DNA of 64,000 nucleotides from Nitrosomonas eutropha (GTDB taxonomy: Bacteria; Pseudomonadota; Gammaproteobacteria; Burkholderiales; Nitrosomonadaceae). Under the pieces are notes generated by a model that was not told the DNA's origin, did not search any database, and saw only the letters and a program-made list of their open reading frames with translations. The stretch lies in NCBI RefSeq assembly GCF_900116685.1, contig NZ_FPBL01000001.1:62001-126000 (forward strand), in the 5' to 3' direction. Both the position numbers and the translations under genes were made by a program. This document shows positions 1-64,000 of this stretch, piece by piece (the stretch's first letter is position 1; the number at the start of each line of letters is the position of its first letter).

Positions 1-514
1 TCATTAGGTTTTCGGTCCCGGTCACGGTAACAACATCCATGGCAATACGTGCACCTGAAAGGCGGCCAGCCTGGGCACGGATATAACCCTGCTCAATACT
101 AATTTCTGCCCCCATAGCTTGCAATCCCTTGATATGCTGATCAACCGGCCGCATGCCGATTGCGCAACCACCTGGCAAGGAAATATATGCCTGCCCGGTT
201 CGCGCCAGTAATGGACCCAATACCAGGATGGCGGCACGCATGGTTTTCACCATGTCGTAGGAAGCAGTTGGATTAGTAATATTGGCCGCAGACAGTTCTG
301 TTGTGCTCGGCGCATTTGTTAAAATGCGCACACCAATCTGTTCAAGCAATGCCAGCATGGTAGTGACATCCCTGAGATGCGGGATGTTCTGTATGGCAAA
401 TGGTTCAGCAGTCAGTAGCGATGCGCACAATACGGGCAAAGCTGCGTTTTTGGCACCGGAAATACTGATTTCACCATGGAGTTTTGACCCCCCGTGAATG
501 ACAAGTTTCTGCAT
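1..514 (-). CDS. murA: UDP-N-acetylglucosamine 1-carboxyvinyltransferase, N-terminal part (gene runs off the left edge)
   Basis: The minus strand is open from an ATG at 514 to base 1, about 171 codons of a protein that is normally near 420 residues; the C-terminal part lies outside the window. The product starts the cytoplasmic phase of peptidoglycan synthesis by adding enolpyruvate from PEP to UDP-GlcNAc. Visible family marks are SGAKNAALP (Lys22/Asn23 in E. coli numbering) and the loop [12 protein letters not shown], whose Cys117 here corresponds to the fosfomycin-target Cys115. It is divergent from ridA across an 87-base gap. The identity is secure from these motifs. Confidence 0.93.
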
Positions 515-601
515 GAATCCACTCTTAACAAGAATTAAAATATTGTTGCACCCACATGGGCGCAATCCATTGCATTTTATCGTATTAACCGAGGAGTCAG
601 A

Positions 602-991
602 ATGAGCAAATTTATTATCCAGACCGATGATGCCCCGCAGGCAATCGGCACCTATTCCCAGGCTGTCCGCGTAACAGGTGGGGAAACTATTTATCTTTCC
701 GGCCAGATCGGTCTTGATCCAACCAATATGGAAATGGTACAGGGCATTGATGCGCAGATTGAACAGGTTATTACCAATCTCAAGGCAGTCATTGTTGCCA
801 GTAGCGGCAGCTTGAGTGATGTCGTCAAACTGAATGTTTATCTGACTGATCTGAGCAATTTTTCCAGAGTTAATGAAATCATGGGCAAGCATTTCAGCCA
901 GCCTTATCCCGCACGTGCTGCTATTGGTGTATCAGCGTTGCCGCGTGGTGCGCTGGTAGAAATAGATGCCGTGGTGGTACTGGCTAAATAA
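602..991 (+). CDS. ridA: RidA family enamine/imine deaminase
   Basis: A 129-residue protein of the RidA/YjgF/UK114 family, which hydrolyses reactive 2-aminoacrylate and related enamines made by PLP enzymes. The length is typical. IGTYSQAV near residue 15 and [20 protein letters not shown] contain Arg105 and Glu120, the active-site pair known from E. coli RidA. The start is well supported by a GAGGAG ribosome site five bases upstream. The 3' end overlaps the frame of recG, so the two genes are probably co-transcribed. Confidence 0.93.
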
Positions 992-3077
992 TCCTGCTGA
1001 CCGTTCCATTATTTCTCCATTGACTGCTCAATCTTTCAACTCACTGGACGAGGCGTTATGCAAGAAACTTAGAAAACTTAGCCTGTTCAGTGATTTTGAT
1101 CTGGTTTTACATTTGCCGCTACGCTATGAGGATGAGACAAAGTTGTCATCTATCAGTGAAGCGGCTCCCGGAAATACAATACAAATAGAAGGAGTGATTA
1201 CCGAACAGGAAGTACTGGTTCGTCCGCGACGGCAGCTCGTTTGCGGGATAAGTGACGATAGTGGTGTGCTTTATCTGCGTTTTTTGAATTTTTATGCTAG
1301 CCAGATAACCACCTGGTCACCAGGTACCCGGCTACGTGTACTGGGTGAGGTGCGTGCTGGTTTTCATGGAATGGAGATGGTGCACCCAAAATGTCGGGTG
1401 GTGCGTGACAACATGGCACTAGCAACTGCCTTAACACCGGTTTATCCGGTGACAGCCGGATTACCACAGCGCACACTCACGCGATTGATCACACAAGCTT
1501 TTGAACGGTTGCGAAGAAAGCAGCTTCTGTGCGAAATTCTGCCGGAAACGATCCTGTCTGCCTGCCAGCTCCCTACGTTTGAGGAAAGCCTGTCTCTGTT
1601 GCATTGTCCGCCATCTGGTATTCCCATGGAATCATTACAGCAACGTTCCCATCCAGCCTGGAATCGGATCAAATTTGACGAATTACTGGCGCAGCAGATT
1701 TCTCTGCGCTGTCATTATCATCAGCGGCGCAATCAGCAGGCGCCTGCTTTACCACAACAGGTTAATCTGCAACAGGCATTGCTGGGAATGCTGCCATTCA
1801 GCCTGACTGAGGCACAACGTAAGGTGGTAGCTGAAATCAGTAAAGATCTTGTACAGCCTTACCCTATGCAGCGGTTATTACAGGGTGATGTAGGCAGCGG
1901 CAAAACTGTGGTGGCGGCACTGGCTGCATTGCAGGCGATTGGAAATGGCTATCAGGTCGCTGTCATGGCACCGACAGAGATTCTGGCCGAGCAGCATTTC
2001 AGGAAGTTATCCGACTGGCTGACGCCGCTCGGGATAGAAGTGGGCTGGTTATCCGGCAGCCAGAAAAAAAGCCTGCGCAGCCAAGAGCTGGCAAAAACGG
2101 CAAATGGTGCAACCATTCTGATTATTGGAACCCATGCATTATTTCAGGAGGCGGTTCAATTCAAGCAGCTCGGATTGGTCATTATTGACGAACAGCATCG
2201 TTTCGGGGTGGGGCAACGGCTTGCCTTGCGCATGAAAAGAAAGGATGAAGATTCGATACCGCACCAGTTAATGATGAGCGCCACCCCAATTCCCCGTACA
2301 CTTTCAATGAGCTACTTCGCTGATCTGGATGTTTCTGTTATCAATCAATTGCCTCCCGGCAGATCACCGGTTATAACTAAGCTGATTGACAACAACCGGC
2401 GTGAGGAAATTGTTGCACGTATCCGTGAAGCTTGTCTGGCTGGCCGCCAGGCTTACTGGGTTTGCCCATTGATCGAGGAATCCGAGGTGTTGCAGTTAAA
2501 AACAGCAGTGGAAACCTATGAAACATTGAGCCATATTTTCCTAGAACTAAGCATAGCCCTCATTCATGGCCGGCTGGGTAGTGACGAAAAATCTGCAATT
2601 ATGGCGGAATTTAGCCAGGGAACAGTACAATTACTGGTTGCCACCACCGTAATCGAGGTGGGTGTGGATGTACCTAACGCCTCACTGATGGTGATTGAAC
2701 ATGCTGAACGCATGGGGTTATCGCAATTGCATCAGTTGCGCGGGCGGATCGGTCGTGGATCAGCTGCTGGTATTTGTATCCTAATGTATCAACAGCCATT
2801 ATCTGAGGTAGCACGTAAACGACTACAGATTATTTTCGAGCATAACGATGGATTTGAAATCGCACGGCAGGATCTGCTGTTGCGCGGGCCAGGTGAATTT
2901 CTCGGTACTCGTCAGAGTGGCGTACCTCTACTACGATTTGCTGATCTAGAGGAAGATGCCGATTTGCTGGAAATGGCACGCAATGTTGCAGAAAAAATGC
3001 TGCGTGACTATCCGAATGAAGCACAGTGTCACATGCAGCGTTGGCTGGGAAATAGAGAGGATTATCTGCGCGCGTAG
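966..3077 (+). CDS. recG: ATP-dependent DNA helicase RecG
   Basis: About 700 residues, close to the 693 of E. coli RecG. This superfamily 2 helicase remodels stalled replication forks and Holliday junctions. The N-terminal wedge domain begins around [11 protein letters not shown]. Walker A GDVGSGKT lies near residue 307, the DEQH box of motif II near residue 408, and the motif III stretch SATPIPRTL follows. The C-terminal helicase half holds [10 protein letters not shown]. The start is uncertain: ATG 966 overlaps ridA by 26 bases and has a weak ribosome site, and an in-frame TTG at 1020 is an alternative. The 3' end overlaps the convergent rapZ by 16 bases. Confidence 0.94.
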
Positions 3078-3928
3078 TACTGGTTATATTCTGCCAGGCC
3101 GCGATGACGTACCAGGACATGAGCTGCATCATGGAAATGTAACGCAAGTTTTTCGGCAAAATAAACCGAACGGTGTTGCCCCCCGGTACAGCCAATGGCA
3201 ACAGTAAGATAGGCCCGATTATCCTGCATGTAGACCGGCAGCCAGGTATCCAGAAAACTGCCGATATCCCTGAGCATTTTTGAAGCATTAGGCTGGGCTT
3301 CCATAAACCGGATGACTTCCGGATCATGGCCGGTCAACTCTTTGAGCCGTGGATCGTAGAAAGGATTGGGTAGACAACGTATGTCAAACACCAGATCCGC
3401 ATCCAGCGGAATACCATGTTTATAGCCGAATGACTGGAACATTAGCGTCAGTTGAGATGGATCACGGCTATCCGAGATGAAATCCCTGATAAAAGCCCGT
3501 AGCGCATTAGGTCTGAGTGAACTGGTATCAATATGATGACCAAGGCCAGATACGGTCGCCAGCACCTCGCGTTCGTGCTGGATAGCTTCTTCCAGAGTAA
3601 TGTTTTTGTCACTCAAGGGATGTCTGCGACGTGTTTCAGAGAAGCGCTGGATCAGCGTATCTGTACGTGTATCCAGGAAAATAAATTCCGTACGGATACT
3701 TTTGTCGATCATTTTGAACTGCCAGGGCAGAACAGTAATGCTATCGCCGCTGCGCATATCGATTGCTACTGCAACGTGTGAGTGGTGCTGTGTTTGCAGG
3801 TGATTGATGAGGATAACGAGTAGCGATGCGGGAAGGTTATCGACGCAGTAATAGCCTGAATCTTCCAAGGCCTTAAGTGCAATCGACTTTCCCGAGCCAG
3901 ATAATCCACTGATAATGATGACTTGCAT
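3062..3928 (-). CDS. rapZ: RNase adapter protein RapZ (YvcJ family nucleotide-binding protein)
   Basis: A 288-residue P-loop protein. Walker A GLSGSGKS lies at residues 8-15, followed by the family stretch GYYCVDNLP. The C-terminal half contains the conserved CTGGQHRSV segment of the domain that binds sRNA and sugar phosphate in E. coli RapZ. There it directs RNase E to GlmZ and so tunes glucosamine-6-phosphate synthesis; whether that circuit exists here cannot be told from the window. In many Betaproteobacteria this gene sits near ptsN/hprK, but here it stands alone between recG and greB, facing recG. Confidence 0.92.
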   Translation of the reverse strand: MQVIIISGLSGSGKSIALKALEDSGYYCVDNLPASLLVILINHLQTQHHSHVAVAIDMRSGDSITVLPWQFKMIDKSIRTEFIFLDTRTDTLIQRFSETRRRHPLSDKNITLEEAIQHEREVLATVSGLGHHIDTSSLRPNALRAFIRDFISDSRDPSQLTLMFQSFGYKHGIPLDADLVFDIRCLPNPFYDPRLKELTGHDPEVIRFMEAQPNASKMLRDIGSFLDTWLPVYMQDNRAYLTVAIGCTGGQHRSVYFAEKLALHFHDAAHVLVRHRGLAEYNQYYARR

Positions 3929-4000
3929 GGCTTTGAGTATAACAGGCGGATTAATTTGAAAGTGTATGCAAAAGTAGTATTTACTTATACAAAATGATCG

Positions 4001-4561
4001 GTGAATTTAATAGTGAATAAGGCTTTTACTAAAGAGAGTGACAATGAGGAAGAGTTGGATGACACCCCGCAACTGCCACAAGGCGTAAAGAATTATATTA
4101 CGCCCTGCGGCTATCAGCGATTGAAGGATGAATTTGATCAGTTATGGAAAGTGGAGCGCCCGGAACTGGTTAAGATTGTATCTTGGGCGGCATCAAACGG
4201 TGATCGTTCGGAAAATGGTGATTACATTTATGGCAAGCGGCGCTTACGTGAAATTGATCGCCGTTTGCGGTTTTTATCCAAGCGTATGGATAATGCCGAA
4301 ATCATCGACCCAGCACAACGCGGCGAGTGTGATCAGGTATTTTTTGGCGCGACCGTGACGGTGTGTGATACACAAGGCAAGGAGCAGACTTACAGTATTG
4401 TCGGTATGGATGAAGCAGAGCCTGGCTGTGGTCGCATCAGCTGGATTTCACCGCTGGCCAGAGCGTTATTGAAAGCACGAGAAGGGGATGTGGTGTCTTT
4501 GCAAACACCAGGTGGCCTGGAAGAACTGGAAGTAGTGAAAATCCATTATAAGATGTTGTGA
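4001..4561 (+). CDS. greB: Transcript cleavage factor GreB, with an acidic N-terminal extension
   Basis: A 186-residue Gre factor. These proteins enter the RNA polymerase secondary channel and stimulate cleavage of backtracked RNA. The coiled-coil tip DRSENGDY carries the acidic catalytic residues, and GKRRLREIDRRLRFL is closer to GreB than to GreA. The C-terminal FKBP-like domain ends at the stop. The frame starts with GTG at 4001, with a second GTG at 4013. The first roughly 28 residues are an acidic, probably flexible extension that E. coli GreB (158 residues) lacks. The gene is divergent from rapZ. Confidence 0.9.
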   Translation: MNLIVNKAFTKESDNEEELDDTPQLPQGVKNYITPCGYQRLKDEFDQLWKVERPELVKIVSWAASNGDRSENGDYIYGKRRLREIDRRLRFLSKRMDNAEIIDPAQRGECDQVFFGATVTVCDTQGKEQTYSIVGMDEAEPGCGRISWISPLARALLKAREGDVVSLQTPGGLEELEVVKIHYKML

Positions 4562-4715
4562 TACAGATAAATCTGATCGATCCGTTGTATGCTCGGCATA
4601 ATACCTAGAGCTTCAGCAACGTACCACTGGTATCCCATACTGTCTCATTATTCACTTCTATTTCTTGCCGGGATTCGTCAGGCAAACGCAAGTTGAAGCA
4701 GTCTATATTTACCGC

Positions 4716-6017
4716 ATGTGGAAATCGACTGTCATACGCTGTTCAGTGCTATTTATCCTTGCTTTATGGGCTGTGCTCCCCAGTAACAGCCAAGCCTACG
4801 ATATCACCGTCAGCCTGGAAGAAGCCGAACGACTGGCGCTGACCCGCAATCGTAATCTCCGCTTTGCTCAGCGCAACATCGAGGCCGCTGCAGCAGAAAC
4901 ACTCAACGCTGCAGCCTTCCCTAACCCCACACTAGCGATTAGTGGTGACCATTTAAATCTCAAATCTAATCCAACTGCGTTCGGCTCCAGAACGCCGACT
5001 GAAAGCCAGATTCGGATTGATCAGACTTTTGAACGAGGGGACAAGCGAGCACTACGCATGGCGCAAGCAGGCAGCGAACTCACTGCTACCCGCCTTGATT
5101 TTGACGATACGCTGCGACAAACCCGGCTCAACGTGCGCAACGCCTGGTTTGAACTCAAGTTGGCTGAACATAACGTTGACCTGAACAGCATCATTGCCAG
5201 TCAGGCCGAGGGTATATTGGAATTGGCTCGACGCCGCTATCAGGCAGGCGATTTATCCGGTGCTGACCTGGGACGTTTTGAAGCTGATGCTGCCCGTGCC
5301 CAGGCAGGTGTACGCACTGCTGAAAGTACACTTACCCGTGCCCGCACTGCATTGGGTATTTTGCTGGCTGACGAAAACCACGCGCTACAGCTTGTCACGC
5401 AAGGTGACTGGCCAGAAGAAAAAATAAAATTACCTGATACAGCCACCATCACCACCGCTATTTCTCAACGCCCGGATACGCTCGCCGCCACCGCACGGGT
5501 AGAAGCTGCTCGACATCATGTTGGGCTGGCACAAGCAAGACGCACACGTGACGTTACTGTTAGTCTCCAATATGAACGCCAACCGGCCGATATCACCCAG
5601 CCACGTAATTCCCTTGGCTTCGAAGTTTCCATTCCACTATTTCTCGGCAATAATTTCGAGGGTGATATTCGCCGTGCCCATGCCGAAATGGCACTAGCTG
5701 AAGATCAGCTGGAAGCAATTCGCGCCCGCACCCAGGCCGAAATTAACCAGCTTGTCGATGAATTACAACGTGCCAGCGACCGCTGGCATGCCTTACAGGA
5801 ACAGGCGCTACCAGCTGCCCGTCGTACTGCCAGCGCCGCAGAGCTTGCTTTCAGCAAGGGAGCGATCAGTGCGCTGGAGTTTCTAGATGCACAGCGCATT
5901 CTACGGGCTGCCGAGCTGGATACGCTGCAAGCCCGTAGTGATCTGGCACAAGCACACGCCGCTCTGGATGCAGCACTGGAAATTACCATTTCCAAGGAAC
6001 AGGAACCCGCTTCATGA
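4716..6017 (+). CDS. czcC: CzcC-type outer membrane factor of a heavy-metal RND efflux system
   Basis: About 433 residues. A signal peptide follows the ATG at 4716 (hydrophobic CSVLFILALWAVLP, then SQAYD). The rest is the paired helical repeat of TolC-like outer membrane efflux proteins, rich in Ala, Leu and Glu. It would form the outer membrane exit duct of the tripartite pump. The frame is open further upstream, but the extra residues carry no signal, so 4716 is preferred. The stop overlaps the next start in ATGATGA. This is the first gene of a five-gene operon. The transported metal cannot be told from this subunit. Confidence 0.88.
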   Translation: MWKSTVIRCSVLFILALWAVLPSNSQAYDITVSLEEAERLALTRNRNLRFAQRNIEAAAAETLNAAAFPNPTLAISGDHLNLKSNPTAFGSRTPTESQIRIDQTFERGDKRALRMAQAGSELTATRLDFDDTLRQTRLNVRNAWFELKLAEHNVDLNSIIASQAEGILELARRRYQAGDLSGADLGRFEADAARAQAGVRTAESTLTRARTALGILLADENHALQLVTQGDWPEEKIKLPDTATITTAISQRPDTLAATARVEAARHHVGLAQARRTRDVTVSLQYERQPADITQPRNSLGFEVSIPLFLGNNFEGDIRRAHAEMALAEDQLEAIRARTQAEINQLVDELQRASDRWHALQEQALPAARRTASAAELAFSKGAISALEFLDAQRILRAAELDTLQARSDLAQAHAALDAALEITISKEQEPAS

Positions 6018-7183
6018 TGAAATCTCGATTGCGCAAGATCAAAATGATCGCCATCACCCTGACAATTGTAATTGCAGGTATTGCTGGTTACTGGTATTTC
6101 AGCCAGGCCGTCCCCCAACCTCCGGCAGAAAATGCCAACTCAAACCACACCCGGGATCAACTGATATTCCCACCCGGGGCCCCTCAGCTTGCCTACATTA
6201 AAACCAGCGCTGCCGTCTCGGCAATGCTACCGGCCAGTGAGCCACTGGCTGCAAAGTTGGCGCTGGCAGAAAACCTTACTGCCCGTATCAGCCCGGCTGT
6301 GGCAGGCCGCATCTTGCAACTGCATGTCGAGATTGGCGATCAGGTTAAGACTGGCACGCCACTGGTAACACTGGATTCGCCCGATTTTGGTGCAGCTATC
6401 GCCGATCTTCATAAAGCAGCAGCAGATGCCACCTACAAACGACTTGCCTATAAACGAGCACGCGAGCTTTGGGCCGGTGAAGCCATCGCTCGGCGTGATG
6501 TGGAAAGTGCCCGTGCGGACTGGCAGATTGCAGCCGCAGAAGCTGAACGCGCACGCCTACGGGTAAAAAATCTGGTACCGGGAGGCAAAATGCAGGATGA
6601 GAAACTGGTGTTATATGCACCGATTGACGGTACGGTAGCTAATCGTCAGGCTAATCCTGGCCTGGAAGTTCGTCCGGATATGGCTGTGCCCTTATTTGTC
6701 ATTTCCAATCTATCGCATTTATGGGTGCTTGTGGACGTTCCGGAACGATTGATCAGTCGGGTACAAAGCGGCAACCCACTGCTACTCAACTTCGACGCAT
6801 TTCCAGGAAAATCTTTCCTTGCCTCCATTACTCGCATCGCACCGGTACTTGATCCGAATGTTCGCCGAGTACAGGTGCGCGCTGAAATAGACAACCCGGA
6901 CGGCACGCTACGGCCAGAAATGTTTGCTCGCGCCCAGTTGATTGATCCGCGAGCGGATAGTGTAGTCCGATTACCGGCAGAATCAGTCATTACCGGTGGG
7001 GTTCATCCCACCGTATTCGTTGAGACTAATGCAGGTGAATTTATTCAGCGCCGTATCCGCATTGCCTTCCAGGATGCTGAATCTGTCTGGCTCGAACCGG
7101 AAAATGGAGGGGTAGCAGCCGGAGAAGAGGTTGTGATCGACGGCACCATGCTGCTTACCTCAGAACTTGCTGCCGGAAACTAA
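6014..7183 (+). CDS. czcB: CzcB-type periplasmic adaptor (membrane fusion) subunit
   Basis: A 389-residue membrane fusion protein linking the inner membrane pump to the outer membrane duct. An N-terminal hydrophobic anchor spans about residues 11-28. A biotinyl-lipoyl half (GRILQLHVEIGDQVKTG) precedes a short helical hairpin, and the second half-motif (LYAPIDGTVANRQANPG) leads into the beta-barrel domain. I see no His- or Met-rich metal-binding extension, so this subunit gives no clue to the metal. It overlaps czcC by four bases, which points to translational coupling. Confidence 0.88.
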   Translation: MMKSRLRKIKMIAITLTIVIAGIAGYWYFSQAVPQPPAENANSNHTRDQLIFPPGAPQLAYIKTSAAVSAMLPASEPLAAKLALAENLTARISPAVAGRILQLHVEIGDQVKTGTPLVTLDSPDFGAAIADLHKAAADATYKRLAYKRARELWAGEAIARRDVESARADWQIAAAEAERARLRVKNLVPGGKMQDEKLVLYAPIDGTVANRQANPGLEVRPDMAVPLFVISNLSHLWVLVDVPERLISRVQSGNPLLLNFDAFPGKSFLASITRIAPVLDPNVRRVQVRAEIDNPDGTLRPEMFARAQLIDPRADSVVRLPAESVITGGVHPTVFVETNAGEFIQRRIRIAFQDAESVWLEPENGGVAAGEEVVIDGTMLLTSELAAGN

Positions 7184-7184
7184 A

Positions 7185-10100
7185 ATGCTCAGTCGTCTTA
7201 TCTCATTTTCGATCAAACAGCGGCTTTTTATTCTCGTTATGACGGGAGCACTGCTGGTGGCTGGCATACATGCTTTTATCGAACTGCCCATCGAAGCATT
7301 TCCCGATGTTCAAGATGTACAGGTACAAGTCATCACACAAGTCATCGGTCAAGCGCCGGAAGAAGTCGAGCGCAGCGTCACTATTCCGATTGAACGAGAA
7401 ATGAGCGGCGTGCCGCAACTGACCCAGCTGCGCTCGGTTTCCATTACCGGGCTGTCAGTCGTCACCATGACATTCGCCGACGGTGCCGAAGATCGTCTGG
7501 CGCGTGCGCAAGTACTGGAAAAACTACAAACAGTAAGTTTACCGGCAGGAATCACACCAGAGCTAGCCCCACTGACCACTGCTGTTGGTGAAATTTACCG
7601 CTACGTGGTCGATGCTCCGCCGAACCTGCCACTGTATGAGGTCCGAGCCATTCAGGATTGGGTTATCCGTCCAGAACTGCGGCGTGTACCCGGTGTAGCA
7701 GATGTAATCGGCTTTGGTGGCACTATCAAGGAAATTCAGGTCAACGTTGATCCCAACGCATTACGTAAGTACCGATTGACACTGGATCAGGTGAGCCGTG
7801 CGTTGAGTGAAAATAATGCCAATACCGGTGGTGGCATTATCCGGCGAGGCGGCGAAGGATTAGTACTAAGGGCTATTGGCTTGTTTCACACGATTGAGGA
7901 CGTAACCACCACTGTGATCACGGCGCATGACGGCAAGACCATTACTGTTGGTGATGTTGCAGCTGTTCATGTCGGTGAACATACACCATCTGGCATCGTC
8001 TCCCTTGCTCAGCGCGATAAAGATGGCAAAGTTTCAAACCGTGACTCAATTGTCGAAGGCATCGTGGTGATGATCAAGGGCAGCGATCCGAGTAAGATTA
8101 TTCAGACACTCAGGGCTCGGATCGATGAACTCAACAGCCAAGCCAAGCTTCCGCCAGGTGTGCAGATACACCCAATCTACGAGCGTACCCAACTGGTTGA
8201 ACACACGGTGGCAACTGTGGGGGAAAATCTACTCATCGGTGCGTTGCTGGTGGTTGCAGTCCTGATCATATTCCTGCGCGACTGGCGAGCCTCACTGATT
8301 GTTGCCTGCATCATTCCATTGACACTGCTGTTTGCCTTCATCATGATGAATGCACGCGGGGTATCCGCCAACCTGATTTCGCTGGGTGCAGTTGATTTCG
8401 GTATTATTATCGATAGCGCCGTCGTGCTGGTAGAAGCGCTAATGGTGCGGATGATGCTACAAAAAAAAGGTCCGGAATCTGGGCCTGATGCTGCTAAATG
8501 GCGTATCAGCACCTTGCGGCAAACTGCTATCAGCCTGAGCAAACCCATCCTGTTTTCAAAGGCAATTATCATCTTGGCCTTTGTACCGATATTTACGTTT
8601 CAGCGCGTGGAAGGAAAAATTTTTTCACCGGTTGCCTTCACTCTTTCCTTCGCATTGATCGGTGCCATTATCCTGACACTCACACTGGTCCCTGCCCTGC
8701 TCTCCTATCTATTGCAGCGCGGTCCCGTTCAGGAGCCTCACTTGGCCTGGATGGAGCGCTTGCAGAATGGCTACCGGCGATTGCTTAACTGGACAGACGC
8801 CCGCCCCCGCATCATAACCGGCATCACAACAATCTCACTGGCAGCAGCACTCGCACTGCTACCGGCAATCGGTACAGAATTTCTGCCAAAGCTCGACGAA
8901 GGAAACATCTGGCTGACTATCGCTCTTCCCCCTTCCATTCATCTGGAGCAATCAAAGGAAGTAGAACGTGCAGTACGGGTAAAGCTGGCAGCTTATCCAG
9001 AAGTCAAAACAATTGTCTCCCAGGTTGGCCGACCAGATGATGGAACTGATCCCAAGGGAGCGAATAATCTGGAAATACTGGCAGATCTCAACCCTCACAA
9101 CAGCTGGCGATTCCGCTCCAAAGAAGAACTGGTGGCGGACATGTCACAAGCTTTGAAGGCTATTCCGGGTCTGCCCACCAATTTCTCACAGGTCATTCAA
9201 GATAATGTCGAAGAATCCCTATCCGGTGTCAAAGGTGAAATTGCCGTCAAGGTATTTGGTCCTGATCTGGATATTCTGGAAGATAAAGCAGAACAGATTG
9301 TAACTATACTGAATCACATTCGCGGCGCTGTGGATGTGGCTGCCATTAAGGTTGGTGGCCAAACCGAGGTGACCGTTACTCCGGATCGGCAGAGACTGGC
9401 GCGTTATGGTATCAACATCGCAGATATCAACAATCTTTTTCAGATGGCGTTCGGTGGTACAGCAGTAACCGGCTTTTATGAAGGCGAGCGACTCTTTAAC
9501 GTTAATGTTCGGCTGGCATCAGACTATCGCCATACCGTCACCAACATTGCCAATCTGCAGATAGCAATTCCGGGCAGCACCGGTGCTTTTTTGACATTGG
9601 GCGAATTGGCTCGTATTGAAGTACGCCAAGGTGCTTCACGCATCGCACGCGAGGCAGGAGGTCGTGCCGTTTCGGTCAAGTCAAACCTAATGGGACGTGA
9701 TCTGGGCAGTTTTATTAATGAGGCTCAGAAAAAAGTAGCTGAGCACGTTCACCTGCCACCTGGCTACCGAATTACTTGGGGAGGACAGTTCGAGAACCAG
9801 CAACGAGCGATGAAACGATTGATGATTATTGTGCCTGTCAGTCTGCTCGGTATCTTTGTATTATTGTTCTGGGCGTTTAAATCCGTACGTGCAGCACTTA
9901 TTATCTTGCTAATTGCCCCACTCACCCTGATTGGTGGCCTTGCCGGACTGGCACTCTCCGGCTTGCATTTATCCATTTCAGCTGCAGTTGGATTCATCGC
10001 AGTCTCCGGTATTGCAGTGCAGAATGGAGTAATTATGATAGAGGAAATCGTTGGCCTGGTTCACAAGGAACGATCGTTTACTGAGGCGGTGCGGGAAGGT

Positions 10101-10313
10101 GCTGTACTGCGTCTGCGGCCGATATTAATGACAGCCCTGATGGCGGGCTTTGGTTTACTACCAGCGGCGCTGTCCCACAGTATCGGTTCAGAGATCCAGC
10201 GTCCGTTTGCAGTGGTCATTGTCGGCGGTATTATTTCTGCTACCTTCTTCACACTGGTACTGTTGCCACTCATGTTCAACCGACTGGCGCGGCCAAAACA
10301 CATGAAATCCTGA
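7185..10313 (+). CDS. czcA: CzcA-type heavy-metal RND efflux pump
   Basis: About 1042 residues, the usual length for heavy-metal-efflux RND pumps. It starts at ATG 7185, one base after the czcB stop; an upstream in-frame ATG at 7167 would overlap czcB. Transmembrane segment 4 carries the DFGIIIDSAVVLVE motif with Asp404, Asp410 and Glu417, the proton-relay signature of CzcA-like pumps. This motif fits divalent cations (Co, Zn, Cd, Ni) better than Cu/Ag pumps, but the substrate is inference. Two large periplasmic loops and twelve membrane helices fit the family pattern. Confidence 0.92.
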   Translation: MLSRLISFSIKQRLFILVMTGALLVAGIHAFIELPIEAFPDVQDVQVQVITQVIGQAPEEVERSVTIPIEREMSGVPQLTQLRSVSITGLSVVTMTFADGAEDRLARAQVLEKLQTVSLPAGITPELAPLTTAVGEIYRYVVDAPPNLPLYEVRAIQDWVIRPELRRVPGVADVIGFGGTIKEIQVNVDPNALRKYRLTLDQVSRALSENNANTGGGIIRRGGEGLVLRAIGLFHTIEDVTTTVITAHDGKTITVGDVAAVHVGEHTPSGIVSLAQRDKDGKVSNRDSIVEGIVVMIKGSDPSKIIQTLRARIDELNSQAKLPPGVQIHPIYERTQLVEHTVATVGENLLIGALLVVAVLIIFLRDWRASLIVACIIPLTLLFAFIMMNARGVSANLISLGAVDFGIIIDSAVVLVEALMVRMMLQKKGPESGPDAAKWRISTLRQTAISLSKPILFSKAIIILAFVPIFTFQRVEGKIFSPVAFTLSFALIGAIILTLTLVPALLSYLLQRGPVQEPHLAWMERLQNGYRRLLNWTDARPRIITGITTISLAAALALLPAIGTEFLPKLDEGNIWLTIALPPSIHLEQSKEVERAVRVKLAAYPEVKTIVSQVGRPDDGTDPKGANNLEILADLNPHNSWRFRSKEELVADMSQALKAIPGLPTNFSQVIQDNVEESLSGVKGEIAVKVFGPDLDILEDKAEQIVTILNHIRGAVDVAAIKVGGQTEVTVTPDRQRLARYGINIADINNLFQMAFGGTAVTGFYEGERLFNVNVRLASDYRHTVTNIANLQIAIPGSTGAFLTLGELARIEVRQGASRIAREAGGRAVSVKSNLMGRDLGSFINEAQKKVAEHVHLPPGYRITWGGQFENQQRAMKRLMIIVPVSLLGIFVLLFWAFKSVRAALIILLIAPLTLIGGLAGLALSGLHLSISAAVGFIAVSGIAVQNGVIMIEEIVGLVHKERSFTEAVREGAVLRLRPILMTALMAGFGLLPAALSHSIGSEIQRPFAVVIVGGIISATFFTLVLLPLMFNRLARPKHMKS

Positions 10314-10356
10314 ATTAATCCGGTGTTATATATCACGAGACGAGCTGGAGAACACA

Positions 10357-11028
10357 ATGCGTATTCTGGTTGTCGAAGATGATTCTCTGGTGGCAAGCGG
10401 TATCAAACAAGGTTTGACTAATGCGGGCTACACGGTCGATGTGGCGAACACAGCCGGGAATGCGGAGATCCATCTGCAAGAAGAGAATTTTGATCTGGTG
10501 GTAGTGGATATTGGCCTGCCGGATATAGATGGATTAACGCTGGTACAACGACTGCGCAACCGGCAGATGCGTCTACCCGTATTGGTACTGACGGCGCGCG
10601 GCAGTATGGAGGATACGATTGCCGGCCTGGATGTGGGGGCAGATGATTATATGGCTAAGCCATTCCGTTTACCGGAGCTGGTGGCGCGTATCCGTGCACT
10701 GATTCGCCGCGCCCATTCGGTTACCAGTACTGAGTTACGGCACGATCAGCTGATTCTCAATACCGGTAGTCATACCGCCACTCTGCATGGCCAGCCACTA
10801 TTCCTGACCATGCGTGAATGGACCATCCTTGAAATCCTGCTGATGGCTTCACCTAAAGTAGTCAGCAAGGACAAGCTGTTGCAAAGCCTGGCTGGTTGGG
10901 ACAAGAATATTACACCAAATGCCATTGAAGTTCATGTATCGCGGTTGCGCGCCAAGATTGCGCCTGGTGGCATTGGAATTCGCACAGTTCGCGGCATTGG
11001 TTACCGCATCGATCAGAGCCTCTCATGA
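10357..11028 (+). CDS. OmpR-family response regulator linked to metal efflux
   Basis: A 223-residue two-domain regulator. The receiver domain has acidic pocket residues Glu7-Asp9, phospho-acceptor Asp51, Thr79 and Lys101. A C-terminal winged helix domain (HVSRLRAKI, RTVRGIGYR) follows. It lies 43 bases after czcA and overlaps the kinase gene by four bases (ATGA). It therefore probably controls the upstream efflux operon in response to metal, as CzcR does in other bacteria. No operator could be assigned by eye. Confidence 0.9.
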   Translation: MRILVVEDDSLVASGIKQGLTNAGYTVDVANTAGNAEIHLQEENFDLVVVDIGLPDIDGLTLVQRLRNRQMRLPVLVLTARGSMEDTIAGLDVGADDYMAKPFRLPELVARIRALIRRAHSVTSTELRHDQLILNTGSHTATLHGQPLFLTMREWTILEILLMASPKVVSKDKLLQSLAGWDKNITPNAIEVHVSRLRAKIAPGGIGIRTVRGIGYRIDQSLS

Positions 11029-12410
11029 AATCCGATCATTCCCATCCATTGGGATTGCGGCAACGATTACTGCTTTGGATATTGCTCCCTTTGATTGCAG
11101 TATTTACTGGAAGCATCCTGCTTGATTATCGCCTGGCCCAGGAAACAGCCAATACTGCCTATGATCATTCCCTAAATGATGCAGTGCTGGATATTGTCGC
11201 CTATATCCAGACTACCGGTCTGAATCCCGGATTGCATCTGACTCCCGAAGCAGAAGCCATGCTGCGTTCCGATGCAACGGATAAAATTTTCTTTGCTATC
11301 CGTGGCCCTGATCAACAGCTGCTGGCCGGTGACGCCGACTTGCCGATCTACCCCGGATCGTTGCGTACCCGGCCGATATTTGTTGATGATATCTATCAGG
11401 ATGAAGAAATTCGCGCCACCACTCATCGAGTTGCCATCAATGGTAATGAAATCACCATCACGGTAGCGGAAACCATGCGGGAACGGAATCACGCCAGCCA
11501 CCGCATACTCGCCGCAATTGCTTTCCCCAATCTGATGATTGTTGTCGCAACATTACTGGTAATCTATTTTGGTGTCCGGCGCGGTCTGGTACCACTTGTA
11601 CACATTGAAAACCAGATTGCCAGCCGCTCACCACGCGATTTGCGTGCACTCGATATTGAGCATGTCCCACGCGAAATTCACCCGATGCTTACCCGGCTCA
11701 ACGAGCTGTTTGAATCACTGCGTCTGGCTGCTGCAGCCCAACAACGTTTTTTGGCTGATGCAGCACACCAATTGCGCACGCCGTTAGCTGGTTTGCAAAC
11801 CCAGATCGAGCTGGTGGCTGCAGAAGGAAAATATCTCCGCAACGAAGAGCGACTGGCGCGTATTGAAGAATCAGTAGAACGTATCGCGCATCTGGTTACC
11901 CAGCTGCTGATCTACGCACAAACCGAACCAGCGGCTTCTGCCAACCAGATTTTTCAGCCAGTGGCCCTACACGAACTGGCTGAAAGCGCAGCATCAACCT
12001 TTATTGATCGCGCCCTTATCAAGGATATTGATCTCGGTTTTGAAATCGAGCCGGCTGTTACCGAAGGTATCGCCTGGATGCTGCGTGAAGCTCTGGGAAA
12101 TTTAATTGATAATGCACTGCGCTATTGCCCTGCTGGCAGTACCATCACGGTTTGCAGCGGCATTCGTTTCGACCATCCCTACCTGGCGGTGGAGGATAAC
12201 GGCCCCGGCATTCCAATTGAAGAGCGTGATAAAGTATTTGAACGCTTTTACCGTATTCCCGGATCGGTCAGTGGTGGTTGTGGACTGGGCTTATCTATCG
12301 TCCAGGAAATTGCACAACTGCATACCGCAACTATCAATTTCTCCGAACTGGCTGGTGGTGGCCTGACAGTTGTACTCACCTTTCCCGCAAACGATATGAA
12401 AAACGAGTGA
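11025..12410 (+). CDS. Sensor histidine kinase, TctE/QseC-like, partner of the preceding regulator
   Basis: A 461-residue inner membrane kinase. Helix 1 spans about residues 15-33 and is followed by a periplasmic sensor segment of the two-component sensor N-terminal type. Helix 2 spans about 161-183 and leads into a linker. The H box ADAAHQLRTPLAG has phospho-acceptor His248. The N box (LIDNALRYCP), G1 box (VEDNGPGIP) and G2 box (GCGLGLSIV) complete the ATPase domain. The periplasmic loop has no obvious Cys or His cluster for metal binding, so the signal is unknown. Confidence 0.9.
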   Translation: MKSDHSHPLGLRQRLLLWILLPLIAVFTGSILLDYRLAQETANTAYDHSLNDAVLDIVAYIQTTGLNPGLHLTPEAEAMLRSDATDKIFFAIRGPDQQLLAGDADLPIYPGSLRTRPIFVDDIYQDEEIRATTHRVAINGNEITITVAETMRERNHASHRILAAIAFPNLMIVVATLLVIYFGVRRGLVPLVHIENQIASRSPRDLRALDIEHVPREIHPMLTRLNELFESLRLAAAAQQRFLADAAHQLRTPLAGLQTQIELVAAEGKYLRNEERLARIEESVERIAHLVTQLLIYAQTEPAASANQIFQPVALHELAESAASTFIDRALIKDIDLGFEIEPAVTEGIAWMLREALGNLIDNALRYCPAGSTITVCSGIRFDHPYLAVEDNGPGIPIEERDKVFERFYRIPGSVSGGCGLGLSIVQEIAQLHTATINFSELAGGGLTVVLTFPANDMKNE

Positions 12411-12907
12411 TGTAAAAAAAGAAAGCCTGCCATTTTACAGAAAACAATGTAAAAGGCAGGCCAAAGTAGAGGAGGAAGCAACTGGTACCAGTAAAACACT
12501 CAGCTTATCCAGGGAAGGATCTGAAAGAAGAAATTTGCATTTTTTCCTTCAAATCTATATTCATATCGCATAAATATAAACCTGAGTACTAGGTGTTACG
12601 GATAATGGAGTTGATTATGCCCTTAAAAATAAAGATTGAGAATGTGACATATTGCCGCAGGCTGAATTGATAGGAGCTTCGCTATAACAGGAGACACTGC
12701 AGAAGGAAATACACCAGAATACTTGTCGGGGAAAATTGCCACATCCCGGATGGACGCATGGCATTTTGCGGTAAACATGAGGGAGTATTTTCTGTGTAAT
12801 CCTTTCTGGATATGCTCTTGCACCCGAGTGACAGCCGTCTCTGCATGACCTATTGATGCCCCGCCGTGGTAAGATGCTTGACCTGTAACAATGAAATAAA
12901 TGCACCC
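12411..12907. other. Intergenic region of about 500 bases between the sensor kinase and the DUF484 gene
   Basis: No convincing gene on the plus strand. A 17-codon frame with a GGAG site starts at ATG 12617, but I cannot assign it a role. On the minus strand a frame of about 95 codons stays open from the DUF484 start region down to about 12623, with no recognisable family. A hairpin occupies 12425-12461. Confidence 0.5.
12414..12462 (-). terminator. Hairpin with a T-run on the minus strand, terminator-like
   Basis: GCCTGCC-ATTTTACA pairs with TGTAAAA-GGCAGGC (one bulged base) around an eight-base loop. The run of A at 12414-12420 becomes a T-run after the hairpin only when read leftwards. The plus strand downstream of the hairpin has no T-run. 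It could still end the czc operon transcript bidirectionally. Confidence 0.5.
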
Positions 12908-13609
12908 ATGACCACATCCGAGGAAATCGCCCAATACCTGCAGGATCATCCACAGTTTTTTGAGGAAAATCCTGATCTGATGGAATCTCTCCGTTTCCCG
13001 CACCCGTATGAAGGTCGCGCCATTTCAATTAATGAGCGGCAGGTGGCAATGTTGCGTGATAAAAACAGACTTTTGCAGAACAGACTGCAAGAACTGGTTG
13101 ATGTCGGTGAAAAAAATGATGTCATCGGTGAGAAAATGCATCGCCTGACAGTTGCGTTGCTGGGTTTTGATTCATTACCCGAAATGCTGCACGGGTTGCA
13201 GTACCATTTGTGCGAAGATTTCTCCATTCCGCACGTTGTGTTACGCTTATGGCAAATCGATGAACTGGGTACTCAGGCAGACCTTTCCTCCCCTGAATTC
13301 AACCAAACCAGCGGCAACGTCCACATTCTCGCACAAGGCATGCCACACCCTTATTGCGGGCCGGAGATAGATGATGAAATCCGGCAATGGTTTGAGATGG
13401 ATGCAGAATATTTGCAATCCTTTGCTGTTATCCCCTTAAAGAAACAATCCGGTTTCGGCTTGCTGGTGATGGCCAGCCCGGAAGTAGAACGTTTTTTCCC
13501 CGACATGGGCACGCTTTATCTGGAACGCTTGGGAGATATGGTCAGCAGTTCCATTACGCGACTAATACAACAGGCTCCCGGAACCGCCACGTGTGAATCC
13601 ACTTCATGA
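12908..13609 (+). CDS. DUF484 family protein (GAF-like)
   Basis: A 233-residue protein of the DUF484 family, found next to xerC in many Proteobacteria (E. coli yigA). The conserved N-terminal pattern EEIAQYLQDHPQFFEENP is followed by a predicted coiled coil (residues about 45-75), then a GAF-like domain. Function is not established; the constant linkage to xerC is the main clue. Start ATG 12908 is chosen because it places the family N-terminus at residue 1; an upstream GTG at 12866 is open but unlikely. It overlaps xerC by 17 bases. Confidence 0.88.
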   Translation: MTTSEEIAQYLQDHPQFFEENPDLMESLRFPHPYEGRAISINERQVAMLRDKNRLLQNRLQELVDVGEKNDVIGEKMHRLTVALLGFDSLPEMLHGLQYHLCEDFSIPHVVLRLWQIDELGTQADLSSPEFNQTSGNVHILAQGMPHPYCGPEIDDEIRQWFEMDAEYLQSFAVIPLKKQSGFGLLVMASPEVERFFPDMGTLYLERLGDMVSSSITRLIQQAPGTATCESTS

Positions 13610-14555
13610 CGAGCAGGATCTTCCTGTCCTGCCATCGCAGCTTGGCGAATATCTGACTTACCTGTCCAGCACGCGCAGCCTTTCTGTTCAAACACAGCAT
13701 CATTACCGGCGCGACCTGATAGCATTGGTACGCTGTATTGCCACTCAACACGAAAACGGAAACCAGATTTCCGATACTTCGCTAACCCGGTTACATTCGC
13801 ATGATATCCGCCATTTCATCGCACGCTTACATAGTAGCGGCCTTTCTGGCAGAAGCCTGGCACGTATGCTGTCCGCCTGGCGCGGATTTTATCGTTACCT
13901 GATCCGCCACCATCACCATACCGGGAACCCCTGCCTGGATGTGCGTGTGCCAAAATCTCCACATAAACTGCCGCATGCGCTTTCGCCAGATGAAGCCGCA
14001 CAACTGCTGACATTCAACCCTTCTTCTGATGATGTGCTGGTAACACGCGATCTCGCCATATTCGAACTGTTCTATTCATCCGGATTACGTCTGACTGAAC
14101 TGACACAGCTCCAACCAACTGATATTGATTTCACCGAGGGCACAGTGCGCGTTACGGGTAAAGGCAATAAAACCCGCATCGTACCGGTTGGCGAGCTGGC
14201 GCTGCGCGCACTGCAAGCCTGGCTACCGCTGCGCAGTGCGTGGCTGATACCGGGTGAGACAGCACTATTTTTATCACAGCGCGGGCGTCGCATCCACCCG
14301 CGCACAATTGCCTACCGTCTGCATCAGCGTGCCCAATTGCAAAACCTTGATAGCCAGGTACATCCGCACACACTGCGCCATTCATTTGCTTCTCATTTGT
14401 TACAATCCAGCGGCGATCTGCGTGCAGTTCAGGAAATGCTCGGGCACAGCAGTATTCGCAGTACGCAGGTTTACACGCACCTGGATTTTCAGCATTTAGC
14501 AAAAATCTATGACCAGGCACACCCGCGCGCCAGAAAAAAACCAAAAACAGATTAG
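13593..14555 (+). CDS. xerC: Tyrosine recombinase XerC
   Basis: A 320-residue tyrosine recombinase that, with XerD, resolves chromosome dimers at dif. An N-terminal SAM-like DNA-binding domain is followed by a catalytic domain with Arg166 (GLRLTEL), Lys190, His259 and Arg262 (HTLRHSFASHLL), His285 (LGHSS) and nucleophile Tyr294 (TQVYTHLD). All six catalytic residues are present. It starts with GTG at 13593 inside the end of the DUF484 gene. The context marks it as the housekeeping XerC and not an integrase of a mobile element. Confidence 0.93.
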   Translation: MNPLHDEQDLPVLPSQLGEYLTYLSSTRSLSVQTQHHYRRDLIALVRCIATQHENGNQISDTSLTRLHSHDIRHFIARLHSSGLSGRSLARMLSAWRGFYRYLIRHHHHTGNPCLDVRVPKSPHKLPHALSPDEAAQLLTFNPSSDDVLVTRDLAIFELFYSSGLRLTELTQLQPTDIDFTEGTVRVTGKGNKTRIVPVGELALRALQAWLPLRSAWLIPGETALFLSQRGRRIHPRTIAYRLHQRAQLQNLDSQVHPHTLRHSFASHLLQSSGDLRAVQEMLGHSSIRSTQVYTHLDFQHLAKIYDQAHPRARKKPKTD

Positions 14556-14601
14556 ATCTTGCGGGGCACTTGAGGATATGGGAGAACTGGATACAGAAGA
14601 A

Positions 14602-15504
14602 TCAGGGGTTATTCCCGAGAGCTGACCAGTTTCTTCGGATGATACGTGCTTCTGAAAACAGTTTTTCCAGAGCATCACTGTCATGATCGGTCAGTATTTG
14701 CTGCAGTTTGGATAGTTCCAATTGATAAGCTTCAATTTGTGCAAGTAATGCTGTGCGGTTATCGAGGCAGATATCCCGCCACATTTCCGGGGAGCTGGCA
14801 GCAATGCGAGTCATACCGTTCAGGCTGCTGCCTGCAAGACGTAAAAGCTCTAGTGGATTTCCCTCACTCAAGGTAAGACTCTGGGTCTGGATATGCTGCA
14901 TCAACGAGAATGCCAGCATGTGCGGAAGATGGCTGATAGCAGCAAGTATCTGGTCATGCCGTTCTGGCTGCATAGATGAAACCCGAGCTCCACAGTAACG
15001 CCAGAGGGCAGCAACATGAACGATGGCCTGTTGATCATTTTCCTGCAATGGCGTCAGAATCACGGGTTTATCCTGAAAAAGATCAGGGAAGGCAGCTTCC
15101 GCACCACTGAATTCGGTTCCGGCAATCGGGTGGGCAGGAATAAAACGGCTGATATGTTTACCCAAGTACGCGCGAGCAGCATTAACCACATTCTGCTTGG
15201 TACTGCCAACATCGGAAATGACAGTGCAATCTTCTAAATAAGGCGCTATCTGCTGCAAAACACGAGCAGCCTGTTTGACAGGAACTGCGAGTAATACAAA
15301 ATCTGCACCAGACAGTGCGGCAGCAAAATCACCGGTTTGTTCGTCAATGATGCCCAGCTCAAGGGCGCACTGCATGTTTTCAGGGCTACGCCCGATTCCG
15401 GTGATGTGTTTAACCAGGCCAGCTCGACGTAATGCTTGCGCAAATGAGCCACCGATTAATCCCACACCGATAATAACCAGTTTTGAAATGCTGGATGCAG
15501 CCAT
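14602..15504 (-). CDS. tyrA: Prephenate dehydrogenase
   Basis: A 300-residue NAD(P)-dependent dehydrogenase of tyrosine synthesis. The N-terminal Rossmann fold has GVGLIGGSFAQAL. The next segments, including HPIAGTEFSG, belong to the family substrate domain with its catalytic His. There is no fused chorismate mutase domain; that activity is in pheA two genes upstream. It converges with xerC and is the last gene in the window of the minus-strand cluster gyrA-serC-serA-pheA-hisC-tyrA. Confidence 0.92.
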   Translation of the reverse strand: MAASSISKLVIIGVGLIGGSFAQALRRAGLVKHITGIGRSPENMQCALELGIIDEQTGDFAAALSGADFVLLAVPVKQAARVLQQIAPYLEDCTVISDVGSTKQNVVNAARAYLGKHISRFIPAHPIAGTEFSGAEAAFPDLFQDKPVILTPLQENDQQAIVHVAALWRYCGARVSSMQPERHDQILAAISHLPHMLAFSLMQHIQTQSLTLSEGNPLELLRLAGSSLNGMTRIAASSPEMWRDICLDNRTALLAQIEAYQLELSKLQQILTDHDSDALEKLFSEARIIRRNWSALGNNP

Positions 15505-15531
15505 GAACGATGTGTATGGATTGGTGGATGA

Positions 15532-16650
15532 TCAGTCAGATTCTTTCAACGCTTGTTCCAGTGCGTACAGGAATCTCTTATTTTCTTCCTCGATCCCGAT
15601 AGTTACCCGCAAATGATTGGGCATGCCGTAATTACCCAGTGGACGCACAATGACACCTTGCTGCAACAGACTTTTATAAATTTTTAGCGTATCGGCCTGA
15701 TGGCCGTCAATCTGGATGCTGACAAAATTACCAAAAGAAGGGATAAAGCCGACACCCAGTTGATCCAGGCCTGCGATCATCTGCTGCATACCGGTCCGGT
15801 TTGTCATGTAGGAAAGTTTAACAAATTCAACATCATCGAGCGCTGCCTGGGCAGCCGCCAGACCAATGCTGTTGACATTGAAGGGCTGACGGATACGGTT
15901 CATCAAATTGGCAATATCGGCATGCGCCAGTGCAAAACCAACACGTACACTGGCCAGACCATAAGCCTTAGAGAAAGTATGCGTGATAACCAGATTCTGG
16001 AAATTTTTCAGCCATGCAACACTGTTAGTCTTGTTCGCTTCCGGCAGATATTCATCATAAGCCTGATCCAGGATAACCAGCACATCCGGCGGAACACGCT
16101 CTATAAAACGCAACAGATCTCTGGCATCGCACAGAGTCCCGGTCGGGTTATTGGGGTTCGCAATAAATATAATGCGTGTTTCTGGTGTAATGGCATCCAG
16201 CATAGCTTCCAGATCATGCCCATAATTTCTGGCTGGAACGGTAATACCCCTCGCACCTACAGCCTGAGCCAAAAGTGGATAAATAGCAAAAGCGTACTGG
16301 GAATAAATTGCGCTTGTACCGGGCCGCAGAAAAATGCGAGAAGCAAGTTCAAGTACATCATTGGAACCGTTACCCAGCACGATTTGCTCGGCAGACACGC
16401 CCAGACGATCGGATAAAGCCGCTTTCAGTTCAAAACCACTGCCATCCGGATACCGGGCAGACTCACTAAGCGCCTGAATCATCGCCTCTCTTGCTAATGG
16501 GCTAGTTCCCAGTGGATTCTCATTGGAAGCCAGTTTGATGACTTCATTTTTATCCAGGCCGAGATCCCTGACCAGTTCCGATATCGGTTTACCCGGCTGA
16601 TAAGGTTGGATTGCCCGGATATATTCCGGTGCCAGTTCAAAAAGGTTCAT
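15532..16650 (-). CDS. hisC: Histidinol-phosphate aminotransferase
   Basis: A 372-residue class I/II PLP aminotransferase. Marks are the N-terminal LASNENPLG, the [11 protein letters not shown] segment, the YDEYL stretch, and the PLP lysine in [11 protein letters not shown]. It makes histidinol phosphate; its place between tyrA and pheA, common in Betaproteobacteria, suggests it may also transaminate aromatic precursors. It lies 27 bases upstream of tyrA and 21 bases after pheA. Confidence 0.92.
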
Positions 16651-16671
16651 AATACTCAGGAATCTATTAAT

Positions 16672-17730
16672 TTACGCTGCGGGGTAAGAGCCAAAAACCT
16701 TCAGAAAGGTTGCATTGTCGCGCAACATTTGAAGTGCCCTGGCTACGTTTTCATCTTCCTGATGCCCTTCGATATCCGTAAAAAAAACATATTCCCACAG
16801 ACTGGCACGTGAAGGGCGCGATTCCAGGCGCGTCATACTGACACGATGTTGTGCAAAGGGCGCCAGAAGCTCATGGACTGAACCCGGTCGGTTATACGTG
16901 GCCATGGCAAGTGAGGTTTTATCTTTTCCGGAGGGGGCTACTTCCTGCATACCTACCACCAGAAATCGTGTCGTGTTATTCGGATTATCCTCGATATTGG
17001 TGGCACAGATCTTCAGTCCGAATACTTCAGCAGCTTTCTTCCCGGCGATCGCAGCGGCGCTGCTATCTGCTGCAACCTGACGAGCAGCATCAGCATTGCT
17101 GGCAGCATTGATACGATCAGCGGCAGTCAGATTCTCATTGAGCCATGCCTGACATTGTGCAAATGATTGCGGATGTGAATAAACTCTTCGAATAGAAGCC
17201 AGATCGACGTGCTGTGCCATTAGACACTGATGGATGGGCAGCTGAAGTTCGCCACATATCTTCAAGGGCGTCAGTAACAACAAGTCCATTGTTCTGCCGA
17301 CTGCCCCCTCAGTCGAATTTTCGACTGGTACAACACCGTAATTAGCTGCACCGGATTCAACCTTGCGAAAAATATCATCAATTGAACTGCAGGGTATTGA
17401 GGTAACCGCGCTGCCAAAACGTTTGGTTACCGCTTCTTCCGAGAATGTACCCTGTGGCCCAAGATAAGCAACAACTAAAGGCTCTTCCAGTGCACGACAG
17501 ATTGATATGACTTCGGTAAACAAGTGTACGACATGCTCATCTCGTAATGGCCCGGAATTCGCTTGCTGCAAGCGGGAAAAGATTTGTGACTCACGCTCAG
17601 GGCGATAAGCTGTGCCGGACTTCTGTCGACCAATCTGTTGCGCAAGCCGTGCACGGGTATTAATCAATCGGAGCAATTCATTATCGATTGCATCGATTTC
17701 ATTGCGCAGTTGTATAAGCTGTTCCGTCAT
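16672..17730 (-). CDS. pheA: Bifunctional chorismate mutase / prephenate dehydratase
   Basis: About 352 residues in three parts. Residues 1-90 are an AroQ chorismate mutase (LRNEIDAIDNELLRLI). Residues about 92-270 are the prephenate dehydratase with YLGPQGTFSEEA, NSTEGAVG and NTTRFLV. The rest is an ACT regulatory domain with RLESRPSR, the phenylalanine-binding signature, which predicts feedback inhibition by phenylalanine. The frame extends to a TTG at 17733; the adjacent ATG at 17730 is the more likely start. Confidence 0.92.
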   Translation of the reverse strand: MTEQLIQLRNEIDAIDNELLRLINTRARLAQQIGRQKSGTAYRPERESQIFSRLQQANSGPLRDEHVVHLFTEVISICRALEEPLVVAYLGPQGTFSEEAVTKRFGSAVTSIPCSSIDDIFRKVESGAANYGVVPVENSTEGAVGRTMDLLLLTPLKICGELQLPIHQCLMAQHVDLASIRRVYSHPQSFAQCQAWLNENLTAADRINAASNADAARQVAADSSAAAIAGKKAAEVFGLKICATNIEDNPNNTTRFLVVGMQEVAPSGKDKTSLAMATYNRPGSVHELLAPFAQHRVSMTRLESRPSRASLWEYVFFTDIEGHQEDENVARALQMLRDNATFLKVFGSYPAA

Positions 17731-17769
17731 CAATAGGGATTTAATAAGATTGCGACTGGATTTTCTGTT

Positions 17770-18987
17770 TCACACTCGTTCAGGCTCAGAAGGTACTGAA
17801 ACGGGCAGATAGCGAACCATTAATACACCCGTAATCCGGGCAATTGCATCAATGATTTCCGGTGGAACGGCTCTGTCAGTATCGACCAGTGTATAAGCCA
17901 TTTCTCCACGGGATTTATTAATCATATTATGAATATTCAGGCCAATATCCGCCATACGGGTTGATATTTGCCCCAGCAGATTAGGGACATTGGCATTGGC
18001 CACAGCAACCCGGAATGGGGTTCCACGCTCCATGACAACATCCGGAAAATTGACGGTATAACTGATATTACCGTGAGCTATATAATCCATGATCTGGTCA
18101 GCAATCATCATGGCGCAATTTTCTTCCGCTTCACGCGTAGAGGCACCCAAGTGAGGCAGGGTGATAACTGCCGGTTGCTGCTTCAATTTCTGATCAGGAA
18201 AATCACAAACATAATTTTTGATAATCCCATTCTTGATACCAGCCAGTACGGCGTCTTCATCGACAATGGCATTACGCGAAAAATTAAGTAGAATTGTATT
18301 TTTCTGCATATGCGATATCAGCGGGCCGTTAATCAGATGCCGAGTGGAGTCATTAAGCGGCACATGCAGTGAAATAAAATTGCTGCGGCGCACCAGATCT
18401 TCAATCTGATTAGCTCTTTGTACTTCTGCAGACAAGCTCCATGCCGAATCGATTGTGATTTTCGGGTCATAGCCCAATACCTTCATTCCAAGTTTGATTG
18501 CAGCATCCGCCACGGGTCGCCCGATCTTGCCAAGGCCAATAACACCCAATGTCCGCCCTGGCAGCTCCAGTCCGGAAAACTGTTTTTTACCTGCTTCAAC
18601 CTGTAAATGAAAGGATTGATCATCTCCTTCCAGCGCCTCAACAAAACGCAAAGCCGGTATCAGATTACGCGATGCTATTAACATCCCTGCCAGCACGAGT
18701 TCTTTGACCGCATTGGCATTAGCTCCGGGTGTATTAAAAACCGGAATACCGCGTGCGCTCATCTGGTTAACAGGAATATTGTTTGTTCCAGCACCGGCAC
18801 GGCCGATTGCAATCACACTTACGGGTATGTCCATATCGTGCATGTTATGGGAACGCACCAGTATTACGTCAGGATCGGAAATATCACCACCGATCTGAAA
18901 AATATTGACAGGCAAACGCTTAAGTCCGACCGGAGCAATCGGATTTAGAGTAAGAATTTTACAGATTCTATGAATGTCTTCAGACAT
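17770..18987 (-). CDS. serA: D-3-phosphoglycerate dehydrogenase with C-terminal ACT domain
   Basis: About 405 residues, similar in length to E. coli SerA. It catalyses the first step of serine synthesis from 3-phosphoglycerate. The Rossmann motif GVIGLGKIGRPVADA lies mid-protein, and the dehydrogenase stretch with PHLGASTREAEENCA carries the catalytic His. A C-terminal ACT domain (about residues 325-405) suggests serine feedback. ATG 18987 overlaps the serC stop by eight bases (ATGTCTGA), so translation is probably coupled; an upstream TTG at 18999 is also in frame. In many relatives pheA follows serC directly, so serA looks inserted. Confidence 0.9.
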   Translation of the reverse strand: MSEDIHRICKILTLNPIAPVGLKRLPVNIFQIGGDISDPDVILVRSHNMHDMDIPVSVIAIGRAGAGTNNIPVNQMSARGIPVFNTPGANANAVKELVLAGMLIASRNLIPALRFVEALEGDDQSFHLQVEAGKKQFSGLELPGRTLGVIGLGKIGRPVADAAIKLGMKVLGYDPKITIDSAWSLSAEVQRANQIEDLVRRSNFISLHVPLNDSTRHLINGPLISHMQKNTILLNFSRNAIVDEDAVLAGIKNGIIKNYVCDFPDQKLKQQPAVITLPHLGASTREAEENCAMMIADQIMDYIAHGNISYTVNFPDVVMERGTPFRVAVANANVPNLLGQISTRMADIGLNIHNMINKSRGEMAYTLVDTDRAVPPEIIDAIARITGVLMVRYLPVSVPSEPERV

Positions 18988-20080
18988 GGTTTTTCTCAAA
19001 TTCTCGCATGAATGTCACCAGTGTCTGCACCCCTTCTAATGGCATGGCATTATAGATTGAAGCACGCATGCCACCAACTGACCGGTGCCCTTTCAACTGA
19101 AGCAGTCCATGTGCCTGCGCCTGTTTCAGGAATGTCTCATCGAGACCGAAATCACTTAGTGTGAATGGAACATTCATCCTCGATCGATCTGATCGGCTGA
19201 CCGGACAATGGTAGAAACTACTGGCATCAATCAGATCATAGATCAGTTTAGCTTTAGCGATGTTACGTTGTTCGATCGCAGCCAATCCACCTTGTTTTTT
19301 TAACCATTCCATGACCAGCCCCATGATGTAAATGGCATAAGTAGGTGGTGTATTGTACATTGAGGCATGATCCGCATGCGTTTTGTAGCGGTACATGGTG
19401 GGGGTCCCGGGAAGCGGCGGAATAGCCAGCAAGTCTTCCCGGATAATCACGATCACCAGCCCAGCCGGACCCACATTTTTCTGTGCTCCAGCGTAAATCA
19501 ACCCGAATTTACTGACATCAAACGGCCGCGACAGGAAATTGGACGACATATCAGCAACCAGGGGAATATTGCCGCCAGGGGCCGCAGATAAATCAGGTGT
19601 CCACTGAAATTCGACGCCACCTATTGTTTCGTTAGGCGTGTAGTGCACATAGGCTGTACCAGGTGAAATATGCCATTGTTCCAATGGAGGAACAGAGTTG
19701 AAACCATCTTGTTCCGATGTTGCCGTGATATGGACAGAGCAGTATTGATCCGCTTCAGAGGCAGCTTTTCTTGACCATTGGCCGGTATGAACGTAATCTG
19801 CTTGAGCATTTCCTCCCAGCAGGTTCATCGGCACCACGGCAAACTGGCTGGATGCCCCTCCCTGAAGAAAGAGTACTTTGTAGTTAGTGGGAATGTTCGC
19901 CAGCTCACGCAAGGCGGATTCAGCTTTATCCGCTATGGACATGAACTCTTTTCCGCGATGACTCATTTCCATAACCGACATGCCACTACCATGCCAGTCC
20001 AGCATCTCTTCGCGAGCCTGTTCCAACACTTCCTCCGGCAAAACAGCCGGTCCTGCACTGAAATTGTATATTTTCCTCAT
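18980..20080 (-). CDS. serC: Phosphoserine aminotransferase
   Basis: A 366-residue class V aminotransferase, the second step of serine synthesis (also used in pyridoxal phosphate synthesis). The N-terminal YNFSAGPAVLPEEVL and the PLP lysine segment YAGAQKNVGPAGL are diagnostic. The C-terminal KGHRSVGGMRASIYNAM is typical. It lies 17 bases downstream of gyrA and overlaps serA, so the two serine genes form a coupled pair. Confidence 0.94.
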   Translation of the reverse strand: MRKIYNFSAGPAVLPEEVLEQAREEMLDWHGSGMSVMEMSHRGKEFMSIADKAESALRELANIPTNYKVLFLQGGASSQFAVVPMNLLGGNAQADYVHTGQWSRKAASEADQYCSVHITATSEQDGFNSVPPLEQWHISPGTAYVHYTPNETIGGVEFQWTPDLSAAPGGNIPLVADMSSNFLSRPFDVSKFGLIYAGAQKNVGPAGLVIVIIREDLLAIPPLPGTPTMYRYKTHADHASMYNTPPTYAIYIMGLVMEWLKKQGGLAAIEQRNIAKAKLIYDLIDASSFYHCPVSRSDRSRMNVPFTLSDFGLDETFLKQAQAHGLLQLKGHRSVGGMRASIYNAMPLEGVQTLVTFMREFEKNHV

Positions 20081-20097
20081 TGTTTCACCAGGTTGAA

Positions 20098-22644
20098 TTA
20101 ACTCTCATCCGTTTCAACGATTCTTTCCAGTCCGGCAAGTTTCTCGCCAGCATCCAGATTGATCAGTGTAACACCCTGAGTCGCCCGACCCATTTCACGA
20201 ATTTCACTGACGCGAGTACGAATCATGACGCCCCCAGTGGTAATTAACATGATTTCATCATTAGGTTCAACCAGCTGCGCAGCAACGACCTTGCCATTAC
20301 GTACATTGGTATTGATCGCGATCATACCCTGAGTGCCTCGGTTATGCCGGGTATATTCGGTAATGGAGGTGCGTTTTCCGTAGCCATTCTCAGTGGCGGT
20401 CAATACTGTCATATTTTCACTATCTGCAACCAGCAGAGAGATAACTTTTTGTTCCGCCCCAAGCTTCATACCCCTGACTCCGCGCGCATTACGTCCGGTC
20501 GGGCGCACATCATTTTCATCGAAACGCATCGCCTTGCCTGCATCAGAAAAAAGCATGACATCATGCTTGCCTTCGGTAAGCGCAACACCAATCAGATAAT
20601 CTCCTTCATCCAGAGCGACCGCAATGATCCCATTGGTCCGTGGTCGGGAAAATTCTGATAGCGGTGTTTTTTTGACTGTACCACCAGCAGTTGCCATAAA
20701 TACGTAGCGGGTATCATCAAATGATTTAACCGGCAGAACGGCATTGATCTTCTCATGCTGTTCCAATGGGACAAGGTTATTAATGGGCCTGCCGCGAGAA
20801 GTACGGCTGCCTTGTGGTACGTTGTATACTTTGATCCAGTAAACCCGCCCAAGGCTGGAGAAACACAGGATAAAATCATGGGTATTGGCGATAAACAGAT
20901 TATCAATGAAATCATCCTCGCGAGTAGTAATCGCTTGCTTACCACGCCCTCCACGTTTCTGTGCCTGGTAATCGTCAAGCAACTGGGATTTAATGTAGCC
21001 CGCGTGTGACAGAGTCACTACCATATCAGCGGGCGTAATCAGATCTTCAGTACTTAAATCTTGTGCATCGATCACTACCTCACTACGCCTGGAATCACCG
21101 AACTGCCCTTTGATAGTCGTCAATTCTTCAATAATAATGGCCGTGATGCGTTCCGGATCTGCCAGTATATTGAGGAGATCCCGTATTTTCTCCAGTATCT
21201 CTTTATATTCGGAGACAATCTTTTCCTGCTCCAGTCCGGTAAGACGCTGCAATCTGAGATCGAGAATCGCTTGGGCTTGCGCATCGGATAAGCGGTATCC
21301 CTGGTTTGACATCCCGAACCCGGTTGCCAGTGTTTCAGGACGAAATGCCGCTGCATCAATCATTGCGCGGTGGAGCATTTCTTCAACCAGGGTTGATTGC
21401 CATGTTCTAGCCATCAACCCTTTTTTAGCCTCAGCCGGAGTCGGAGCTGCCTTGATCAAGGCAATAATCTCATCGACGTTAGATAATGCGACTGCCAATC
21501 CTTCCAGTAAATGACCACGTTCCCGCGCTTTCCTGAGTTCAAATGCAGTGCGCCGTGTTACAACCTCGCGACGATGACGCAGAAAATAATCCAGCATCTG
21601 CTTCAGATTGAGCAAACGCGGCTGTCCATCGACCAGCGCCACCATGTTTATGCCAAATGTATCCTGCATCTGCGTCTCTTTGTACAGATTATTCAGGACG
21701 ACCTCTGGTACTTCTCCGCGCTTAAGTTCAATAACCACACGCATACCGGACTTATCCGATTCATCACGTAAATCAGAAATGCCTTCTATTCTTTTATCTC
21801 TTACCAGCTCTCCAATACGCACCAGCAGATTGGCCTTATTCACCTGGTAGGGTAATTCATCGATAATGATGCTGTGGCGATTCCCTTTATCGAGTTCTTC
21901 AAAATGTGTTCGAGCGCGCATGATGACGCGCCCTCTTCCAGTCTGATATCCATCCTTGATGCCGGATATACCGTAAATGATGCCGGCGGTTGGAAAATCG
22001 GGAGCCGGAATACAAGCCATCAACCCGGCAATATCGATATCTGGATCACTTAGCAACAGCAAGCAGGCATTAATTACTTCGCTGATATTATGAGGCGGGA
22101 TATTGGTTGCCATACCCACCGCAATACCGGATGAACCATTGATCAACAAGTTGGGTATTTTTGCCGGCAGAATCAATGGCTCTTGTTCAGAGCCATCATA
22201 GTTGGGGCCAAAATCAACGGTACTTTTATCCAGGTCGGCCAACAACTCATGAGCAATGCGCGACATTCTGATTTCGGTGTAACGCATAGCTGCTGCATTA
22301 TCGCCATCAATCGAGCCGAAATTACCCTGCCCGTCTATCAGCATGTAACGCAGGGAAAAAGGTTGCGCCATACGCACGATCGTGTCATAGACAGCGGTAT
22401 CGCCATGCGGGTGATACTTACCAATCACATCGCCAACGATACGTGCGGATTTTTTATATGGTCGGTTCCAATCATTGGATAGTTCATGCATGGCATAAAG
22501 CACACGCCGGTGTACCGGTTTCAACCCATCGCGCACATCAGGCAAGGCTCGTCCCACGATAACGCTCATCGCATAATCGAGGTAAGAGCGTTTCATCTCA
22601 TCCTCAAGACTGACGGGCAATGTTTCCTTTGCAAATTGTTCCAT
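20098..22644 (-). CDS. gyrA: DNA gyrase subunit A
   Basis: An 848-residue type IIA topoisomerase subunit. Catalytic Tyr122 sits in [11 protein letters not shown]. The quinolone-resistance region is [13 protein letters not shown] with Thr83 and Asp87, where E. coli has Ser83; Thr at this site is the wild-type residue in some species. The GyrA box is QKRGGRG, which distinguishes it from ParC, and six beta-pinwheel repeats follow. It heads the minus-strand amino acid cluster, with about 70 bases separating it from the hopanoid genes. Confidence 0.95.
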
Positions 22645-22713
22645 GTATAAACTACTTTAGCGGTGAAATGTTCAGGTTATACCCATACGGGCAAGGCGAC
22701 TGCTGTGCAAGAA

Positions 22714-23349
22714 TTACTGATGGCTCTGCTCAATATGAGCCGTTTTTTGTTCCAGCATATCAACCAGGGCGGCGATACCATTTTTTTGCAACACGGCGCT
22801 GTATTCAGCCCGTTTCAAGGCCAGATCGCTAACTCCATCAACTACAATATTGATAATGCGCCAGCTTTCACTGGACTTATTCATCACGTAATCAAAATTA
22901 ACAGGGTTGCCATCGGTGCGGATGAGTTGGCTGCGGATCAGTATCCGTCCTCGCGGAAGCTGTGCCTGCTCAACAATTTTGAACTGCTCCCCATCATACT
23001 GGTTAAATCGGTCTGCGTAGGTTGCAATGCTGTTTTCCTGAAATACCTGGGTAATCGCTTGCTGCTGATCAGCAGCAAGTTTTACCCAGTGCGTACCCAA
23101 CACAGAACGGATAATTGCTGCAAGATCATGTGTCTGCTGAATGATGGGGGCAAGAAGTTTCAGGCGATCGCGATAACCAATTTTCTGGCCCTGTTGCATA
23201 GCCTGGATCAAACTATCCTGCAGGATAATCACCACCTGTTCGGCGCCATCGCTTTTAGATAATTCAGCCTGCAATCCAGTAGTAGTCATCACTAGCATGG
23301 CAACCACCAATAGTTTAAACACTCTATTAGTTGTGTTCAGAAGCTTCAT
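22714..23349 (-). CDS. hpnM: MlaC/Ttg2D-family periplasmic protein, HpnM-like
   Basis: A 211-residue secreted protein with a signal peptide (LLVVAMLVMTTTGLQA). It belongs to the Ttg2D/MlaC family of periplasmic phospholipid carriers. Its start overlaps the end of the hpnB-like gene by 23 bases and hpnH lies one gene further upstream, so it is best read as the hopanoid-cluster member HpnM. No mlaD, mlaE or mlaF is nearby, which argues against a complete Mla transporter operon here. The family is clear, the HpnM label is from context. Confidence 0.8.
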   Translation of the reverse strand: MKLLNTTNRVFKLLVVAMLVMTTTGLQAELSKSDGAEQVVIILQDSLIQAMQQGQKIGYRDRLKLLAPIIQQTHDLAAIIRSVLGTHWVKLAADQQQAITQVFQENSIATYADRFNQYDGEQFKIVEQAQLPRGRILIRSQLIRTDGNPVNFDYVMNKSSESWRIINIVVDGVSDLALKRAEYSAVLQKNGIAALVDMLEQKTAHIEQSHQ

Positions 23350-24457
23350 AGCGTCGATTTTTCCAGTGAGCCCGTATTCCTCGCCAGTATCTGAATGCGG
23401 ATGTCCAGGTCATCAGCAGGTATAGCGTACCAATTACAGGTAACGCGACGCCCCAGAGTGGCGAGCTCCGATAAAATCTGAGTACGGGGGTATAAACAAT
23501 CAGCATGGCCAACCAGGTAAGAATACTGCTGGCGACAAAAATCGTATCCGCATAAATAATCGCGGACAATGGCGCGCACCAGAACATACTGATCATGATC
23601 AACGTACACAGAAACAGCAGTAGCAATGAATAATGCAGTTGCGTGAATGCAGTACGGGCAACGGTGTTCCAGATAGCAGAAAGACTGTCATAGCCCCGAT
23701 GACTTTGTACAGCATGACTAAGTCCGATCCAGGTCTTAAAACCGGCCTGTTTAACCTGAGCAGCCAGCGTACAGTCATCAATCAGCGCATTGTGAATGCT
23801 GGTAAAAGCATTAATGGATTTCAGCACCCCGGTTTCAACCAGAATGCACCCGCCTGCTGCAGCAGCCATACGGGATTCTGGTTTATTGGATAACTTAAAC
23901 GGATATAACAGCTTGAAGAAAAATATAAAAGCTGGTACCAGCAGGCGTTCGGAGAAACGCTTGACTGGCAGCTCAGCCATTAACGACACCAGCGATAAAT
24001 TTTCCTGATGTGCCTTATTTAACAAAGCTCCTAAAATACCAGGCGACAAGCCGATATCTGCATCCAGTAACAAAGTATACTGCGTACGCACCTGCTGCAG
24101 ACCCTGATCCAACGCCCATAACTTTCCGCTCCAGTTTTTAGGCGGGGTTGTACCAGAGATAATTTCTATCCCTGGTCTCTTCGCCAGGGTTGCAGTACGA
24201 TCTTCCGATTGATCATCAATTACAATAATCCGTAAATCCTCACCTTGAGCTTGAAGCTTGCTCAGGGTCTGATCGATAAACTGTGCTTCGTTACGTGCAG
24301 GAATCAGAACTGTGACATCATTGAAGAGCCGCTTTATTTCCACACCAATTGAAGGTTCGAGCTGCTCCCGAACACTCCATGCTCGCCACGGAGCCAGCAG
24401 GATAACCCACCAGAAAAATACGCCTGCCAAAGTCATATACATCATCAATGTAATCAT
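23327..24457 (-). CDS. hpnB: Hopene-associated glycosyltransferase HpnB
   Basis: A 376-residue family 2 glycosyltransferase. An N-terminal membrane helix is followed by the catalytic domain with VLIPARNEAQFIDQTL, the DAD metal-binding motif in LLLDADIGLSPG, and the acidic DDCTLAAQVK. Three or more membrane helices close the protein. The overall shape and its coupling to hpnM and hpnH match the HpnB family of hopanoid gene clusters. The sugar donor and acceptor are not known from the sequence. Confidence 0.85.
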   Translation of the reverse strand: MITLMMYMTLAGVFFWWVILLAPWRAWSVREQLEPSIGVEIKRLFNDVTVLIPARNEAQFIDQTLSKLQAQGEDLRIIVIDDQSEDRTATLAKRPGIEIISGTTPPKNWSGKLWALDQGLQQVRTQYTLLLDADIGLSPGILGALLNKAHQENLSLVSLMAELPVKRFSERLLVPAFIFFFKLLYPFKLSNKPESRMAAAAGGCILVETGVLKSINAFTSIHNALIDDCTLAAQVKQAGFKTWIGLSHAVQSHRGYDSLSAIWNTVARTAFTQLHYSLLLLFLCTLIMISMFWCAPLSAIIYADTIFVASSILTWLAMLIVYTPVLRFYRSSPLWGVALPVIGTLYLLMTWTSAFRYWRGIRAHWKNRRYEASEHN

Positions 24458-24505
24458 GACTTTCGATAAGCAAAAATACGATTTCTCTCAGGCCAGAAAA
24501 AAATA

Positions 24506-25669
24506 TTAATTATCCGGGCCGGACGAATGATCCGGTGCTGGCGCAACGGTCTTATGTTCAACAGTTACTGATATGGGAAAGGGTTTCCGTTTATTTGTAT
24601 CATGCTGCGATCCATTGTTTGTTTGTAGTGGATCCAATGCCATAGGCCCCTCTACACGCGGGCCGCGCATGCTGACTCGTAATGCCTTAAAAGGATGAGC
24701 AAAAGTATCATTAATGGCAGTAGGCTCAAACCCGCAATGCGCCATACAATTAGCACATTTAGGATTGTTCCCAACACCATACCGATCCCAATCGGTCTCT
24801 TCCATCAATTCTCGAAAGTTTGCTGCATAGCCTTCATCCACCAGCAGGTAACAAGGCCGCTGCCAACCAAATAAGTTGCGTGTGGGATTTCCCCACGGAG
24901 TACATTGGTAGTTTTGATTGCCAGCAAGAAAATCCAAGTACAAGCTGGAATGATTGAATTTCCAAGGGATCTTGCGCTTCTTCCCAATCTGGAAAATTGA
25001 ACGGAACAGCCGCTTGCTTACCGACCTCTGCAAAAACACATCCTGCCGGGGCGCGTGCTCATAGCTGAATCCAGGCGATACATTGATTCCCTCAACACCA
25101 AGTTCTGTTGCGGTATCAAAAAATGCGGCTACTTCTTCAGCTGTTTCACTCTGAAACAAGGTGCAATTGACAGTCACCCTGAAACCTCGCTGAAGTGCCT
25201 GCTCGATCACCGGAATAACTTTGTCATACACCCCCTCTCTACATACCGACGCATCATGCCGCTCCCGGTTTCCATCAAGATGAATGGAGAATGTCAGATA
25301 AGGAGAAGGCTGATAGTCGTCCATGCGACTATCCAGCAGTAAAGCATTAGTGCATAGATACACAAATTTCTTGCGCTGAATGATACCTTGTACGATTTGA
25401 GGCATTTCCTTATGGATCAGCGGTTCGCCCCCTGCAATGGAAACAACTGGCGCCCCGCATTCATCTACGGCATGCAAACATTCATCCACACTTAGGCGAC
25501 GACGTAACGTTTCTTCCGGGTAATCAATCTTGCCACAACCCGCACAAGCTAGATTGCACTGAAATAACGGCTCAAGCATTAGCACCAGCGGATAGCGCTT
25601 ATTACCCCGGAGTTTCTGTTTCAGTATATAACTGCCTACCCGGTATTGCTGTAAAAGAGGAACACTCAT
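24506..25669 (-). CDS. hpnH: Adenosylhopane-forming radical SAM protein HpnH
   Basis: About 387 residues from the ATG at 25669, which has a GGAG site upstream and gives the family N-terminus SVPLLQQYRVGSYI. The radical SAM cluster is EPLFQCNLACAGCGK with Cys38, Cys42 and Cys45. A second Cys group (KCANCMAHCGFEP) sits near the C-terminus. Known HpnH proteins join the adenosyl group of SAM to diploptene, the first step of C35 hopanoid side-chain synthesis. The 50-base gap to hpnB suggests one transcript. Squalene-hopene cyclase is not in the window. Confidence 0.92.
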   Translation of the reverse strand: MSVPLLQQYRVGSYILKQKLRGNKRYPLVLMLEPLFQCNLACAGCGKIDYPEETLRRRLSVDECLHAVDECGAPVVSIAGGEPLIHKEMPQIVQGIIQRKKFVYLCTNALLLDSRMDDYQPSPYLTFSIHLDGNRERHDASVCREGVYDKVIPVIEQALQRGFRVTVNCTLFQSETAEEVAAFFDTATELGVEGINVSPGFSYEHAPRQDVFLQRSVSKRLFRSIFQIGKKRKIPWKFNHSSLYLDFLAGNQNYQCTPWGNPTRNLFGWQRPCYLLVDEGYAANFRELMEETDWDRYGVGNNPKCANCMAHCGFEPTAINDTFAHPFKALRVSMRGPRVEGPMALDPLQTNNGSQHDTNKRKPFPISVTVEHKTVAPAPDHSSGPDN

Positions 25670-25882
25670 TATTAAATTTTCTCCATTTTTTATACCAGCC
25701 AATGTCTTGATTTTTTGCTCGTTAAAAATCTTGTACAACCATCCAGTCTTTCTGGGTAGAAAAATATTATCTCCATCAAGCTGAAGCTAAGAAAAACCCA
25801 AGAGTTGCCGGATCAGGATACGTTGACACCATCTTTATCCATTTAAAACACAACCTCAAGAATATCTTCGTAAAACCATGAA

Positions 25883-25970
25883 TGGCGGAAGAGGTGGGAT
25901 TCGAACCCACGAACAGTTTCCTGTTGCTGGTTTTCAAGACCAGTGCCTTCAACCACTCGGCCACTCTTCC
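25883..25970 (-). tRNA. tRNA-Ser (anticodon UGA)
   Basis: The minus strand begins GGAAGAG and ends CTCTTCC-G-CCA, so the seven-base acceptor stem pairs and the CCA is encoded. The anticodon arm reads CTGGT-CTTGAAA-ACCAG with TGA in the loop. A long variable arm (CAACAGGAAACTGTTC) and T arm GTGGG-TTCGAAT-CCCAC fit a class II serine tRNA reading UCA codons. Confidence 0.95.
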
Positions 25971-26206
25971 CCGGATGACAGACTGCAGAAATTAAGAAGC
26001 GGGATGATACCCTCCAATTAATTATTTTACCACGACCTTCATCTTAAAATCCGGCTGATAATCAGGCAGCGCGAGAGAAATTACATCCTGTATTGTGAAC
26101 TGACCAGACTTAAGAGATAATGCCCCCTTTTGCCGGTTTTTGTTGGTCATCATGTGGTGCATCACATTGCGGGCGGCGGTTTTTGAATAATCGAGGACAA
26201 GAGCAA

Positions 26207-28225
26207 ATGAAGGAAGCATTCAACGACTTTGGTGCACCAGTATTCAATAATTTGACCAGTGCAATACGCGCATTGGCTATGGATGCCGTCCAGAAAGCCA
26301 ATTCCGGTCACCCGGGCATGCCAATGGGTATGGCGGAAATTGCAGAAGTGTTATGGATTCACCACATGCGCCACAATCCGGCAAACCCCAAGTGGGCAGA
26401 CCGTGATCGTTTTGTATTATCAAACGGCCATGGCTCCATGCTGATATATGCGTTGCTCCACCTCACTGGCTATGATCTGTCCATCGAAGATATAAAAAAT
26501 TTCCGGCAGCTTCATTCAAAAACCCCCGGACATCCTGAATATGGTTATACCCCAGGCGTTGAAACCACAACAGGACCACTGGGGCAAGGCCTTACCAATG
26601 CCGTAGGTATGGCACTGGCAGAAAAAATTCTGGCTGAAGAATTCAACCGGCCTTATTTCCCGATCATGGATCATCACACCTACGTATTTCTGGGAGACGG
26701 TTGTCTGATGGAAGGCATTTCGCATGAGGCTTGTTCGCTGGCAGGAACACTGCAATTAGGCAAGCTAATTTGCTTCTATGATGATAACGGTATCTCAATT
26801 GATGGGCATGTAGAAGGATGGTTTACAGACGATACTCCGAAGCGCTTCGAATCTTATGGTTGGCATGTTGTTCCACATGTTAACGGGCACGACCCCGTGG
26901 CAATACAAGCAGCCATTGAAGCAGCCAAAAAAGTACAAGACAAACCCACACTAATATGCTGTAAAACAGTAATCGGGATGGGTTCACCCAATAAGGCAAA
27001 CACCAGCTCCATTCACGGAGCAGCGCTCGGAAAAGATGAAATTGCTGCTGCCCGTCCTCATATCGGCTGGAATTACCTGCCATTTGAAATTCCACAAGAA
27101 GTTTATGATGCATGGGATGCCCGTACCAAAGGCCAGGCACTGGAATCCGCCTGGAACACCATGTTCGCGGAATACAGCAAAAAATACCCCGCCGAAGCTG
27201 TCGAATTCACTCGCAGAATGGCCGGTGAATTACCTGTCAAATGGGTTGATCATGTTGAGGGAATCATCAGTCAGATCAACGCCAGAGAAGAAAGTATCGC
27301 CACCAGAAAAGCATCACAAAATTCAATTGAGGCGCTAGCGCCGGTATTGCCCGAGCTGATTGGTGGATCAGCCGACCTTGCTGGCTCCAATCTCACCATG
27401 TGGTCCGGCTCCAAGGGAATTGGCATAAATTCTACCGGCAATTACATCCACTACGGTGTACGGGAATTCGGCATGAGTGCAATCATGAACGGCCTGTCAT
27501 TGCACGATGGAATTATCCCCTACGGTGGAACCTTCCTGATGTTTTCAGAATACGCCCGAAATGCTTTGCGTATGGCGGCATTGATGAAAATTCGCAATAT
27601 TTTTGTGTTCACTCATGACTCAATCGGACTGGGTGAGGATGGGCCGACTCATCAACCAGTTGAACAAACCGCCACATTACGTATGATCCCGAACATGGAT
27701 GTATGGCGCCCTTGTGATACAGTCGAATCTGTCGTTTCATGGGTAGCTGCCATAGAGCGCAGAGAGGGTCCCACATCTCTCATATTCAGCCGTCAGAATC
27801 TACCCTTCCAGAAACGGGATGCGGCAACGATCAGCCTGATTAAGAAAGGGGGATACATTCTTTCTGAAGCGGCAAATGGAAACCCGCAAGCAATTATCAT
27901 AGCAACCGGCTCAGAAGTTGGACTTGCAATGGACGCACAGAAGGTTCTGGCTGAAAACGGTGTTGCAGTACGTGTTGTATCAATGCCCTGTACCAATATT
28001 TTTGACAAGCAGGATCTAGCATACCGAAATAGTGTCCTGCCCAAGGGAATTAGACGCGTAGCTATAGAAGCCGGGGTAACCGATTTTTGGCGTAAATACG
28101 TTGGACTTGAAGGAGAAGTGGTTGGAATCGATAAATTCGGTGAATCAGCCCCTGCAGAAGAATTATTCGAATATTTTGGTTTTACTGTTGAGAATGTCGT
28201 AAACGCGGTAAAAAGAATTATATAA
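26207..28225 (+). CDS. tkt: Transketolase
   Basis: About 672 residues, close to the 663 of E. coli TktA. A thiamine diphosphate enzyme moving two-carbon units in the pentose phosphate and Calvin cycles. [11 protein letters not shown] at the start, GDGCLMEG with the thiamine-binding aspartate, and the pyrimidine domain segment with [15 protein letters not shown] are present. ATG 26207 is preferred because it follows GAGGACAAGAG and removes 29 residues unlike the family. It opens the carbon-metabolism block and lies 62 bases before gap. Confidence 0.94.
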
Positions 28226-28269
28226 ACGTGGAGAGTTCTTTTCTTATCTGCAAAACAGGTTTTTAGTAA

Positions 28270-29295
<1,026 letters not shown>

Positions 29296-29362
29296 AGGCC
29301 AAAGGTATATTTCATGGAATAAATAACCGGGCGGATTGTTTGATCCTGACTCTGGGAATTAT

Positions 29363-29399
29363 GCTGTAACCGGTTCTCTGCTGGTTACAGCTTTGTTGC
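29363..29399 (+). terminator. Rho-independent terminator after gap
   Basis: GCTGTAACC pairs perfectly with GGTTACAGC around an 11-base loop and is followed directly by TTTGTTGCTT. It lies about 70 bases after the gap stop. Confidence 0.75.
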
Positions 29400-29611
29400 T
29401 TCAATAAACAAGAAAGATATTTTTCATTTCAATCCAGGAAAGAAATTGTAGATAAATCAGTTGATGATTTACAGAAAAAATTAATCTTGATAGCGCCGCC
29501 TCTATGAACAGATGGATTTATATTTTTATCATCCGTCTCAATTCAATAACCAATCAACTTCCATCTAATTACCTTATAAAATCCGTAAGTTAGCTAAAAT
29601 ATGGAGCCAAT
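29400..29611. other. AT-rich leader between gap terminator and pgk
   Basis: No gene seen. The stretch is AT-rich and probably holds the pgk promoter; TTATAAAAT at about 29573 could be a -10 element, without a clear -35. Confidence 0.4.
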
Positions 29612-30790
29612 GTGTCAGTTATTAAACTTGTCGATCTAGATCTGAAGAATAAACGTGTTTTTATCCGTGCTGATCTGAATGTTCCTGTGAAAGAAGGTAA
29701 GGTAACTTCAGACGCACGCATTACTGCATCAATGGCAACTATAAATCATTGCCTGAAGCAGGGAGCAAGAGTAATGGTAACCTCCCATCTGGGGCGCCCG
29801 GAAGAGGGCGTGTGGACCATGGAGAATTCTCTTCAGCCAGTTGCTGACGATATTAGCCGGAGACTGGGGACAACTGTCCGATTGATCAAGGATTGGGTTG
29901 ATGGCGGGTTTGAAGTTGCACCCGGAGAGCTGGTAATTCTTGAAAATTGCCGGATCAATAAAGGTGAGAAAAAAAATCTTGAAGAAACAGCAAAAAAATA
30001 TGCCAATTTGTGTGATGTCTTCGTTATGGATGCTTTTGGTACAGCGCATCGTGCGGAAGCCTCAACACACGGTGTAGCTAAATATGCACCAGTTGCCTGT
30101 GCTGGTATTTTACTTACCGAGGAACTGGATGCTTTAACCAAAGCGCTGCATCAACCAGCACGTCCACTGGTGGCAATTGTAGGAGGATCCAAAGTTTCCA
30201 CCAAATTGACTGTTCTGGAATCACTTACCGAAAAAGTTGATCAACTTGTGGTCGGTGGGGGAATTGCCAATACTTTTCTCAGAGCTGCCGGCAACAATGT
30301 TGGGAAGTCTTTATGTGAAGATGAACTGATACCCATAGCAAAATCCCTGATGAATAAAATGAATCAGCGTAACGCAACGATTCCCATTGCAGTTGATGTC
30401 GTTGTCGGGAAAAAATTTGCTGCGGAGGAGCCTGCTGTTCTAAAAGAAGCAAATGCTGTTTCTGACGATGACATGATTTTTGATATCGGTCCCAAAAGCA
30501 CTCAAGAACTGGTTAATATCATTATGAAGGCCGGTACAGTTGTCTGGAATGGCCCGGTCGGTGTGTTTGAGTTTGATCAATTTGGAGAAGGAACACGCGC
30601 AATCGCCAAAGCAATTGCTGAAACTGATGCTTTCACCCTGGCTGGCGGTGGTGACACGATTGCTGCTATTCAAAAATATGATATTTACGATAAGGTTTCA
30701 TACATATCCACTGCTGGAGGTGCATTCCTAGAATTTTTAGAAGGAAAAAAACTACCCGCTGTCGAGATCTTAGAATTACGTGCACAGTGA
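29612..30790 (+). CDS. pgk: Phosphoglycerate kinase
   Basis: A 392-residue protein with GTG start at 29612 and a GGAG site five bases before it. The N-terminal [15 protein letters not shown] and the [14 protein letters not shown] stretch belong to the 3-phosphoglycerate domain. GGSKVSTKL and the C-terminal GGGDTIAA belong to the nucleotide domain. It works in glycolysis and in the reverse direction in the Calvin cycle. It is separated from pyk by 34 bases. Confidence 0.95.
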
Positions 30791-30824
30791 GGCCTGAGAA
30801 GACTTTCTTCCAGGAATTTCGGAA

Positions 30825-32315
30825 ATGATGCGAAGAACAAAAATTGTAGCAACGCTGGGACCAGCTTCCAGCAACCCTGATATCCTGGGACAAATGATTG
30901 AGGCTGGTGTCGATGTCGTCCGTATCAATTTTTCACATGGAATAAAGGACGAGCATATTGCTTCCGTTGAGCAGGTGCGCTCACTTGCCCATTCACTTGG
31001 CCGTACGGTAGGTGTGCTGGCTGACTTGCAAGGGCCAAAAATTCGTATCGGCAAGTTTGCTCAGGGAAAGATCACGCTCAAAACCGGAGATGAATTTATT
31101 CTTGATGCGGAGTGCGAACTGGGTAACCAGGAACGGGTTGGATTGGATTACCGGGAGCTGCCCAACGATGTTGAGGCAGGCGCTGTTCTTTTGCTGGATG
31201 ATGGTCGAATCGTTCTGACTGTTACCAAAGTCAGGGAAAATGAAATCTATTGCGAAGTTTTGCAGGGAGGAATACTTTCCAATAATAAAGGCATAAACCG
31301 GAAAGGTGGAGGCCTGAGTGCTCCCGCGCTGACAGCAAAGGATCTACAGGATATCAAAACTGCCACAATTCTGCGGGCAGATTATCTCGCGGTGTCATTT
31401 CCTCGCTCGGGAGAAGATATCAGGCGGGCGCGTGCATTGATGCAGGAAGCCCAAGGGCATAGTTTGCTCATGGCAAAAATTGAGCGCTCGGAAGCTATTC
31501 TGGCGTTGGATGATATTCTAAGTGCTTCCGATGCAATTATGGTTGCGCGGGGCGATCTGGCGGTTGAAGTAGGTGATGCAGCAGTTCCCGCCTTGCAAAA
31601 ACGAATGATACGATCAGCACGTGAAGCCAACAAATTGGTAATTACAGCCACACAAATGATGGAATCGATGATATCCAATCCCATCCCAACACGTGCAGAG
31701 GTATCAGACGTTGCAAATGCAGTGCTGGATGGTACGGATGCTGTCATGCTATCTGCTGAATCAGCTGCAGGGCAATATCCGGTAGAAGCCGTAGCAGCCA
31801 TGGCAAGAGTTTGTCTGGAGGCGGAAAAGGAGTATACGGTTAATCTAAGTTTTCGCCGTTCTCCGGATACACAACCAGTCAGTATCGAAGACGCTATTGC
31901 GCGGGCTACCATGTACACTGCCGGTTCGCTCAAGATTCGAGCAATCGCTGCATTGACGCAAAGCGGCGTAACAGCATTGTTCATGTCTCGCAGAAGCTCG
32001 AAAGTTCCAATCTTCGCTTTAAGTCCACAAGAAGATACCCTGAGCAAGGTCACTCTTTTTCGTGGTGTTTATCCTATAAAATTTGGACAGGGATTGTGTG
32101 ATCCTGAGATTATCCACAGCATGGCGGAAGATGAGTTGCTCAGACGCGGCGCGGTACGAAACGAAGATTTAATTATCATGACAATCGGCGAACCGGTTGG
32201 CAAGGCTGGCGGAACAAATACTATGAAACTTGTCAGAGTAGGTGGTTCCAGGGGAACGACACAGATAACGAAAGAAGTGACTCAGCAGACCTTTTCTGAT
32301 CCACTTAATTTATAA
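30825..32315 (+). CDS. pyk: Pyruvate kinase
   Basis: A 496-residue pyruvate kinase. TKIVATLGPAS and DVVRINFSHG form the N-terminal barrel, the B domain follows (LADLQGPKIR onward), and MAKIERSEA and MVARGDLAVEVG carry active-site Lys, Glu and Asp. The C-terminal allosteric domain has MSRRSSKVPIFALSP. Two adjacent ATG codons (30825 and 30828) could start it. It sits between pgk and fba. Confidence 0.94.
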   Translation: MMRRTKIVATLGPASSNPDILGQMIEAGVDVVRINFSHGIKDEHIASVEQVRSLAHSLGRTVGVLADLQGPKIRIGKFAQGKITLKTGDEFILDAECELGNQERVGLDYRELPNDVEAGAVLLLDDGRIVLTVTKVRENEIYCEVLQGGILSNNKGINRKGGGLSAPALTAKDLQDIKTATILRADYLAVSFPRSGEDIRRARALMQEAQGHSLLMAKIERSEAILALDDILSASDAIMVARGDLAVEVGDAAVPALQKRMIRSAREANKLVITATQMMESMISNPIPTRAEVSDVANAVLDGTDAVMLSAESAAGQYPVEAVAAMARVCLEAEKEYTVNLSFRRSPDTQPVSIEDAIARATMYTAGSLKIRAIAALTQSGVTALFMSRRSSKVPIFALSPQEDTLSKVTLFRGVYPIKFGQGLCDPEIIHSMAEDELLRRGAVRNEDLIIMTIGEPVGKAGGTNTMKLVRVGGSRGTTQITKEVTQQTFSDPLNL

Positions 32316-32426
32316 AATTAGCCCTACAGAACAGTATTAGAGTATCGGCTTATACACCCGTAAGAATATAAAGTTTTGGTTTTATCAGAAAATAAACACA
32401 TTAATTTTCATATAAAGGAGACTTGA

Positions 32427-33491
32427 ATGGCACTTGTATCTTTACGTCAGTTACTGGATCATGCAGCCGAGAACGGATATGGGCTTCCGGCTTTTAATGT
32501 AAACAACCTTGAACAAATTCATGCAATTATGCAGGCAGCTGATGAATGTGATAGCCCGGTAATCATGCAAGGTTCAGCTGGTGCGCGCAAATACGCGGGA
32601 GAAGCCTTTCTGCGCCATCTGATTGCTGCTGCTGTTGAAGCCTATCCACATATTCCGGTTGTAATGCATCAGGATCATGGCGCATCACCTGCTGTATGTA
32701 TCAATGCCATCCGTAGCGGTTTTTCCAGCGTCATGATGGATGGATCATTGGAAGAAGATGGAAAAACACCTTCATCATTCAAATATAATGTGGATGTCAC
32801 CTCCAAAGTGGTCGCAATGGCACATGCCGTAGGTGTTTCTGTGGAAGGCGAACTGGGTTGCCTGGGATCTTTGGAATCTGGCCAGGGCGAAGCTGAGGAC
32901 GGCCACGGTGCTGAAGGACAACTTTCACATGATCAGTTGCTGACTGACCCTGAAGAAGCCGCCGAGTTTGTCAGAAAAACTGGTGTAGACGCGCTGGCAA
33001 TTGCCATCGGCACTTCCCACGGTGCATATAAATTTACCCGTAAACCCACGGGTGACATCCTCGCCATTGAGCGGATCAAGGAAATTCACCAGAGAATTCC
33101 CAATACCCATCTGGTTATGCACGGATCCAGTTCCGTTCCTCAAGAGTGGTTGGAAATCATCCGTGAACATGGTGGAGAAATGAAAGAAACTTATGGTGTA
33201 CCTGTAGAAGAAATTCAGCAAGGTATCAAATATGGTGTGCGTAAGGTCAATATCGATACGGATATCCGTTTGGCCATGACTGGTGCAATTCGTCGTCATC
33301 TGGCAAAAAATAAAAGCGAGTTTGACCCGCGTAAATTCCTGAAAGATGCCACTGCTGCCGCTAAAGATATCTGCAAAGCACGTTTCGAAGCATTTGGCTC
33401 CGCAGGTCAAGCTGGCAAGATCAAGCCGATCTCGCTGGAAACCATGGCAAACCGTTACCTGAGCGGTGAATTAAAAGCAATCGTAAAGTAA
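32427..33491 (+). CDS. fba: Fructose-bisphosphate aldolase, class II
   Basis: A 354-residue zinc aldolase of the Calvin-cycle subtype. The metal site includes the His in [18 protein letters not shown] and [10 protein letters not shown] form the phosphate and second metal region. The start is marked by AAAGGAGAC. It condenses triose phosphates to fructose and probably sedoheptulose bisphosphate. A terminator follows, closing the tkt-gap-pgk-pyk-fba block. Confidence 0.95.
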
Positions 33492-33501
33492 TCTAAAGAC
33501 G

Positions 33502-33562
33502 AAAGCGCCTCACAGATTCCTGGAAAGATATTTGAGCTGAGGATGTGGGGCGCTTTTTATTC
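33502..33562 (+). terminator. Terminator after fba
   Basis: AAAGCGCCTCACA (33502-33514) pairs with TGTGGGGCGCTTT (33545-33557) with one G-T pair, and the stem runs into TTTTTATT. Confidence 0.75.
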
Positions 33563-34091
33563 ACATCATCAATTAGTAAAGCTGTTTATAACAAAGGCAC
33601 TACCTCTGCAACCTATCACCCCTCTCCTCATCCAGGCTAAACTGCCTCAACGTTCACAGCAGCTTTAACTTCAAATTCTGGTGAAGATTGTCTCTTCTGT
33701 TCATTCAAATCAATAGTGTGACTTAACATCCTGTACGGAGTCATTTAACCACTACAAACCTGAATCAGAATCGATGTGACTTACCTGCTCCATCTAAAAA
33801 ATGAAACATCAACATTACCAAGAAGCCAGAAAATAATAGTATTCAAGCAAATTGTTTCTTGCGATCAAGACAATAAGTTGTACAGGAATCCCTATGCTTT
33901 GGACATCCTGATAAGCGATAAACAACTTGACAGCTCCCAATATTTGTAAAGAAAATAGTTGAAGTAGCTTGGAATCTAAATACTCTTCTAGGCTCCAAAT
34001 CCTTCAGCAAGCAGCTATTGTGTCGTAGAACAAGTAAGTTAATACAGTGCTGCCAGCTGTTCACTGCAACACAATCAGGAGAGAGTGCAAC
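33563..34091. other. About 530 bases without an intact gene between fba and the oxidase operon
   Basis: No intact gene seen. On the minus strand a short frame ending at 33637 reads KRQSSPEFEVKAAV, reminiscent of the start of IS3-type OrfA transposases, but it is under 35 codons long. The oxidase promoter must lie here; TTGACA at about 33927 is a possible -35 element without a convincing -10. A GGAGAGAG ribosome site precedes ccoN. Confidence 0.4.
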
Positions 34092-35750
34092 ATGGATAGT
34101 GCATTACTGAGCCTGCTGGCAGCCTTTTTATTATCACTCATCGGTTTGCTTGCATTCATTTGGTCACTGCGCAAAGGATTATTATTTGAGAATCCACGTG
34201 CTGCTGCCACGATTTTTGCACCCGGAGAAATCGGCAAAGCAGATGATCCGGCCTTGGGTGGATATGCAGCAAAGCGCCTCCAGGAGGAGATAAGTGCATC
34301 CCATGGAAGCGAGCCGCAAGCCGAAGATCCGGATGAAATAGAGGATCGTATCGCTGCTGACCGTTCATCTGCCTTCCCGGTTTTTATGTTCATTGCCTTT
34401 GGCTGCATGTGGCTGATACTGGGCGCAACGGCCGGCCTTGTTTCATCACTCAAACTACATTGGCCAGACTGGCTGGTATCCGAAGGATGGATGACTTTTG
34501 GACGCATGCGAACGGTACATCTGATTGCTGTGCTTTATGGCTGGATCACCAACGTTGAACTGGGCATTATTGTCTGGCTACTGCCGCGTTTACTGCGTAC
34601 CCCCCTGAAGGGGCCATTGTGGGTGATGCTGGGAGGTTCATTTATCAATGTCGGGATTGCCAGCTCTATCGGCGCAATTGGTGCTGGCTGGAGTGACGGC
34701 ATGGAATATCTGGAAATTCCATGGCAAATCGGCCTGTTTGTCCAGGCAGGTATGGTTTGTATCATTGGCTCAGTATTTTATACATTACTCCATCGCAAGG
34801 CGCATGAACTCTATGTAAGCGTGTGGTATCACATCGCTGCCCTATTATGGATTGCGCTGCTGTTTACCGTTGGCAAACTTCCAGGTATTCATTTTGGTGT
34901 ACAACAAGCGATGACCAACTGGTGGTATGGACACAACGTTCTGGGTCTCTGGTTTACCCCGGTCGCCCTGGGTGCCATTTACTATTTTCTGCCCAAAACA
35001 ATCGGGCGGCGAGTGCGCTCCTATAATCTTTCACTGCTGGGTTTTTGGACACTGGCTTTTTTCTACGCGCAGGTGGGCGGACACCATCTGGTTGGCGGGC
35101 CGGTACCCGGATGGCTGATTACACTGTCTATCGTGCAAAGTATGATGATGATCATCCCTGTCGCAGCATTTTCAATCAACATGGCAGGAACCATGTGGGG
35201 ACGCATGCGTCTGGCACTTTATTCTCCAACACTGCGTTTCATGATGTTTGGCGGCTTTATGTATCTGCTATCGTCATTGCAAGGATCGTTTGAAGCACTG
35301 CGTAGTGTTCAGCAGGTTGCACACTTTACACATTTCACGGTAGCCCATGCCCACCTTGGCGCCTACGGTTTCGTCTCGATGATCCTCTTCGGTGCGATCT
35401 ATTTTATGATGCCACGCGTCCTGCACTGGGAATGGCCCTACCCCAAATTGATTTCGCTACATTTCTGGCTTGCTTCCATCGGCATTCTGATCTATTTCGT
35501 CTTTCTGTCATGGGGTGGCTGGCTGCAAGGCCTTGCAATGCTGGATGCCACACGTGAATTCATGGAGTCAGTACGAGTCACTATTCCATACCTGCAGTGG
35601 CGCAGCGTGGGAGGTGGGCTGATGTGGTTTGGCCATGTGATTTTTGTGGGTCATTTACTGGTCATGATATTGCGATTCGGACCCAATCGTACCGGGGAAG
35701 CGCTGTTTGCACCGGAAAAAATGAAACTGGAGATGATGCATGGAAAATGA
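34092..35750 (+). CDS. ccoN: cbb3-type cytochrome oxidase subunit I with an N-terminal CcoS-like domain
   Basis: A 552-residue protein starting at ATG 34092 behind AGGAGAG. Residues 1-45 contain one membrane helix followed by FIWSLRKG, the pattern of the separate small assembly protein CcoS. An acidic linker (about 50-90) leads into the CcoN core. Haem and copper ligands can be placed: His143 (low-spin haem), His281 (WWYGHN, CuB), His331-His332 (GGHH, CuB), and His419 and His421 (VAHAH, haem b3 and low-spin haem). Tyr325, six residues before the HH pair, is the position of the cross-linked Tyr of C-type oxidases, and Glu401 is kept. This favours oxygen reduction over nitric oxide reduction. 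It overlaps ccoO by 11 bases. Confidence 0.88.
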   Translation: MDSALLSLLAAFLLSLIGLLAFIWSLRKGLLFENPRAAATIFAPGEIGKADDPALGGYAAKRLQEEISASHGSEPQAEDPDEIEDRIAADRSSAFPVFMFIAFGCMWLILGATAGLVSSLKLHWPDWLVSEGWMTFGRMRTVHLIAVLYGWITNVELGIIVWLLPRLLRTPLKGPLWVMLGGSFINVGIASSIGAIGAGWSDGMEYLEIPWQIGLFVQAGMVCIIGSVFYTLLHRKAHELYVSVWYHIAALLWIALLFTVGKLPGIHFGVQQAMTNWWYGHNVLGLWFTPVALGAIYYFLPKTIGRRVRSYNLSLLGFWTLAFFYAQVGGHHLVGGPVPGWLITLSIVQSMMMIIPVAAFSINMAGTMWGRMRLALYSPTLRFMMFGGFMYLLSSLQGSFEALRSVQQVAHFTHFTVAHAHLGAYGFVSMILFGAIYFMMPRVLHWEWPYPKLISLHFWLASIGILIYFVFLSWGGWLQGLAMLDATREFMESVRVTIPYLQWRSVGGGLMWFGHVIFVGHLLVMILRFGPNRTGEALFAPEKMKLEMMHGK

Positions 35751-36348
35751 AGCCAAACTGACAGCGGGAGCAATGACAACTTTTGGTATTGCCGTTGCAG
35801 CATTGGTCATTCTCCCCTATATCCAGGTGCGTGATGTTCAACCACCTGAAGGGCTCAAACCCTACACCAGCGCTGAATTACGTGGACGCGAAATTTATGT
35901 CGCCAACGGTTGTTTATACTGCCATACCCAGCAGCCGCGTGATCGCAGCTTCGCTCCGGATTTTGACCGTGGCTGGGGACGAGTATCAACGCCTGGGGAC
36001 TATTATTACGATAAACCACATTTGCTGGGCAGCATGCGCACCGGCCCTGATCTGATGAATATCGGTGTACGCCAGCCAAGCATGGACTGGCACCTGGGGC
36101 ATTTGTACCAGCCACGTGCGTATGTGCCAGATTCCATCATGCCTTCTTATCCCTATATGTTTGAGGTCAAAGATAAGGCCGAAGATGATGAGATAGTCGT
36201 CAAGCTGCCGCCAAAATTTGTACCGTCAGGGAAAATAGTGGTTGCTCGCCCAGAAGCTGTGGATCTGGTGAAATATTTGCAATCGCTTGATCGCAGTTAC
36301 CCAATATTACCGCCGGATCCACAAGGCGCGAATAAAGAGGGCCGTTAA
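35740..36348 (+). CDS. ccoO: cbb3-type oxidase subunit II, monohaem cytochrome c
   Basis: A 202-residue membrane-anchored cytochrome c. An N-terminal helix (about residues 12-28) is followed by the haem site CLYCHTQ (Cys58, Cys61, His62). The region RTGPDLMNIGVRQPS and the Met of IMPSYPYMFE (axial ligand candidate) are typical of CcoO. It passes electrons to CcoN. Its start lies inside the end of ccoN, so the two subunits are translationally coupled. Confidence 0.92.
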   Translation: MENEAKLTAGAMTTFGIAVAALVILPYIQVRDVQPPEGLKPYTSAELRGREIYVANGCLYCHTQQPRDRSFAPDFDRGWGRVSTPGDYYYDKPHLLGSMRTGPDLMNIGVRQPSMDWHLGHLYQPRAYVPDSIMPSYPYMFEVKDKAEDDEIVVKLPPKFVPSGKIVVARPEAVDLVKYLQSLDRSYPILPPDPQGANKEGR

Positions 36349-36412
36349 ATGAAAACGACAAATTGCTTTGTAACGCACAGACATGATCTTCTCAAGCAAA
36401 GAGGAGCATTCC

Positions 36413-37024
36413 ATGGCTAGTAATGACGACAACCGCGCCCAAGAGCGTGAAAATATCGATCCCAAAGAACTTATCCGCCCGATTCCGATCGCAGGATCGT
36501 TAATCACAGTAGGAATGGTTGTCTTCGGTGTAATTTATTTACTTATGTCAGAGCCACTGACAACTTCTCGCTATGGTGATCAGCGTACCCTAGCTGATCT
36601 CTCCGGGCCACAAATTGTTGCTGACGGCAGCGATACAGTCATTGATGGCAAGGCCTTGTATGCGGCACAATGTGCAGCTTGCCATCAGGCGACAGGACAG
36701 GGTGTACCAGGTGTTTTCCCGCCGCTGGACAGCTCGGAATGGGTACAGGGTGAACCGCGTATTCTGGCCAATATCCTGTTACATGGGATTAATGGAGAAG
36801 TAGAAGTTGCCGGACAAAAATACCAAGGCATGATGCCGGCCTTCCCGCAATTAAATGATACTGAGCTGGCTGAAGTGGCCACTTACATCCGCAGCGCCTG
36901 GGGCAACCAGGCAGATGCGGTTCAAGCTGACCTGTTCAAGACAGAGCGTCAATCCGGTGCCGGACGTACCACACCCTTTGAGGGAGAAGCAGCACTCAAG
37001 GCTCTGGCTGAAAAGGGCCATTAA
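36413..37024 (+). CDS. ccoP: CcoP-like membrane cytochrome c with a single haem site
   Basis: A 203-residue protein starting at ATG 36413 behind AGAGGAG. One membrane helix (about 27-46) is followed by one cytochrome c domain with CAACH (Cys87, Cys90, His91) and a candidate Met ligand in QGMMPAFPQL. Usual CcoP subunits have two such domains and about 300 residues; only one CXXCH is present here and no second haem motif is found before the stop. The order after ccoO supports its role as the electron-entry subunit. It could also be regarded as a separate cytochrome c that replaced CcoP. Confidence 0.8.
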   Translation: MASNDDNRAQERENIDPKELIRPIPIAGSLITVGMVVFGVIYLLMSEPLTTSRYGDQRTLADLSGPQIVADGSDTVIDGKALYAAQCAACHQATGQGVPGVFPPLDSSEWVQGEPRILANILLHGINGEVEVAGQKYQGMMPAFPQLNDTELAEVATYIRSAWGNQADAVQADLFKTERQSGAGRTTPFEGEAALKALAEKGH

Positions 37025-37173
37025 AGTATGCTTACACTAATAATTTCACGTCCACGGCAGCAAGTTAGAGATGCTATCTGTAATAGTTGGTTATTGTGTA
37101 GTTATACCACTCATAACAAGCTGCTTGTAACCAAGAAGATGCTTAAACGCCTGCGTTGAAATAAAGATCAGAG

Positions 37174-37827
37174 ATGCTGCATACTATAATTGCAAGCATA
37201 TTGATCGTTCTGCTCGGATGGGGTACAGCATCCTGGCTGACATACGATTTTCAGGTTTGGACCGACGAAGGTGCGCGTCGCCTGGAAGTAGCCTTACAAC
37301 CAGTAAATGCGCCGCCCGTACTAATTGAAGGGCCAGATCTTGCTGTAACAGAGCTCTCGGCTCTGTTACAGCAAAAGAATAAGGTAACAATCGTAGATTT
37401 TTTCTATACTCGCTGCCAAACCGTATGTCTTTCATTAGGCAGTATTTTTCAACAAATGCAGGCCGCCTTGCTCAATGACGAAAGTAACGACGAGCATACG
37501 GGAAATATCCGTCTGCTCTCTATTAGCTTTGATCGCGAACACGATGACCTGCCCGCACTCAAGACTTATGCCGACAATCTGAGTGCCAGACCAGAGCTCT
37601 GGCGTTTTGCACGTGTATTACAGGCAGAACAGGAGCAAGTTCTGTTGCAGCAGCTTGGAGTAGTGGTGATACCCGATGGCCGCGGTGATTACGAGCACAA
37701 TGCCGCCCTGCTGGTATTTGATGGTGCTGGACGCATAGTGCGTATATTTGATATCGAGGAATACCAGCTAGCACTTGATTATGCACGCTATCTGGCACGC
37801 AAGCAGATACAGGAAGCTTCGTTGTGA
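37174..37827 (+). CDS. SCO1/SenC family copper chaperone
   Basis: A 217-residue thioredoxin-fold protein with an N-terminal membrane anchor. The copper ligands of the family are present: Cys81 and Cys85 in TRCQTVC, and His175 in YEHNAALLVFD. SCO proteins deliver copper to haem-copper oxidases, including CuB of cbb3 enzymes. It lies 149 bases after ccoP and overlaps the next gene by four bases (GTGA), so it is probably dedicated to this oxidase. Confidence 0.9.
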   Translation: MLHTIIASILIVLLGWGTASWLTYDFQVWTDEGARRLEVALQPVNAPPVLIEGPDLAVTELSALLQQKNKVTIVDFFYTRCQTVCLSLGSIFQQMQAALLNDESNDEHTGNIRLLSISFDREHDDLPALKTYADNLSARPELWRFARVLQAEQEQVLLQQLGVVVIPDGRGDYEHNAALLVFDGAGRIVRIFDIEEYQLALDYARYLARKQIQEASL

Positions 37828-38408
37828 ATAAGCGTTGGCAAGCTGTTTTAGGCTTAGGCTTACTGCTGTTTATAGCCACACCTAGCGTACGTTATGCTAT
37901 GGAAAAAAGCATGTGGTGTCACATGTTGGTGCAGTTTCCGCTCTGGATGGGAGCAGCTGCTTTGCTTGCCGGAGGAATGCCAGCACGAATATGCAAGGTT
38001 ATTGCTCGCTGGAATATGTATGGAATCAGCGGATTATTCGTAACGGGTGTTACGCTCGCTGTGCTGATGATACCACGTGTACTTGATCAAGCATTACTGC
38101 ACCCGGAAATGGAGCTGGCCAAATTAACAGCATTAGTTCTGGCAGGTATGGCGTTACGTCTGTCATGGCGCCCAGCTGGTCTGATTCTGCAATTTTTCTT
38201 TCTGGGCAATATGCTACCCATGATGGGAGTAGTTGGGTGGTTGTATACTGAATCACCACTGCGTCTATGCAATGCCTATCTGCTTGATGACCAGATACAG
38301 CTAGGCAACTGGCTGATTGGGTTGGCTGCTGTAATCTCCATAGTGTGGCTGTCATGGATTACATGGCTCATAACTTATCAGGAAATCCGGCAGACATCAC
38401 ATCGCTAG
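37824..38408 (+). CDS. Unrecognised six-helix membrane protein coupled to the SCO gene
   Basis: A 194-residue hydrophobic protein starting with GTG inside the SCO stop codon. I see about six membrane segments (around residues 7-22, 35-50, 64-85, 100-116, 119-140 and 158-180). The segment SMWCHMLVQFPLWMGAA has a Cys, a His and Met residues that could bind metal, but this is only suggestive. I do not recognise the family. The gene order oxidase-SenC-membrane protein recalls the norSY-senC-orf1 cluster described in ammonia oxidisers, so an assembly role is plausible. Confidence 0.75.
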   Translation: MNKRWQAVLGLGLLLFIATPSVRYAMEKSMWCHMLVQFPLWMGAAALLAGGMPARICKVIARWNMYGISGLFVTGVTLAVLMIPRVLDQALLHPEMELAKLTALVLAGMALRLSWRPAGLILQFFFLGNMLPMMGVVGWLYTESPLRLCNAYLLDDQIQLGNWLIGLAAVISIVWLSWITWLITYQEIRQTSHR

Positions 38409-38516
38409 ATGTAACTTAGCTTTATGCCTCAGCTCTCTCCTTCTATCACTATCACTCAATAATAGATCTAAACACTATTTCTTTCCTGACAGCCTTTCTA
38501 TAGTTATCTGGGATAC

Positions 38517-39470
38517 TTATTCTGAGCCGGCCACATAGGTATAAGGAACCAATATCGGCTTCGGAGAACCAGAAGCGGTTATGGCATTTGCTGTTTGGGT
38601 AGCAGCCTCCAAATCAGAGAATGGCCCTACGAATATTTTGTGCAAACCACTTGTTTGATTGATATAGGCCTGTTGAGTGATTGAAGGAAAATCCGATCTT
38701 AATTGCATCAGATAAGATTGAGCATTATGGACAGAGCCAAACGCAGCAAGCTGCAAATAAAATTTACCAGTATCGTTACTGGATATTCTTTTCGGAACCA
38801 TATCTGGCCGGGATTGTGTTGCCACAGAATAAGGACTGCTGAAACGATCCGGAATAATACTTTCCACTTCTACCCGGGCACTGCCATTTGCCAGGACACC
38901 GAGTTTATGAGCCGCAACATAAGACAGATCAATCAGGCGACTTTCCAGAAAAGGTCCTCTATCATTAATACGAACGATTATCGAGCTTCCATTCTGTAAG
39001 TTTGTAACACGAACATAGCTGGGTATAGGCAAGGTTGGGTGGGCAGCCGTCATGGAATACATATCGTAAACATCGCCCGAGGCTGTACGTTGACCGTGAT
39101 AGCGCTTGCCGTACCAGGAAGCCTGGCCGCGTTCCTTGTAAGGTTTGAGTGTGGTCATCGGTGTGTAGGTTTTGCCAAGAGCAACATAAGGGCGCATCGT
39201 TGCTGTTTTTAAAGACTCAACCCGGGGAACTGCGTCAGGAACAGAATCAAGATTAGAAGGGGGATTTTCTTCCGGCCCATCATCAAGATAGTAGCCCCCT
39301 CCTCCACTTCCCGCAATGGATGCACTCTTCGCGTGTGCTTGTACGGATGATTGCCCTACTCTGGGAGTGTTACTGCAAGCCGAGATCATAAATAATATGA
39401 TGACAGCAAAGCAAACAAATAATGTACTTCTGCTTGGAATATCGAAATGGAAATAAGAATTTAGTTTCAT
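38517..39470 (-). CDS. rlpA: Rare lipoprotein A, septal ring lytic transglycosylase with SPOR domain
   Basis: About 317 residues. The signal peptide ends in the lipobox MISAC, so it is an outer membrane lipoprotein. The double-psi barrel core has GQASWYGKRYHGQRTASG and RINDRGPF. A C-terminal SPOR domain (about the last 75 residues) binds denuded peptidoglycan. ATG 39470 lies four bases beyond the rodA stop; a TTG at 39488 is an in-frame alternative. It is the last gene of the mre-mrd operon. Confidence 0.91.
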   Translation of the reverse strand: MKLNSYFHFDIPSRSTLFVCFAVIILFMISACSNTPRVGQSSVQAHAKSASIAGSGGGGYYLDDGPEENPPSNLDSVPDAVPRVESLKTATMRPYVALGKTYTPMTTLKPYKERGQASWYGKRYHGQRTASGDVYDMYSMTAAHPTLPIPSYVRVTNLQNGSSIIVRINDRGPFLESRLIDLSYVAAHKLGVLANGSARVEVESIIPDRFSSPYSVATQSRPDMVPKRISSNDTGKFYLQLAAFGSVHNAQSYLMQLRSDFPSITQQAYINQTSGLHKIFVGPFSDLEAATQTANAITASGSPKPILVPYTYVAGSE

Positions 39471-39474
39471 ATTT

Positions 39475-40584
39475 TCAGGTCTTAACAAGTTTTGGATGAG
39501 TATGAATGCTCATTAAAATTCCAAATCCCAGCAGTATGGTGACCATAGAAGTGCCCCCATAACTGATGAGTGGAAGAGGTATACCGACAACGGGCAAGAT
39601 ACCACTTACCATACCCATATTGACGAACACATAAGTAAAAAAAGTCAAGGTGATTGATCCTGCAACCAGCCGTGCAAACCGTGTCGGCGCACTGGCCGTA
39701 ATAACCAGGCAGCGCCCGATTACGATCAGATACAGCGATAATAACAAACTGTTGCCAATCAGCCCAAACTCTTCCGAAAACACTGAAAAAATAAAGTCCG
39801 TACTCGGTTCGGGCAAGAAATCAAGTTGAGACTGGGTACCTTTCAACCACCCCTTTCCCGCAATTCCCCCAGATCCAATAGCAATGCTGGATTGTATCGT
39901 ATGATACCCGGCACCTAGCGCATCTTGTGAAGGATCAAGCATAGTCATAATTCGCTTGCGCTGGTAATCATGCATACCAAAAGACCAGAGTAAAGGCAGA
40001 CTTACAGTCACTGTCACAACCAGGCCAATCATGAGACGCCATGACAGGCCCGCCAAAAAAATAACATAAAATCCACTGATCAGGATCAGCAAGGCAGTCC
40101 CAAGATCAGGCTGACGCACGATAAGCGCAACCGGCAGCAGCAGAATAAGCGCAGCAATAACATAATCCCGCCAACGCAGGGTAATGTGAGCTTTATCAAA
40201 ATACCACGCCATCATAAGAGGAACAACAATTTTCAGCAGCTCTGAAGGCTGGATCTGAACAATTCCCAGATTTAACCAGCGGCGAGCACCATTCTGCACT
40301 TCACCAAATAACGCCACAGCAATCAGCAAGACAATACCTAGCACATACAACGGAAAAGCCATACGCATCATCCTTTGCAGTGGAATGTTCGCAACCACCC
40401 ACATCACTACGCACGCAACAACCATGTTGATTAACTGACTGATTACCCGGGCAGAGCTCCCACCGGTAGCGCTGTATAGCACGATCAACCCGGTCAGCAT
40501 GAGCAGAAAAATCCCGGCAAGCAGAAAATTATCGATATAGCGCGTAAAATAATGCCACGCTTTCTTGATATCCGGGGGAATCAT
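39475..40584 (-). CDS. rodA: Peptidoglycan glycosyltransferase RodA
   Basis: A 369-residue SEDS membrane protein with ten predicted helices. Conserved marks are ARRWLNLGIVQIQPSELLK, RQPDLGTALL, FIFSVFSEEFGLIG and PLISYGGTSM. With PBP2 it polymerises lateral wall peptidoglycan in the rod complex. It is placed 22 bases after mrdA. Confidence 0.94.
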   Translation of the reverse strand: MIPPDIKKAWHYFTRYIDNFLLAGIFLLMLTGLIVLYSATGGSSARVISQLINMVVACVVMWVVANIPLQRMMRMAFPLYVLGIVLLIAVALFGEVQNGARRWLNLGIVQIQPSELLKIVVPLMMAWYFDKAHITLRWRDYVIAALILLLPVALIVRQPDLGTALLILISGFYVIFLAGLSWRLMIGLVVTVTVSLPLLWSFGMHDYQRKRIMTMLDPSQDALGAGYHTIQSSIAIGSGGIAGKGWLKGTQSQLDFLPEPSTDFIFSVFSEEFGLIGNSLLLSLYLIVIGRCLVITASAPTRFARLVAGSITLTFFTYVFVNMGMVSGILPVVGIPLPLISYGGTSMVTILLGFGILMSIHTHPKLVKT

Positions 40585-40606
40585 CTCGTGATCAGGAATT
40601 CATCCG

Positions 40607-42484
40607 CTACCCTGCTTTCTCAGCAGGTTCCGGCATCGTTCCCAGGAAAAAGTAATCCAGTACTTTGCGAGCAATAGGAGCAGCGGTTGATCCGCCCGAG
40701 CCACCATTCTCGATCAGCACTGTCAGCACTATCCTGGGATTTTCCACAGGCGCAAAAGCTGTAAACAGCGCATGGTCGCGATGCCGCTCGTCAATTTTAT
40801 TGGCGTTGTAGCGTTCACCCTGCTTGATATTGATTACCTGGGAAGTACCGGTTTTCCCGGCAAAGGTATAAGCAGTATTAGCACCGGCACGGGATGCTGT
40901 ACCGCCAGGACGGGTAACATCCGTTAACGCCTGCTTGACAGAATCCAGATATTCCTGCTTCAAGTTCAGCCTGTAAACTTCCTCTACAAAATTATTTTTA
41001 ACAAAATTTTTATAATGATCCACCTGTTGTTTAACAAAATGTGGCTTGTAAGCCTTGCCATCGTTAGCCAGCAACATCATTGCAAATGTCAGCTGAAGTG
41101 GCGTGGATAAATTAAACCCCTGCCCGATACCAACTGAAATGGTATCTCCCGGCAGCCAGTTTTGATTAAATCGCCTCTTTTTCCATTCAGGAGAAGGCAA
41201 CAGCCCAGCGGCTTCTCCTGGAATATCTATCCCGGTTTCTTTGCCAAAACCAAATTTCCCGATGAAGCCATGAATATTGGTGATACCCAAATCATGTGCG
41301 AGCATGTAATAGTAAGTATCACACGAAATTACCAGAGATTTACGCAAATCGACCCAGCCATGCCCTCCCGGCTTCCAGTCGCGAAAACGGTGCGAACTTC
41401 CAGGTAAACTGAAAAAACCTGGATCATTAAATGCATAACGAAGAGAGCGTTTGCCCAGCTCCAACCCAGCCAGCGCCATAAATGGCTTGAAGGTGGAACC
41501 GGGAGGATATACACCTCGTAAAGCACGATTGTTCAAGGGCCTGTCTATGGATTCATTAAGCAGACGCCAGTTAAGGTGATCAATGCCATCCACAAACAAA
41601 TTGGGATCAAACCCCGGCTTGCTGACAAAAGCCAGAACTTCTCCATTAGAGGGATCCAACGCAACCAAAGCGCCACGATAATCCCCAAAAGCCTGTACAG
41701 CTGCCTGCTGTAATCCAATATCGAGAGAAAGGGTAAGATCATTTCCTGCAACTGGCGTAACACGGGACAAAGTACGTACAGGACGACCAACAGCATCAGT
41801 CTCAACCTGCTCAAAACCGGTCTGTCCATGCAGCGCACTTTCGTAGCTTTTTTCGATACCAATCCGCCCGATATGCGTGGAACCGTAGTAATTCTTTAGC
41901 CGCTTATCTGCTTCGAGCTGTTCCAGATCCTTGTCGCTGATACGTCCAATGTAGCCTATCACATGAGAAACCAGCTCTCCTTTCGGGTAATGCCTGAGGG
42001 GATGCGCCTTGATATCCATCCCAGGAAAGCGATACTGATTTTCCGCAAAACGGGCTACTTCAAAATCTGTCAGACGGGAGCGAATGGGCAGGCTTTTAAA
42101 TCTTGTATTTTCAAGTTTCAGCTTGTTAAAGCGTCTCCGATCCTCAGGAGTAATCTCAATGATAGTTGCCAATTCATTGATAGTTGCATCAAGATTTTTA
42201 ACCTGATCGGGGATTATTTCCAAAGTGTAGGCCGTGTAATTCTGGGCCAGAATTTCTCCATTACGATCAAATATGAGTCCCCGGTTAGGTGTCAGCGGCT
42301 GGATAGCAATGCGATTCGCTTCCGCAAGAGTCGTATAGTGCTCTTCTTGCAATACCTGTAGATAAAAAAAACGACCGAAGAGCAAACCGAACAAAACCAC
42401 AACACCAATCGCACTGATCACCAACCTGATACGAAAATGCCGAGTTTCACGTATATGATTACGTAACTCTACAATATCACTCAT
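40607..42484 (-). CDS. mrdA: Penicillin-binding protein 2 (peptidoglycan D,D-transpeptidase)
   Basis: A 625-residue class B PBP. One N-terminal helix (about 21-43) is followed by the pedestal domain (RGLIFDRNGEILAQN) and the transpeptidase. Catalytic Ser330 and Lys333 are in PPGSTFKP, the second motif is SCD (residue about 390) and the third KTGTSQV. The length is normal for PBP2. It overlaps mreD by four bases. Confidence 0.94.
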   Translation of the reverse strand: MSDIVELRNHIRETRHFRIRLVISAIGVVVLFGLLFGRFFYLQVLQEEHYTTLAEANRIAIQPLTPNRGLIFDRNGEILAQNYTAYTLEIIPDQVKNLDATINELATIIEITPEDRRRFNKLKLENTRFKSLPIRSRLTDFEVARFAENQYRFPGMDIKAHPLRHYPKGELVSHVIGYIGRISDKDLEQLEADKRLKNYYGSTHIGRIGIEKSYESALHGQTGFEQVETDAVGRPVRTLSRVTPVAGNDLTLSLDIGLQQAAVQAFGDYRGALVALDPSNGEVLAFVSKPGFDPNLFVDGIDHLNWRLLNESIDRPLNNRALRGVYPPGSTFKPFMALAGLELGKRSLRYAFNDPGFFSLPGSSHRFRDWKPGGHGWVDLRKSLVISCDTYYYMLAHDLGITNIHGFIGKFGFGKETGIDIPGEAAGLLPSPEWKKRRFNQNWLPGDTISVGIGQGFNLSTPLQLTFAMMLLANDGKAYKPHFVKQQVDHYKNFVKNNFVEEVYRLNLKQEYLDSVKQALTDVTRPGGTASRAGANTAYTFAGKTGTSQVINIKQGERYNANKIDERHRDHALFTAFAPVENPRIVLTVLIENGGSGGSTAAPIARKVLDYFFLGTMPEPAEKAG

Positions 42485-43032
42485 ACTTCATCGCGATCAA
42501 TTCGCTGCTTACGAAAGACTCCCAGCAGAAAAGCCAATAAGGGCCAACATAACGCCCCAGTTATACTGGCCAGGAAAATATACCATTCAGGAATATACGT
42601 TCCTGCCAGGATCCCGGTTAAAAATACCACTCCTTGCCCTGATAACAGTATCCATAAAACTGCGGGGATTTGCTGAAAGGCATTAAACAAACGTAAACGT
42701 CGATGCAGGATCAAGGCAAAAAATGTGATCAGGCAATATGCAATGGCATGCTGACCCATGATACTGACATCGATGACATCCATGAACAGACCGCTTATGA
42801 AAGCGATACTCATGCCTGCTTGCTGTGGTTGATAGATATTCCAGTAGAGTAATGTCAGCGCCACAAAATCCGGACGCAAAACCAATATCACTTTATCAAA
42901 CGGCATCAGGCTAATTAAAATTGCCGTTATCAAACTGATATAAATCAGTGATTTTTTTGCAGGAAATGAAAATTCCTGGACTTCGTAATCATAGCTCCTG
43001 ATTCTGGATTTTTCGTTTTGTCTGGGATGCAT
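42481..43032 (-). CDS. mreD: Rod shape-determining protein MreD
   Basis: A 183-residue integral membrane protein with about five helices after a charged N-terminal stretch of some 30 residues. DFVALTLLYWNIYQPQQAGM and the segment with SGLFMDVIDVSIMGQHA fit the family. The ATG at 43032 overlaps mreC by 44 bases; the true start may be further in, as no good ribosome site could be assigned. Confidence 0.87.
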   Translation of the reverse strand: MHPRQNEKSRIRSYDYEVQEFSFPAKKSLIYISLITAILISLMPFDKVILVLRPDFVALTLLYWNIYQPQQAGMSIAFISGLFMDVIDVSIMGQHAIAYCLITFFALILHRRLRLFNAFQQIPAVLWILLSGQGVVFLTGILAGTYIPEWYIFLASITGALCWPLLAFLLGVFRKQRIDRDEV

Positions 43033-43894
43033 GGGATTCGGGGTTATCTGGTATTTCCGGAACAGGCGCTGGCGAACCGGTCAGAATGAGAACTTGCCTG
43101 TGCCGATCTACACCTGCCACGGGAGTACATATAATACGTGCAAATTTATGTGAACGATCGTACTCGATATGAGTCACCCGCCCCACAGGCAATCCTGGCG
43201 GATAAACCCCCCCGATCCCCGAAGTGATCAGTAGGTCGCCTTCCCGGATATCCGTACTAATGGATAAAAACCGCAACTCCAGTTCACCATTCCTACCTGT
43301 ACCCGAAATCACTGTTCGCAAGCTGTTACGCTCAATTTGCACAGGCACCAGATGATTCTTATCTGTAATCAACGTGATTTCCGCCGTCCACGGATAAATC
43401 TGTGTCACCTGCCCGATCACGCCAAGATCATCAATCACAATCTGCCCAGCCTTGACACCACTTGAGCTCCCCTTGCCTACTGTTATCTTGCGGCTAAAAG
43501 GATCACGTGGCACATAAAGTATTTCCGCCAGAACAGTTTGAATTTCGGTTTGTTTAGCAGCCCCAAGTAGAGCACGCAGACGCTCATTCTCGCTAGTCAA
43601 TGCCTGTAACCGAAAAAAATCATAGCGACTACCCAGATATTCATGCCTGAGATGATCAATTTCCTCAATGAGTTCAAAATCAGAAATATATCGTTCTACT
43701 CTTTCCTGCAGGGAGAAAGGTAGATACGCCAGTTTTTGTAACGGGAAAATGATAATCGCAATTACACGCCGCACCTCGGAAATTGCGTCAGAACGAGTAT
43801 CTGCAATCATCACAAAGACAGATAGCAACACAAAGAAAAACATCCGCGTCAGAGGATTTGAACCTGGCTTGAAAAATTGTGGAGGAGTTTGCAT
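42989..43894 (-). CDS. mreC: Rod shape-determining protein MreC
   Basis: A 301-residue bitopic protein. A helix (about 17-34) precedes a coiled coil (about 70-110, ELIEEIDHLRHEYL) and the periplasmic beta domains with GVIGQVTQIYPWTAEITLITDKN and DLLITSGIGGVYPPGLPVG. The Pro-rich C-terminal tail is variable in the family. It links MreB to the wall synthases. Confidence 0.92.
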   Translation of the reverse strand: MQTPPQFFKPGSNPLTRMFFFVLLSVFVMIADTRSDAISEVRRVIAIIIFPLQKLAYLPFSLQERVERYISDFELIEEIDHLRHEYLGSRYDFFRLQALTSENERLRALLGAAKQTEIQTVLAEILYVPRDPFSRKITVGKGSSSGVKAGQIVIDDLGVIGQVTQIYPWTAEITLITDKNHLVPVQIERNSLRTVISGTGRNGELELRFLSISTDIREGDLLITSGIGGVYPPGLPVGRVTHIEYDRSHKFARIICTPVAGVDRHRQVLILTGSPAPVPEIPDNPESHASQTKRKIQNQEL

Positions 43895-44257
43895 GGCACC
43901 TCTCAGTATTTCCGTATTCCAAATTCACAGATTGGAACATACCACTTGCTAAAAATACTAATGACAACCTGAAAACTTGAATAAATGATATGCAGTAAAA
44001 CAATATACCAAAGTGTTTGAGGCACGGATTCTATACCTGAATACCGCTTGAGAAGGGTAAGAATTCGACGAAGGCCAATCCGATCTGTCCAGACTGGCCA
44101 TTTCAGCAAATTAATCGTCAAGGTTTATGGCGTGGTTTATACAGATTCAATATAAGCAGGTTAACTGGGCAACAGATCCCGGATATCAGTCGTGCCCTCA
44201 CATTACGTAGCGACTCGCCAGCTTGCACAATAAAAAAAGCGAAAGAAGATAAACAGA
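43895..44257. other. Gap of about 360 bases between mreB and mreC
   Basis: No supported gene. A 72-codon minus-strand frame (44121 down to 43903) has no recognisable family and no clear ribosome site. In most relatives mreC follows mreB closely, so the spacer is longer than usual and may hold a second promoter. Confidence 0.4.
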
Positions 44258-45376
<1,119 letters not shown>

Positions 45377-45387
45377 TTATTTTACTC

Positions 45388-45416
45388 TTGAAGCAAACGC
45401 TGCAGATATATAAAAA
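45388..45416 (+). promoter_or_regulatory. Possible sigma-70 promoter for gatCAB
   Basis: TTGAAG at 45388 and TAAAAA at 45411 are 17 bases apart (TATAAA at 45409 at 15 bases), about 70 bases upstream of gatC in the divergent mreB-gatC region. Pattern match by eye only. Confidence 0.35.
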
Positions 45417-45481
45417 TATGCGTTTAGCAGGTGTGCATGATACTCTATTACGCGTTTCGGTTTAAATAGAAAGCTATAAAA

Positions 45482-45769
45482 ATGACACTATCACTGAGCG
45501 ATATCAAGCGCGTTGCAAAGTTGGCTCGTATCGAGATCAGCGAGGCAGATGCCCAGCAGAACCTGATCCAGTTATCCGGGATATTTAACCTGATCGAACA
45601 GATGCAGGCGGTTGAGACACAAAAGATCAAGCCGATGAGCTACTCTCAGGATATGGTGCAAAGACTGCGAGAGGATATTGTCACCGAAACCGATCAACAT
45701 ATACAGTTTCAGTCAATTGCACCCCAGATTGAAGATAGTTACTATCTGGTTCCCAGGGTAATCGAATAA
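45482..45769 (+). CDS. gatC: Glutamyl/aspartyl-tRNA amidotransferase subunit C
   Basis: A 95-residue protein with the family pattern LSDIKRVAKLARIEISEADA at its start (key residues VAKLARIE) and SYYLVPRVIE at its end. GatC clamps GatA and GatB in the GatCAB complex, which converts misacylated Glu-tRNA(Gln) and/or Asp-tRNA(Asn). The start has a poor ribosome site. It lies 65 bases before gatA. Confidence 0.93.
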   Translation: MTLSLSDIKRVAKLARIEISEADAQQNLIQLSGIFNLIEQMQAVETQKIKPMSYSQDMVQRLREDIVTETDQHIQFQSIAPQIEDSYYLVPRVIE

Positions 45770-45834
45770 CGCTGATAATAAAAACTGTATCCCTGCTTAT
45801 CAATTTTCAAAATATTCCACCGCACTGACAGACC

Positions 45835-47295
45835 ATGTTAAATGCCAGTCTCAGGCAGCTCTCTTCGTTGCTTTCAGAAAAAAAAATATCCAGCACAGAA
45901 CTCACCGGAGAATTCCTGACCCGGATCAAGGCACTTAATCCTGACTTGAATGCCTTTATTACTGTGAATGAAGAAAAAAGTCTGGAACAGGCCAGGGTCG
46001 CTGACGAGATGATCGCCTCGGGACAATCCACCCCGCTCACAGGAATACCCATCGCCCAAAAAGATATTTTCTGCGCCAACGGGTGGTTGACAACATGTGG
46101 ATCAAAAATACTTTCAAATTTTATTTCACCCTATGATGCCGCCGTGGTGAAACAGTTTGATCAGGCGGGCATGGTCAATCTGGGCAAAACCAACATGGAT
46201 GAATTCGCCATGGGTTCCAGTAATGAAACTTCCTATTACGGGCCAGTCAAAAACCCCTGGGACAGACTGGCTGTTCCTGGTGGCAGCTCAGGCGGCTCGG
46301 CCTGCGCGGTAGCAGCCAGGCTGGCACCAGCGGCAACCGGCACCGATACGGGCGGCTCTATTCGCCAACCAGCGGCATTATGTGGAATCAGCGGAATCAA
46401 ACCCACCTACGGACTGGTTTCCCGCTATGGCATGATCGCATTCGCATCCAGCCTTGATCAGGCAGGGCCAATGGCCAAATCTGCTGAAGATCTTGCTCTG
46501 CTGCTGAACGTCATGGTCGGATTTGATGAGCGTGATTCAACCAGCCTGCAACGGAAAAAAGAAGATTACACACAAAGTCTGGAGAGATCAGTAAGCGGGC
46601 TGCGCATTGGCTTGCCCAAAGAATTTTTTGCAGAAGGCATGAGCAGCGATGTTTCCAGCGCGGTAGAAGCTGCTCTGACGGAGTATCGCAAACTGGGCGC
46701 CACATTTGTCGAGGTATCTCTGCCAAACAGCAAGCTTGCTGTTCCAGTCTATTACGTACTCGCGCCCGCAGAAGCATCCAGCAATCTCTCTCGCTTTGAC
46801 GGAGTGCGATACGGCTATCGCGCTACACAATATACCAATCTGGAAGATTTATACGCAAAGACACGCGCAGAAGGATTCGGTGAGGAAGTGAAGCGCCGTA
46901 TTCTTATTGGCACGTACGTGCTATCCCATGGTTACTATGACGCCTACTATCTTCAGGCCCAGAAATTACGCCGTCTGATTGCCGAAGATTTTACGAAAGC
47001 TTTTGAGCAGTGCGATCTGATCATGGGGCCGACTTCACCCACTGTAGCTTTTAATATTGGTGAAAAATGCGACGATCCGATCCAGATGTATTTGTCCGAT
47101 ATCTACACCAGTGCTGCCAGCCTTGCAGGATTACCGGGTATGTCGATACCTGTTGGCTTTGGCAATAACAGACGGCCGGCAGGGTTGCATATTATTGGAA
47201 ACTACTTCAGAGAAGCACAAATGCTGAATGTCGCCCATTGCTACCAGCAAGTAACAAACTGGCATGAGCTTACTCCACTGGAAATTAATCGCTAA
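45835..47295 (+). CDS. gatA: Glutamyl/aspartyl-tRNA amidotransferase subunit A
   Basis: A 486-residue amidase-signature protein that releases ammonia from glutamine. The Ser-cisSer-Lys triad is visible: Lys76 in PIAQKD, Ser151 in PGGSSGGSA and Ser175 in DTGGSIRQP. Length and the C-terminal [11 protein letters not shown] are standard. It lies between gatC and gatB in the usual order. Confidence 0.95.
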
Positions 47296-47361
47296 AAAGA
47301 GACCCGGCCCTCTGCTCTCTGGCTAACATCAAGCAATTAAAAGAAAAAGGATTACCTGATC

Positions 47362-48798
47362 ATGCAATGGGAAACTGTCATTGGCCTTGAAATACATGTG
47401 CAGCTAGCGACCCGATCCAAAATTTTCTCTGGTGCATCTGTCGCGTATGGCGCTCAGCCAAATTCACAAGCCTGCGCGGTAGATATTGCTCTACCCGGAG
47501 TGCTGCCAGTATTAAACCGGAAAGCAGTCGAGTACGCCATCCGCTTTGGGCTGGCGATTAATGCGGCCATCAACTCACCTTCGATCTTTGCCCGGAAAAA
47601 CTATTTTTATCCTGATTTGCCCAAAGGTTACCAAATCAGCCAGTTGGAACGCCCGATCGTTGAAGGAGGGCACGTTACCATCCGAACAGGAGATAAAGAG
47701 AAGACCATCCACCTGACACGCGCCCATCTGGAAGAAGATGCAGGTAAATCAACACACGAAGGATTTCACGACAAAACAGGGATTGATCTGAATCGCGCTG
47801 GAACCGGCTTGCTGGAAATAGTCTCGGAACCAGAGATGCGCAGCAGTACCGAGGCCGTGGCCTATGCAAAAGCACTTCACTCACTGGTTCGCTGGATCGG
47901 CATTTGTGACGGCAACATGCAGGAAGGATCCTTCCGTTGCGATGCCAATGTTTCGGTACGTCCTGCAGGATCAGATGTACTGGGAACACGCTGTGAAATC
48001 AAAAACCTCAACTCATTCCGTTTTCTTGAAAGAGCAATTGACTACGAAGTGGCAAGGCAGATTGATATTCTGGAAAGTGGCGGCAGCATCATTCAGCAAA
48101 CGCGACTATATGATGCAGATCGGGATGAAACCCGCTCCATGCGCAGCAAGGAAGATGCACATGATTACCGCTATTTTCCGGATCCCGATCTGTTGCCAGT
48201 CGTTATCCCTCAGGAATGGATAGAACAGATCAGAGAGAAACTACCGGAATTGCCGGAAGACAGACGTAATCGCTATATCCAGGATTTTGGCCTGTCTGCC
48301 TATGATGCAAATATACTGACTGCAGCACGCGAACTGGCTGACTATTTTGAACAAGCAGTCAAACATCTCCCGGAGCAAAGCAAGCTTTGTGCTAACTGGA
48401 TCATGGGTGAAGTTAGTGGGAGACTGAACAAGGAAGAGCTCGAAATTGATCGGTGCCCAGTCAATCCTGAACAGCTGGCAGGATTACTGTTGCGGATTAC
48501 AGATGGCACCGTGTCAGGAAAAATAGCCAAGGATGTGTTTGATAGTATGTGGCAAGGCAACGGTGACAGCGCTGATACAATTATCGATGCAAAAAACCTC
48601 AGGCAGATTTCAGATGGTGGTGAAATTGAAAAATGGATTGACGAGGTACTTGCGGCAAATCAACAACAGGTAGCTGATTATCGCGCTGGAAAAGAAAAGG
48701 CGTTTAACTCCCTGGTCGGCCAGATAATGAAAATATCAAAAGGCAAAGCCAATCCTGCCCAGGTCAATACACTGCTTAAAAAACGTCTGACGGAATAA
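47362..48798 (+). CDS. gatB: Aspartyl/glutamyl-tRNA amidotransferase subunit B
   Basis: A 478-residue kinase-like subunit that activates the tRNA-bound carboxylate. [13 protein letters not shown] at the start, [15 protein letters not shown] and HLEEDAGKS are catalytic cradle motifs, and the C-terminal YqeY-like tail ends in [15 protein letters not shown]. Complete and typical. Confidence 0.95.
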
Positions 48799-48895
48799 AA
48801 CTCAAGGTAAACTTGAGGAGAACAATCACAGCTGGTTATAAAAGAGAGTTTGCGGAGATATATCCCGGCATAGCGCTCGCGTTATAACTAACCGT

Positions 48896-48956
48896 TCAAA
48901 ACAAGAATTCAGACCCGACAACAACCCTTACAACAGTTCCAGATCGAGTCTGAATT
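48896..48956 (-). terminator. Terminator of the small lipoprotein gene
   Basis: On the minus strand AATTCAGACTCG pairs with CGGGTCTGAATT (one G-T pair) and is followed by CTTGTTTTG. It lies about 30 bases beyond the stop at 48983. Confidence 0.6.
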
Positions 48957-48982
48957 TCATGCATAAACTCTGTTACTGCTAT

Positions 48983-49174
48983 TTATTTTTTCAGAGCATC
49001 GCATCCATCAATAAATTTCTGCCGCTCGGCTTCATTATTTTTGTAATAATCCAGCGCTCTTTCCATCCCTCTTCCGGCACAATTTTCAGGAGATACTTCA
49101 GGAGCAGCGTTACCGCAGCTGATTAAGGTGACACCAAGGCCAAGAATACAGATGATGTAGTATGTAAATTTCAT
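48983..49174 (-). CDS. Small hypothetical lipoprotein
   Basis: A 63-residue protein with a signal peptide and lipobox LISC, giving a mature peptide of about 44 residues. The mature part has two more Cys residues (NCAGRG and DGCDALKK), possibly a disulfide, and a charged helix between them. An AGGGAA ribosome site and a downstream terminator support a real gene. The family is not recognised. Confidence 0.75.
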   Translation of the reverse strand: MKFTYYIICILGLGVTLISCGNAAPEVSPENCAGRGMERALDYYKNNEAERQKFIDGCDALKK

Positions 49175-49527
49175 TTAAAGGTTCCCTCTATAAAAATCCG
49201 TTAAAACCCGGCGCACACGTCACAGTTTTCACTTGTTAAACCTATCTGCTAACTATCAAATATCCCGAATCAGACATTTCAATCGTTAACGCCTGCGACC
49301 TCGCCAAACACTCGCAGCTAATAACTACAAGTCAAATCATTCTACCTGAGTTCTCATGGCCCAAAACAGTTTCACCCTCTTTTTCCGGAAAATATTCACA
49401 ACGCAGCCACCGGAAAAAGCATGTTAATCACAGTAATATAGAAGCTTGTTTTAATATCCTGGCCAAGGGAAAACCAAAATTAGCTGATTATGCAAACGGA
49501 ACCCGTAGGCCCCGTTTGCTGTACGCT
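49175..49527. other. About 350 bases without a gene between the lipoprotein and hsp20
   Basis: No gene seen. GCAAACGG (49492-49499) pairs with CCGTTTGC (49512-49519) just downstream of hsp20, read leftwards, without a clear T-run. The rest is presumably the promoter region of the lipoprotein gene. Confidence 0.45.
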
Positions 49528-49965
49528 TTATTGTACAGACACGTTGATTTTTTTGGGTTGAACAGCTACCCGTTTAGGAATGGTAACAACCAACACCCCA
49601 TCTTTGGTGGCTGCTGTAATGGCACCAAGATCAGCTGTATCCGGGAGGCTGAAGCGGCGGTAGAAAGAACCATGAGTCCGCTCCACTCGTTTATATCCTT
49701 CCTTCTCCGTTCTGGCTTCAGTCTGCTTCTCACCTTTGATGGTAAGCATGCCGTTATCCGTAGTTACCTCAATTGCTTCAGGTTTTACGCCAGGCAAATC
49801 CGCATGCAAAACAAACTTGTCTCCCTCCTCCTTGATATCTACAGCAGGCGCCCATTCAGCAACAGCAGAAGAACTACCTTCTGTTGCCATATCATCACGT
49901 ACCCGCTCCAGTTCTCGTTGCAATTGAGTCAGTAATCCCCATGGTTCATAGCGTGTAATTGCCAT
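49528..49965 (-). CDS. Small heat shock protein, Hsp20/alpha-crystallin family
   Basis: A 145-residue chaperone. After a short N-terminal arm (TRYEPWGLLTQLQREL) comes the alpha-crystallin domain (about residues 42-132), with FVLHADLPGVKPEAIEV, the family GMLTIKGE and the closing GVLVVTIPK. It holds denatured proteins in soluble form. The second of two adjacent ATG codons (49965) is best spaced from GGAGGG. The gene is monocistronic. Confidence 0.92.
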   Translation of the reverse strand: MAITRYEPWGLLTQLQRELERVRDDMATEGSSSAVAEWAPAVDIKEEGDKFVLHADLPGVKPEAIEVTTDNGMLTIKGEKQTEARTEKEGYKRVERTHGSFYRRFSLPDTADLGAITAATKDGVLVVTIPKRVAVQPKKINVSVQ

Positions 49966-50119
49966 CATAACCCTCCATACCAAGTCAAAAAACACTTACC
50001 AAAACAGGCTGTCACTTAATACAGCATGACATCCCGATCCAAACATCCACCTGAACACCTTCAATCATTCTGAAGCACCAGCCTGGATGATTTTTCCTGC
50101 TTTATGAAACACAGGTACT

Positions 50120-50148
50120 AATATAAGCATGTCTTCAGTATTTTCAAG
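50120..50148 (-). promoter_or_regulatory. Possible promoter upstream of hsp20
   Basis: Read leftwards, CTTGAAA is followed after 16 bases by TATATT. The first half resembles the heat-shock sigma-32 -35 box and the second a sigma-70 -10 box. It is about 155 bases from the start codon, so it is uncertain. Confidence 0.3.
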
Positions 50149-50160
50149 TCATACCTTCGG

Positions 50161-50280
50161 CTAATTTGCCCGTGTCTGATTCGAGCCAAACTCTTCAAAC
50201 TGCATGAGTCTTGTTGTTGATAACGGGTGGCTGAAATAATAACCCTGCAGCACTGGCAGGATAGTTTTGTCTGGTTGACG
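50161..50280 (-). pseudogene. Remnant: C-terminal tail of an EAL-domain (c-di-GMP phosphodiesterase) gene
   Basis: Between mutL and hsp20 a minus-strand frame ending in TAG at 50161-50163 reads PVLQGYYFSHPLSTTRL, followed by a short tail. QGYYFS-PL is the characteristic end of EAL domains. The frame covers at most about 40 codons, starts inside the end of mutL in another frame, and has no start codon or catalytic part. It is thus a fragment left by deletion, with mutL now abutting it. Confidence 0.7.
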
Positions 50281-50281
50281 G

Positions 50282-52105
50282 CTATTTGCCACGCATGAAC
50301 ATTTTATCCAGTTCCGCCAGGCTGATTTCGAACCAGGTAGGTCGGCCGTGGTTACACTGATCCGAGCGCTCGGTCACTTCCATCGTACGCAGCAGTTCGT
50401 TCATTTCCAGCAGTGTCAGCGGGCGGTTGGCGCGAACGGCACCATGGCAGGCCATGGTTGCCAGTAGTTCATTGCGACGGGCGGCGAGCAGCTGGCCAGG
50501 ATCACCATTCCTGATCTCATCCAGCAGATCGCGTACCAGTTTTTCCACATCAGCCCGTTGCAGTATGGTCGGAATTGCACGCACAGCAAGTGTGGTAGCG
50601 GACAGTGTGGTTACCTCAAAACCCAGCTGCTGCAAAAGTGGCTGGCTCTCTTCAACTGTGGCAATGTCGAGACTGTCTGCGTGGAATGTAACTGGAATCA
50701 GTAACCGTTGCGCGGACAAAATCTGTTGATCCAGCTGAGATTTTAGCTGTTCATAGACAATACGTTCGTGCGCGGCGTGCATATCCACAATCACCAATCC
50801 CTTTTTATTTTGCGCCAGGATATAGATGCCGAGAAGCTGCCCCAGCGCAAACCCCAGCGGGGGCATGGCCGGATGCTCACCGCTCTCCCCTTCTTCAGTT
50901 TGCCGGGATTGATGCTGTGCAACCGGAGCGCCGGATTCATTGCCAGATAGAATTTGGTAAAAGTTGAAAGGCTGTGCAATCATTTCTGATGGCAACTGTG
51001 TTTGTCTGGGGTAATTTACCGGCACAGCCGGAGTGAAGCCCGCACGCGCATAGTCTGTAGATGCATAAGTTTCACCCGGCAGCACGACCACCGCAGGCGA
51101 GGATGATTCCGCATTCGAGCGGGGTGAAGCCAGTGCCTTGCTAACACCGTAGTAAATAAACTGGTGAATGGCCCGCGCCTCACGAAAACGAACTTCAGTT
51201 TTGGTTGGATGCACATTGACATCCACCTGTTCGGGATCAATAGCCAGATACAGCACGAAAGCCGCATGCCGATCAAGGTGCAGCACATCACGATAGGCTT
51301 CGCGCAGAGCGTGGGTAATCAGCTTGTCGCGAATAAAGCGCCCATTGACAAAAAAATACTGCATGTCGCGGGTGGCGCGTGAATACGCGGGTAATGCCAG
51401 CATCCCCTGTAAACCAATCCCTGCTGAATGTTCATCAATCCAGGCAGCTGCTCCGGAAAACGCTTCACCAAGCACCGTGCTTATGCGCTCTGCCGCCTCC
51501 GCAGCCTGCCAGTGGCTACGCAGATTCCCATTGTGCCGCAACGTGAAGGTAATGCCAGCGTGGGAAAGCGCCATCCGCCGAAAAACTTCTTCGCAGTGGG
51601 CAAATTCTGTGGCTTCTGTTTTGAGAAATTTGCGGCGGGCGGGCAGATTGAAAAACAGATCCCGGACTTCAACTGTAGTGCCCGCCATGTGGGATGAAGG
51701 CTCTGGCGACATTAGCCGTGTCCCCTCACTGCGAATTTCCCAGGCATGTTTGCCATCCGGTTGATGACTGATGAGTGACAAATACGAAACTGACGCAATA
51801 CTGGCCAGCCCTTCCCCCCGGAATCCCAGGCTGGTGATTCTGTACAGATCCTCCTGACTGGCAATTTTGCTGGTCGCGTGGCGTGTGAGTGCAAGTGATA
51901 ATTCCTCTGCGGGAATGCCTGTACCGTTATCAGTTACACGGATTAGTTTCAATCCGCCCTGCGCGATATTGACCGCAATTTCAGTCGCACCGGCATCAAT
52001 GGAATTTTCCAGCAACTCTTTCAATACCGAAGCCGGTCGTTCGATAACTTCTCCAGCCGCTATCTGACTGATTAACCCATCGGGAAGTAATTTGATCGCA
52101 CTCAT
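50282..52105 (-). CDS. mutL: DNA mismatch repair protein MutL
   Basis: A 607-residue GHKL ATPase. The ATP site has ELLENSIDAGAT, DNGTGIP and the GFRGEGLASIASV lid. The C-terminal domain has DMHAAHERIVYE, matching the DQHAx2Ex4E endonuclease motif with Met for Gln, plus ACHGAVRAN and CNHGRPTW. Such MutL proteins nick DNA themselves, which fits bacteria without MutH. It is divergent from rpiA. Confidence 0.94.
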   Translation of the reverse strand: MSAIKLLPDGLISQIAAGEVIERPASVLKELLENSIDAGATEIAVNIAQGGLKLIRVTDNGTGIPAEELSLALTRHATSKIASQEDLYRITSLGFRGEGLASIASVSYLSLISHQPDGKHAWEIRSEGTRLMSPEPSSHMAGTTVEVRDLFFNLPARRKFLKTEATEFAHCEEVFRRMALSHAGITFTLRHNGNLRSHWQAAEAAERISTVLGEAFSGAAAWIDEHSAGIGLQGMLALPAYSRATRDMQYFFVNGRFIRDKLITHALREAYRDVLHLDRHAAFVLYLAIDPEQVDVNVHPTKTEVRFREARAIHQFIYYGVSKALASPRSNAESSSPAVVVLPGETYASTDYARAGFTPAVPVNYPRQTQLPSEMIAQPFNFYQILSGNESGAPVAQHQSRQTEEGESGEHPAMPPLGFALGQLLGIYILAQNKKGLVIVDMHAAHERIVYEQLKSQLDQQILSAQRLLIPVTFHADSLDIATVEESQPLLQQLGFEVTTLSATTLAVRAIPTILQRADVEKLVRDLLDEIRNGDPGQLLAARRNELLATMACHGAVRANRPLTLLEMNELLRTMEVTERSDQCNHGRPTWFEISLAELDKMFMRGK

Positions 52106-52273
52106 TTAAAACTGGGGCCGGAATAGAAAAAATATGCAGAAAAACTGACTGAATCGGTAATTATACTGTCACCAAGTTATGATACGCTTGATGTCAAACA
52201 GGTGAGGGATGCACGAGTTCTCTCGAATATTCCTCAGTGACAGCAATATTCCAAGAACCAATTATTAATAATC

Positions 52274-52933
52274 ATGACACAAGACGAGCAAAAACGGGCA
52301 GTGGCGCAGGCAGCCCTGCAGTATGTGCCGGTAGGTGAAATCATCGGCATCGGAACAGGATCGACTACCAATCTTTTTATTGACGAACTGGCCAAAATCA
52401 AACACAAGATTGAAGGGGCTGTGGCAAGTTCCGAAGCAACCGCAAACCGTCTGAAGCAACATGGTATCGAGGTCTTGAGCCTCAATTCCGTTGCTGACAT
52501 CCCGGTATATATTGATGGCGCGGATGAAATTACCCGGAACATGCACATGATCAAGGGTGGCGGCGGTGCGCTGACACGTGAAAAAATCATTGCAGCCGTC
52601 GCACGGAAATTTATCTGTATTGCCGATCAAAGCAAGCTGGTCAAGGTACTGGGAAAATTTCCGCTTCCGGTGGAAGTTATTCCGATGGCCCGCAGCTATG
52701 TCGCACGGGAAATTGCATTACTGGGCGGACAACCGGCCTGGCGCCAGGATTTCACTACTGACAATGGCAACGTGATTCTCGACATCCATAATCTGGATAT
52801 CATGAACCCGGTTGAGTTGGAAACCAGGCTCAACCAGATTACAGGCGTGGTGACCAACGGCCTGTTTGCCAGACGAGGCGCTGATGTACTGTTGATGGGT
52901 ACCGATCAGGGCGTAGAAACCATTACGATCTAG
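52274..52933 (+). CDS. rpiA: Ribose-5-phosphate isomerase A
   Basis: A 219-residue enzyme interconverting ribose 5-phosphate and ribulose 5-phosphate. [21 protein letters not shown] and [12 protein letters not shown] are the family active-site motifs. In an autotroph it also serves the Calvin cycle. The start ATG 52274 has no strong ribosome site, but the N-terminus [14 protein letters not shown] aligns with the family. Confidence 0.94.
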
Positions 52934-52983
52934 GAAACCGTCGGATTTAAGACTGGTTTCCTGAACCAGCAGGAGAAAAAAAT

Positions 52984-53703
52984 ATGGTTAATAACGTGAT
53001 TAATAAAGAACACGTCTCAAAAAAATTTGATGCTGATCTCGAAGAAATCCGCACACGGGTATTACAGATGGGGGGATTTGTCGAGGAACAGATCAAGAAC
53101 GCCGTCGAGGCATTGACCGACGGCAATGAACACATGATTGAACAAATCATCGACAATGATCATCGCGTCAATGCCATGGAAATAAAGATCGACGAACTCT
53201 GCTCCCAAGTTATCGTGCGCAGGCAACCCACCGCCATTGATCTGCGCATGATCATGACCGTGATCAATACCATTACTGATCTGGAAAGAATTGGGGATGA
53301 AGCGACCAAGATCGCCCGTATGGCAAAACTGATCTACGCTGCGGATCGCATGCACATGCCGCGTTTTGTTGAGATACGCCATATTGCCGCCATTGCCATC
53401 GATATGTTGCGCAAGGCGCTTGATGCTTTTGCCCGACTGGATCCGAACGCCTCCGCAGAAATCGTGCGCCAGGATGAACAGGTGGATGAGGAATTTCGCT
53501 CGATCATCCGCCATCTGGTAACGTTTATGATGGAAGATCCACGTAAAATATCTACTGCGATCGAAATACTATTTGCCGCCAAGGCAGTCGAACGGATCGG
53601 TGATCATGCCAAAAACATGTCGGAATATATTGTCTACCTGGTTAAAGGCAAGGATGTCCGCCATGTATCTGCGGATGAAATTGAACGCGAAGTCAGTAAA
53701 TAA
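52984..53703 (+). CDS. phoU: Phosphate transport system regulatory protein PhoU
   Basis: A 239-residue all-helical protein made of two similar three-helix bundles. MGGFVEEQI and ITDLERIGDEATKIA in the first half are mirrored by AVERIGDHAKNMSEYI in the second; the E-x-x-R-x-x-D metal motifs are kept. PhoU dampens Pho regulon signalling and Pst uptake. No pst genes are in the window; ppx follows after 25 bases. Confidence 0.93.
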   Translation: MVNNVINKEHVSKKFDADLEEIRTRVLQMGGFVEEQIKNAVEALTDGNEHMIEQIIDNDHRVNAMEIKIDELCSQVIVRRQPTAIDLRMIMTVINTITDLERIGDEATKIARMAKLIYAADRMHMPRFVEIRHIAAIAIDMLRKALDAFARLDPNASAEIVRQDEQVDEEFRSIIRHLVTFMMEDPRKISTAIEILFAAKAVERIGDHAKNMSEYIVYLVKGKDVRHVSADEIEREVSK

Positions 53704-53728
53704 ACCGTTCAAAACTGGATCCCGTATC

Positions 53729-55264
53729 ATGCACGAATACTCGACGCTCGCTGCCGTTGATCTGGGCTCCAACAGTTTTCATCTGCAGGTAGCCAGGGTA
53801 GAAGAAAAGCAACTCTACCTGCTGGATAACCTGAAGGAAATGGTCCAGCTTGCAGCAGGATTATCCGAAGATCAGACGCTGGACGAGGCATCGCAAAACC
53901 GTGCACTCGCCTGCCTGGAGCGGTTTGGTGAGCGTTTACGGGGATTGCCGTATCATGCAGTCAGAGTGGTGGGAACAAACTCGCTGCGCGTTGCCAGAAA
54001 TGCAGCAGGTTTTTTGCAAAAAGCTGAAAATGCACTGGGCTTTCCGATCGAAATCATTGCAGGCTACGAAGAAGCCCGGTTGATTTTTCTTGGCGTGGCG
54101 CACAGCCTGCCTCCCTCCAATGACGCTCTGCTCGTCGTTGATATTGGCGGTGGCTCCACCGAACTGATCATTGGCAGCCAACTAAAATCCAGCAAACTGG
54201 AAAGTCTTCCCATCGGTTGTATCAGCCACAGCCAGTATTTCTTTCCTGATGGAAAGATCACCAAGGCATCACTGAAACAGGCTGAACTGGCCGCGCGCTC
54301 CGAAATACAGGCTGCCACCGCCGAATTCTCCTCATCACACTGGCAAAAAGCCTACGGCTCTTCTGGCACCGCGCGCGCACTGGCGCATATCCTCGCAATG
54401 AACGGCTATAACGATAGCGATGATGCAGAAATCATCACACTCGCAGGGTTAGAAAAACTGCGTGAATTCCTGCTTAAAACAGGTGATCTCAAAAAGCTGA
54501 CAATTCCAGGCTTAAACCCCAGCCGCAGAATAATTATTGCAGGTGGATTTGCCATCATGAACGCTGTTTTTACAGAGCTGAAGATCGAGCGCATGGAAAT
54601 TGCCAGCGGTGCACTGCGCCAGGGAGTACTCTACGATATGCTGGGGCGCTTTCACAAAGAAGACATGCGTGAAGTCTCCGTACAGGAATTCATGCAGCGC
54701 TACCGGGTAGATCTGCAGCAGGCAACCCGGATTGAATCACTTGCAATTTTGTTTGGCAAACAGCTCCTGGCCAATTACCCCGATCAGGAAAAAGCTGAAA
54801 ATGCGCTGAAATTGCTTTCCTGGGCAGCGCGTTTACATGAAATCGGCATTTCGGTAGCGCATACCGGTTACCACAAGCATTCTGCCTATATTCTCGATAA
54901 TGCCGATATGCCCGGTTTTTCCAGAATGGAGCAGTCCCAGTTAGGTCAGCTGGTGCTCTCGCACCATGGCTCGCTTGCCAAAACTGAGGATTTCCTTAGT
55001 CATCCCATCAACCTTGCTCGTTCGGTTGCCTTGCGTATCGCTGCAATTTTTTACCGCAGCCGCACCCAGGTTGATTTGCCTGCCTTGATACTATCCATGA
55101 GTGGAAGACGTTGCATATTACGCATTCCGCAAACCTGGCTGGAACGCTATCCGCTGACCGATACGCTACTGAATAATGAAATCAAGACTTGGGCAAAAAT
55201 TGATGTTGACCTGCGTATTGAAAATCTGACTGAACATCATCGCACCCGATCGGGTGCAGCCTGA
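53729..55264 (+). CDS. ppx: Exopolyphosphatase, Ppx/GppA family
   Basis: About 511 residues from ATG 53729; an upstream extension of the frame into phoU is not family-like. LAAVDLGSNSFHLQVARV and VVDIGGGSTELIIGS form the two phosphate loops of the actin-like fold, and a C-terminal HD-like helical domain (from about residue 320, with RLHEIGISVAHTGYHKHSAY, key His-Glu) follows. It degrades polyphosphate or pppGpp. Pairing with phoU supports a polyphosphate role. Confidence 0.92.
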   Translation: MHEYSTLAAVDLGSNSFHLQVARVEEKQLYLLDNLKEMVQLAAGLSEDQTLDEASQNRALACLERFGERLRGLPYHAVRVVGTNSLRVARNAAGFLQKAENALGFPIEIIAGYEEARLIFLGVAHSLPPSNDALLVVDIGGGSTELIIGSQLKSSKLESLPIGCISHSQYFFPDGKITKASLKQAELAARSEIQAATAEFSSSHWQKAYGSSGTARALAHILAMNGYNDSDDAEIITLAGLEKLREFLLKTGDLKKLTIPGLNPSRRIIIAGGFAIMNAVFTELKIERMEIASGALRQGVLYDMLGRFHKEDMREVSVQEFMQRYRVDLQQATRIESLAILFGKQLLANYPDQEKAENALKLLSWAARLHEIGISVAHTGYHKHSAYILDNADMPGFSRMEQSQLGQLVLSHHGSLAKTEDFLSHPINLARSVALRIAAIFYRSRTQVDLPALILSMSGRRCILRIPQTWLERYPLTDTLLNNEIKTWAKIDVDLRIENLTEHHRTRSGAA

Positions 55265-55267
55265 TGA

Positions 55268-55702
55268 TCAGCGCCAGCATTCGGTGACATTGCCACCCGC
55301 TCCCCTAACGCCTGTATGTGTCAATGTTAATGTACCGCAGGTATCACTTGCCATAGAGCCTATTGGTACCGCCTCCAGTGTATAAGTATTTTGTGTTGGA
55401 GTGCCTTCTGCAAACCGTATGGTATATTTTGCCGTACCCGTTCGGGGTGATTGCGTCACCGGCAATGCAAAATCGCCTCCCGCGCTAGTCTGATCATAAC
55501 GATTAGCCTCAGTAAAATTCCGCTCCAGCAACTGTGCCATTTCCAGCAGAATACCCTTAGCCTCCACCCGGTTGGAGCGGTGTACATGCTCCTGGTAGGA
55601 AGGATAGGCAATTGCCGCCAGAATACCGATAATAGCCACCACGATCATCGTCTCAATCAGCGTAAAGCCACGATTCTTTGTACAGGTTTGAATCCAATTC
55701 AT
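55268..55702 (-). CDS. pilE: Type IV minor pilin, PilE family
   Basis: A 144-residue prepilin. A short leader ends in NRG and is followed by [20 protein letters not shown], with the conserved Phe1 and Glu5 of the mature protein. The body resembles PilE-type minor pilins ([24 protein letters not shown]). It is the last gene of the minor pilin operon, 17 bases after pilY1, and converges with ppx at a three-base gap. Confidence 0.9.
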
Positions 55703-55719
55703 TTAACTGATACTCCCGT

Positions 55720-58700
55720 TTACTGTATCTGTTTCCAGGAACGGCGCGGTGGTGGTGCACCGTTGCTGATCGTCACTTTTTCCACAGCTCCCGTGGTAGT
55801 TGCCGCAATCAGATGCGTCAGGCTACCGGCGCTGATAGCAACCGATTCACTACGAATACCGTCTGAACCCACGGCAGCAATTACCCGGTCGCCGCTGTCC
55901 AGTTTGCCATCATTATTGGTATCAAACTGCGGTGGAGACATCATTCCCCCATTTTCAGCATTGAGTAATACCAGCCAGTTACGCCCGCCCGCTTCGCATG
56001 GATCTACTGACGGAATCAGCGTGGTAAAAATAATCCGCCCGAAATTCAGCATCGGCATAACGACCGAGCGCTCCCCTTGTTTTGTTGCTCCCGGAGGTTG
56101 TAGCAGGTCGATATACCAGCCACGCTTGGCTGACCAGTCTATTCCGTTATCAGATATGGTACGCTCAAAAGGAGGAATAACGGTTTCTGCCAAAATAGTT
56201 TGCGACTGCAATACGCTGCGATTCATTTCTGGAATCGAGCTACCCTTATCCCAGATACCATAAAGACTTTGCACCTTTTTATCGGTAGCATCACCAGAGG
56301 CGATGAACTGGCCAGTGCCAAAGAAAATCATATACCCACCCTGTTTGTGGTAACCCACTTCTAAGGGAGAAGTAATCGGTTGCACCTGATTGCCGGTATT
56401 CCTGGCTGCGAACAAGGGTACACCGATACTGCCAGATTTATACGCCACACCCCACTGTGCAGAATCTGTTTGTGACAGATCAAATTTCCAGACATTTCCC
56501 TGCAGATCACCTGCGTAAACAATATCAATGATTTTGTCGCCATTGGTATCCACCAGTGCCGGGCTGGAAAGGCCATTATTTGTACTGCTATTGGTTGGAA
56601 TTTTTTTGATCAGTGCGCCTGTTTGTAGATCAACAATCAGCAAGTACGCCTTATCACTGGTACTGTTGTAGCCGTTACTGATGATCGCTGCCCAGGAACC
56701 ATCATTCAATCGTGCAATCTTCGCCTGACCATGAACGAAACCCAGATCAGCATCGGTAAATTCCCACATCACATCCGATGCAGAGAAATTAACCGGATCG
56801 GTAATATTCAACGCAAATATACTTTTACCGCCTCCCCCCAGTGTGCCCAGCAGCACTGTTTTCCAGGCGGGTGTTGCACCAATGTAGGCATCTCCGGCAT
56901 AGGCGTTGCCATCGACAAAATAGCGATGCACATAACCGGAATCAGTCAGTTTACTTAGTTGAGGATAAACAGCAGCGGGAATATAAGCGAACAGCTCCTT
57001 ACCAGTTTGAGCGTTAAAAGCATGCAACATGCCATCATTCGCCCCGGTATAAACCACTGGAGTACGACTGTTGCTTGATTGCACATAGGCATAGTAGGAA
57101 ATCTTGCCTGGTGTTCCGTCCAGGAATGCATCGTAACCAAAATCCAGAGCCTTAACGAACAATAGATCGGAATTGACGATATCGCCCAGCACTCCACTGT
57201 TACGTTTGCGGAACATGCCACCCTGTCCAACTTCTGTTGTTTGATCCCCACGCAACCAGGCTAATCGTTGTAATCCCTGACCATCATTGACTCCATTTGT
57301 ATTTGTATCCAATGCAGCTTGCTGTACTGCTGAAAATGAAGAAAAATTAGCAGCAGTAAACGCCAGACCGGCAGTACCGTTATGGGTAAAAATCTTGCGA
57401 CTGGCATGTTCCGGCAATTGTTCAGAAGCCTCCCATTGCAGTGGGCCCAGTGAAGCATCGGATTCCAGATTGAATGCCAGCAGTTGCCCGCTCCAGTCAG
57501 CACTGTTGAACTTTGCCTGATAAATCTGTGCGCCAGTATTAAGCCGGCTGGTATTGGTTGTCACCGCAGCAGCTGAACTGACTCTGGCGGTAATATTGGT
57601 CAGCGCATTCGTCAGTCCAGCGGCAAAAGTGGCTGGATCCTGTGCACTGAAAAACTCACCCCGGCTGTTGACCGCAGCATGCCGGAGATCGTCGATCTTA
57701 TAAACATCGGCGTCAGTTGGATCCGGCCAGGCCGCTGGCCCACCGGAACTACCTGGTAACAGATCACCTAACGTACCCTCAACTCCCAGTCCGACAGTGA
57801 AATTGACCATATGCTGCCAGAATGCTGGATCATTAACATTGGTTGGCACCTTATTGGCCAGATCAGGGCGCAAATCATTTTTCCAGTAATGCATCGCCAC
57901 ATCAGCCAGGGTACTACTGTAACTGTCAGAGTACGGTAATGCCGGGCTGTACTGATAAGTGGCTGGCGATACATTGGGAAAATGATTTGTGATGATGCTG
58001 CCCGTAGTATTGTCCGAGTTGCCGATTCCGGAAGGGGTTGAATCATTCCAATAACCATCCGTCATCAGGATATGGTAATTCTGCCGACATACCAGCTGCT
58101 CCCCCCCACTCTTCCCCGGTGTAGTGCTCCATGGACCTTTATCGTCGGCACGCGTCAGATATTCACCAACACTCTGCATTGCTTTACGCAATGGTGTATT
58201 AGCAGCTGGAATAATATGGTTATACAAACTGTTGAAGAAATCCTCACGCTCCTGTCCGGCAAACTGCCTGACTCCAGTGATCAGTGTGCTCGTCGATACT
58301 CCATCAACCTTATTACTACTGCTACCTTTATTGATCGCACCGAAAGCCACACGCATATTATTGCCCTGTACGGCAAAAGCCCGCCCTACCCCAGCACGCG
58401 CCAGCAGAATACGTGAACGGTAATAGGTATACCAGTTCGCGAAATTTTGGATTTCTTCAGTATAAGTACAGGTCGGTGCAGCTGTACAATCAGTACGGCC
58501 AGCCCCTCCGGTAAAAGGAGCATTTTCCGGCTTGATTTCAACCCGTGTAAAACTGCTGGCTGAATTGGTTTCGCCACTGCCGTTGTAGTGAAAATAGACA
58601 GCCGGATAAAAAGTACGACTCCGATCAGCAGTAATACCGCCAGTTTTTGTCAACCAACCTGCTTCTTCTGTGTTGTTTACTGTCAGGTTACGACAGTAGT

Positions 58701-59169
58701 CAATATTAGTACCAACTCTTGTAGGATTATGTAACGCACAAGTAATATCCGCATTTGCCATTAACGATCCATCCGAATTACTCCACGGTAGATAGCGCAT
58801 GGCTGGATTGTAATAAATCGTATTGACGTGGCTAGAGCGCAGGGAAGCTGTATATTTGTTATCAGAATCAAAATCACCACCATTAAAACCCACTACTCTG
58901 TTTGTATAGCCACTTCCTCCATATACTCGTGATTTCACTGGAAATACAAAATATGCACTACTTTTTATTAAATCATCTGGCATGATCTCCCATTGCATGG
59001 AGCCAGAGTCATCCAGGGTAAAAATAACGTTGGGATCAACTGCGGTCGTCAGAAACAGCGGTACATCTGATAGCGATAGTGCTGCACCTGCACTCCCGGC
59101 GCGAATCAGCATGCAAAGGAAGCATGCCATGAACATCCAGGCTCTTATCACGCCACGAACAGTTTTCAT
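55720..59169 (-). CDS. pilY1: Type IV pilus tip adhesin PilY1
   Basis: About 1149 residues with a signal peptide. An N-terminal part has VIFTLDDSGSM, a von Willebrand A MIDAS-like motif. The C-terminal beta-propeller, with repeated quinoprotein-like blades (from about residue 690), has calcium-loop sequences such as DTNGDKIID and DTNNDGKLDSGD. PilY1 promotes pilus extension and surface adhesion and sits at the tip with minor pilins. The ATG at 59169 is best spaced from AAGGA; 59172 is possible. Confidence 0.9.
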   Translation of the reverse strand: MKTVRGVIRAWMFMACFLCMLIRAGSAGAALSLSDVPLFLTTAVDPNVIFTLDDSGSMQWEIMPDDLIKSSAYFVFPVKSRVYGGSGYTNRVVGFNGGDFDSDNKYTASLRSSHVNTIYYNPAMRYLPWSNSDGSLMANADITCALHNPTRVGTNIDYCRNLTVNNTEEAGWLTKTGGITADRSRTFYPAVYFHYNGSGETNSASSFTRVEIKPENAPFTGGAGRTDCTAAPTCTYTEEIQNFANWYTYYRSRILLARAGVGRAFAVQGNNMRVAFGAINKGSSSNKVDGVSTSTLITGVRQFAGQEREDFFNSLYNHIIPAANTPLRKAMQSVGEYLTRADDKGPWSTTPGKSGGEQLVCRQNYHILMTDGYWNDSTPSGIGNSDNTTGSIITNHFPNVSPATYQYSPALPYSDSYSSTLADVAMHYWKNDLRPDLANKVPTNVNDPAFWQHMVNFTVGLGVEGTLGDLLPGSSGGPAAWPDPTDADVYKIDDLRHAAVNSRGEFFSAQDPATFAAGLTNALTNITARVSSAAAVTTNTSRLNTGAQIYQAKFNSADWSGQLLAFNLESDASLGPLQWEASEQLPEHASRKIFTHNGTAGLAFTAANFSSFSAVQQAALDTNTNGVNDGQGLQRLAWLRGDQTTEVGQGGMFRKRNSGVLGDIVNSDLLFVKALDFGYDAFLDGTPGKISYYAYVQSSNSRTPVVYTGANDGMLHAFNAQTGKELFAYIPAAVYPQLSKLTDSGYVHRYFVDGNAYAGDAYIGATPAWKTVLLGTLGGGGKSIFALNITDPVNFSASDVMWEFTDADLGFVHGQAKIARLNDGSWAAIISNGYNSTSDKAYLLIVDLQTGALIKKIPTNSSTNNGLSSPALVDTNGDKIIDIVYAGDLQGNVWKFDLSQTDSAQWGVAYKSGSIGVPLFAARNTGNQVQPITSPLEVGYHKQGGYMIFFGTGQFIASGDATDKKVQSLYGIWDKGSSIPEMNRSVLQSQTILAETVIPPFERTISDNGIDWSAKRGWYIDLLQPPGATKQGERSVVMPMLNFGRIIFTTLIPSVDPCEAGGRNWLVLLNAENGGMMSPPQFDTNNDGKLDSGDRVIAAVGSDGIRSESVAISAGSLTHLIAATTTGAVEKVTISNGAPPPRRSWKQIQ

Positions 59170-59183
59170 CATCAATTCCTTTT

Positions 59184-60230
59184 CTACCGCCGGTAAGTGC
59201 TTTGTAACAAAACAGTAGCCGTCTCTGAACCACCAACCCCACGCGCTACGATACGAAACATACTTGCATTAAGTGATGCACCGGATTGCTGCGCACTCCC
59301 TCCATCCCCCATCTGTGGAACACTGGGAAGCTGCTCGATAAAATAGCGTGACTGATTGGCCACACCATCCATGGTGACATCAATCTCTCTACTGTCATCA
59401 ACATCCCAAGCCATTCCAGTGACAGGATCTGGTGTTGGTGAGCATGAATGGGGTTCATCTACCTCTTCGCCCTCTGTATCAGGATTTGGCGCTGAAGAGC
59501 ATGCGTGGTGATACAACCCGTTTGAGCCATTAAATTCCGGAATGGTGACTTGTTCAAGAAATCGTTCTCCCGATCGCAGCGCCGCTTCCGCCGCCTGGAA
59601 AGCCAGTGTTTCATCACGCAGATTGCCTGCCATTTTCTCTTCCAGAATCGTGCCTTGTAGAGCAGTTGTCCCCAGTAGCGTCAGGATGACCAAAAAGATT
59701 AACCCGGTTATCAGTACAGCGCCCCGTTGCGTGGAAGCAGCATTTATTCTGTCATTGTGACCGCCAAGCAATGGCGCGGGAGGTAATCCAGTAGCTGAAG
59801 TAGCAGAAATACTGGATCGCCACGCTGCTGCACAGCTCGCAATGACGGCGTTTTTATGCGTTACAGAAGAATTGATTGTTGGCATACGCCGCCGCAGTAG
59901 TTTATTAACCATCTTTGCGAACTGACTTGTCATTGCGCGACCCTTTGGATTGTGGCGAACCAGAGGAGTTGAAGAAAATAATCCAGACAACCAGGTACCA
60001 AAGTGCTGGATCCCCCCGCTGTTGCGCAGATTGCGATGATGGCAGGATTTGGTGTACGGCGTGATCACGGCTGGCTCTGGCACCACTCGCGATGATCCAC
60101 CTGAATGATCGCGAAGAAACCGGATTTTAACCGTGAACGAAACGTGACTAACTGCCGGTGAAGCAACTTGTCGGGGTTTAAAAAACTGATCTTTATTGCT
60201 GCTGGAATCTGCCGAAAAATTCACATCCAT
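59184..60230 (-). CDS. pilX: Type IV minor pilin PilX, with an abnormal 165-residue N-terminal extension
   Basis: The C-terminal about 180 residues are a PilX protein: QRG-AVLITGLIFLVILTLLG is the leader cleavage site and helix, followed by TILEEKMAGNLRDETLAFQAAEAALRSGE (key stretch EEKMAGN). The frame, however, is open back to an ATG at 60230, 25 bases after pilW. The extra codons run through two palindromic repeats and look like translated repeat. PilX leaders are normally 10-25 residues. Later in-frame ATGs at 59933, 59912 and 59885 or a TTG at 59771 are possible starts. Whether PilD can process this form is open. Confidence 0.8.
   Translation of the reverse strand: MDVNFSADSSSNKDQFFKPRQVASPAVSHVSFTVKIRFLRDHSGGSSRVVPEPAVITPYTKSCHHRNLRNSGGIQHFGTWLSGLFSSTPLVRHNPKGRAMTSQFAKMVNKLLRRRMPTINSSVTHKNAVIASCAAAWRSSISATSATGLPPAPLLGGHNDRINAASTQRGAVLITGLIFLVILTLLGTTALQGTILEEKMAGNLRDETLAFQAAEAALRSGERFLEQVTIPEFNGSNGLYHHACSSAPNPDTEGEEVDEPHSCSPTPDPVTGMAWDVDDSREIDVTMDGVANQSRYFIEQLPSVPQMGDGGSAQQSGASLNASMFRIVARGVGGSETATVLLQSTYRR
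59751..59848. repeat. Dispersed palindromic repeat, copy 1
   Basis: GTCATTGTGACC at the left end faces GCTCGCAATGAC at the right; inside, TAATCCAGTA faces TACTGGAT. The pattern is that of the GTCATTGCGAG...CTCGCAATGAC palindromes found scattered in many bacterial genomes. It lies in the 5' part of the pilX frame. Confidence 0.7.
59930..60044. repeat. Dispersed palindromic repeat, copy 2 (more diverged)
   Basis: Begins GTCATTGCGCGACC and ends GCGCAGATTGCGATGATGGC, with AATCCAG and CTGGAT inside. Same layout as the copy at 59751 but more diverged; about 80 bases separate them. Confidence 0.55.
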
Positions 60231-60255
60231 ATTTTCTGCTCTTCAGAAAGAATCA

Positions 60256-61263
60256 TCAGGGAGCGCGGTTGCGCAGCGAAATTACGGTGGAAAATGCCTG
60301 TCGCAACCGCCGGTCAATGGGTGTTACTGTCTCACCGTTAAAGGTATAAGTCTGTGGCTGGCTGGTAACATTATCTTCCACCGATTGCACCAGCAGATCG
60401 ATGCGTACACTGACAACATTCTCCCAATCTGCCACCAGATCCGCTGTGCGGTAAGTATCTACGGCTCTGTCTCCATCGGTATCCTCACCATACTGAATCT
60501 GCATGTTTTCTATGCCCTCGACCAGTTCTTCAGCTTTTTCCGAGCCCCTTTTCCAGTAAAGAGCGGGGATTCCGCCGGGATTAGTCCGAATGTAATAAAT
60601 CCTAGTGTTGATTCGTACTGCTTCTCCACCGGTAAATACCCGACCCAGTGAAGTTGAATTATTTCCAGGCACACCACTATCGACATTATGCTTAATGGTA
60701 TCCGTGCTGACATTGGTAGCCTGAAAGACGGCGGCAGCCTGACAATCGCTCACCAACACGGTATCGCCAGCCAGTAACTCACTACCCGACGCAATACTCA
60801 AATCAGCGGACTCAGATGCATGCGAAAGTATGGTGGTATCACTACCCTCTACCCCTCGCACCACTATGACATCCCGCCTTCCTAGTGGAGAAGTCACTTC
60901 AGATGGCAGAGCGGGTGTCCAGCCGTTTGCGCTGGTTGCTTCAAATCCTTCCAGAGGTTGATCAAGCCTCCATAGAAAATCAGTCTTATTGTTGAGCATA
61001 TTAGTCATTGCAACACCATCACCCACACAGCCCCGATACCCCGCCATACGAATATCGCGAGACAAAAACTGGAAGGCATAGCGCGCGTTTTCCTGCATTC
61101 TTGCCAGTGCTTCATTGACGCGATAAGTCTGCTGGCTGGAAGTCAGCACGGTGATCACGCCACCCAATAACACCAACCCGATGGTCATGGCCACCATCAT
61201 TTCTACCAAGGTCAGGCCTTGCTGACTTCGACGGAATGCCTGATTTACCCGCATGCTTTTCAT
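60256..61263 (-). CDS. pilW: Type IV minor pilin-associated protein PilW
   Basis: A 335-residue prepilin-like protein. Cleavage site QQG-LTLVEMMVAMTIGLVLLGG has Glu6-type acidic residue in the helix, and the body begins SSQQTYRVNEALARMQENARYAF, a conserved PilW region followed by FLSRDIRMAGYRGC. It lies eight bases after the pilV remnant and 25 before the pilX frame. It helps assemble the pilus priming complex. Confidence 0.9.
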   Translation of the reverse strand: MKSMRVNQAFRRSQQGLTLVEMMVAMTIGLVLLGGVITVLTSSQQTYRVNEALARMQENARYAFQFLSRDIRMAGYRGCVGDGVAMTNMLNNKTDFLWRLDQPLEGFEATSANGWTPALPSEVTSPLGRRDVIVVRGVEGSDTTILSHASESADLSIASGSELLAGDTVLVSDCQAAAVFQATNVSTDTIKHNVDSGVPGNNSTSLGRVFTGGEAVRINTRIYYIRTNPGGIPALYWKRGSEKAEELVEGIENMQIQYGEDTDGDRAVDTYRTADLVADWENVVSVRIDLLVQSVEDNVTSQPQTYTFNGETVTPIDRRLRQAFSTVISLRNRAP

Positions 61264-61271
61264 GTCACCTG

Positions 61272-61657
61272 TTACAGCCGAGTAGTCATGACAAACTGCT
61301 GCGCGGCCAATACACCACGGCTGTCATCCCACTGAATGGTGATAGTCACTTTATTATCGGCATCCACGTCAACAGCGCCGGTACCATCCGGTAGACGCAG
61401 AGCGAGCTCTTCCAACCAGGTTTTTACATTTTGTTCTGAAAACGTCAAGCTCTCTGTCCCTGTCTCGACAGGAGTATCTGATGTGAGTGAATGGCTGTAG
61501 CTACCTTCCCCCGCTGAAACCCGGTTGGCCCGCATGCTGTCCAGAATGCCGTATGCCATCATGGTGGCGGTTGAACGGAAACCGGCACTCTGGTTATTCT
61601 TTAATCTTGAACATAAATTTCAAACCAGACGACGGGATTGCTTTGATTGCGTTTCAT
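61272..61657 (-). pseudogene. pilV: Broken type IV minor pilin pilV, prepilin helix deleted
   Basis: An ATG at 61657 behind AAAGGAGAG reads KRNQS and ends at a TAA after 18 codons. In another frame, open from about 61619 to the stop at 61272, the sequence reads RLKNNQSAGFRSTATMMAYGILDSMRANR (key stretch MAYGILDSMRANR), the conserved PilV body after the N-terminal helix. The hydrophobic prepilin segment that should join these parts is absent in all frames. The gene therefore looks inactivated by an internal deletion of roughly 80-130 bases plus a frame change. Confidence 0.75.
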
Positions 61658-61891
61658 GAGACTCTCCTTTCGAAGGTTGGTTGTGATAACGCCTGACGGG
61701 AGGCGAGCTGGATGGAGCCTGCTTATGGATGAAAGGTGCTGTGGCATGTTGATACCTCACTGCCATGTGGTTTCTGCTTGAATAAGTCGGCAGGCATCCG
61801 CGCATTGGATTACTCCTGAATATCTGGCTCAATCAGATTCACAAGCTGTATCAGATATCCTGCTAAACGACCATTAACCTGTCCGGTCAAT
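61658..61891. other. Region upstream of the pilV remnant
   Basis: A minus-strand frame of 70 codons starts at ATG 61832 behind GGAGTAATCC but has no pilin motif and runs over the pilV ribosome site. In intact clusters a fimT/pilH gene is expected here; none is present. It may be a deletion scar of that gene. Confidence 0.4.
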
Positions 61892-62440
61892 CTACTGTTT
61901 CGCCTCGGACGGATGCTCGTCCTTCTCCTTTTTTTCTTCCACTACCTGCGTCATGTAGGTCTCCACTTCCTCACGGCTAAGCTCCTCGACACGAGCGGCG
62001 AAGGCCGGATAGACCTGGACATGGGTTTGGCCGGCATAAGGCCCGCTGAGCTGAAAAAACTGCCAGCCCTCGCTCTTCAGTGACTCGACAGTGCGCCGGT
62101 AATGGCGCCATCGTTCGCCATAGTGAAAAAACTCCTCCACGGCGGCACTCAGCGCCACCACGAGACTGACGATAAACGTAAGCGTCTTGATTGCGGCCGC
62201 AGCACCATCACCGACGTTCAAGCTGACCAGCGCCGGAACGATTACGCCCCCGATAATAGTCGTGAGGCGCAGAATGTTATGCCACAAGATGGAATTCCAT
62301 GCCCTCTCATCCATCCAGATCACTTGCTCTAGCCACCGTGCCCGGAGAAACTGCTTATTCAGCTCCGGCAACTCCAATACCTCGATGAGCTTGCCCATCT
62401 CCACCCGCATCTGTTCATGGTCTTTCGTTTTTTTCAGCAT
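61892..62440 (-). CDS. DUF4231 / SLATT-like two-helix membrane protein
   Basis: About 182 residues from ATG 62440 (the frame is open further to 62518). A charged N-terminal part leads to two membrane helices (about 57-75 and 83-103), then HYGERWRHYRRTVESLKSEGW and QLSGPY, typical of DUF4231, and a Glu/Lys-rich C-terminal tail. SLATT-type proteins are predicted pore-forming effectors of bacterial conflict systems, but DUF4231 members have no proven role. The gene looks richer in G+C than its neighbours, which suggests recent transfer. No partner sensor gene is visible within the window. Confidence 0.75.
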   Translation of the reverse strand: MLKKTKDHEQMRVEMGKLIEVLELPELNKQFLRARWLEQVIWMDERAWNSILWHNILRLTTIIGGVIVPALVSLNVGDGAAAAIKTLTFIVSLVVALSAAVEEFFHYGERWRHYRRTVESLKSEGWQFFQLSGPYAGQTHVQVYPAFAARVEELSREEVETYMTQVVEEKKEKDEHPSEAKQ

Positions 62441-62505
62441 GGTCGCCCCGCAAGAAAAAAATCGAGCGCATCTGGTGTATAGGAAAAATAAATGCGCTTT
62501 TTCTA

Positions 62506-62564
62506 AGAACCTGTTCAATATCTCACTGAGGTGCGCATTACGGCGTTGAAATTGAACAGGTTCT
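62506..62564. repeat. Inverted repeat with 14-base perfect arms
   Basis: AGAACCTGTTCAAT (62506-62519) and ATTGAACAGGTTCT (62551-62564) flank 31 bases. It has no T-run in either direction, so it is not a classical terminator. It may be the end of, or a whole, small mobile repeat between the DUF4231 gene and the P450. Confidence 0.65.
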
Positions 62565-62696
62565 AAGGATCTTCTGAAAAACTATCTGCGTTACCATCAC
62601 TACGTTAAAAACAATCTCAAAATACTCATTTGCTAGCTGCAAACTGCATTTTTTCGTCTGTTTTCAGATTCTCATTCCCTTTCCCTTTCTACTTCA

Positions 62697-62710
62697 TTGG
62701 TGCACCAATA
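62697..62710. repeat. Perfect 14-base palindrome
   Basis: ATTGGTGCACCAAT lies 20 bases beyond the P450 stop. It could be a protein-binding site or part of the neighbouring repeat. Confidence 0.4.
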
Positions 62711-62729
62711 ATCCATGGCCCATCTATCA

Positions 62730-64000
62730 TCAGAAGCCAATCTTAAAGTGCATGGCAAACCAGTTTTCTTCATCCATTTCAAGCTCACCACGCCGTTTCA
62801 GGGAACCGATTCTGAGCATCGCACGCAGCGATTCCTGCATGGTGATTTCTGAGGCATAGCGGCCCAGACATTTATGCCGCCCGTAGCCGTGTTGTAAATA
62901 AATCAGGCTTTGAGGCGCCTCGCTGGCGCGTTCCTGATTGCACAAGTAAGGCGTTAGCCGTTCATCTCGTGTGACATCAAAGGCCGTTGGATTTGGTACT
63001 ACTTCCGGATCCAGCATGGCTGCGGCATAGGCTACAAACACAACTGTTCCTTTACCGAGGGAGACACCACCAAGTACATCGTTGTCTTGTACGCACATTC
63101 GCAATAAAACCTCACCTTGCGGTTCGAGACGCAAAGCTTCCAGGGCATACTTGCGAAGCCTTTCCAGGCTTTCCGTGTAATCCGACTCATCCGACTCGTC
63201 CGGCTCCACATTGGCCCAATGGCGTGCCTGTTCGAAGCCGGAATCGTTTAATACTTCGTATTTATCCTCCTTCAAGCGAAGCATGGAATCCAGAATACGC
63301 GCCGTTGCTTCCTGGGGATTGACTACCGCACCGACAGCTGTACCAAACACATTCGACCTGATCATTGAATCCGAGAGACGCCGCGCCAGTTCACCTTGCG
63401 GAAGCGGTGCACCGAGCAACCTGGTGAACTCCTTTTCCAGCTTGCCAGTATTTTGTGCCAGTTCAAGCTGCATCCGCAGCAATCTCGTCAGCATGGTGTC
63501 AGGCACCGTTTCACCGTGCTGTAACCTTGCCTTATAGTGCTGAAGCAGTGCGAAAATGTAGGCGCTGAGATATTCGGTCGCGATAATGCCACGCTCACGG
63601 TATTCGGTAAATTTAGGATAAGCCGGATTAATATTATTGAAAATATTACGGAAAGCATCTTTTACCCAGTCAAACAGATCATCCCCGGTCGGCACGATGC
63701 CTTCTTTTATTCTGGTAAAAGTAAAAAATTTCTGCAGATTTTCATCGAGGGCAAAATGATCTCCTCCCCGTAATCCCGGTAATGCTGAGGGCGCTCCTGC
63801 CTCGCAATAGTGGACGCCCAGATAATCGCCAACGATACGCAACGGTACGAATTTGGCGATCGTTGCCACCACATCAATTTCACCTGTGCCTTCGGCTTGT
63901 GCCTGATGTGTCCAGCGTTCAGCTTCCTCGCGAGCCAGGCGGATGAGCGTTTCCTTGTCGCTACGTGATACGGCCCGCCGCAATATTACGTCATCAAGTC
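62730..64000 (-). CDS. Cytochrome P450 with an atypical I-helix (5' end beyond the right edge)
   Basis: The minus-strand frame is open from the right edge (64000) to a TGA at 62730, over 420 codons; the N-terminus lies outside. The haem loop HGYGRHKCLGRYASEITMQE has its Cys codon near 62869, and EALRLEP gives the ExxR of helix K. The I-helix region reads FGTAVGAVVNPQEA and lacks the usual acid-Thr pair needed for oxygen activation. This recalls P450s that rearrange hydroperoxides (allene oxide synthase, fungal Ppo C-terminal domain). The substrate is unknown. Confidence 0.85.
   Translation of the reverse strand, partial: LDDVILRRAVSRSDKETLIRLAREEAERWTHQAQAEGTGEIDVVATIAKFVPLRIVGDYLGVHYCEAGAPSALPGLRGGDHFALDENLQKFFTFTRIKEGIVPTGDDLFDWVKDAFRNIFNNINPAYPKFTEYRERGIIATEYLSAYIFALLQHYKARLQHGETVPDTMLTRLLRMQLELAQNTGKLEKEFTRLLGAPLPQGELARRLSDSMIRSNVFGTAVGAVVNPQEATARILDSMLRLKEDKYEVLNDSGFEQARHWANVEPDESDESDYTESLERLRKYALEALRLEPQGEVLLRMCVQDNDVLGGVSLGKGTVVFVAYAAAMLDPEVVPNPTAFDVTRDERLTPYLCNQERASEAPQSLIYLQHGYGRHKCLGRYASEITMQESLRAMLRIGSLKRRGELEMDEENWFAMHFKIGF

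Follow-up and report, generated by a model that had tools for sequence, protein, structure and literature searches.

Does the oxidase subunit encoded at positions 34,092 to 35,750 of this DNA carry its own assembly factor? The window analyzed here, a stretch of 64,000 nucleotides from Nitrosomonas eutropha, contains an open frame on the forward strand at these positions that translates into 552 amino acids with no internal stop. The original prediction proposed that its first residues correspond to CcoS, usually a free maturation protein, fused to the catalytic subunit CcoN. In the excerpted text of PMC8267372, CcoS is reported to be necessary for haem b, haem b3 and CuB in CcoN (citing Koch et al. 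2000), its loss nearly abolishes activity in Campylobacter, and the protein is described as lacking a characteristic motif. The role of CcoS in cbb3 assembly is unsettled, and a natural fusion suggests that it would act at CcoN itself, with one copy per enzyme.

Layout of the gene and its operon

The predicted order of helix, FIWSLRKG, short tail, acidic linker and CcoN core is present in the translation (Table 1). Residues 97-508 match the COX1 profile, and the linker region (residues 45-94) contains 13 D/E compared with 5 K/R. When the sequence was read by eye, an AGGAG-type stretch was found at 34077-34081 upstream of the start codon, and the start position is common to relatives, as ATG or GTG. 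In a scan of named genomes, two Nitrosomonas eutropha records came out as the nearest named relatives, at 95% and 94%.

Table 1. Features of the fused gene and its operon in the window, with one canonical ccoN from another Nitrosomonas genome.
Feature	Position	Strand	Remark
Ribosome-binding-site-like AGGAGAGAG	34077..34085	+	read by eye; 5' of ATG 34092
CcoS-derived N-terminal domain, codons 1-54	34092..34253	+	profiles, alignments, selection
Parts of the CcoS-derived domain			helix 2-27, FIWSLRKG, tail IFAPGEIG..DDP
Acidic linker, codons 55-95	34254..34376	+	less constrained; composition, selection
C-family haem-copper oxidase subunit I core (CcoN-like), codons 96-552 + stop	34377..35750	+	
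ccoO (FixO)	35740..36348	+	start overlaps ccoN end by 11 bases
ccoP-like gene	36383..37024	+	single CxxCH haem c site
SCO1/SenC-family copper chaperone gene	37174..37827	+	
194-aa membrane protein gene	37824..38408	+	fifth gene of conserved operon
Canonical ccoN of Nitrosomonas G046	G046:C21:42839-44224		L156, L162

An AlphaFold model built with 47 sequences gave an overall pLDDT of 84.7. Confidence was low for the new helix (block means 58-68), so the model does not fix where this extra helix sits; residues 41-70 reached 77-79.

Compared with a canonical operon, the one in the window has a single-haem CcoP, adds the SCO gene and the gene for the 194-aa membrane protein, and lacks ccoGHIS. The 194-aa protein matched no family over its cut-off, the only hit being Caa3_CtaG with an E-value of 0.51. 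Elsewhere in the window, a cytochrome P450-like ORF was seen by eye on the reverse strand (62730-63983), with a small membrane-type ORF (61892-62518) beside it.

Origin of the N-terminal domain

We asked how well the N-terminus resembles CcoS when taken alone. Against TIGR00847 (cut-off 28.35), residues 1-66 scored 22.1 bits with an E-value of 8.8e-5; against FixS (PF03597; cut-off 23.1), they scored 16.2 bits. Over 85 genomes of the genus, TIGR00847 matched nothing at its cut-off. Ranked by E-value, four fused N-termini came 1st, 2nd, 3rd and 5th, and the 4th rank was taken by another place, in Nitrosomonas G018 (20.9 bits), not by the fused gene. Because the window's scores lie below both cut-offs and the G018 place reaches 20.9 bits, the single-sequence match proves little; since the curated cut-offs are not reached, we call the domain CcoS-derived rather than a curated CcoS.

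The sequence details show both what the domain shares with free CcoS and what it does not. Alike are an N-terminal helix followed by W and G, an acidic tail and linkage to ccoN. In the region of the GQFDD-type motif the W and G are kept, with RKGLLFEN in the window and RKGLFD in many fused relatives, and the QFDD core is eroded in N. eutropha (GLLFEN). The fused form differs further in being joined by a linker of ~40 residues to the catalytic subunit, in scoring below the curated cut-offs and in its extra conserved tail, IF...E.G....P, whose I41, F42, E46, G48 and P53 are conserved and not apparent in the free CcoS alignment.

The comparison was then carried to the family level, using a profile of the free CcoS proteins in these genomes (37 sequences; L127 was excluded, as the wrong frame had been picked). 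Against it, 45 fused N-termini scored 12.6-24.7 bits and 13 ORFs adjacent to an unfused ccoN scored 15.1-33.4 bits; the N-terminus of the window protein (P0001) scored 13.9 bits. This value was reached by 2 of the 968 TM-containing control pieces and by none of 4500 shuffles (4482 scored). One of the two control pieces is a leaked fused N-terminus and the other comes from a locus selected for its FixS match; three lower control pieces among the top five were also leaked fused N-termini. Aligned with hhalign, the 45 fused N-termini matched the 37 free CcoS proteins at 95.7% (P 8.5e-9, homology over 49 columns) and the 13 adjacent CcoS-like ORFs at 98.0% (P 2.7e-13), compared with 3.1% and 6.7% for the CcoO and CcoP anchors used as controls. 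When the carrier genomes were scored with FixS in six frames, 19 fused places (frames of 551-605 residues) reached the cut-off, with a best score of 27.5 bits; as full-length proteins, 0/7 fused sequences reached it (best 22.8) and two gave no match at E 1. Judged by these profiles, homology to free CcoS extends through the first ~54 residues, covering the helix and the tail. The CcoS match foreseen for the N-terminus thus exists; it is weak and below cut-off by itself, and the homology becomes firm through the relatives.

A weak single-sequence match could also come from an extra helix that has no relation to CcoS and only a chance resemblance to it, and an extra N-terminal helix, TMH0, is described for Rhodobacter capsulatus CcoN in the excerpted text of PMC7876108. 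We detected no sequence relation between TMH0 and the fused domain: a search of solved structures with the fused profile returned no CcoN chain at E-values up to 10, a miss that is not proof, and TMH0 was set aside as the source of the domain. A single free-CcoS query against solved structures found no CcoS either. What speaks against a chance helix is the family-wide profile match with its controls, together with relatives that hold a free CcoS in the same place. The profile-profile comparison, with the CcoO and CcoP anchors as controls, rules this reading out for practical purposes, and we regard it as hardly credible.

One scan of named genomes gave 66 loci, of which 44 are fused, 13 have a free adjacent CcoS-like ORF and 9 have neither. 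The N-terminus sought on other CcoN proteins is therefore shared by two thirds of the loci (44/66), and the fusion is not confined to the genome of the window. Its carriers include N. eutropha, Massilia, Alcaligenes, Cupriavidus, Herbaspirillum, Hydrogenophaga, Lysobacter, Granulosicoccus, Paraburkholderia and others; the fused form is present in N. eutropha-like bacteria and in many other proteobacteria. Genes for the SCO protein and the 194-aa protein lie downstream at 37 of the 44 fused loci and at 0 of the 22 unfused ones, 7 of which span less than 2.5 kb downstream.

At 13 of the 22 unfused loci, a separate CcoS-like ORF lies at the start of a ccoN without the extension, with its end in the interval from 51 bases upstream to 84 bases downstream of the point where the matched ccoN stretch starts. 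These loci belong to five Gemmatimonadota, four Methylobacillus, bacterium HR37, a Myxococcota MAG and two Pseudomonadota MAGs. In six-frame scoring with FixS, eight of the adjacent ORFs passed the cut-off, three scored 18.0-20.9 bits and two were absent at E 1. As a protein, the adjacent CcoS of L010, which is the same place as L091 in Methylobacillus arboreus, passes FixS with 24.7 bits.

The remaining nine loci are from Verrucomicrobiota. None has a CcoS-like ORF with a helix, although little upstream DNA was available at two of them (211 bases at L089, 698 at L092), and none of the nine genomes has a FixS match over the cut-off. In one Chthoniobacterales locus (L096:1187-1639), an ORF overlapping the ccoN start encodes a CcoS-like tail, AEVIFDPDEPVG, with no helix. 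It is possibly a remnant, and none of the eight remaining Verrucomicrobiota loci shows it.

In a quick tree built from 74 cores (43 fused, 13 adjacent, 8 without and 10 canonical or other), a branch with an SH-aLRT of 90, not starred, separates the fused rows from all others. L076, L077 and L101, which have odd, broken or truncated frames, were excluded from the tree and from the ligand counts given below, and two long outer rows (L011 and L018) were flagged. Fused versus not fused requires one change and the three states require two, counts that give no direction. It is likely that a free neighboring CcoS came first and the fusion later.

Finally, we compared the window with three Nitrosomonas relatives codon by codon. 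Codons 1-54 gave pN 0.008-0.016 and pS 0.441-0.667, the linker pN 0.079-0.131 and pS 0.518-0.745, and the core pN 0.020-0.030 and pS 0.449-0.691. Thus, the N-terminal domain is under purifying selection and constrained like the catalytic core, and the linker is looser. This is the pattern expected of a functional fusion, in which domain and enzyme are both held under constraint and the tether between them is freer to vary.

Enzyme class and active site of the core

By alignment, the ligand and cross-link Tyr positions of the window protein are H143, H281, Y298, H331, H332, H419 and H421. All seven haem b, haem b3, CuB and cross-link Tyr positions are kept in 43/43 fused rows and 13/13 adjacent-CcoS rows. 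The expected full CcoN core holds for these positions but not for the family assignment, as the core scores 241.6 bits against the TIGR00780 ccoN equivalog, whose cut-off is 583.15. This is not a standard CcoN but a divergent subunit I of the C family. The best solved matches in a structural comparison spanning only the core are cbb3 CcoN chains, with Z scores of 42.9-44.5 (top 8smr_E, 44.5), and it shares with canonical CcoN (TIGR00780; 3mk7, 8smr, 6xkw) both the fold and the haem b, b3, CuB and cross-link positions. It differs in its 29-30% identity in the structural alignment and in one exchange: Q397 (window 35280-35282) replaces the Glu of canonical CcoN (E323 in the P. stutzeri chain). 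This column holds E in 8/8 canonical rows and Gln in 42/43 fused and 13/21 unfused rows.

Ammonia oxidisers handle NO, and the Gln at this position, like that habit, would suit a core that is a nitric oxide reductase, in which case our finding would concern NO and not O2. However, the cross-link Tyr column is kept in every fused row, and the fold is nearer to CcoN than to nitric oxide reductases (Z 36.2-38.2; 4xyd 38.2). On the fold ranking (38.2 vs 44.5) and the retained Tyr, we rejected an identity with NorB. In addition, ccoO and ccoP genes adjoin, and N. eutropha is described, in the excerpted texts of PMC5118430 and PMC6967387, as possessing a cbb3 oxidase absent from N. europaea. We consider a nitric oxide reductase very unlikely.

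The Verrucomicrobiota cousins offer a contrast, with neither b3/CuB ligands nor CcoS. In 8/8 of their scorable rows, Y stands in place of the b3 His, and N, Q, and R or Q stand in place of the three CuB His; both low-spin haem ligands are kept in 6/8. These homologues retain CcoO and, where there is enough DNA, CcoP. They have the shape of an oxidase but would not be expected to reduce oxygen. The joint absence of the b3/CuB ligands and CcoS would fit a role of CcoS at the b3/CuB center, a correlation that is perhaps one event, because it comes from one clade. The ligand-less CcoN homologues, found at L089, L092-L096, L098 and L099, adjoin ccoO homologues, and the one at L098 lies after what we take to be an alternative complex III operon.

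Maturation genes in carrier genomes and the proposed role of the domain

The original prediction noted that none of ccoGHIS is adjacent. This holds at the locus, and the absence extends to the genome of the window for CcoG (no match at E 0.001), CcoH (no match at E 0.01) and a free ccoS (none over the TIGR00847 or FixS cut-offs). A hidden free ccoS was also sought with the fused profile, which at E 1 recovered only the fused gene. The CcoH negative is weak, because the same search also gave none in G120, a genome with canonical ccoN and CcoG. The CcoI search returned one full-length copper ATPase over the cut-off and three weaker partial matches. The full-length protein, with a CASC metal-binding motif at its start and a cation-diffusion-type gene adjoining, is presumably CopA or CcoI. 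Taken together, four N. eutropha-like genomes hold a cbb3-type oxidase without detectable CcoG, CcoH or free CcoS.

We next looked at 46 carrier genomes (G000, G001, G044, G056 and G103-G144; G101 and G102 match G056 and G001 in sizes and places and were not counted as extra genomes). Both a free ccoS and a canonical ccoN are present in 39 of them, 7 have neither, and none has one alone. The free ccoS is over the cut-off in all 39, that of G141 in two pieces. In G127 the canonical ccoN is in two pieces; the other 38 canonical ccoN are over the cut-off. The probability of this all-or-none pattern by chance is 1.9e-8, but these are related genomes, and those with neither gene fall into three lineages: four Nitrosomonas (the lineage of the window), Granulosicoccus G134, and Paraburkholderia/Burkholderia G142 and G144. 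As free ccoS and canonical ccoN usually cluster, their co-occurrence is expected. The idea that genomes with a fused CcoN would lack a separate ccoS is thus borne out in 7/46, and the 39 that do have one each carry a second, canonical ccoN. In the seven, the fused oxidase does without a free CcoS, and we infer that the domain replaces it. An absent ccoS need not imply a substitute, as seen in Nitrosomonas G046 (91% complete), whose canonical ccoN (Table 1) is accompanied by no ccoS over the cut-off in the genome and by none within the 12 kb examined. None of the outcomes that would have told against a fusion was encountered: a CcoS profile match exists, a normal ccoS was not detected in the genome, and the extended homologues show the CcoS signature.

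Our model is that of a natural fusion of CcoS and CcoN, probably of single origin, in which the domain would load haem b3 and CuB into its own CcoN and replace a diffusible CcoS; we give this reading a probability of roughly 75%. An assembly-factor role would be the best explanation of the fused domain. Over the 45 sequences, residues 1-6 contain on average 0 K/R and residues 25-34 contain 1.9; under the positive-inside rule, this charge distribution implies an external N-terminus and a cytoplasmic tail. The N-terminus of CcoN itself is cytoplasmic in cbb3 structures, and the fusion is therefore topologically allowed. We hypothesize that the helix, with its N-terminus outside, would lead through its cytoplasmic tail into the N-terminus of CcoN, that the flexible acidic linker would tether the domain to the enzyme at one copy each, that the domain so tethered probably contributes when haem b3 and CuB are loaded into its own CcoN, and that the SCO protein encoded in the operon probably brings copper from the periplasmic side.

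The domain may instead descend from CcoS and no longer load cofactors, serving as a 13th helix of subunit I that stabilizes the complex or binds CcoO or CcoP. Such a helix would stay attached in the mature enzyme, as the fused domain does unless it is cut off; it would also agree with the worn core motif in N. eutropha, with the conserved tail positions particular to the fused form and with the better modeling of residues 41-70 than of the helix. The seven fused-only genomes argue the other way, since without a free CcoS their enzyme uses its own domain or none, as do the Verrucomicrobiota that lack CcoS along with the b3/CuB ligands yet kept CcoO and, where there is enough DNA, CcoP. We judge a purely structural helix improbable, though it is the strongest of the rivals to a loading domain. 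Extending the model of a fused loader, an entire clade of C-family oxidases might mature without the CcoG-CcoH-CcoS set, with the built-in CcoS as a permanent loader in cis, the SCO and 194-aa proteins covering the remaining steps in most members, and the loader able to re-metallate its own site in service. This extension is tentative, and we would bet slightly against it.

Both halves of the protein are known families; the fusion, its one-branch distribution and its status as the sole CcoS were not found described. Among the matches listed in the open-licence PMC literature, no description of a CcoS-CcoN fusion was found, nor does one occur in the excerpted texts of PMC8267372, PMC8780969, PMC8475189, PMC5118430, PMC6967387, PMC7876108 and PMC5829832. 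The nearest parallels tie other parts of the system together. The engineered CcoI-SenC fusion, reported as functional in the excerpted text of PMC8475189, also links cbb3 assembly parts, but it is laboratory-made and joins two copper carriers rather than a factor and the catalytic subunit. The CcoN-CcoO fusion (NCBIfam NF011053) is, like the one described here, a natural fusion of CcoN, but it joins two structural subunits.
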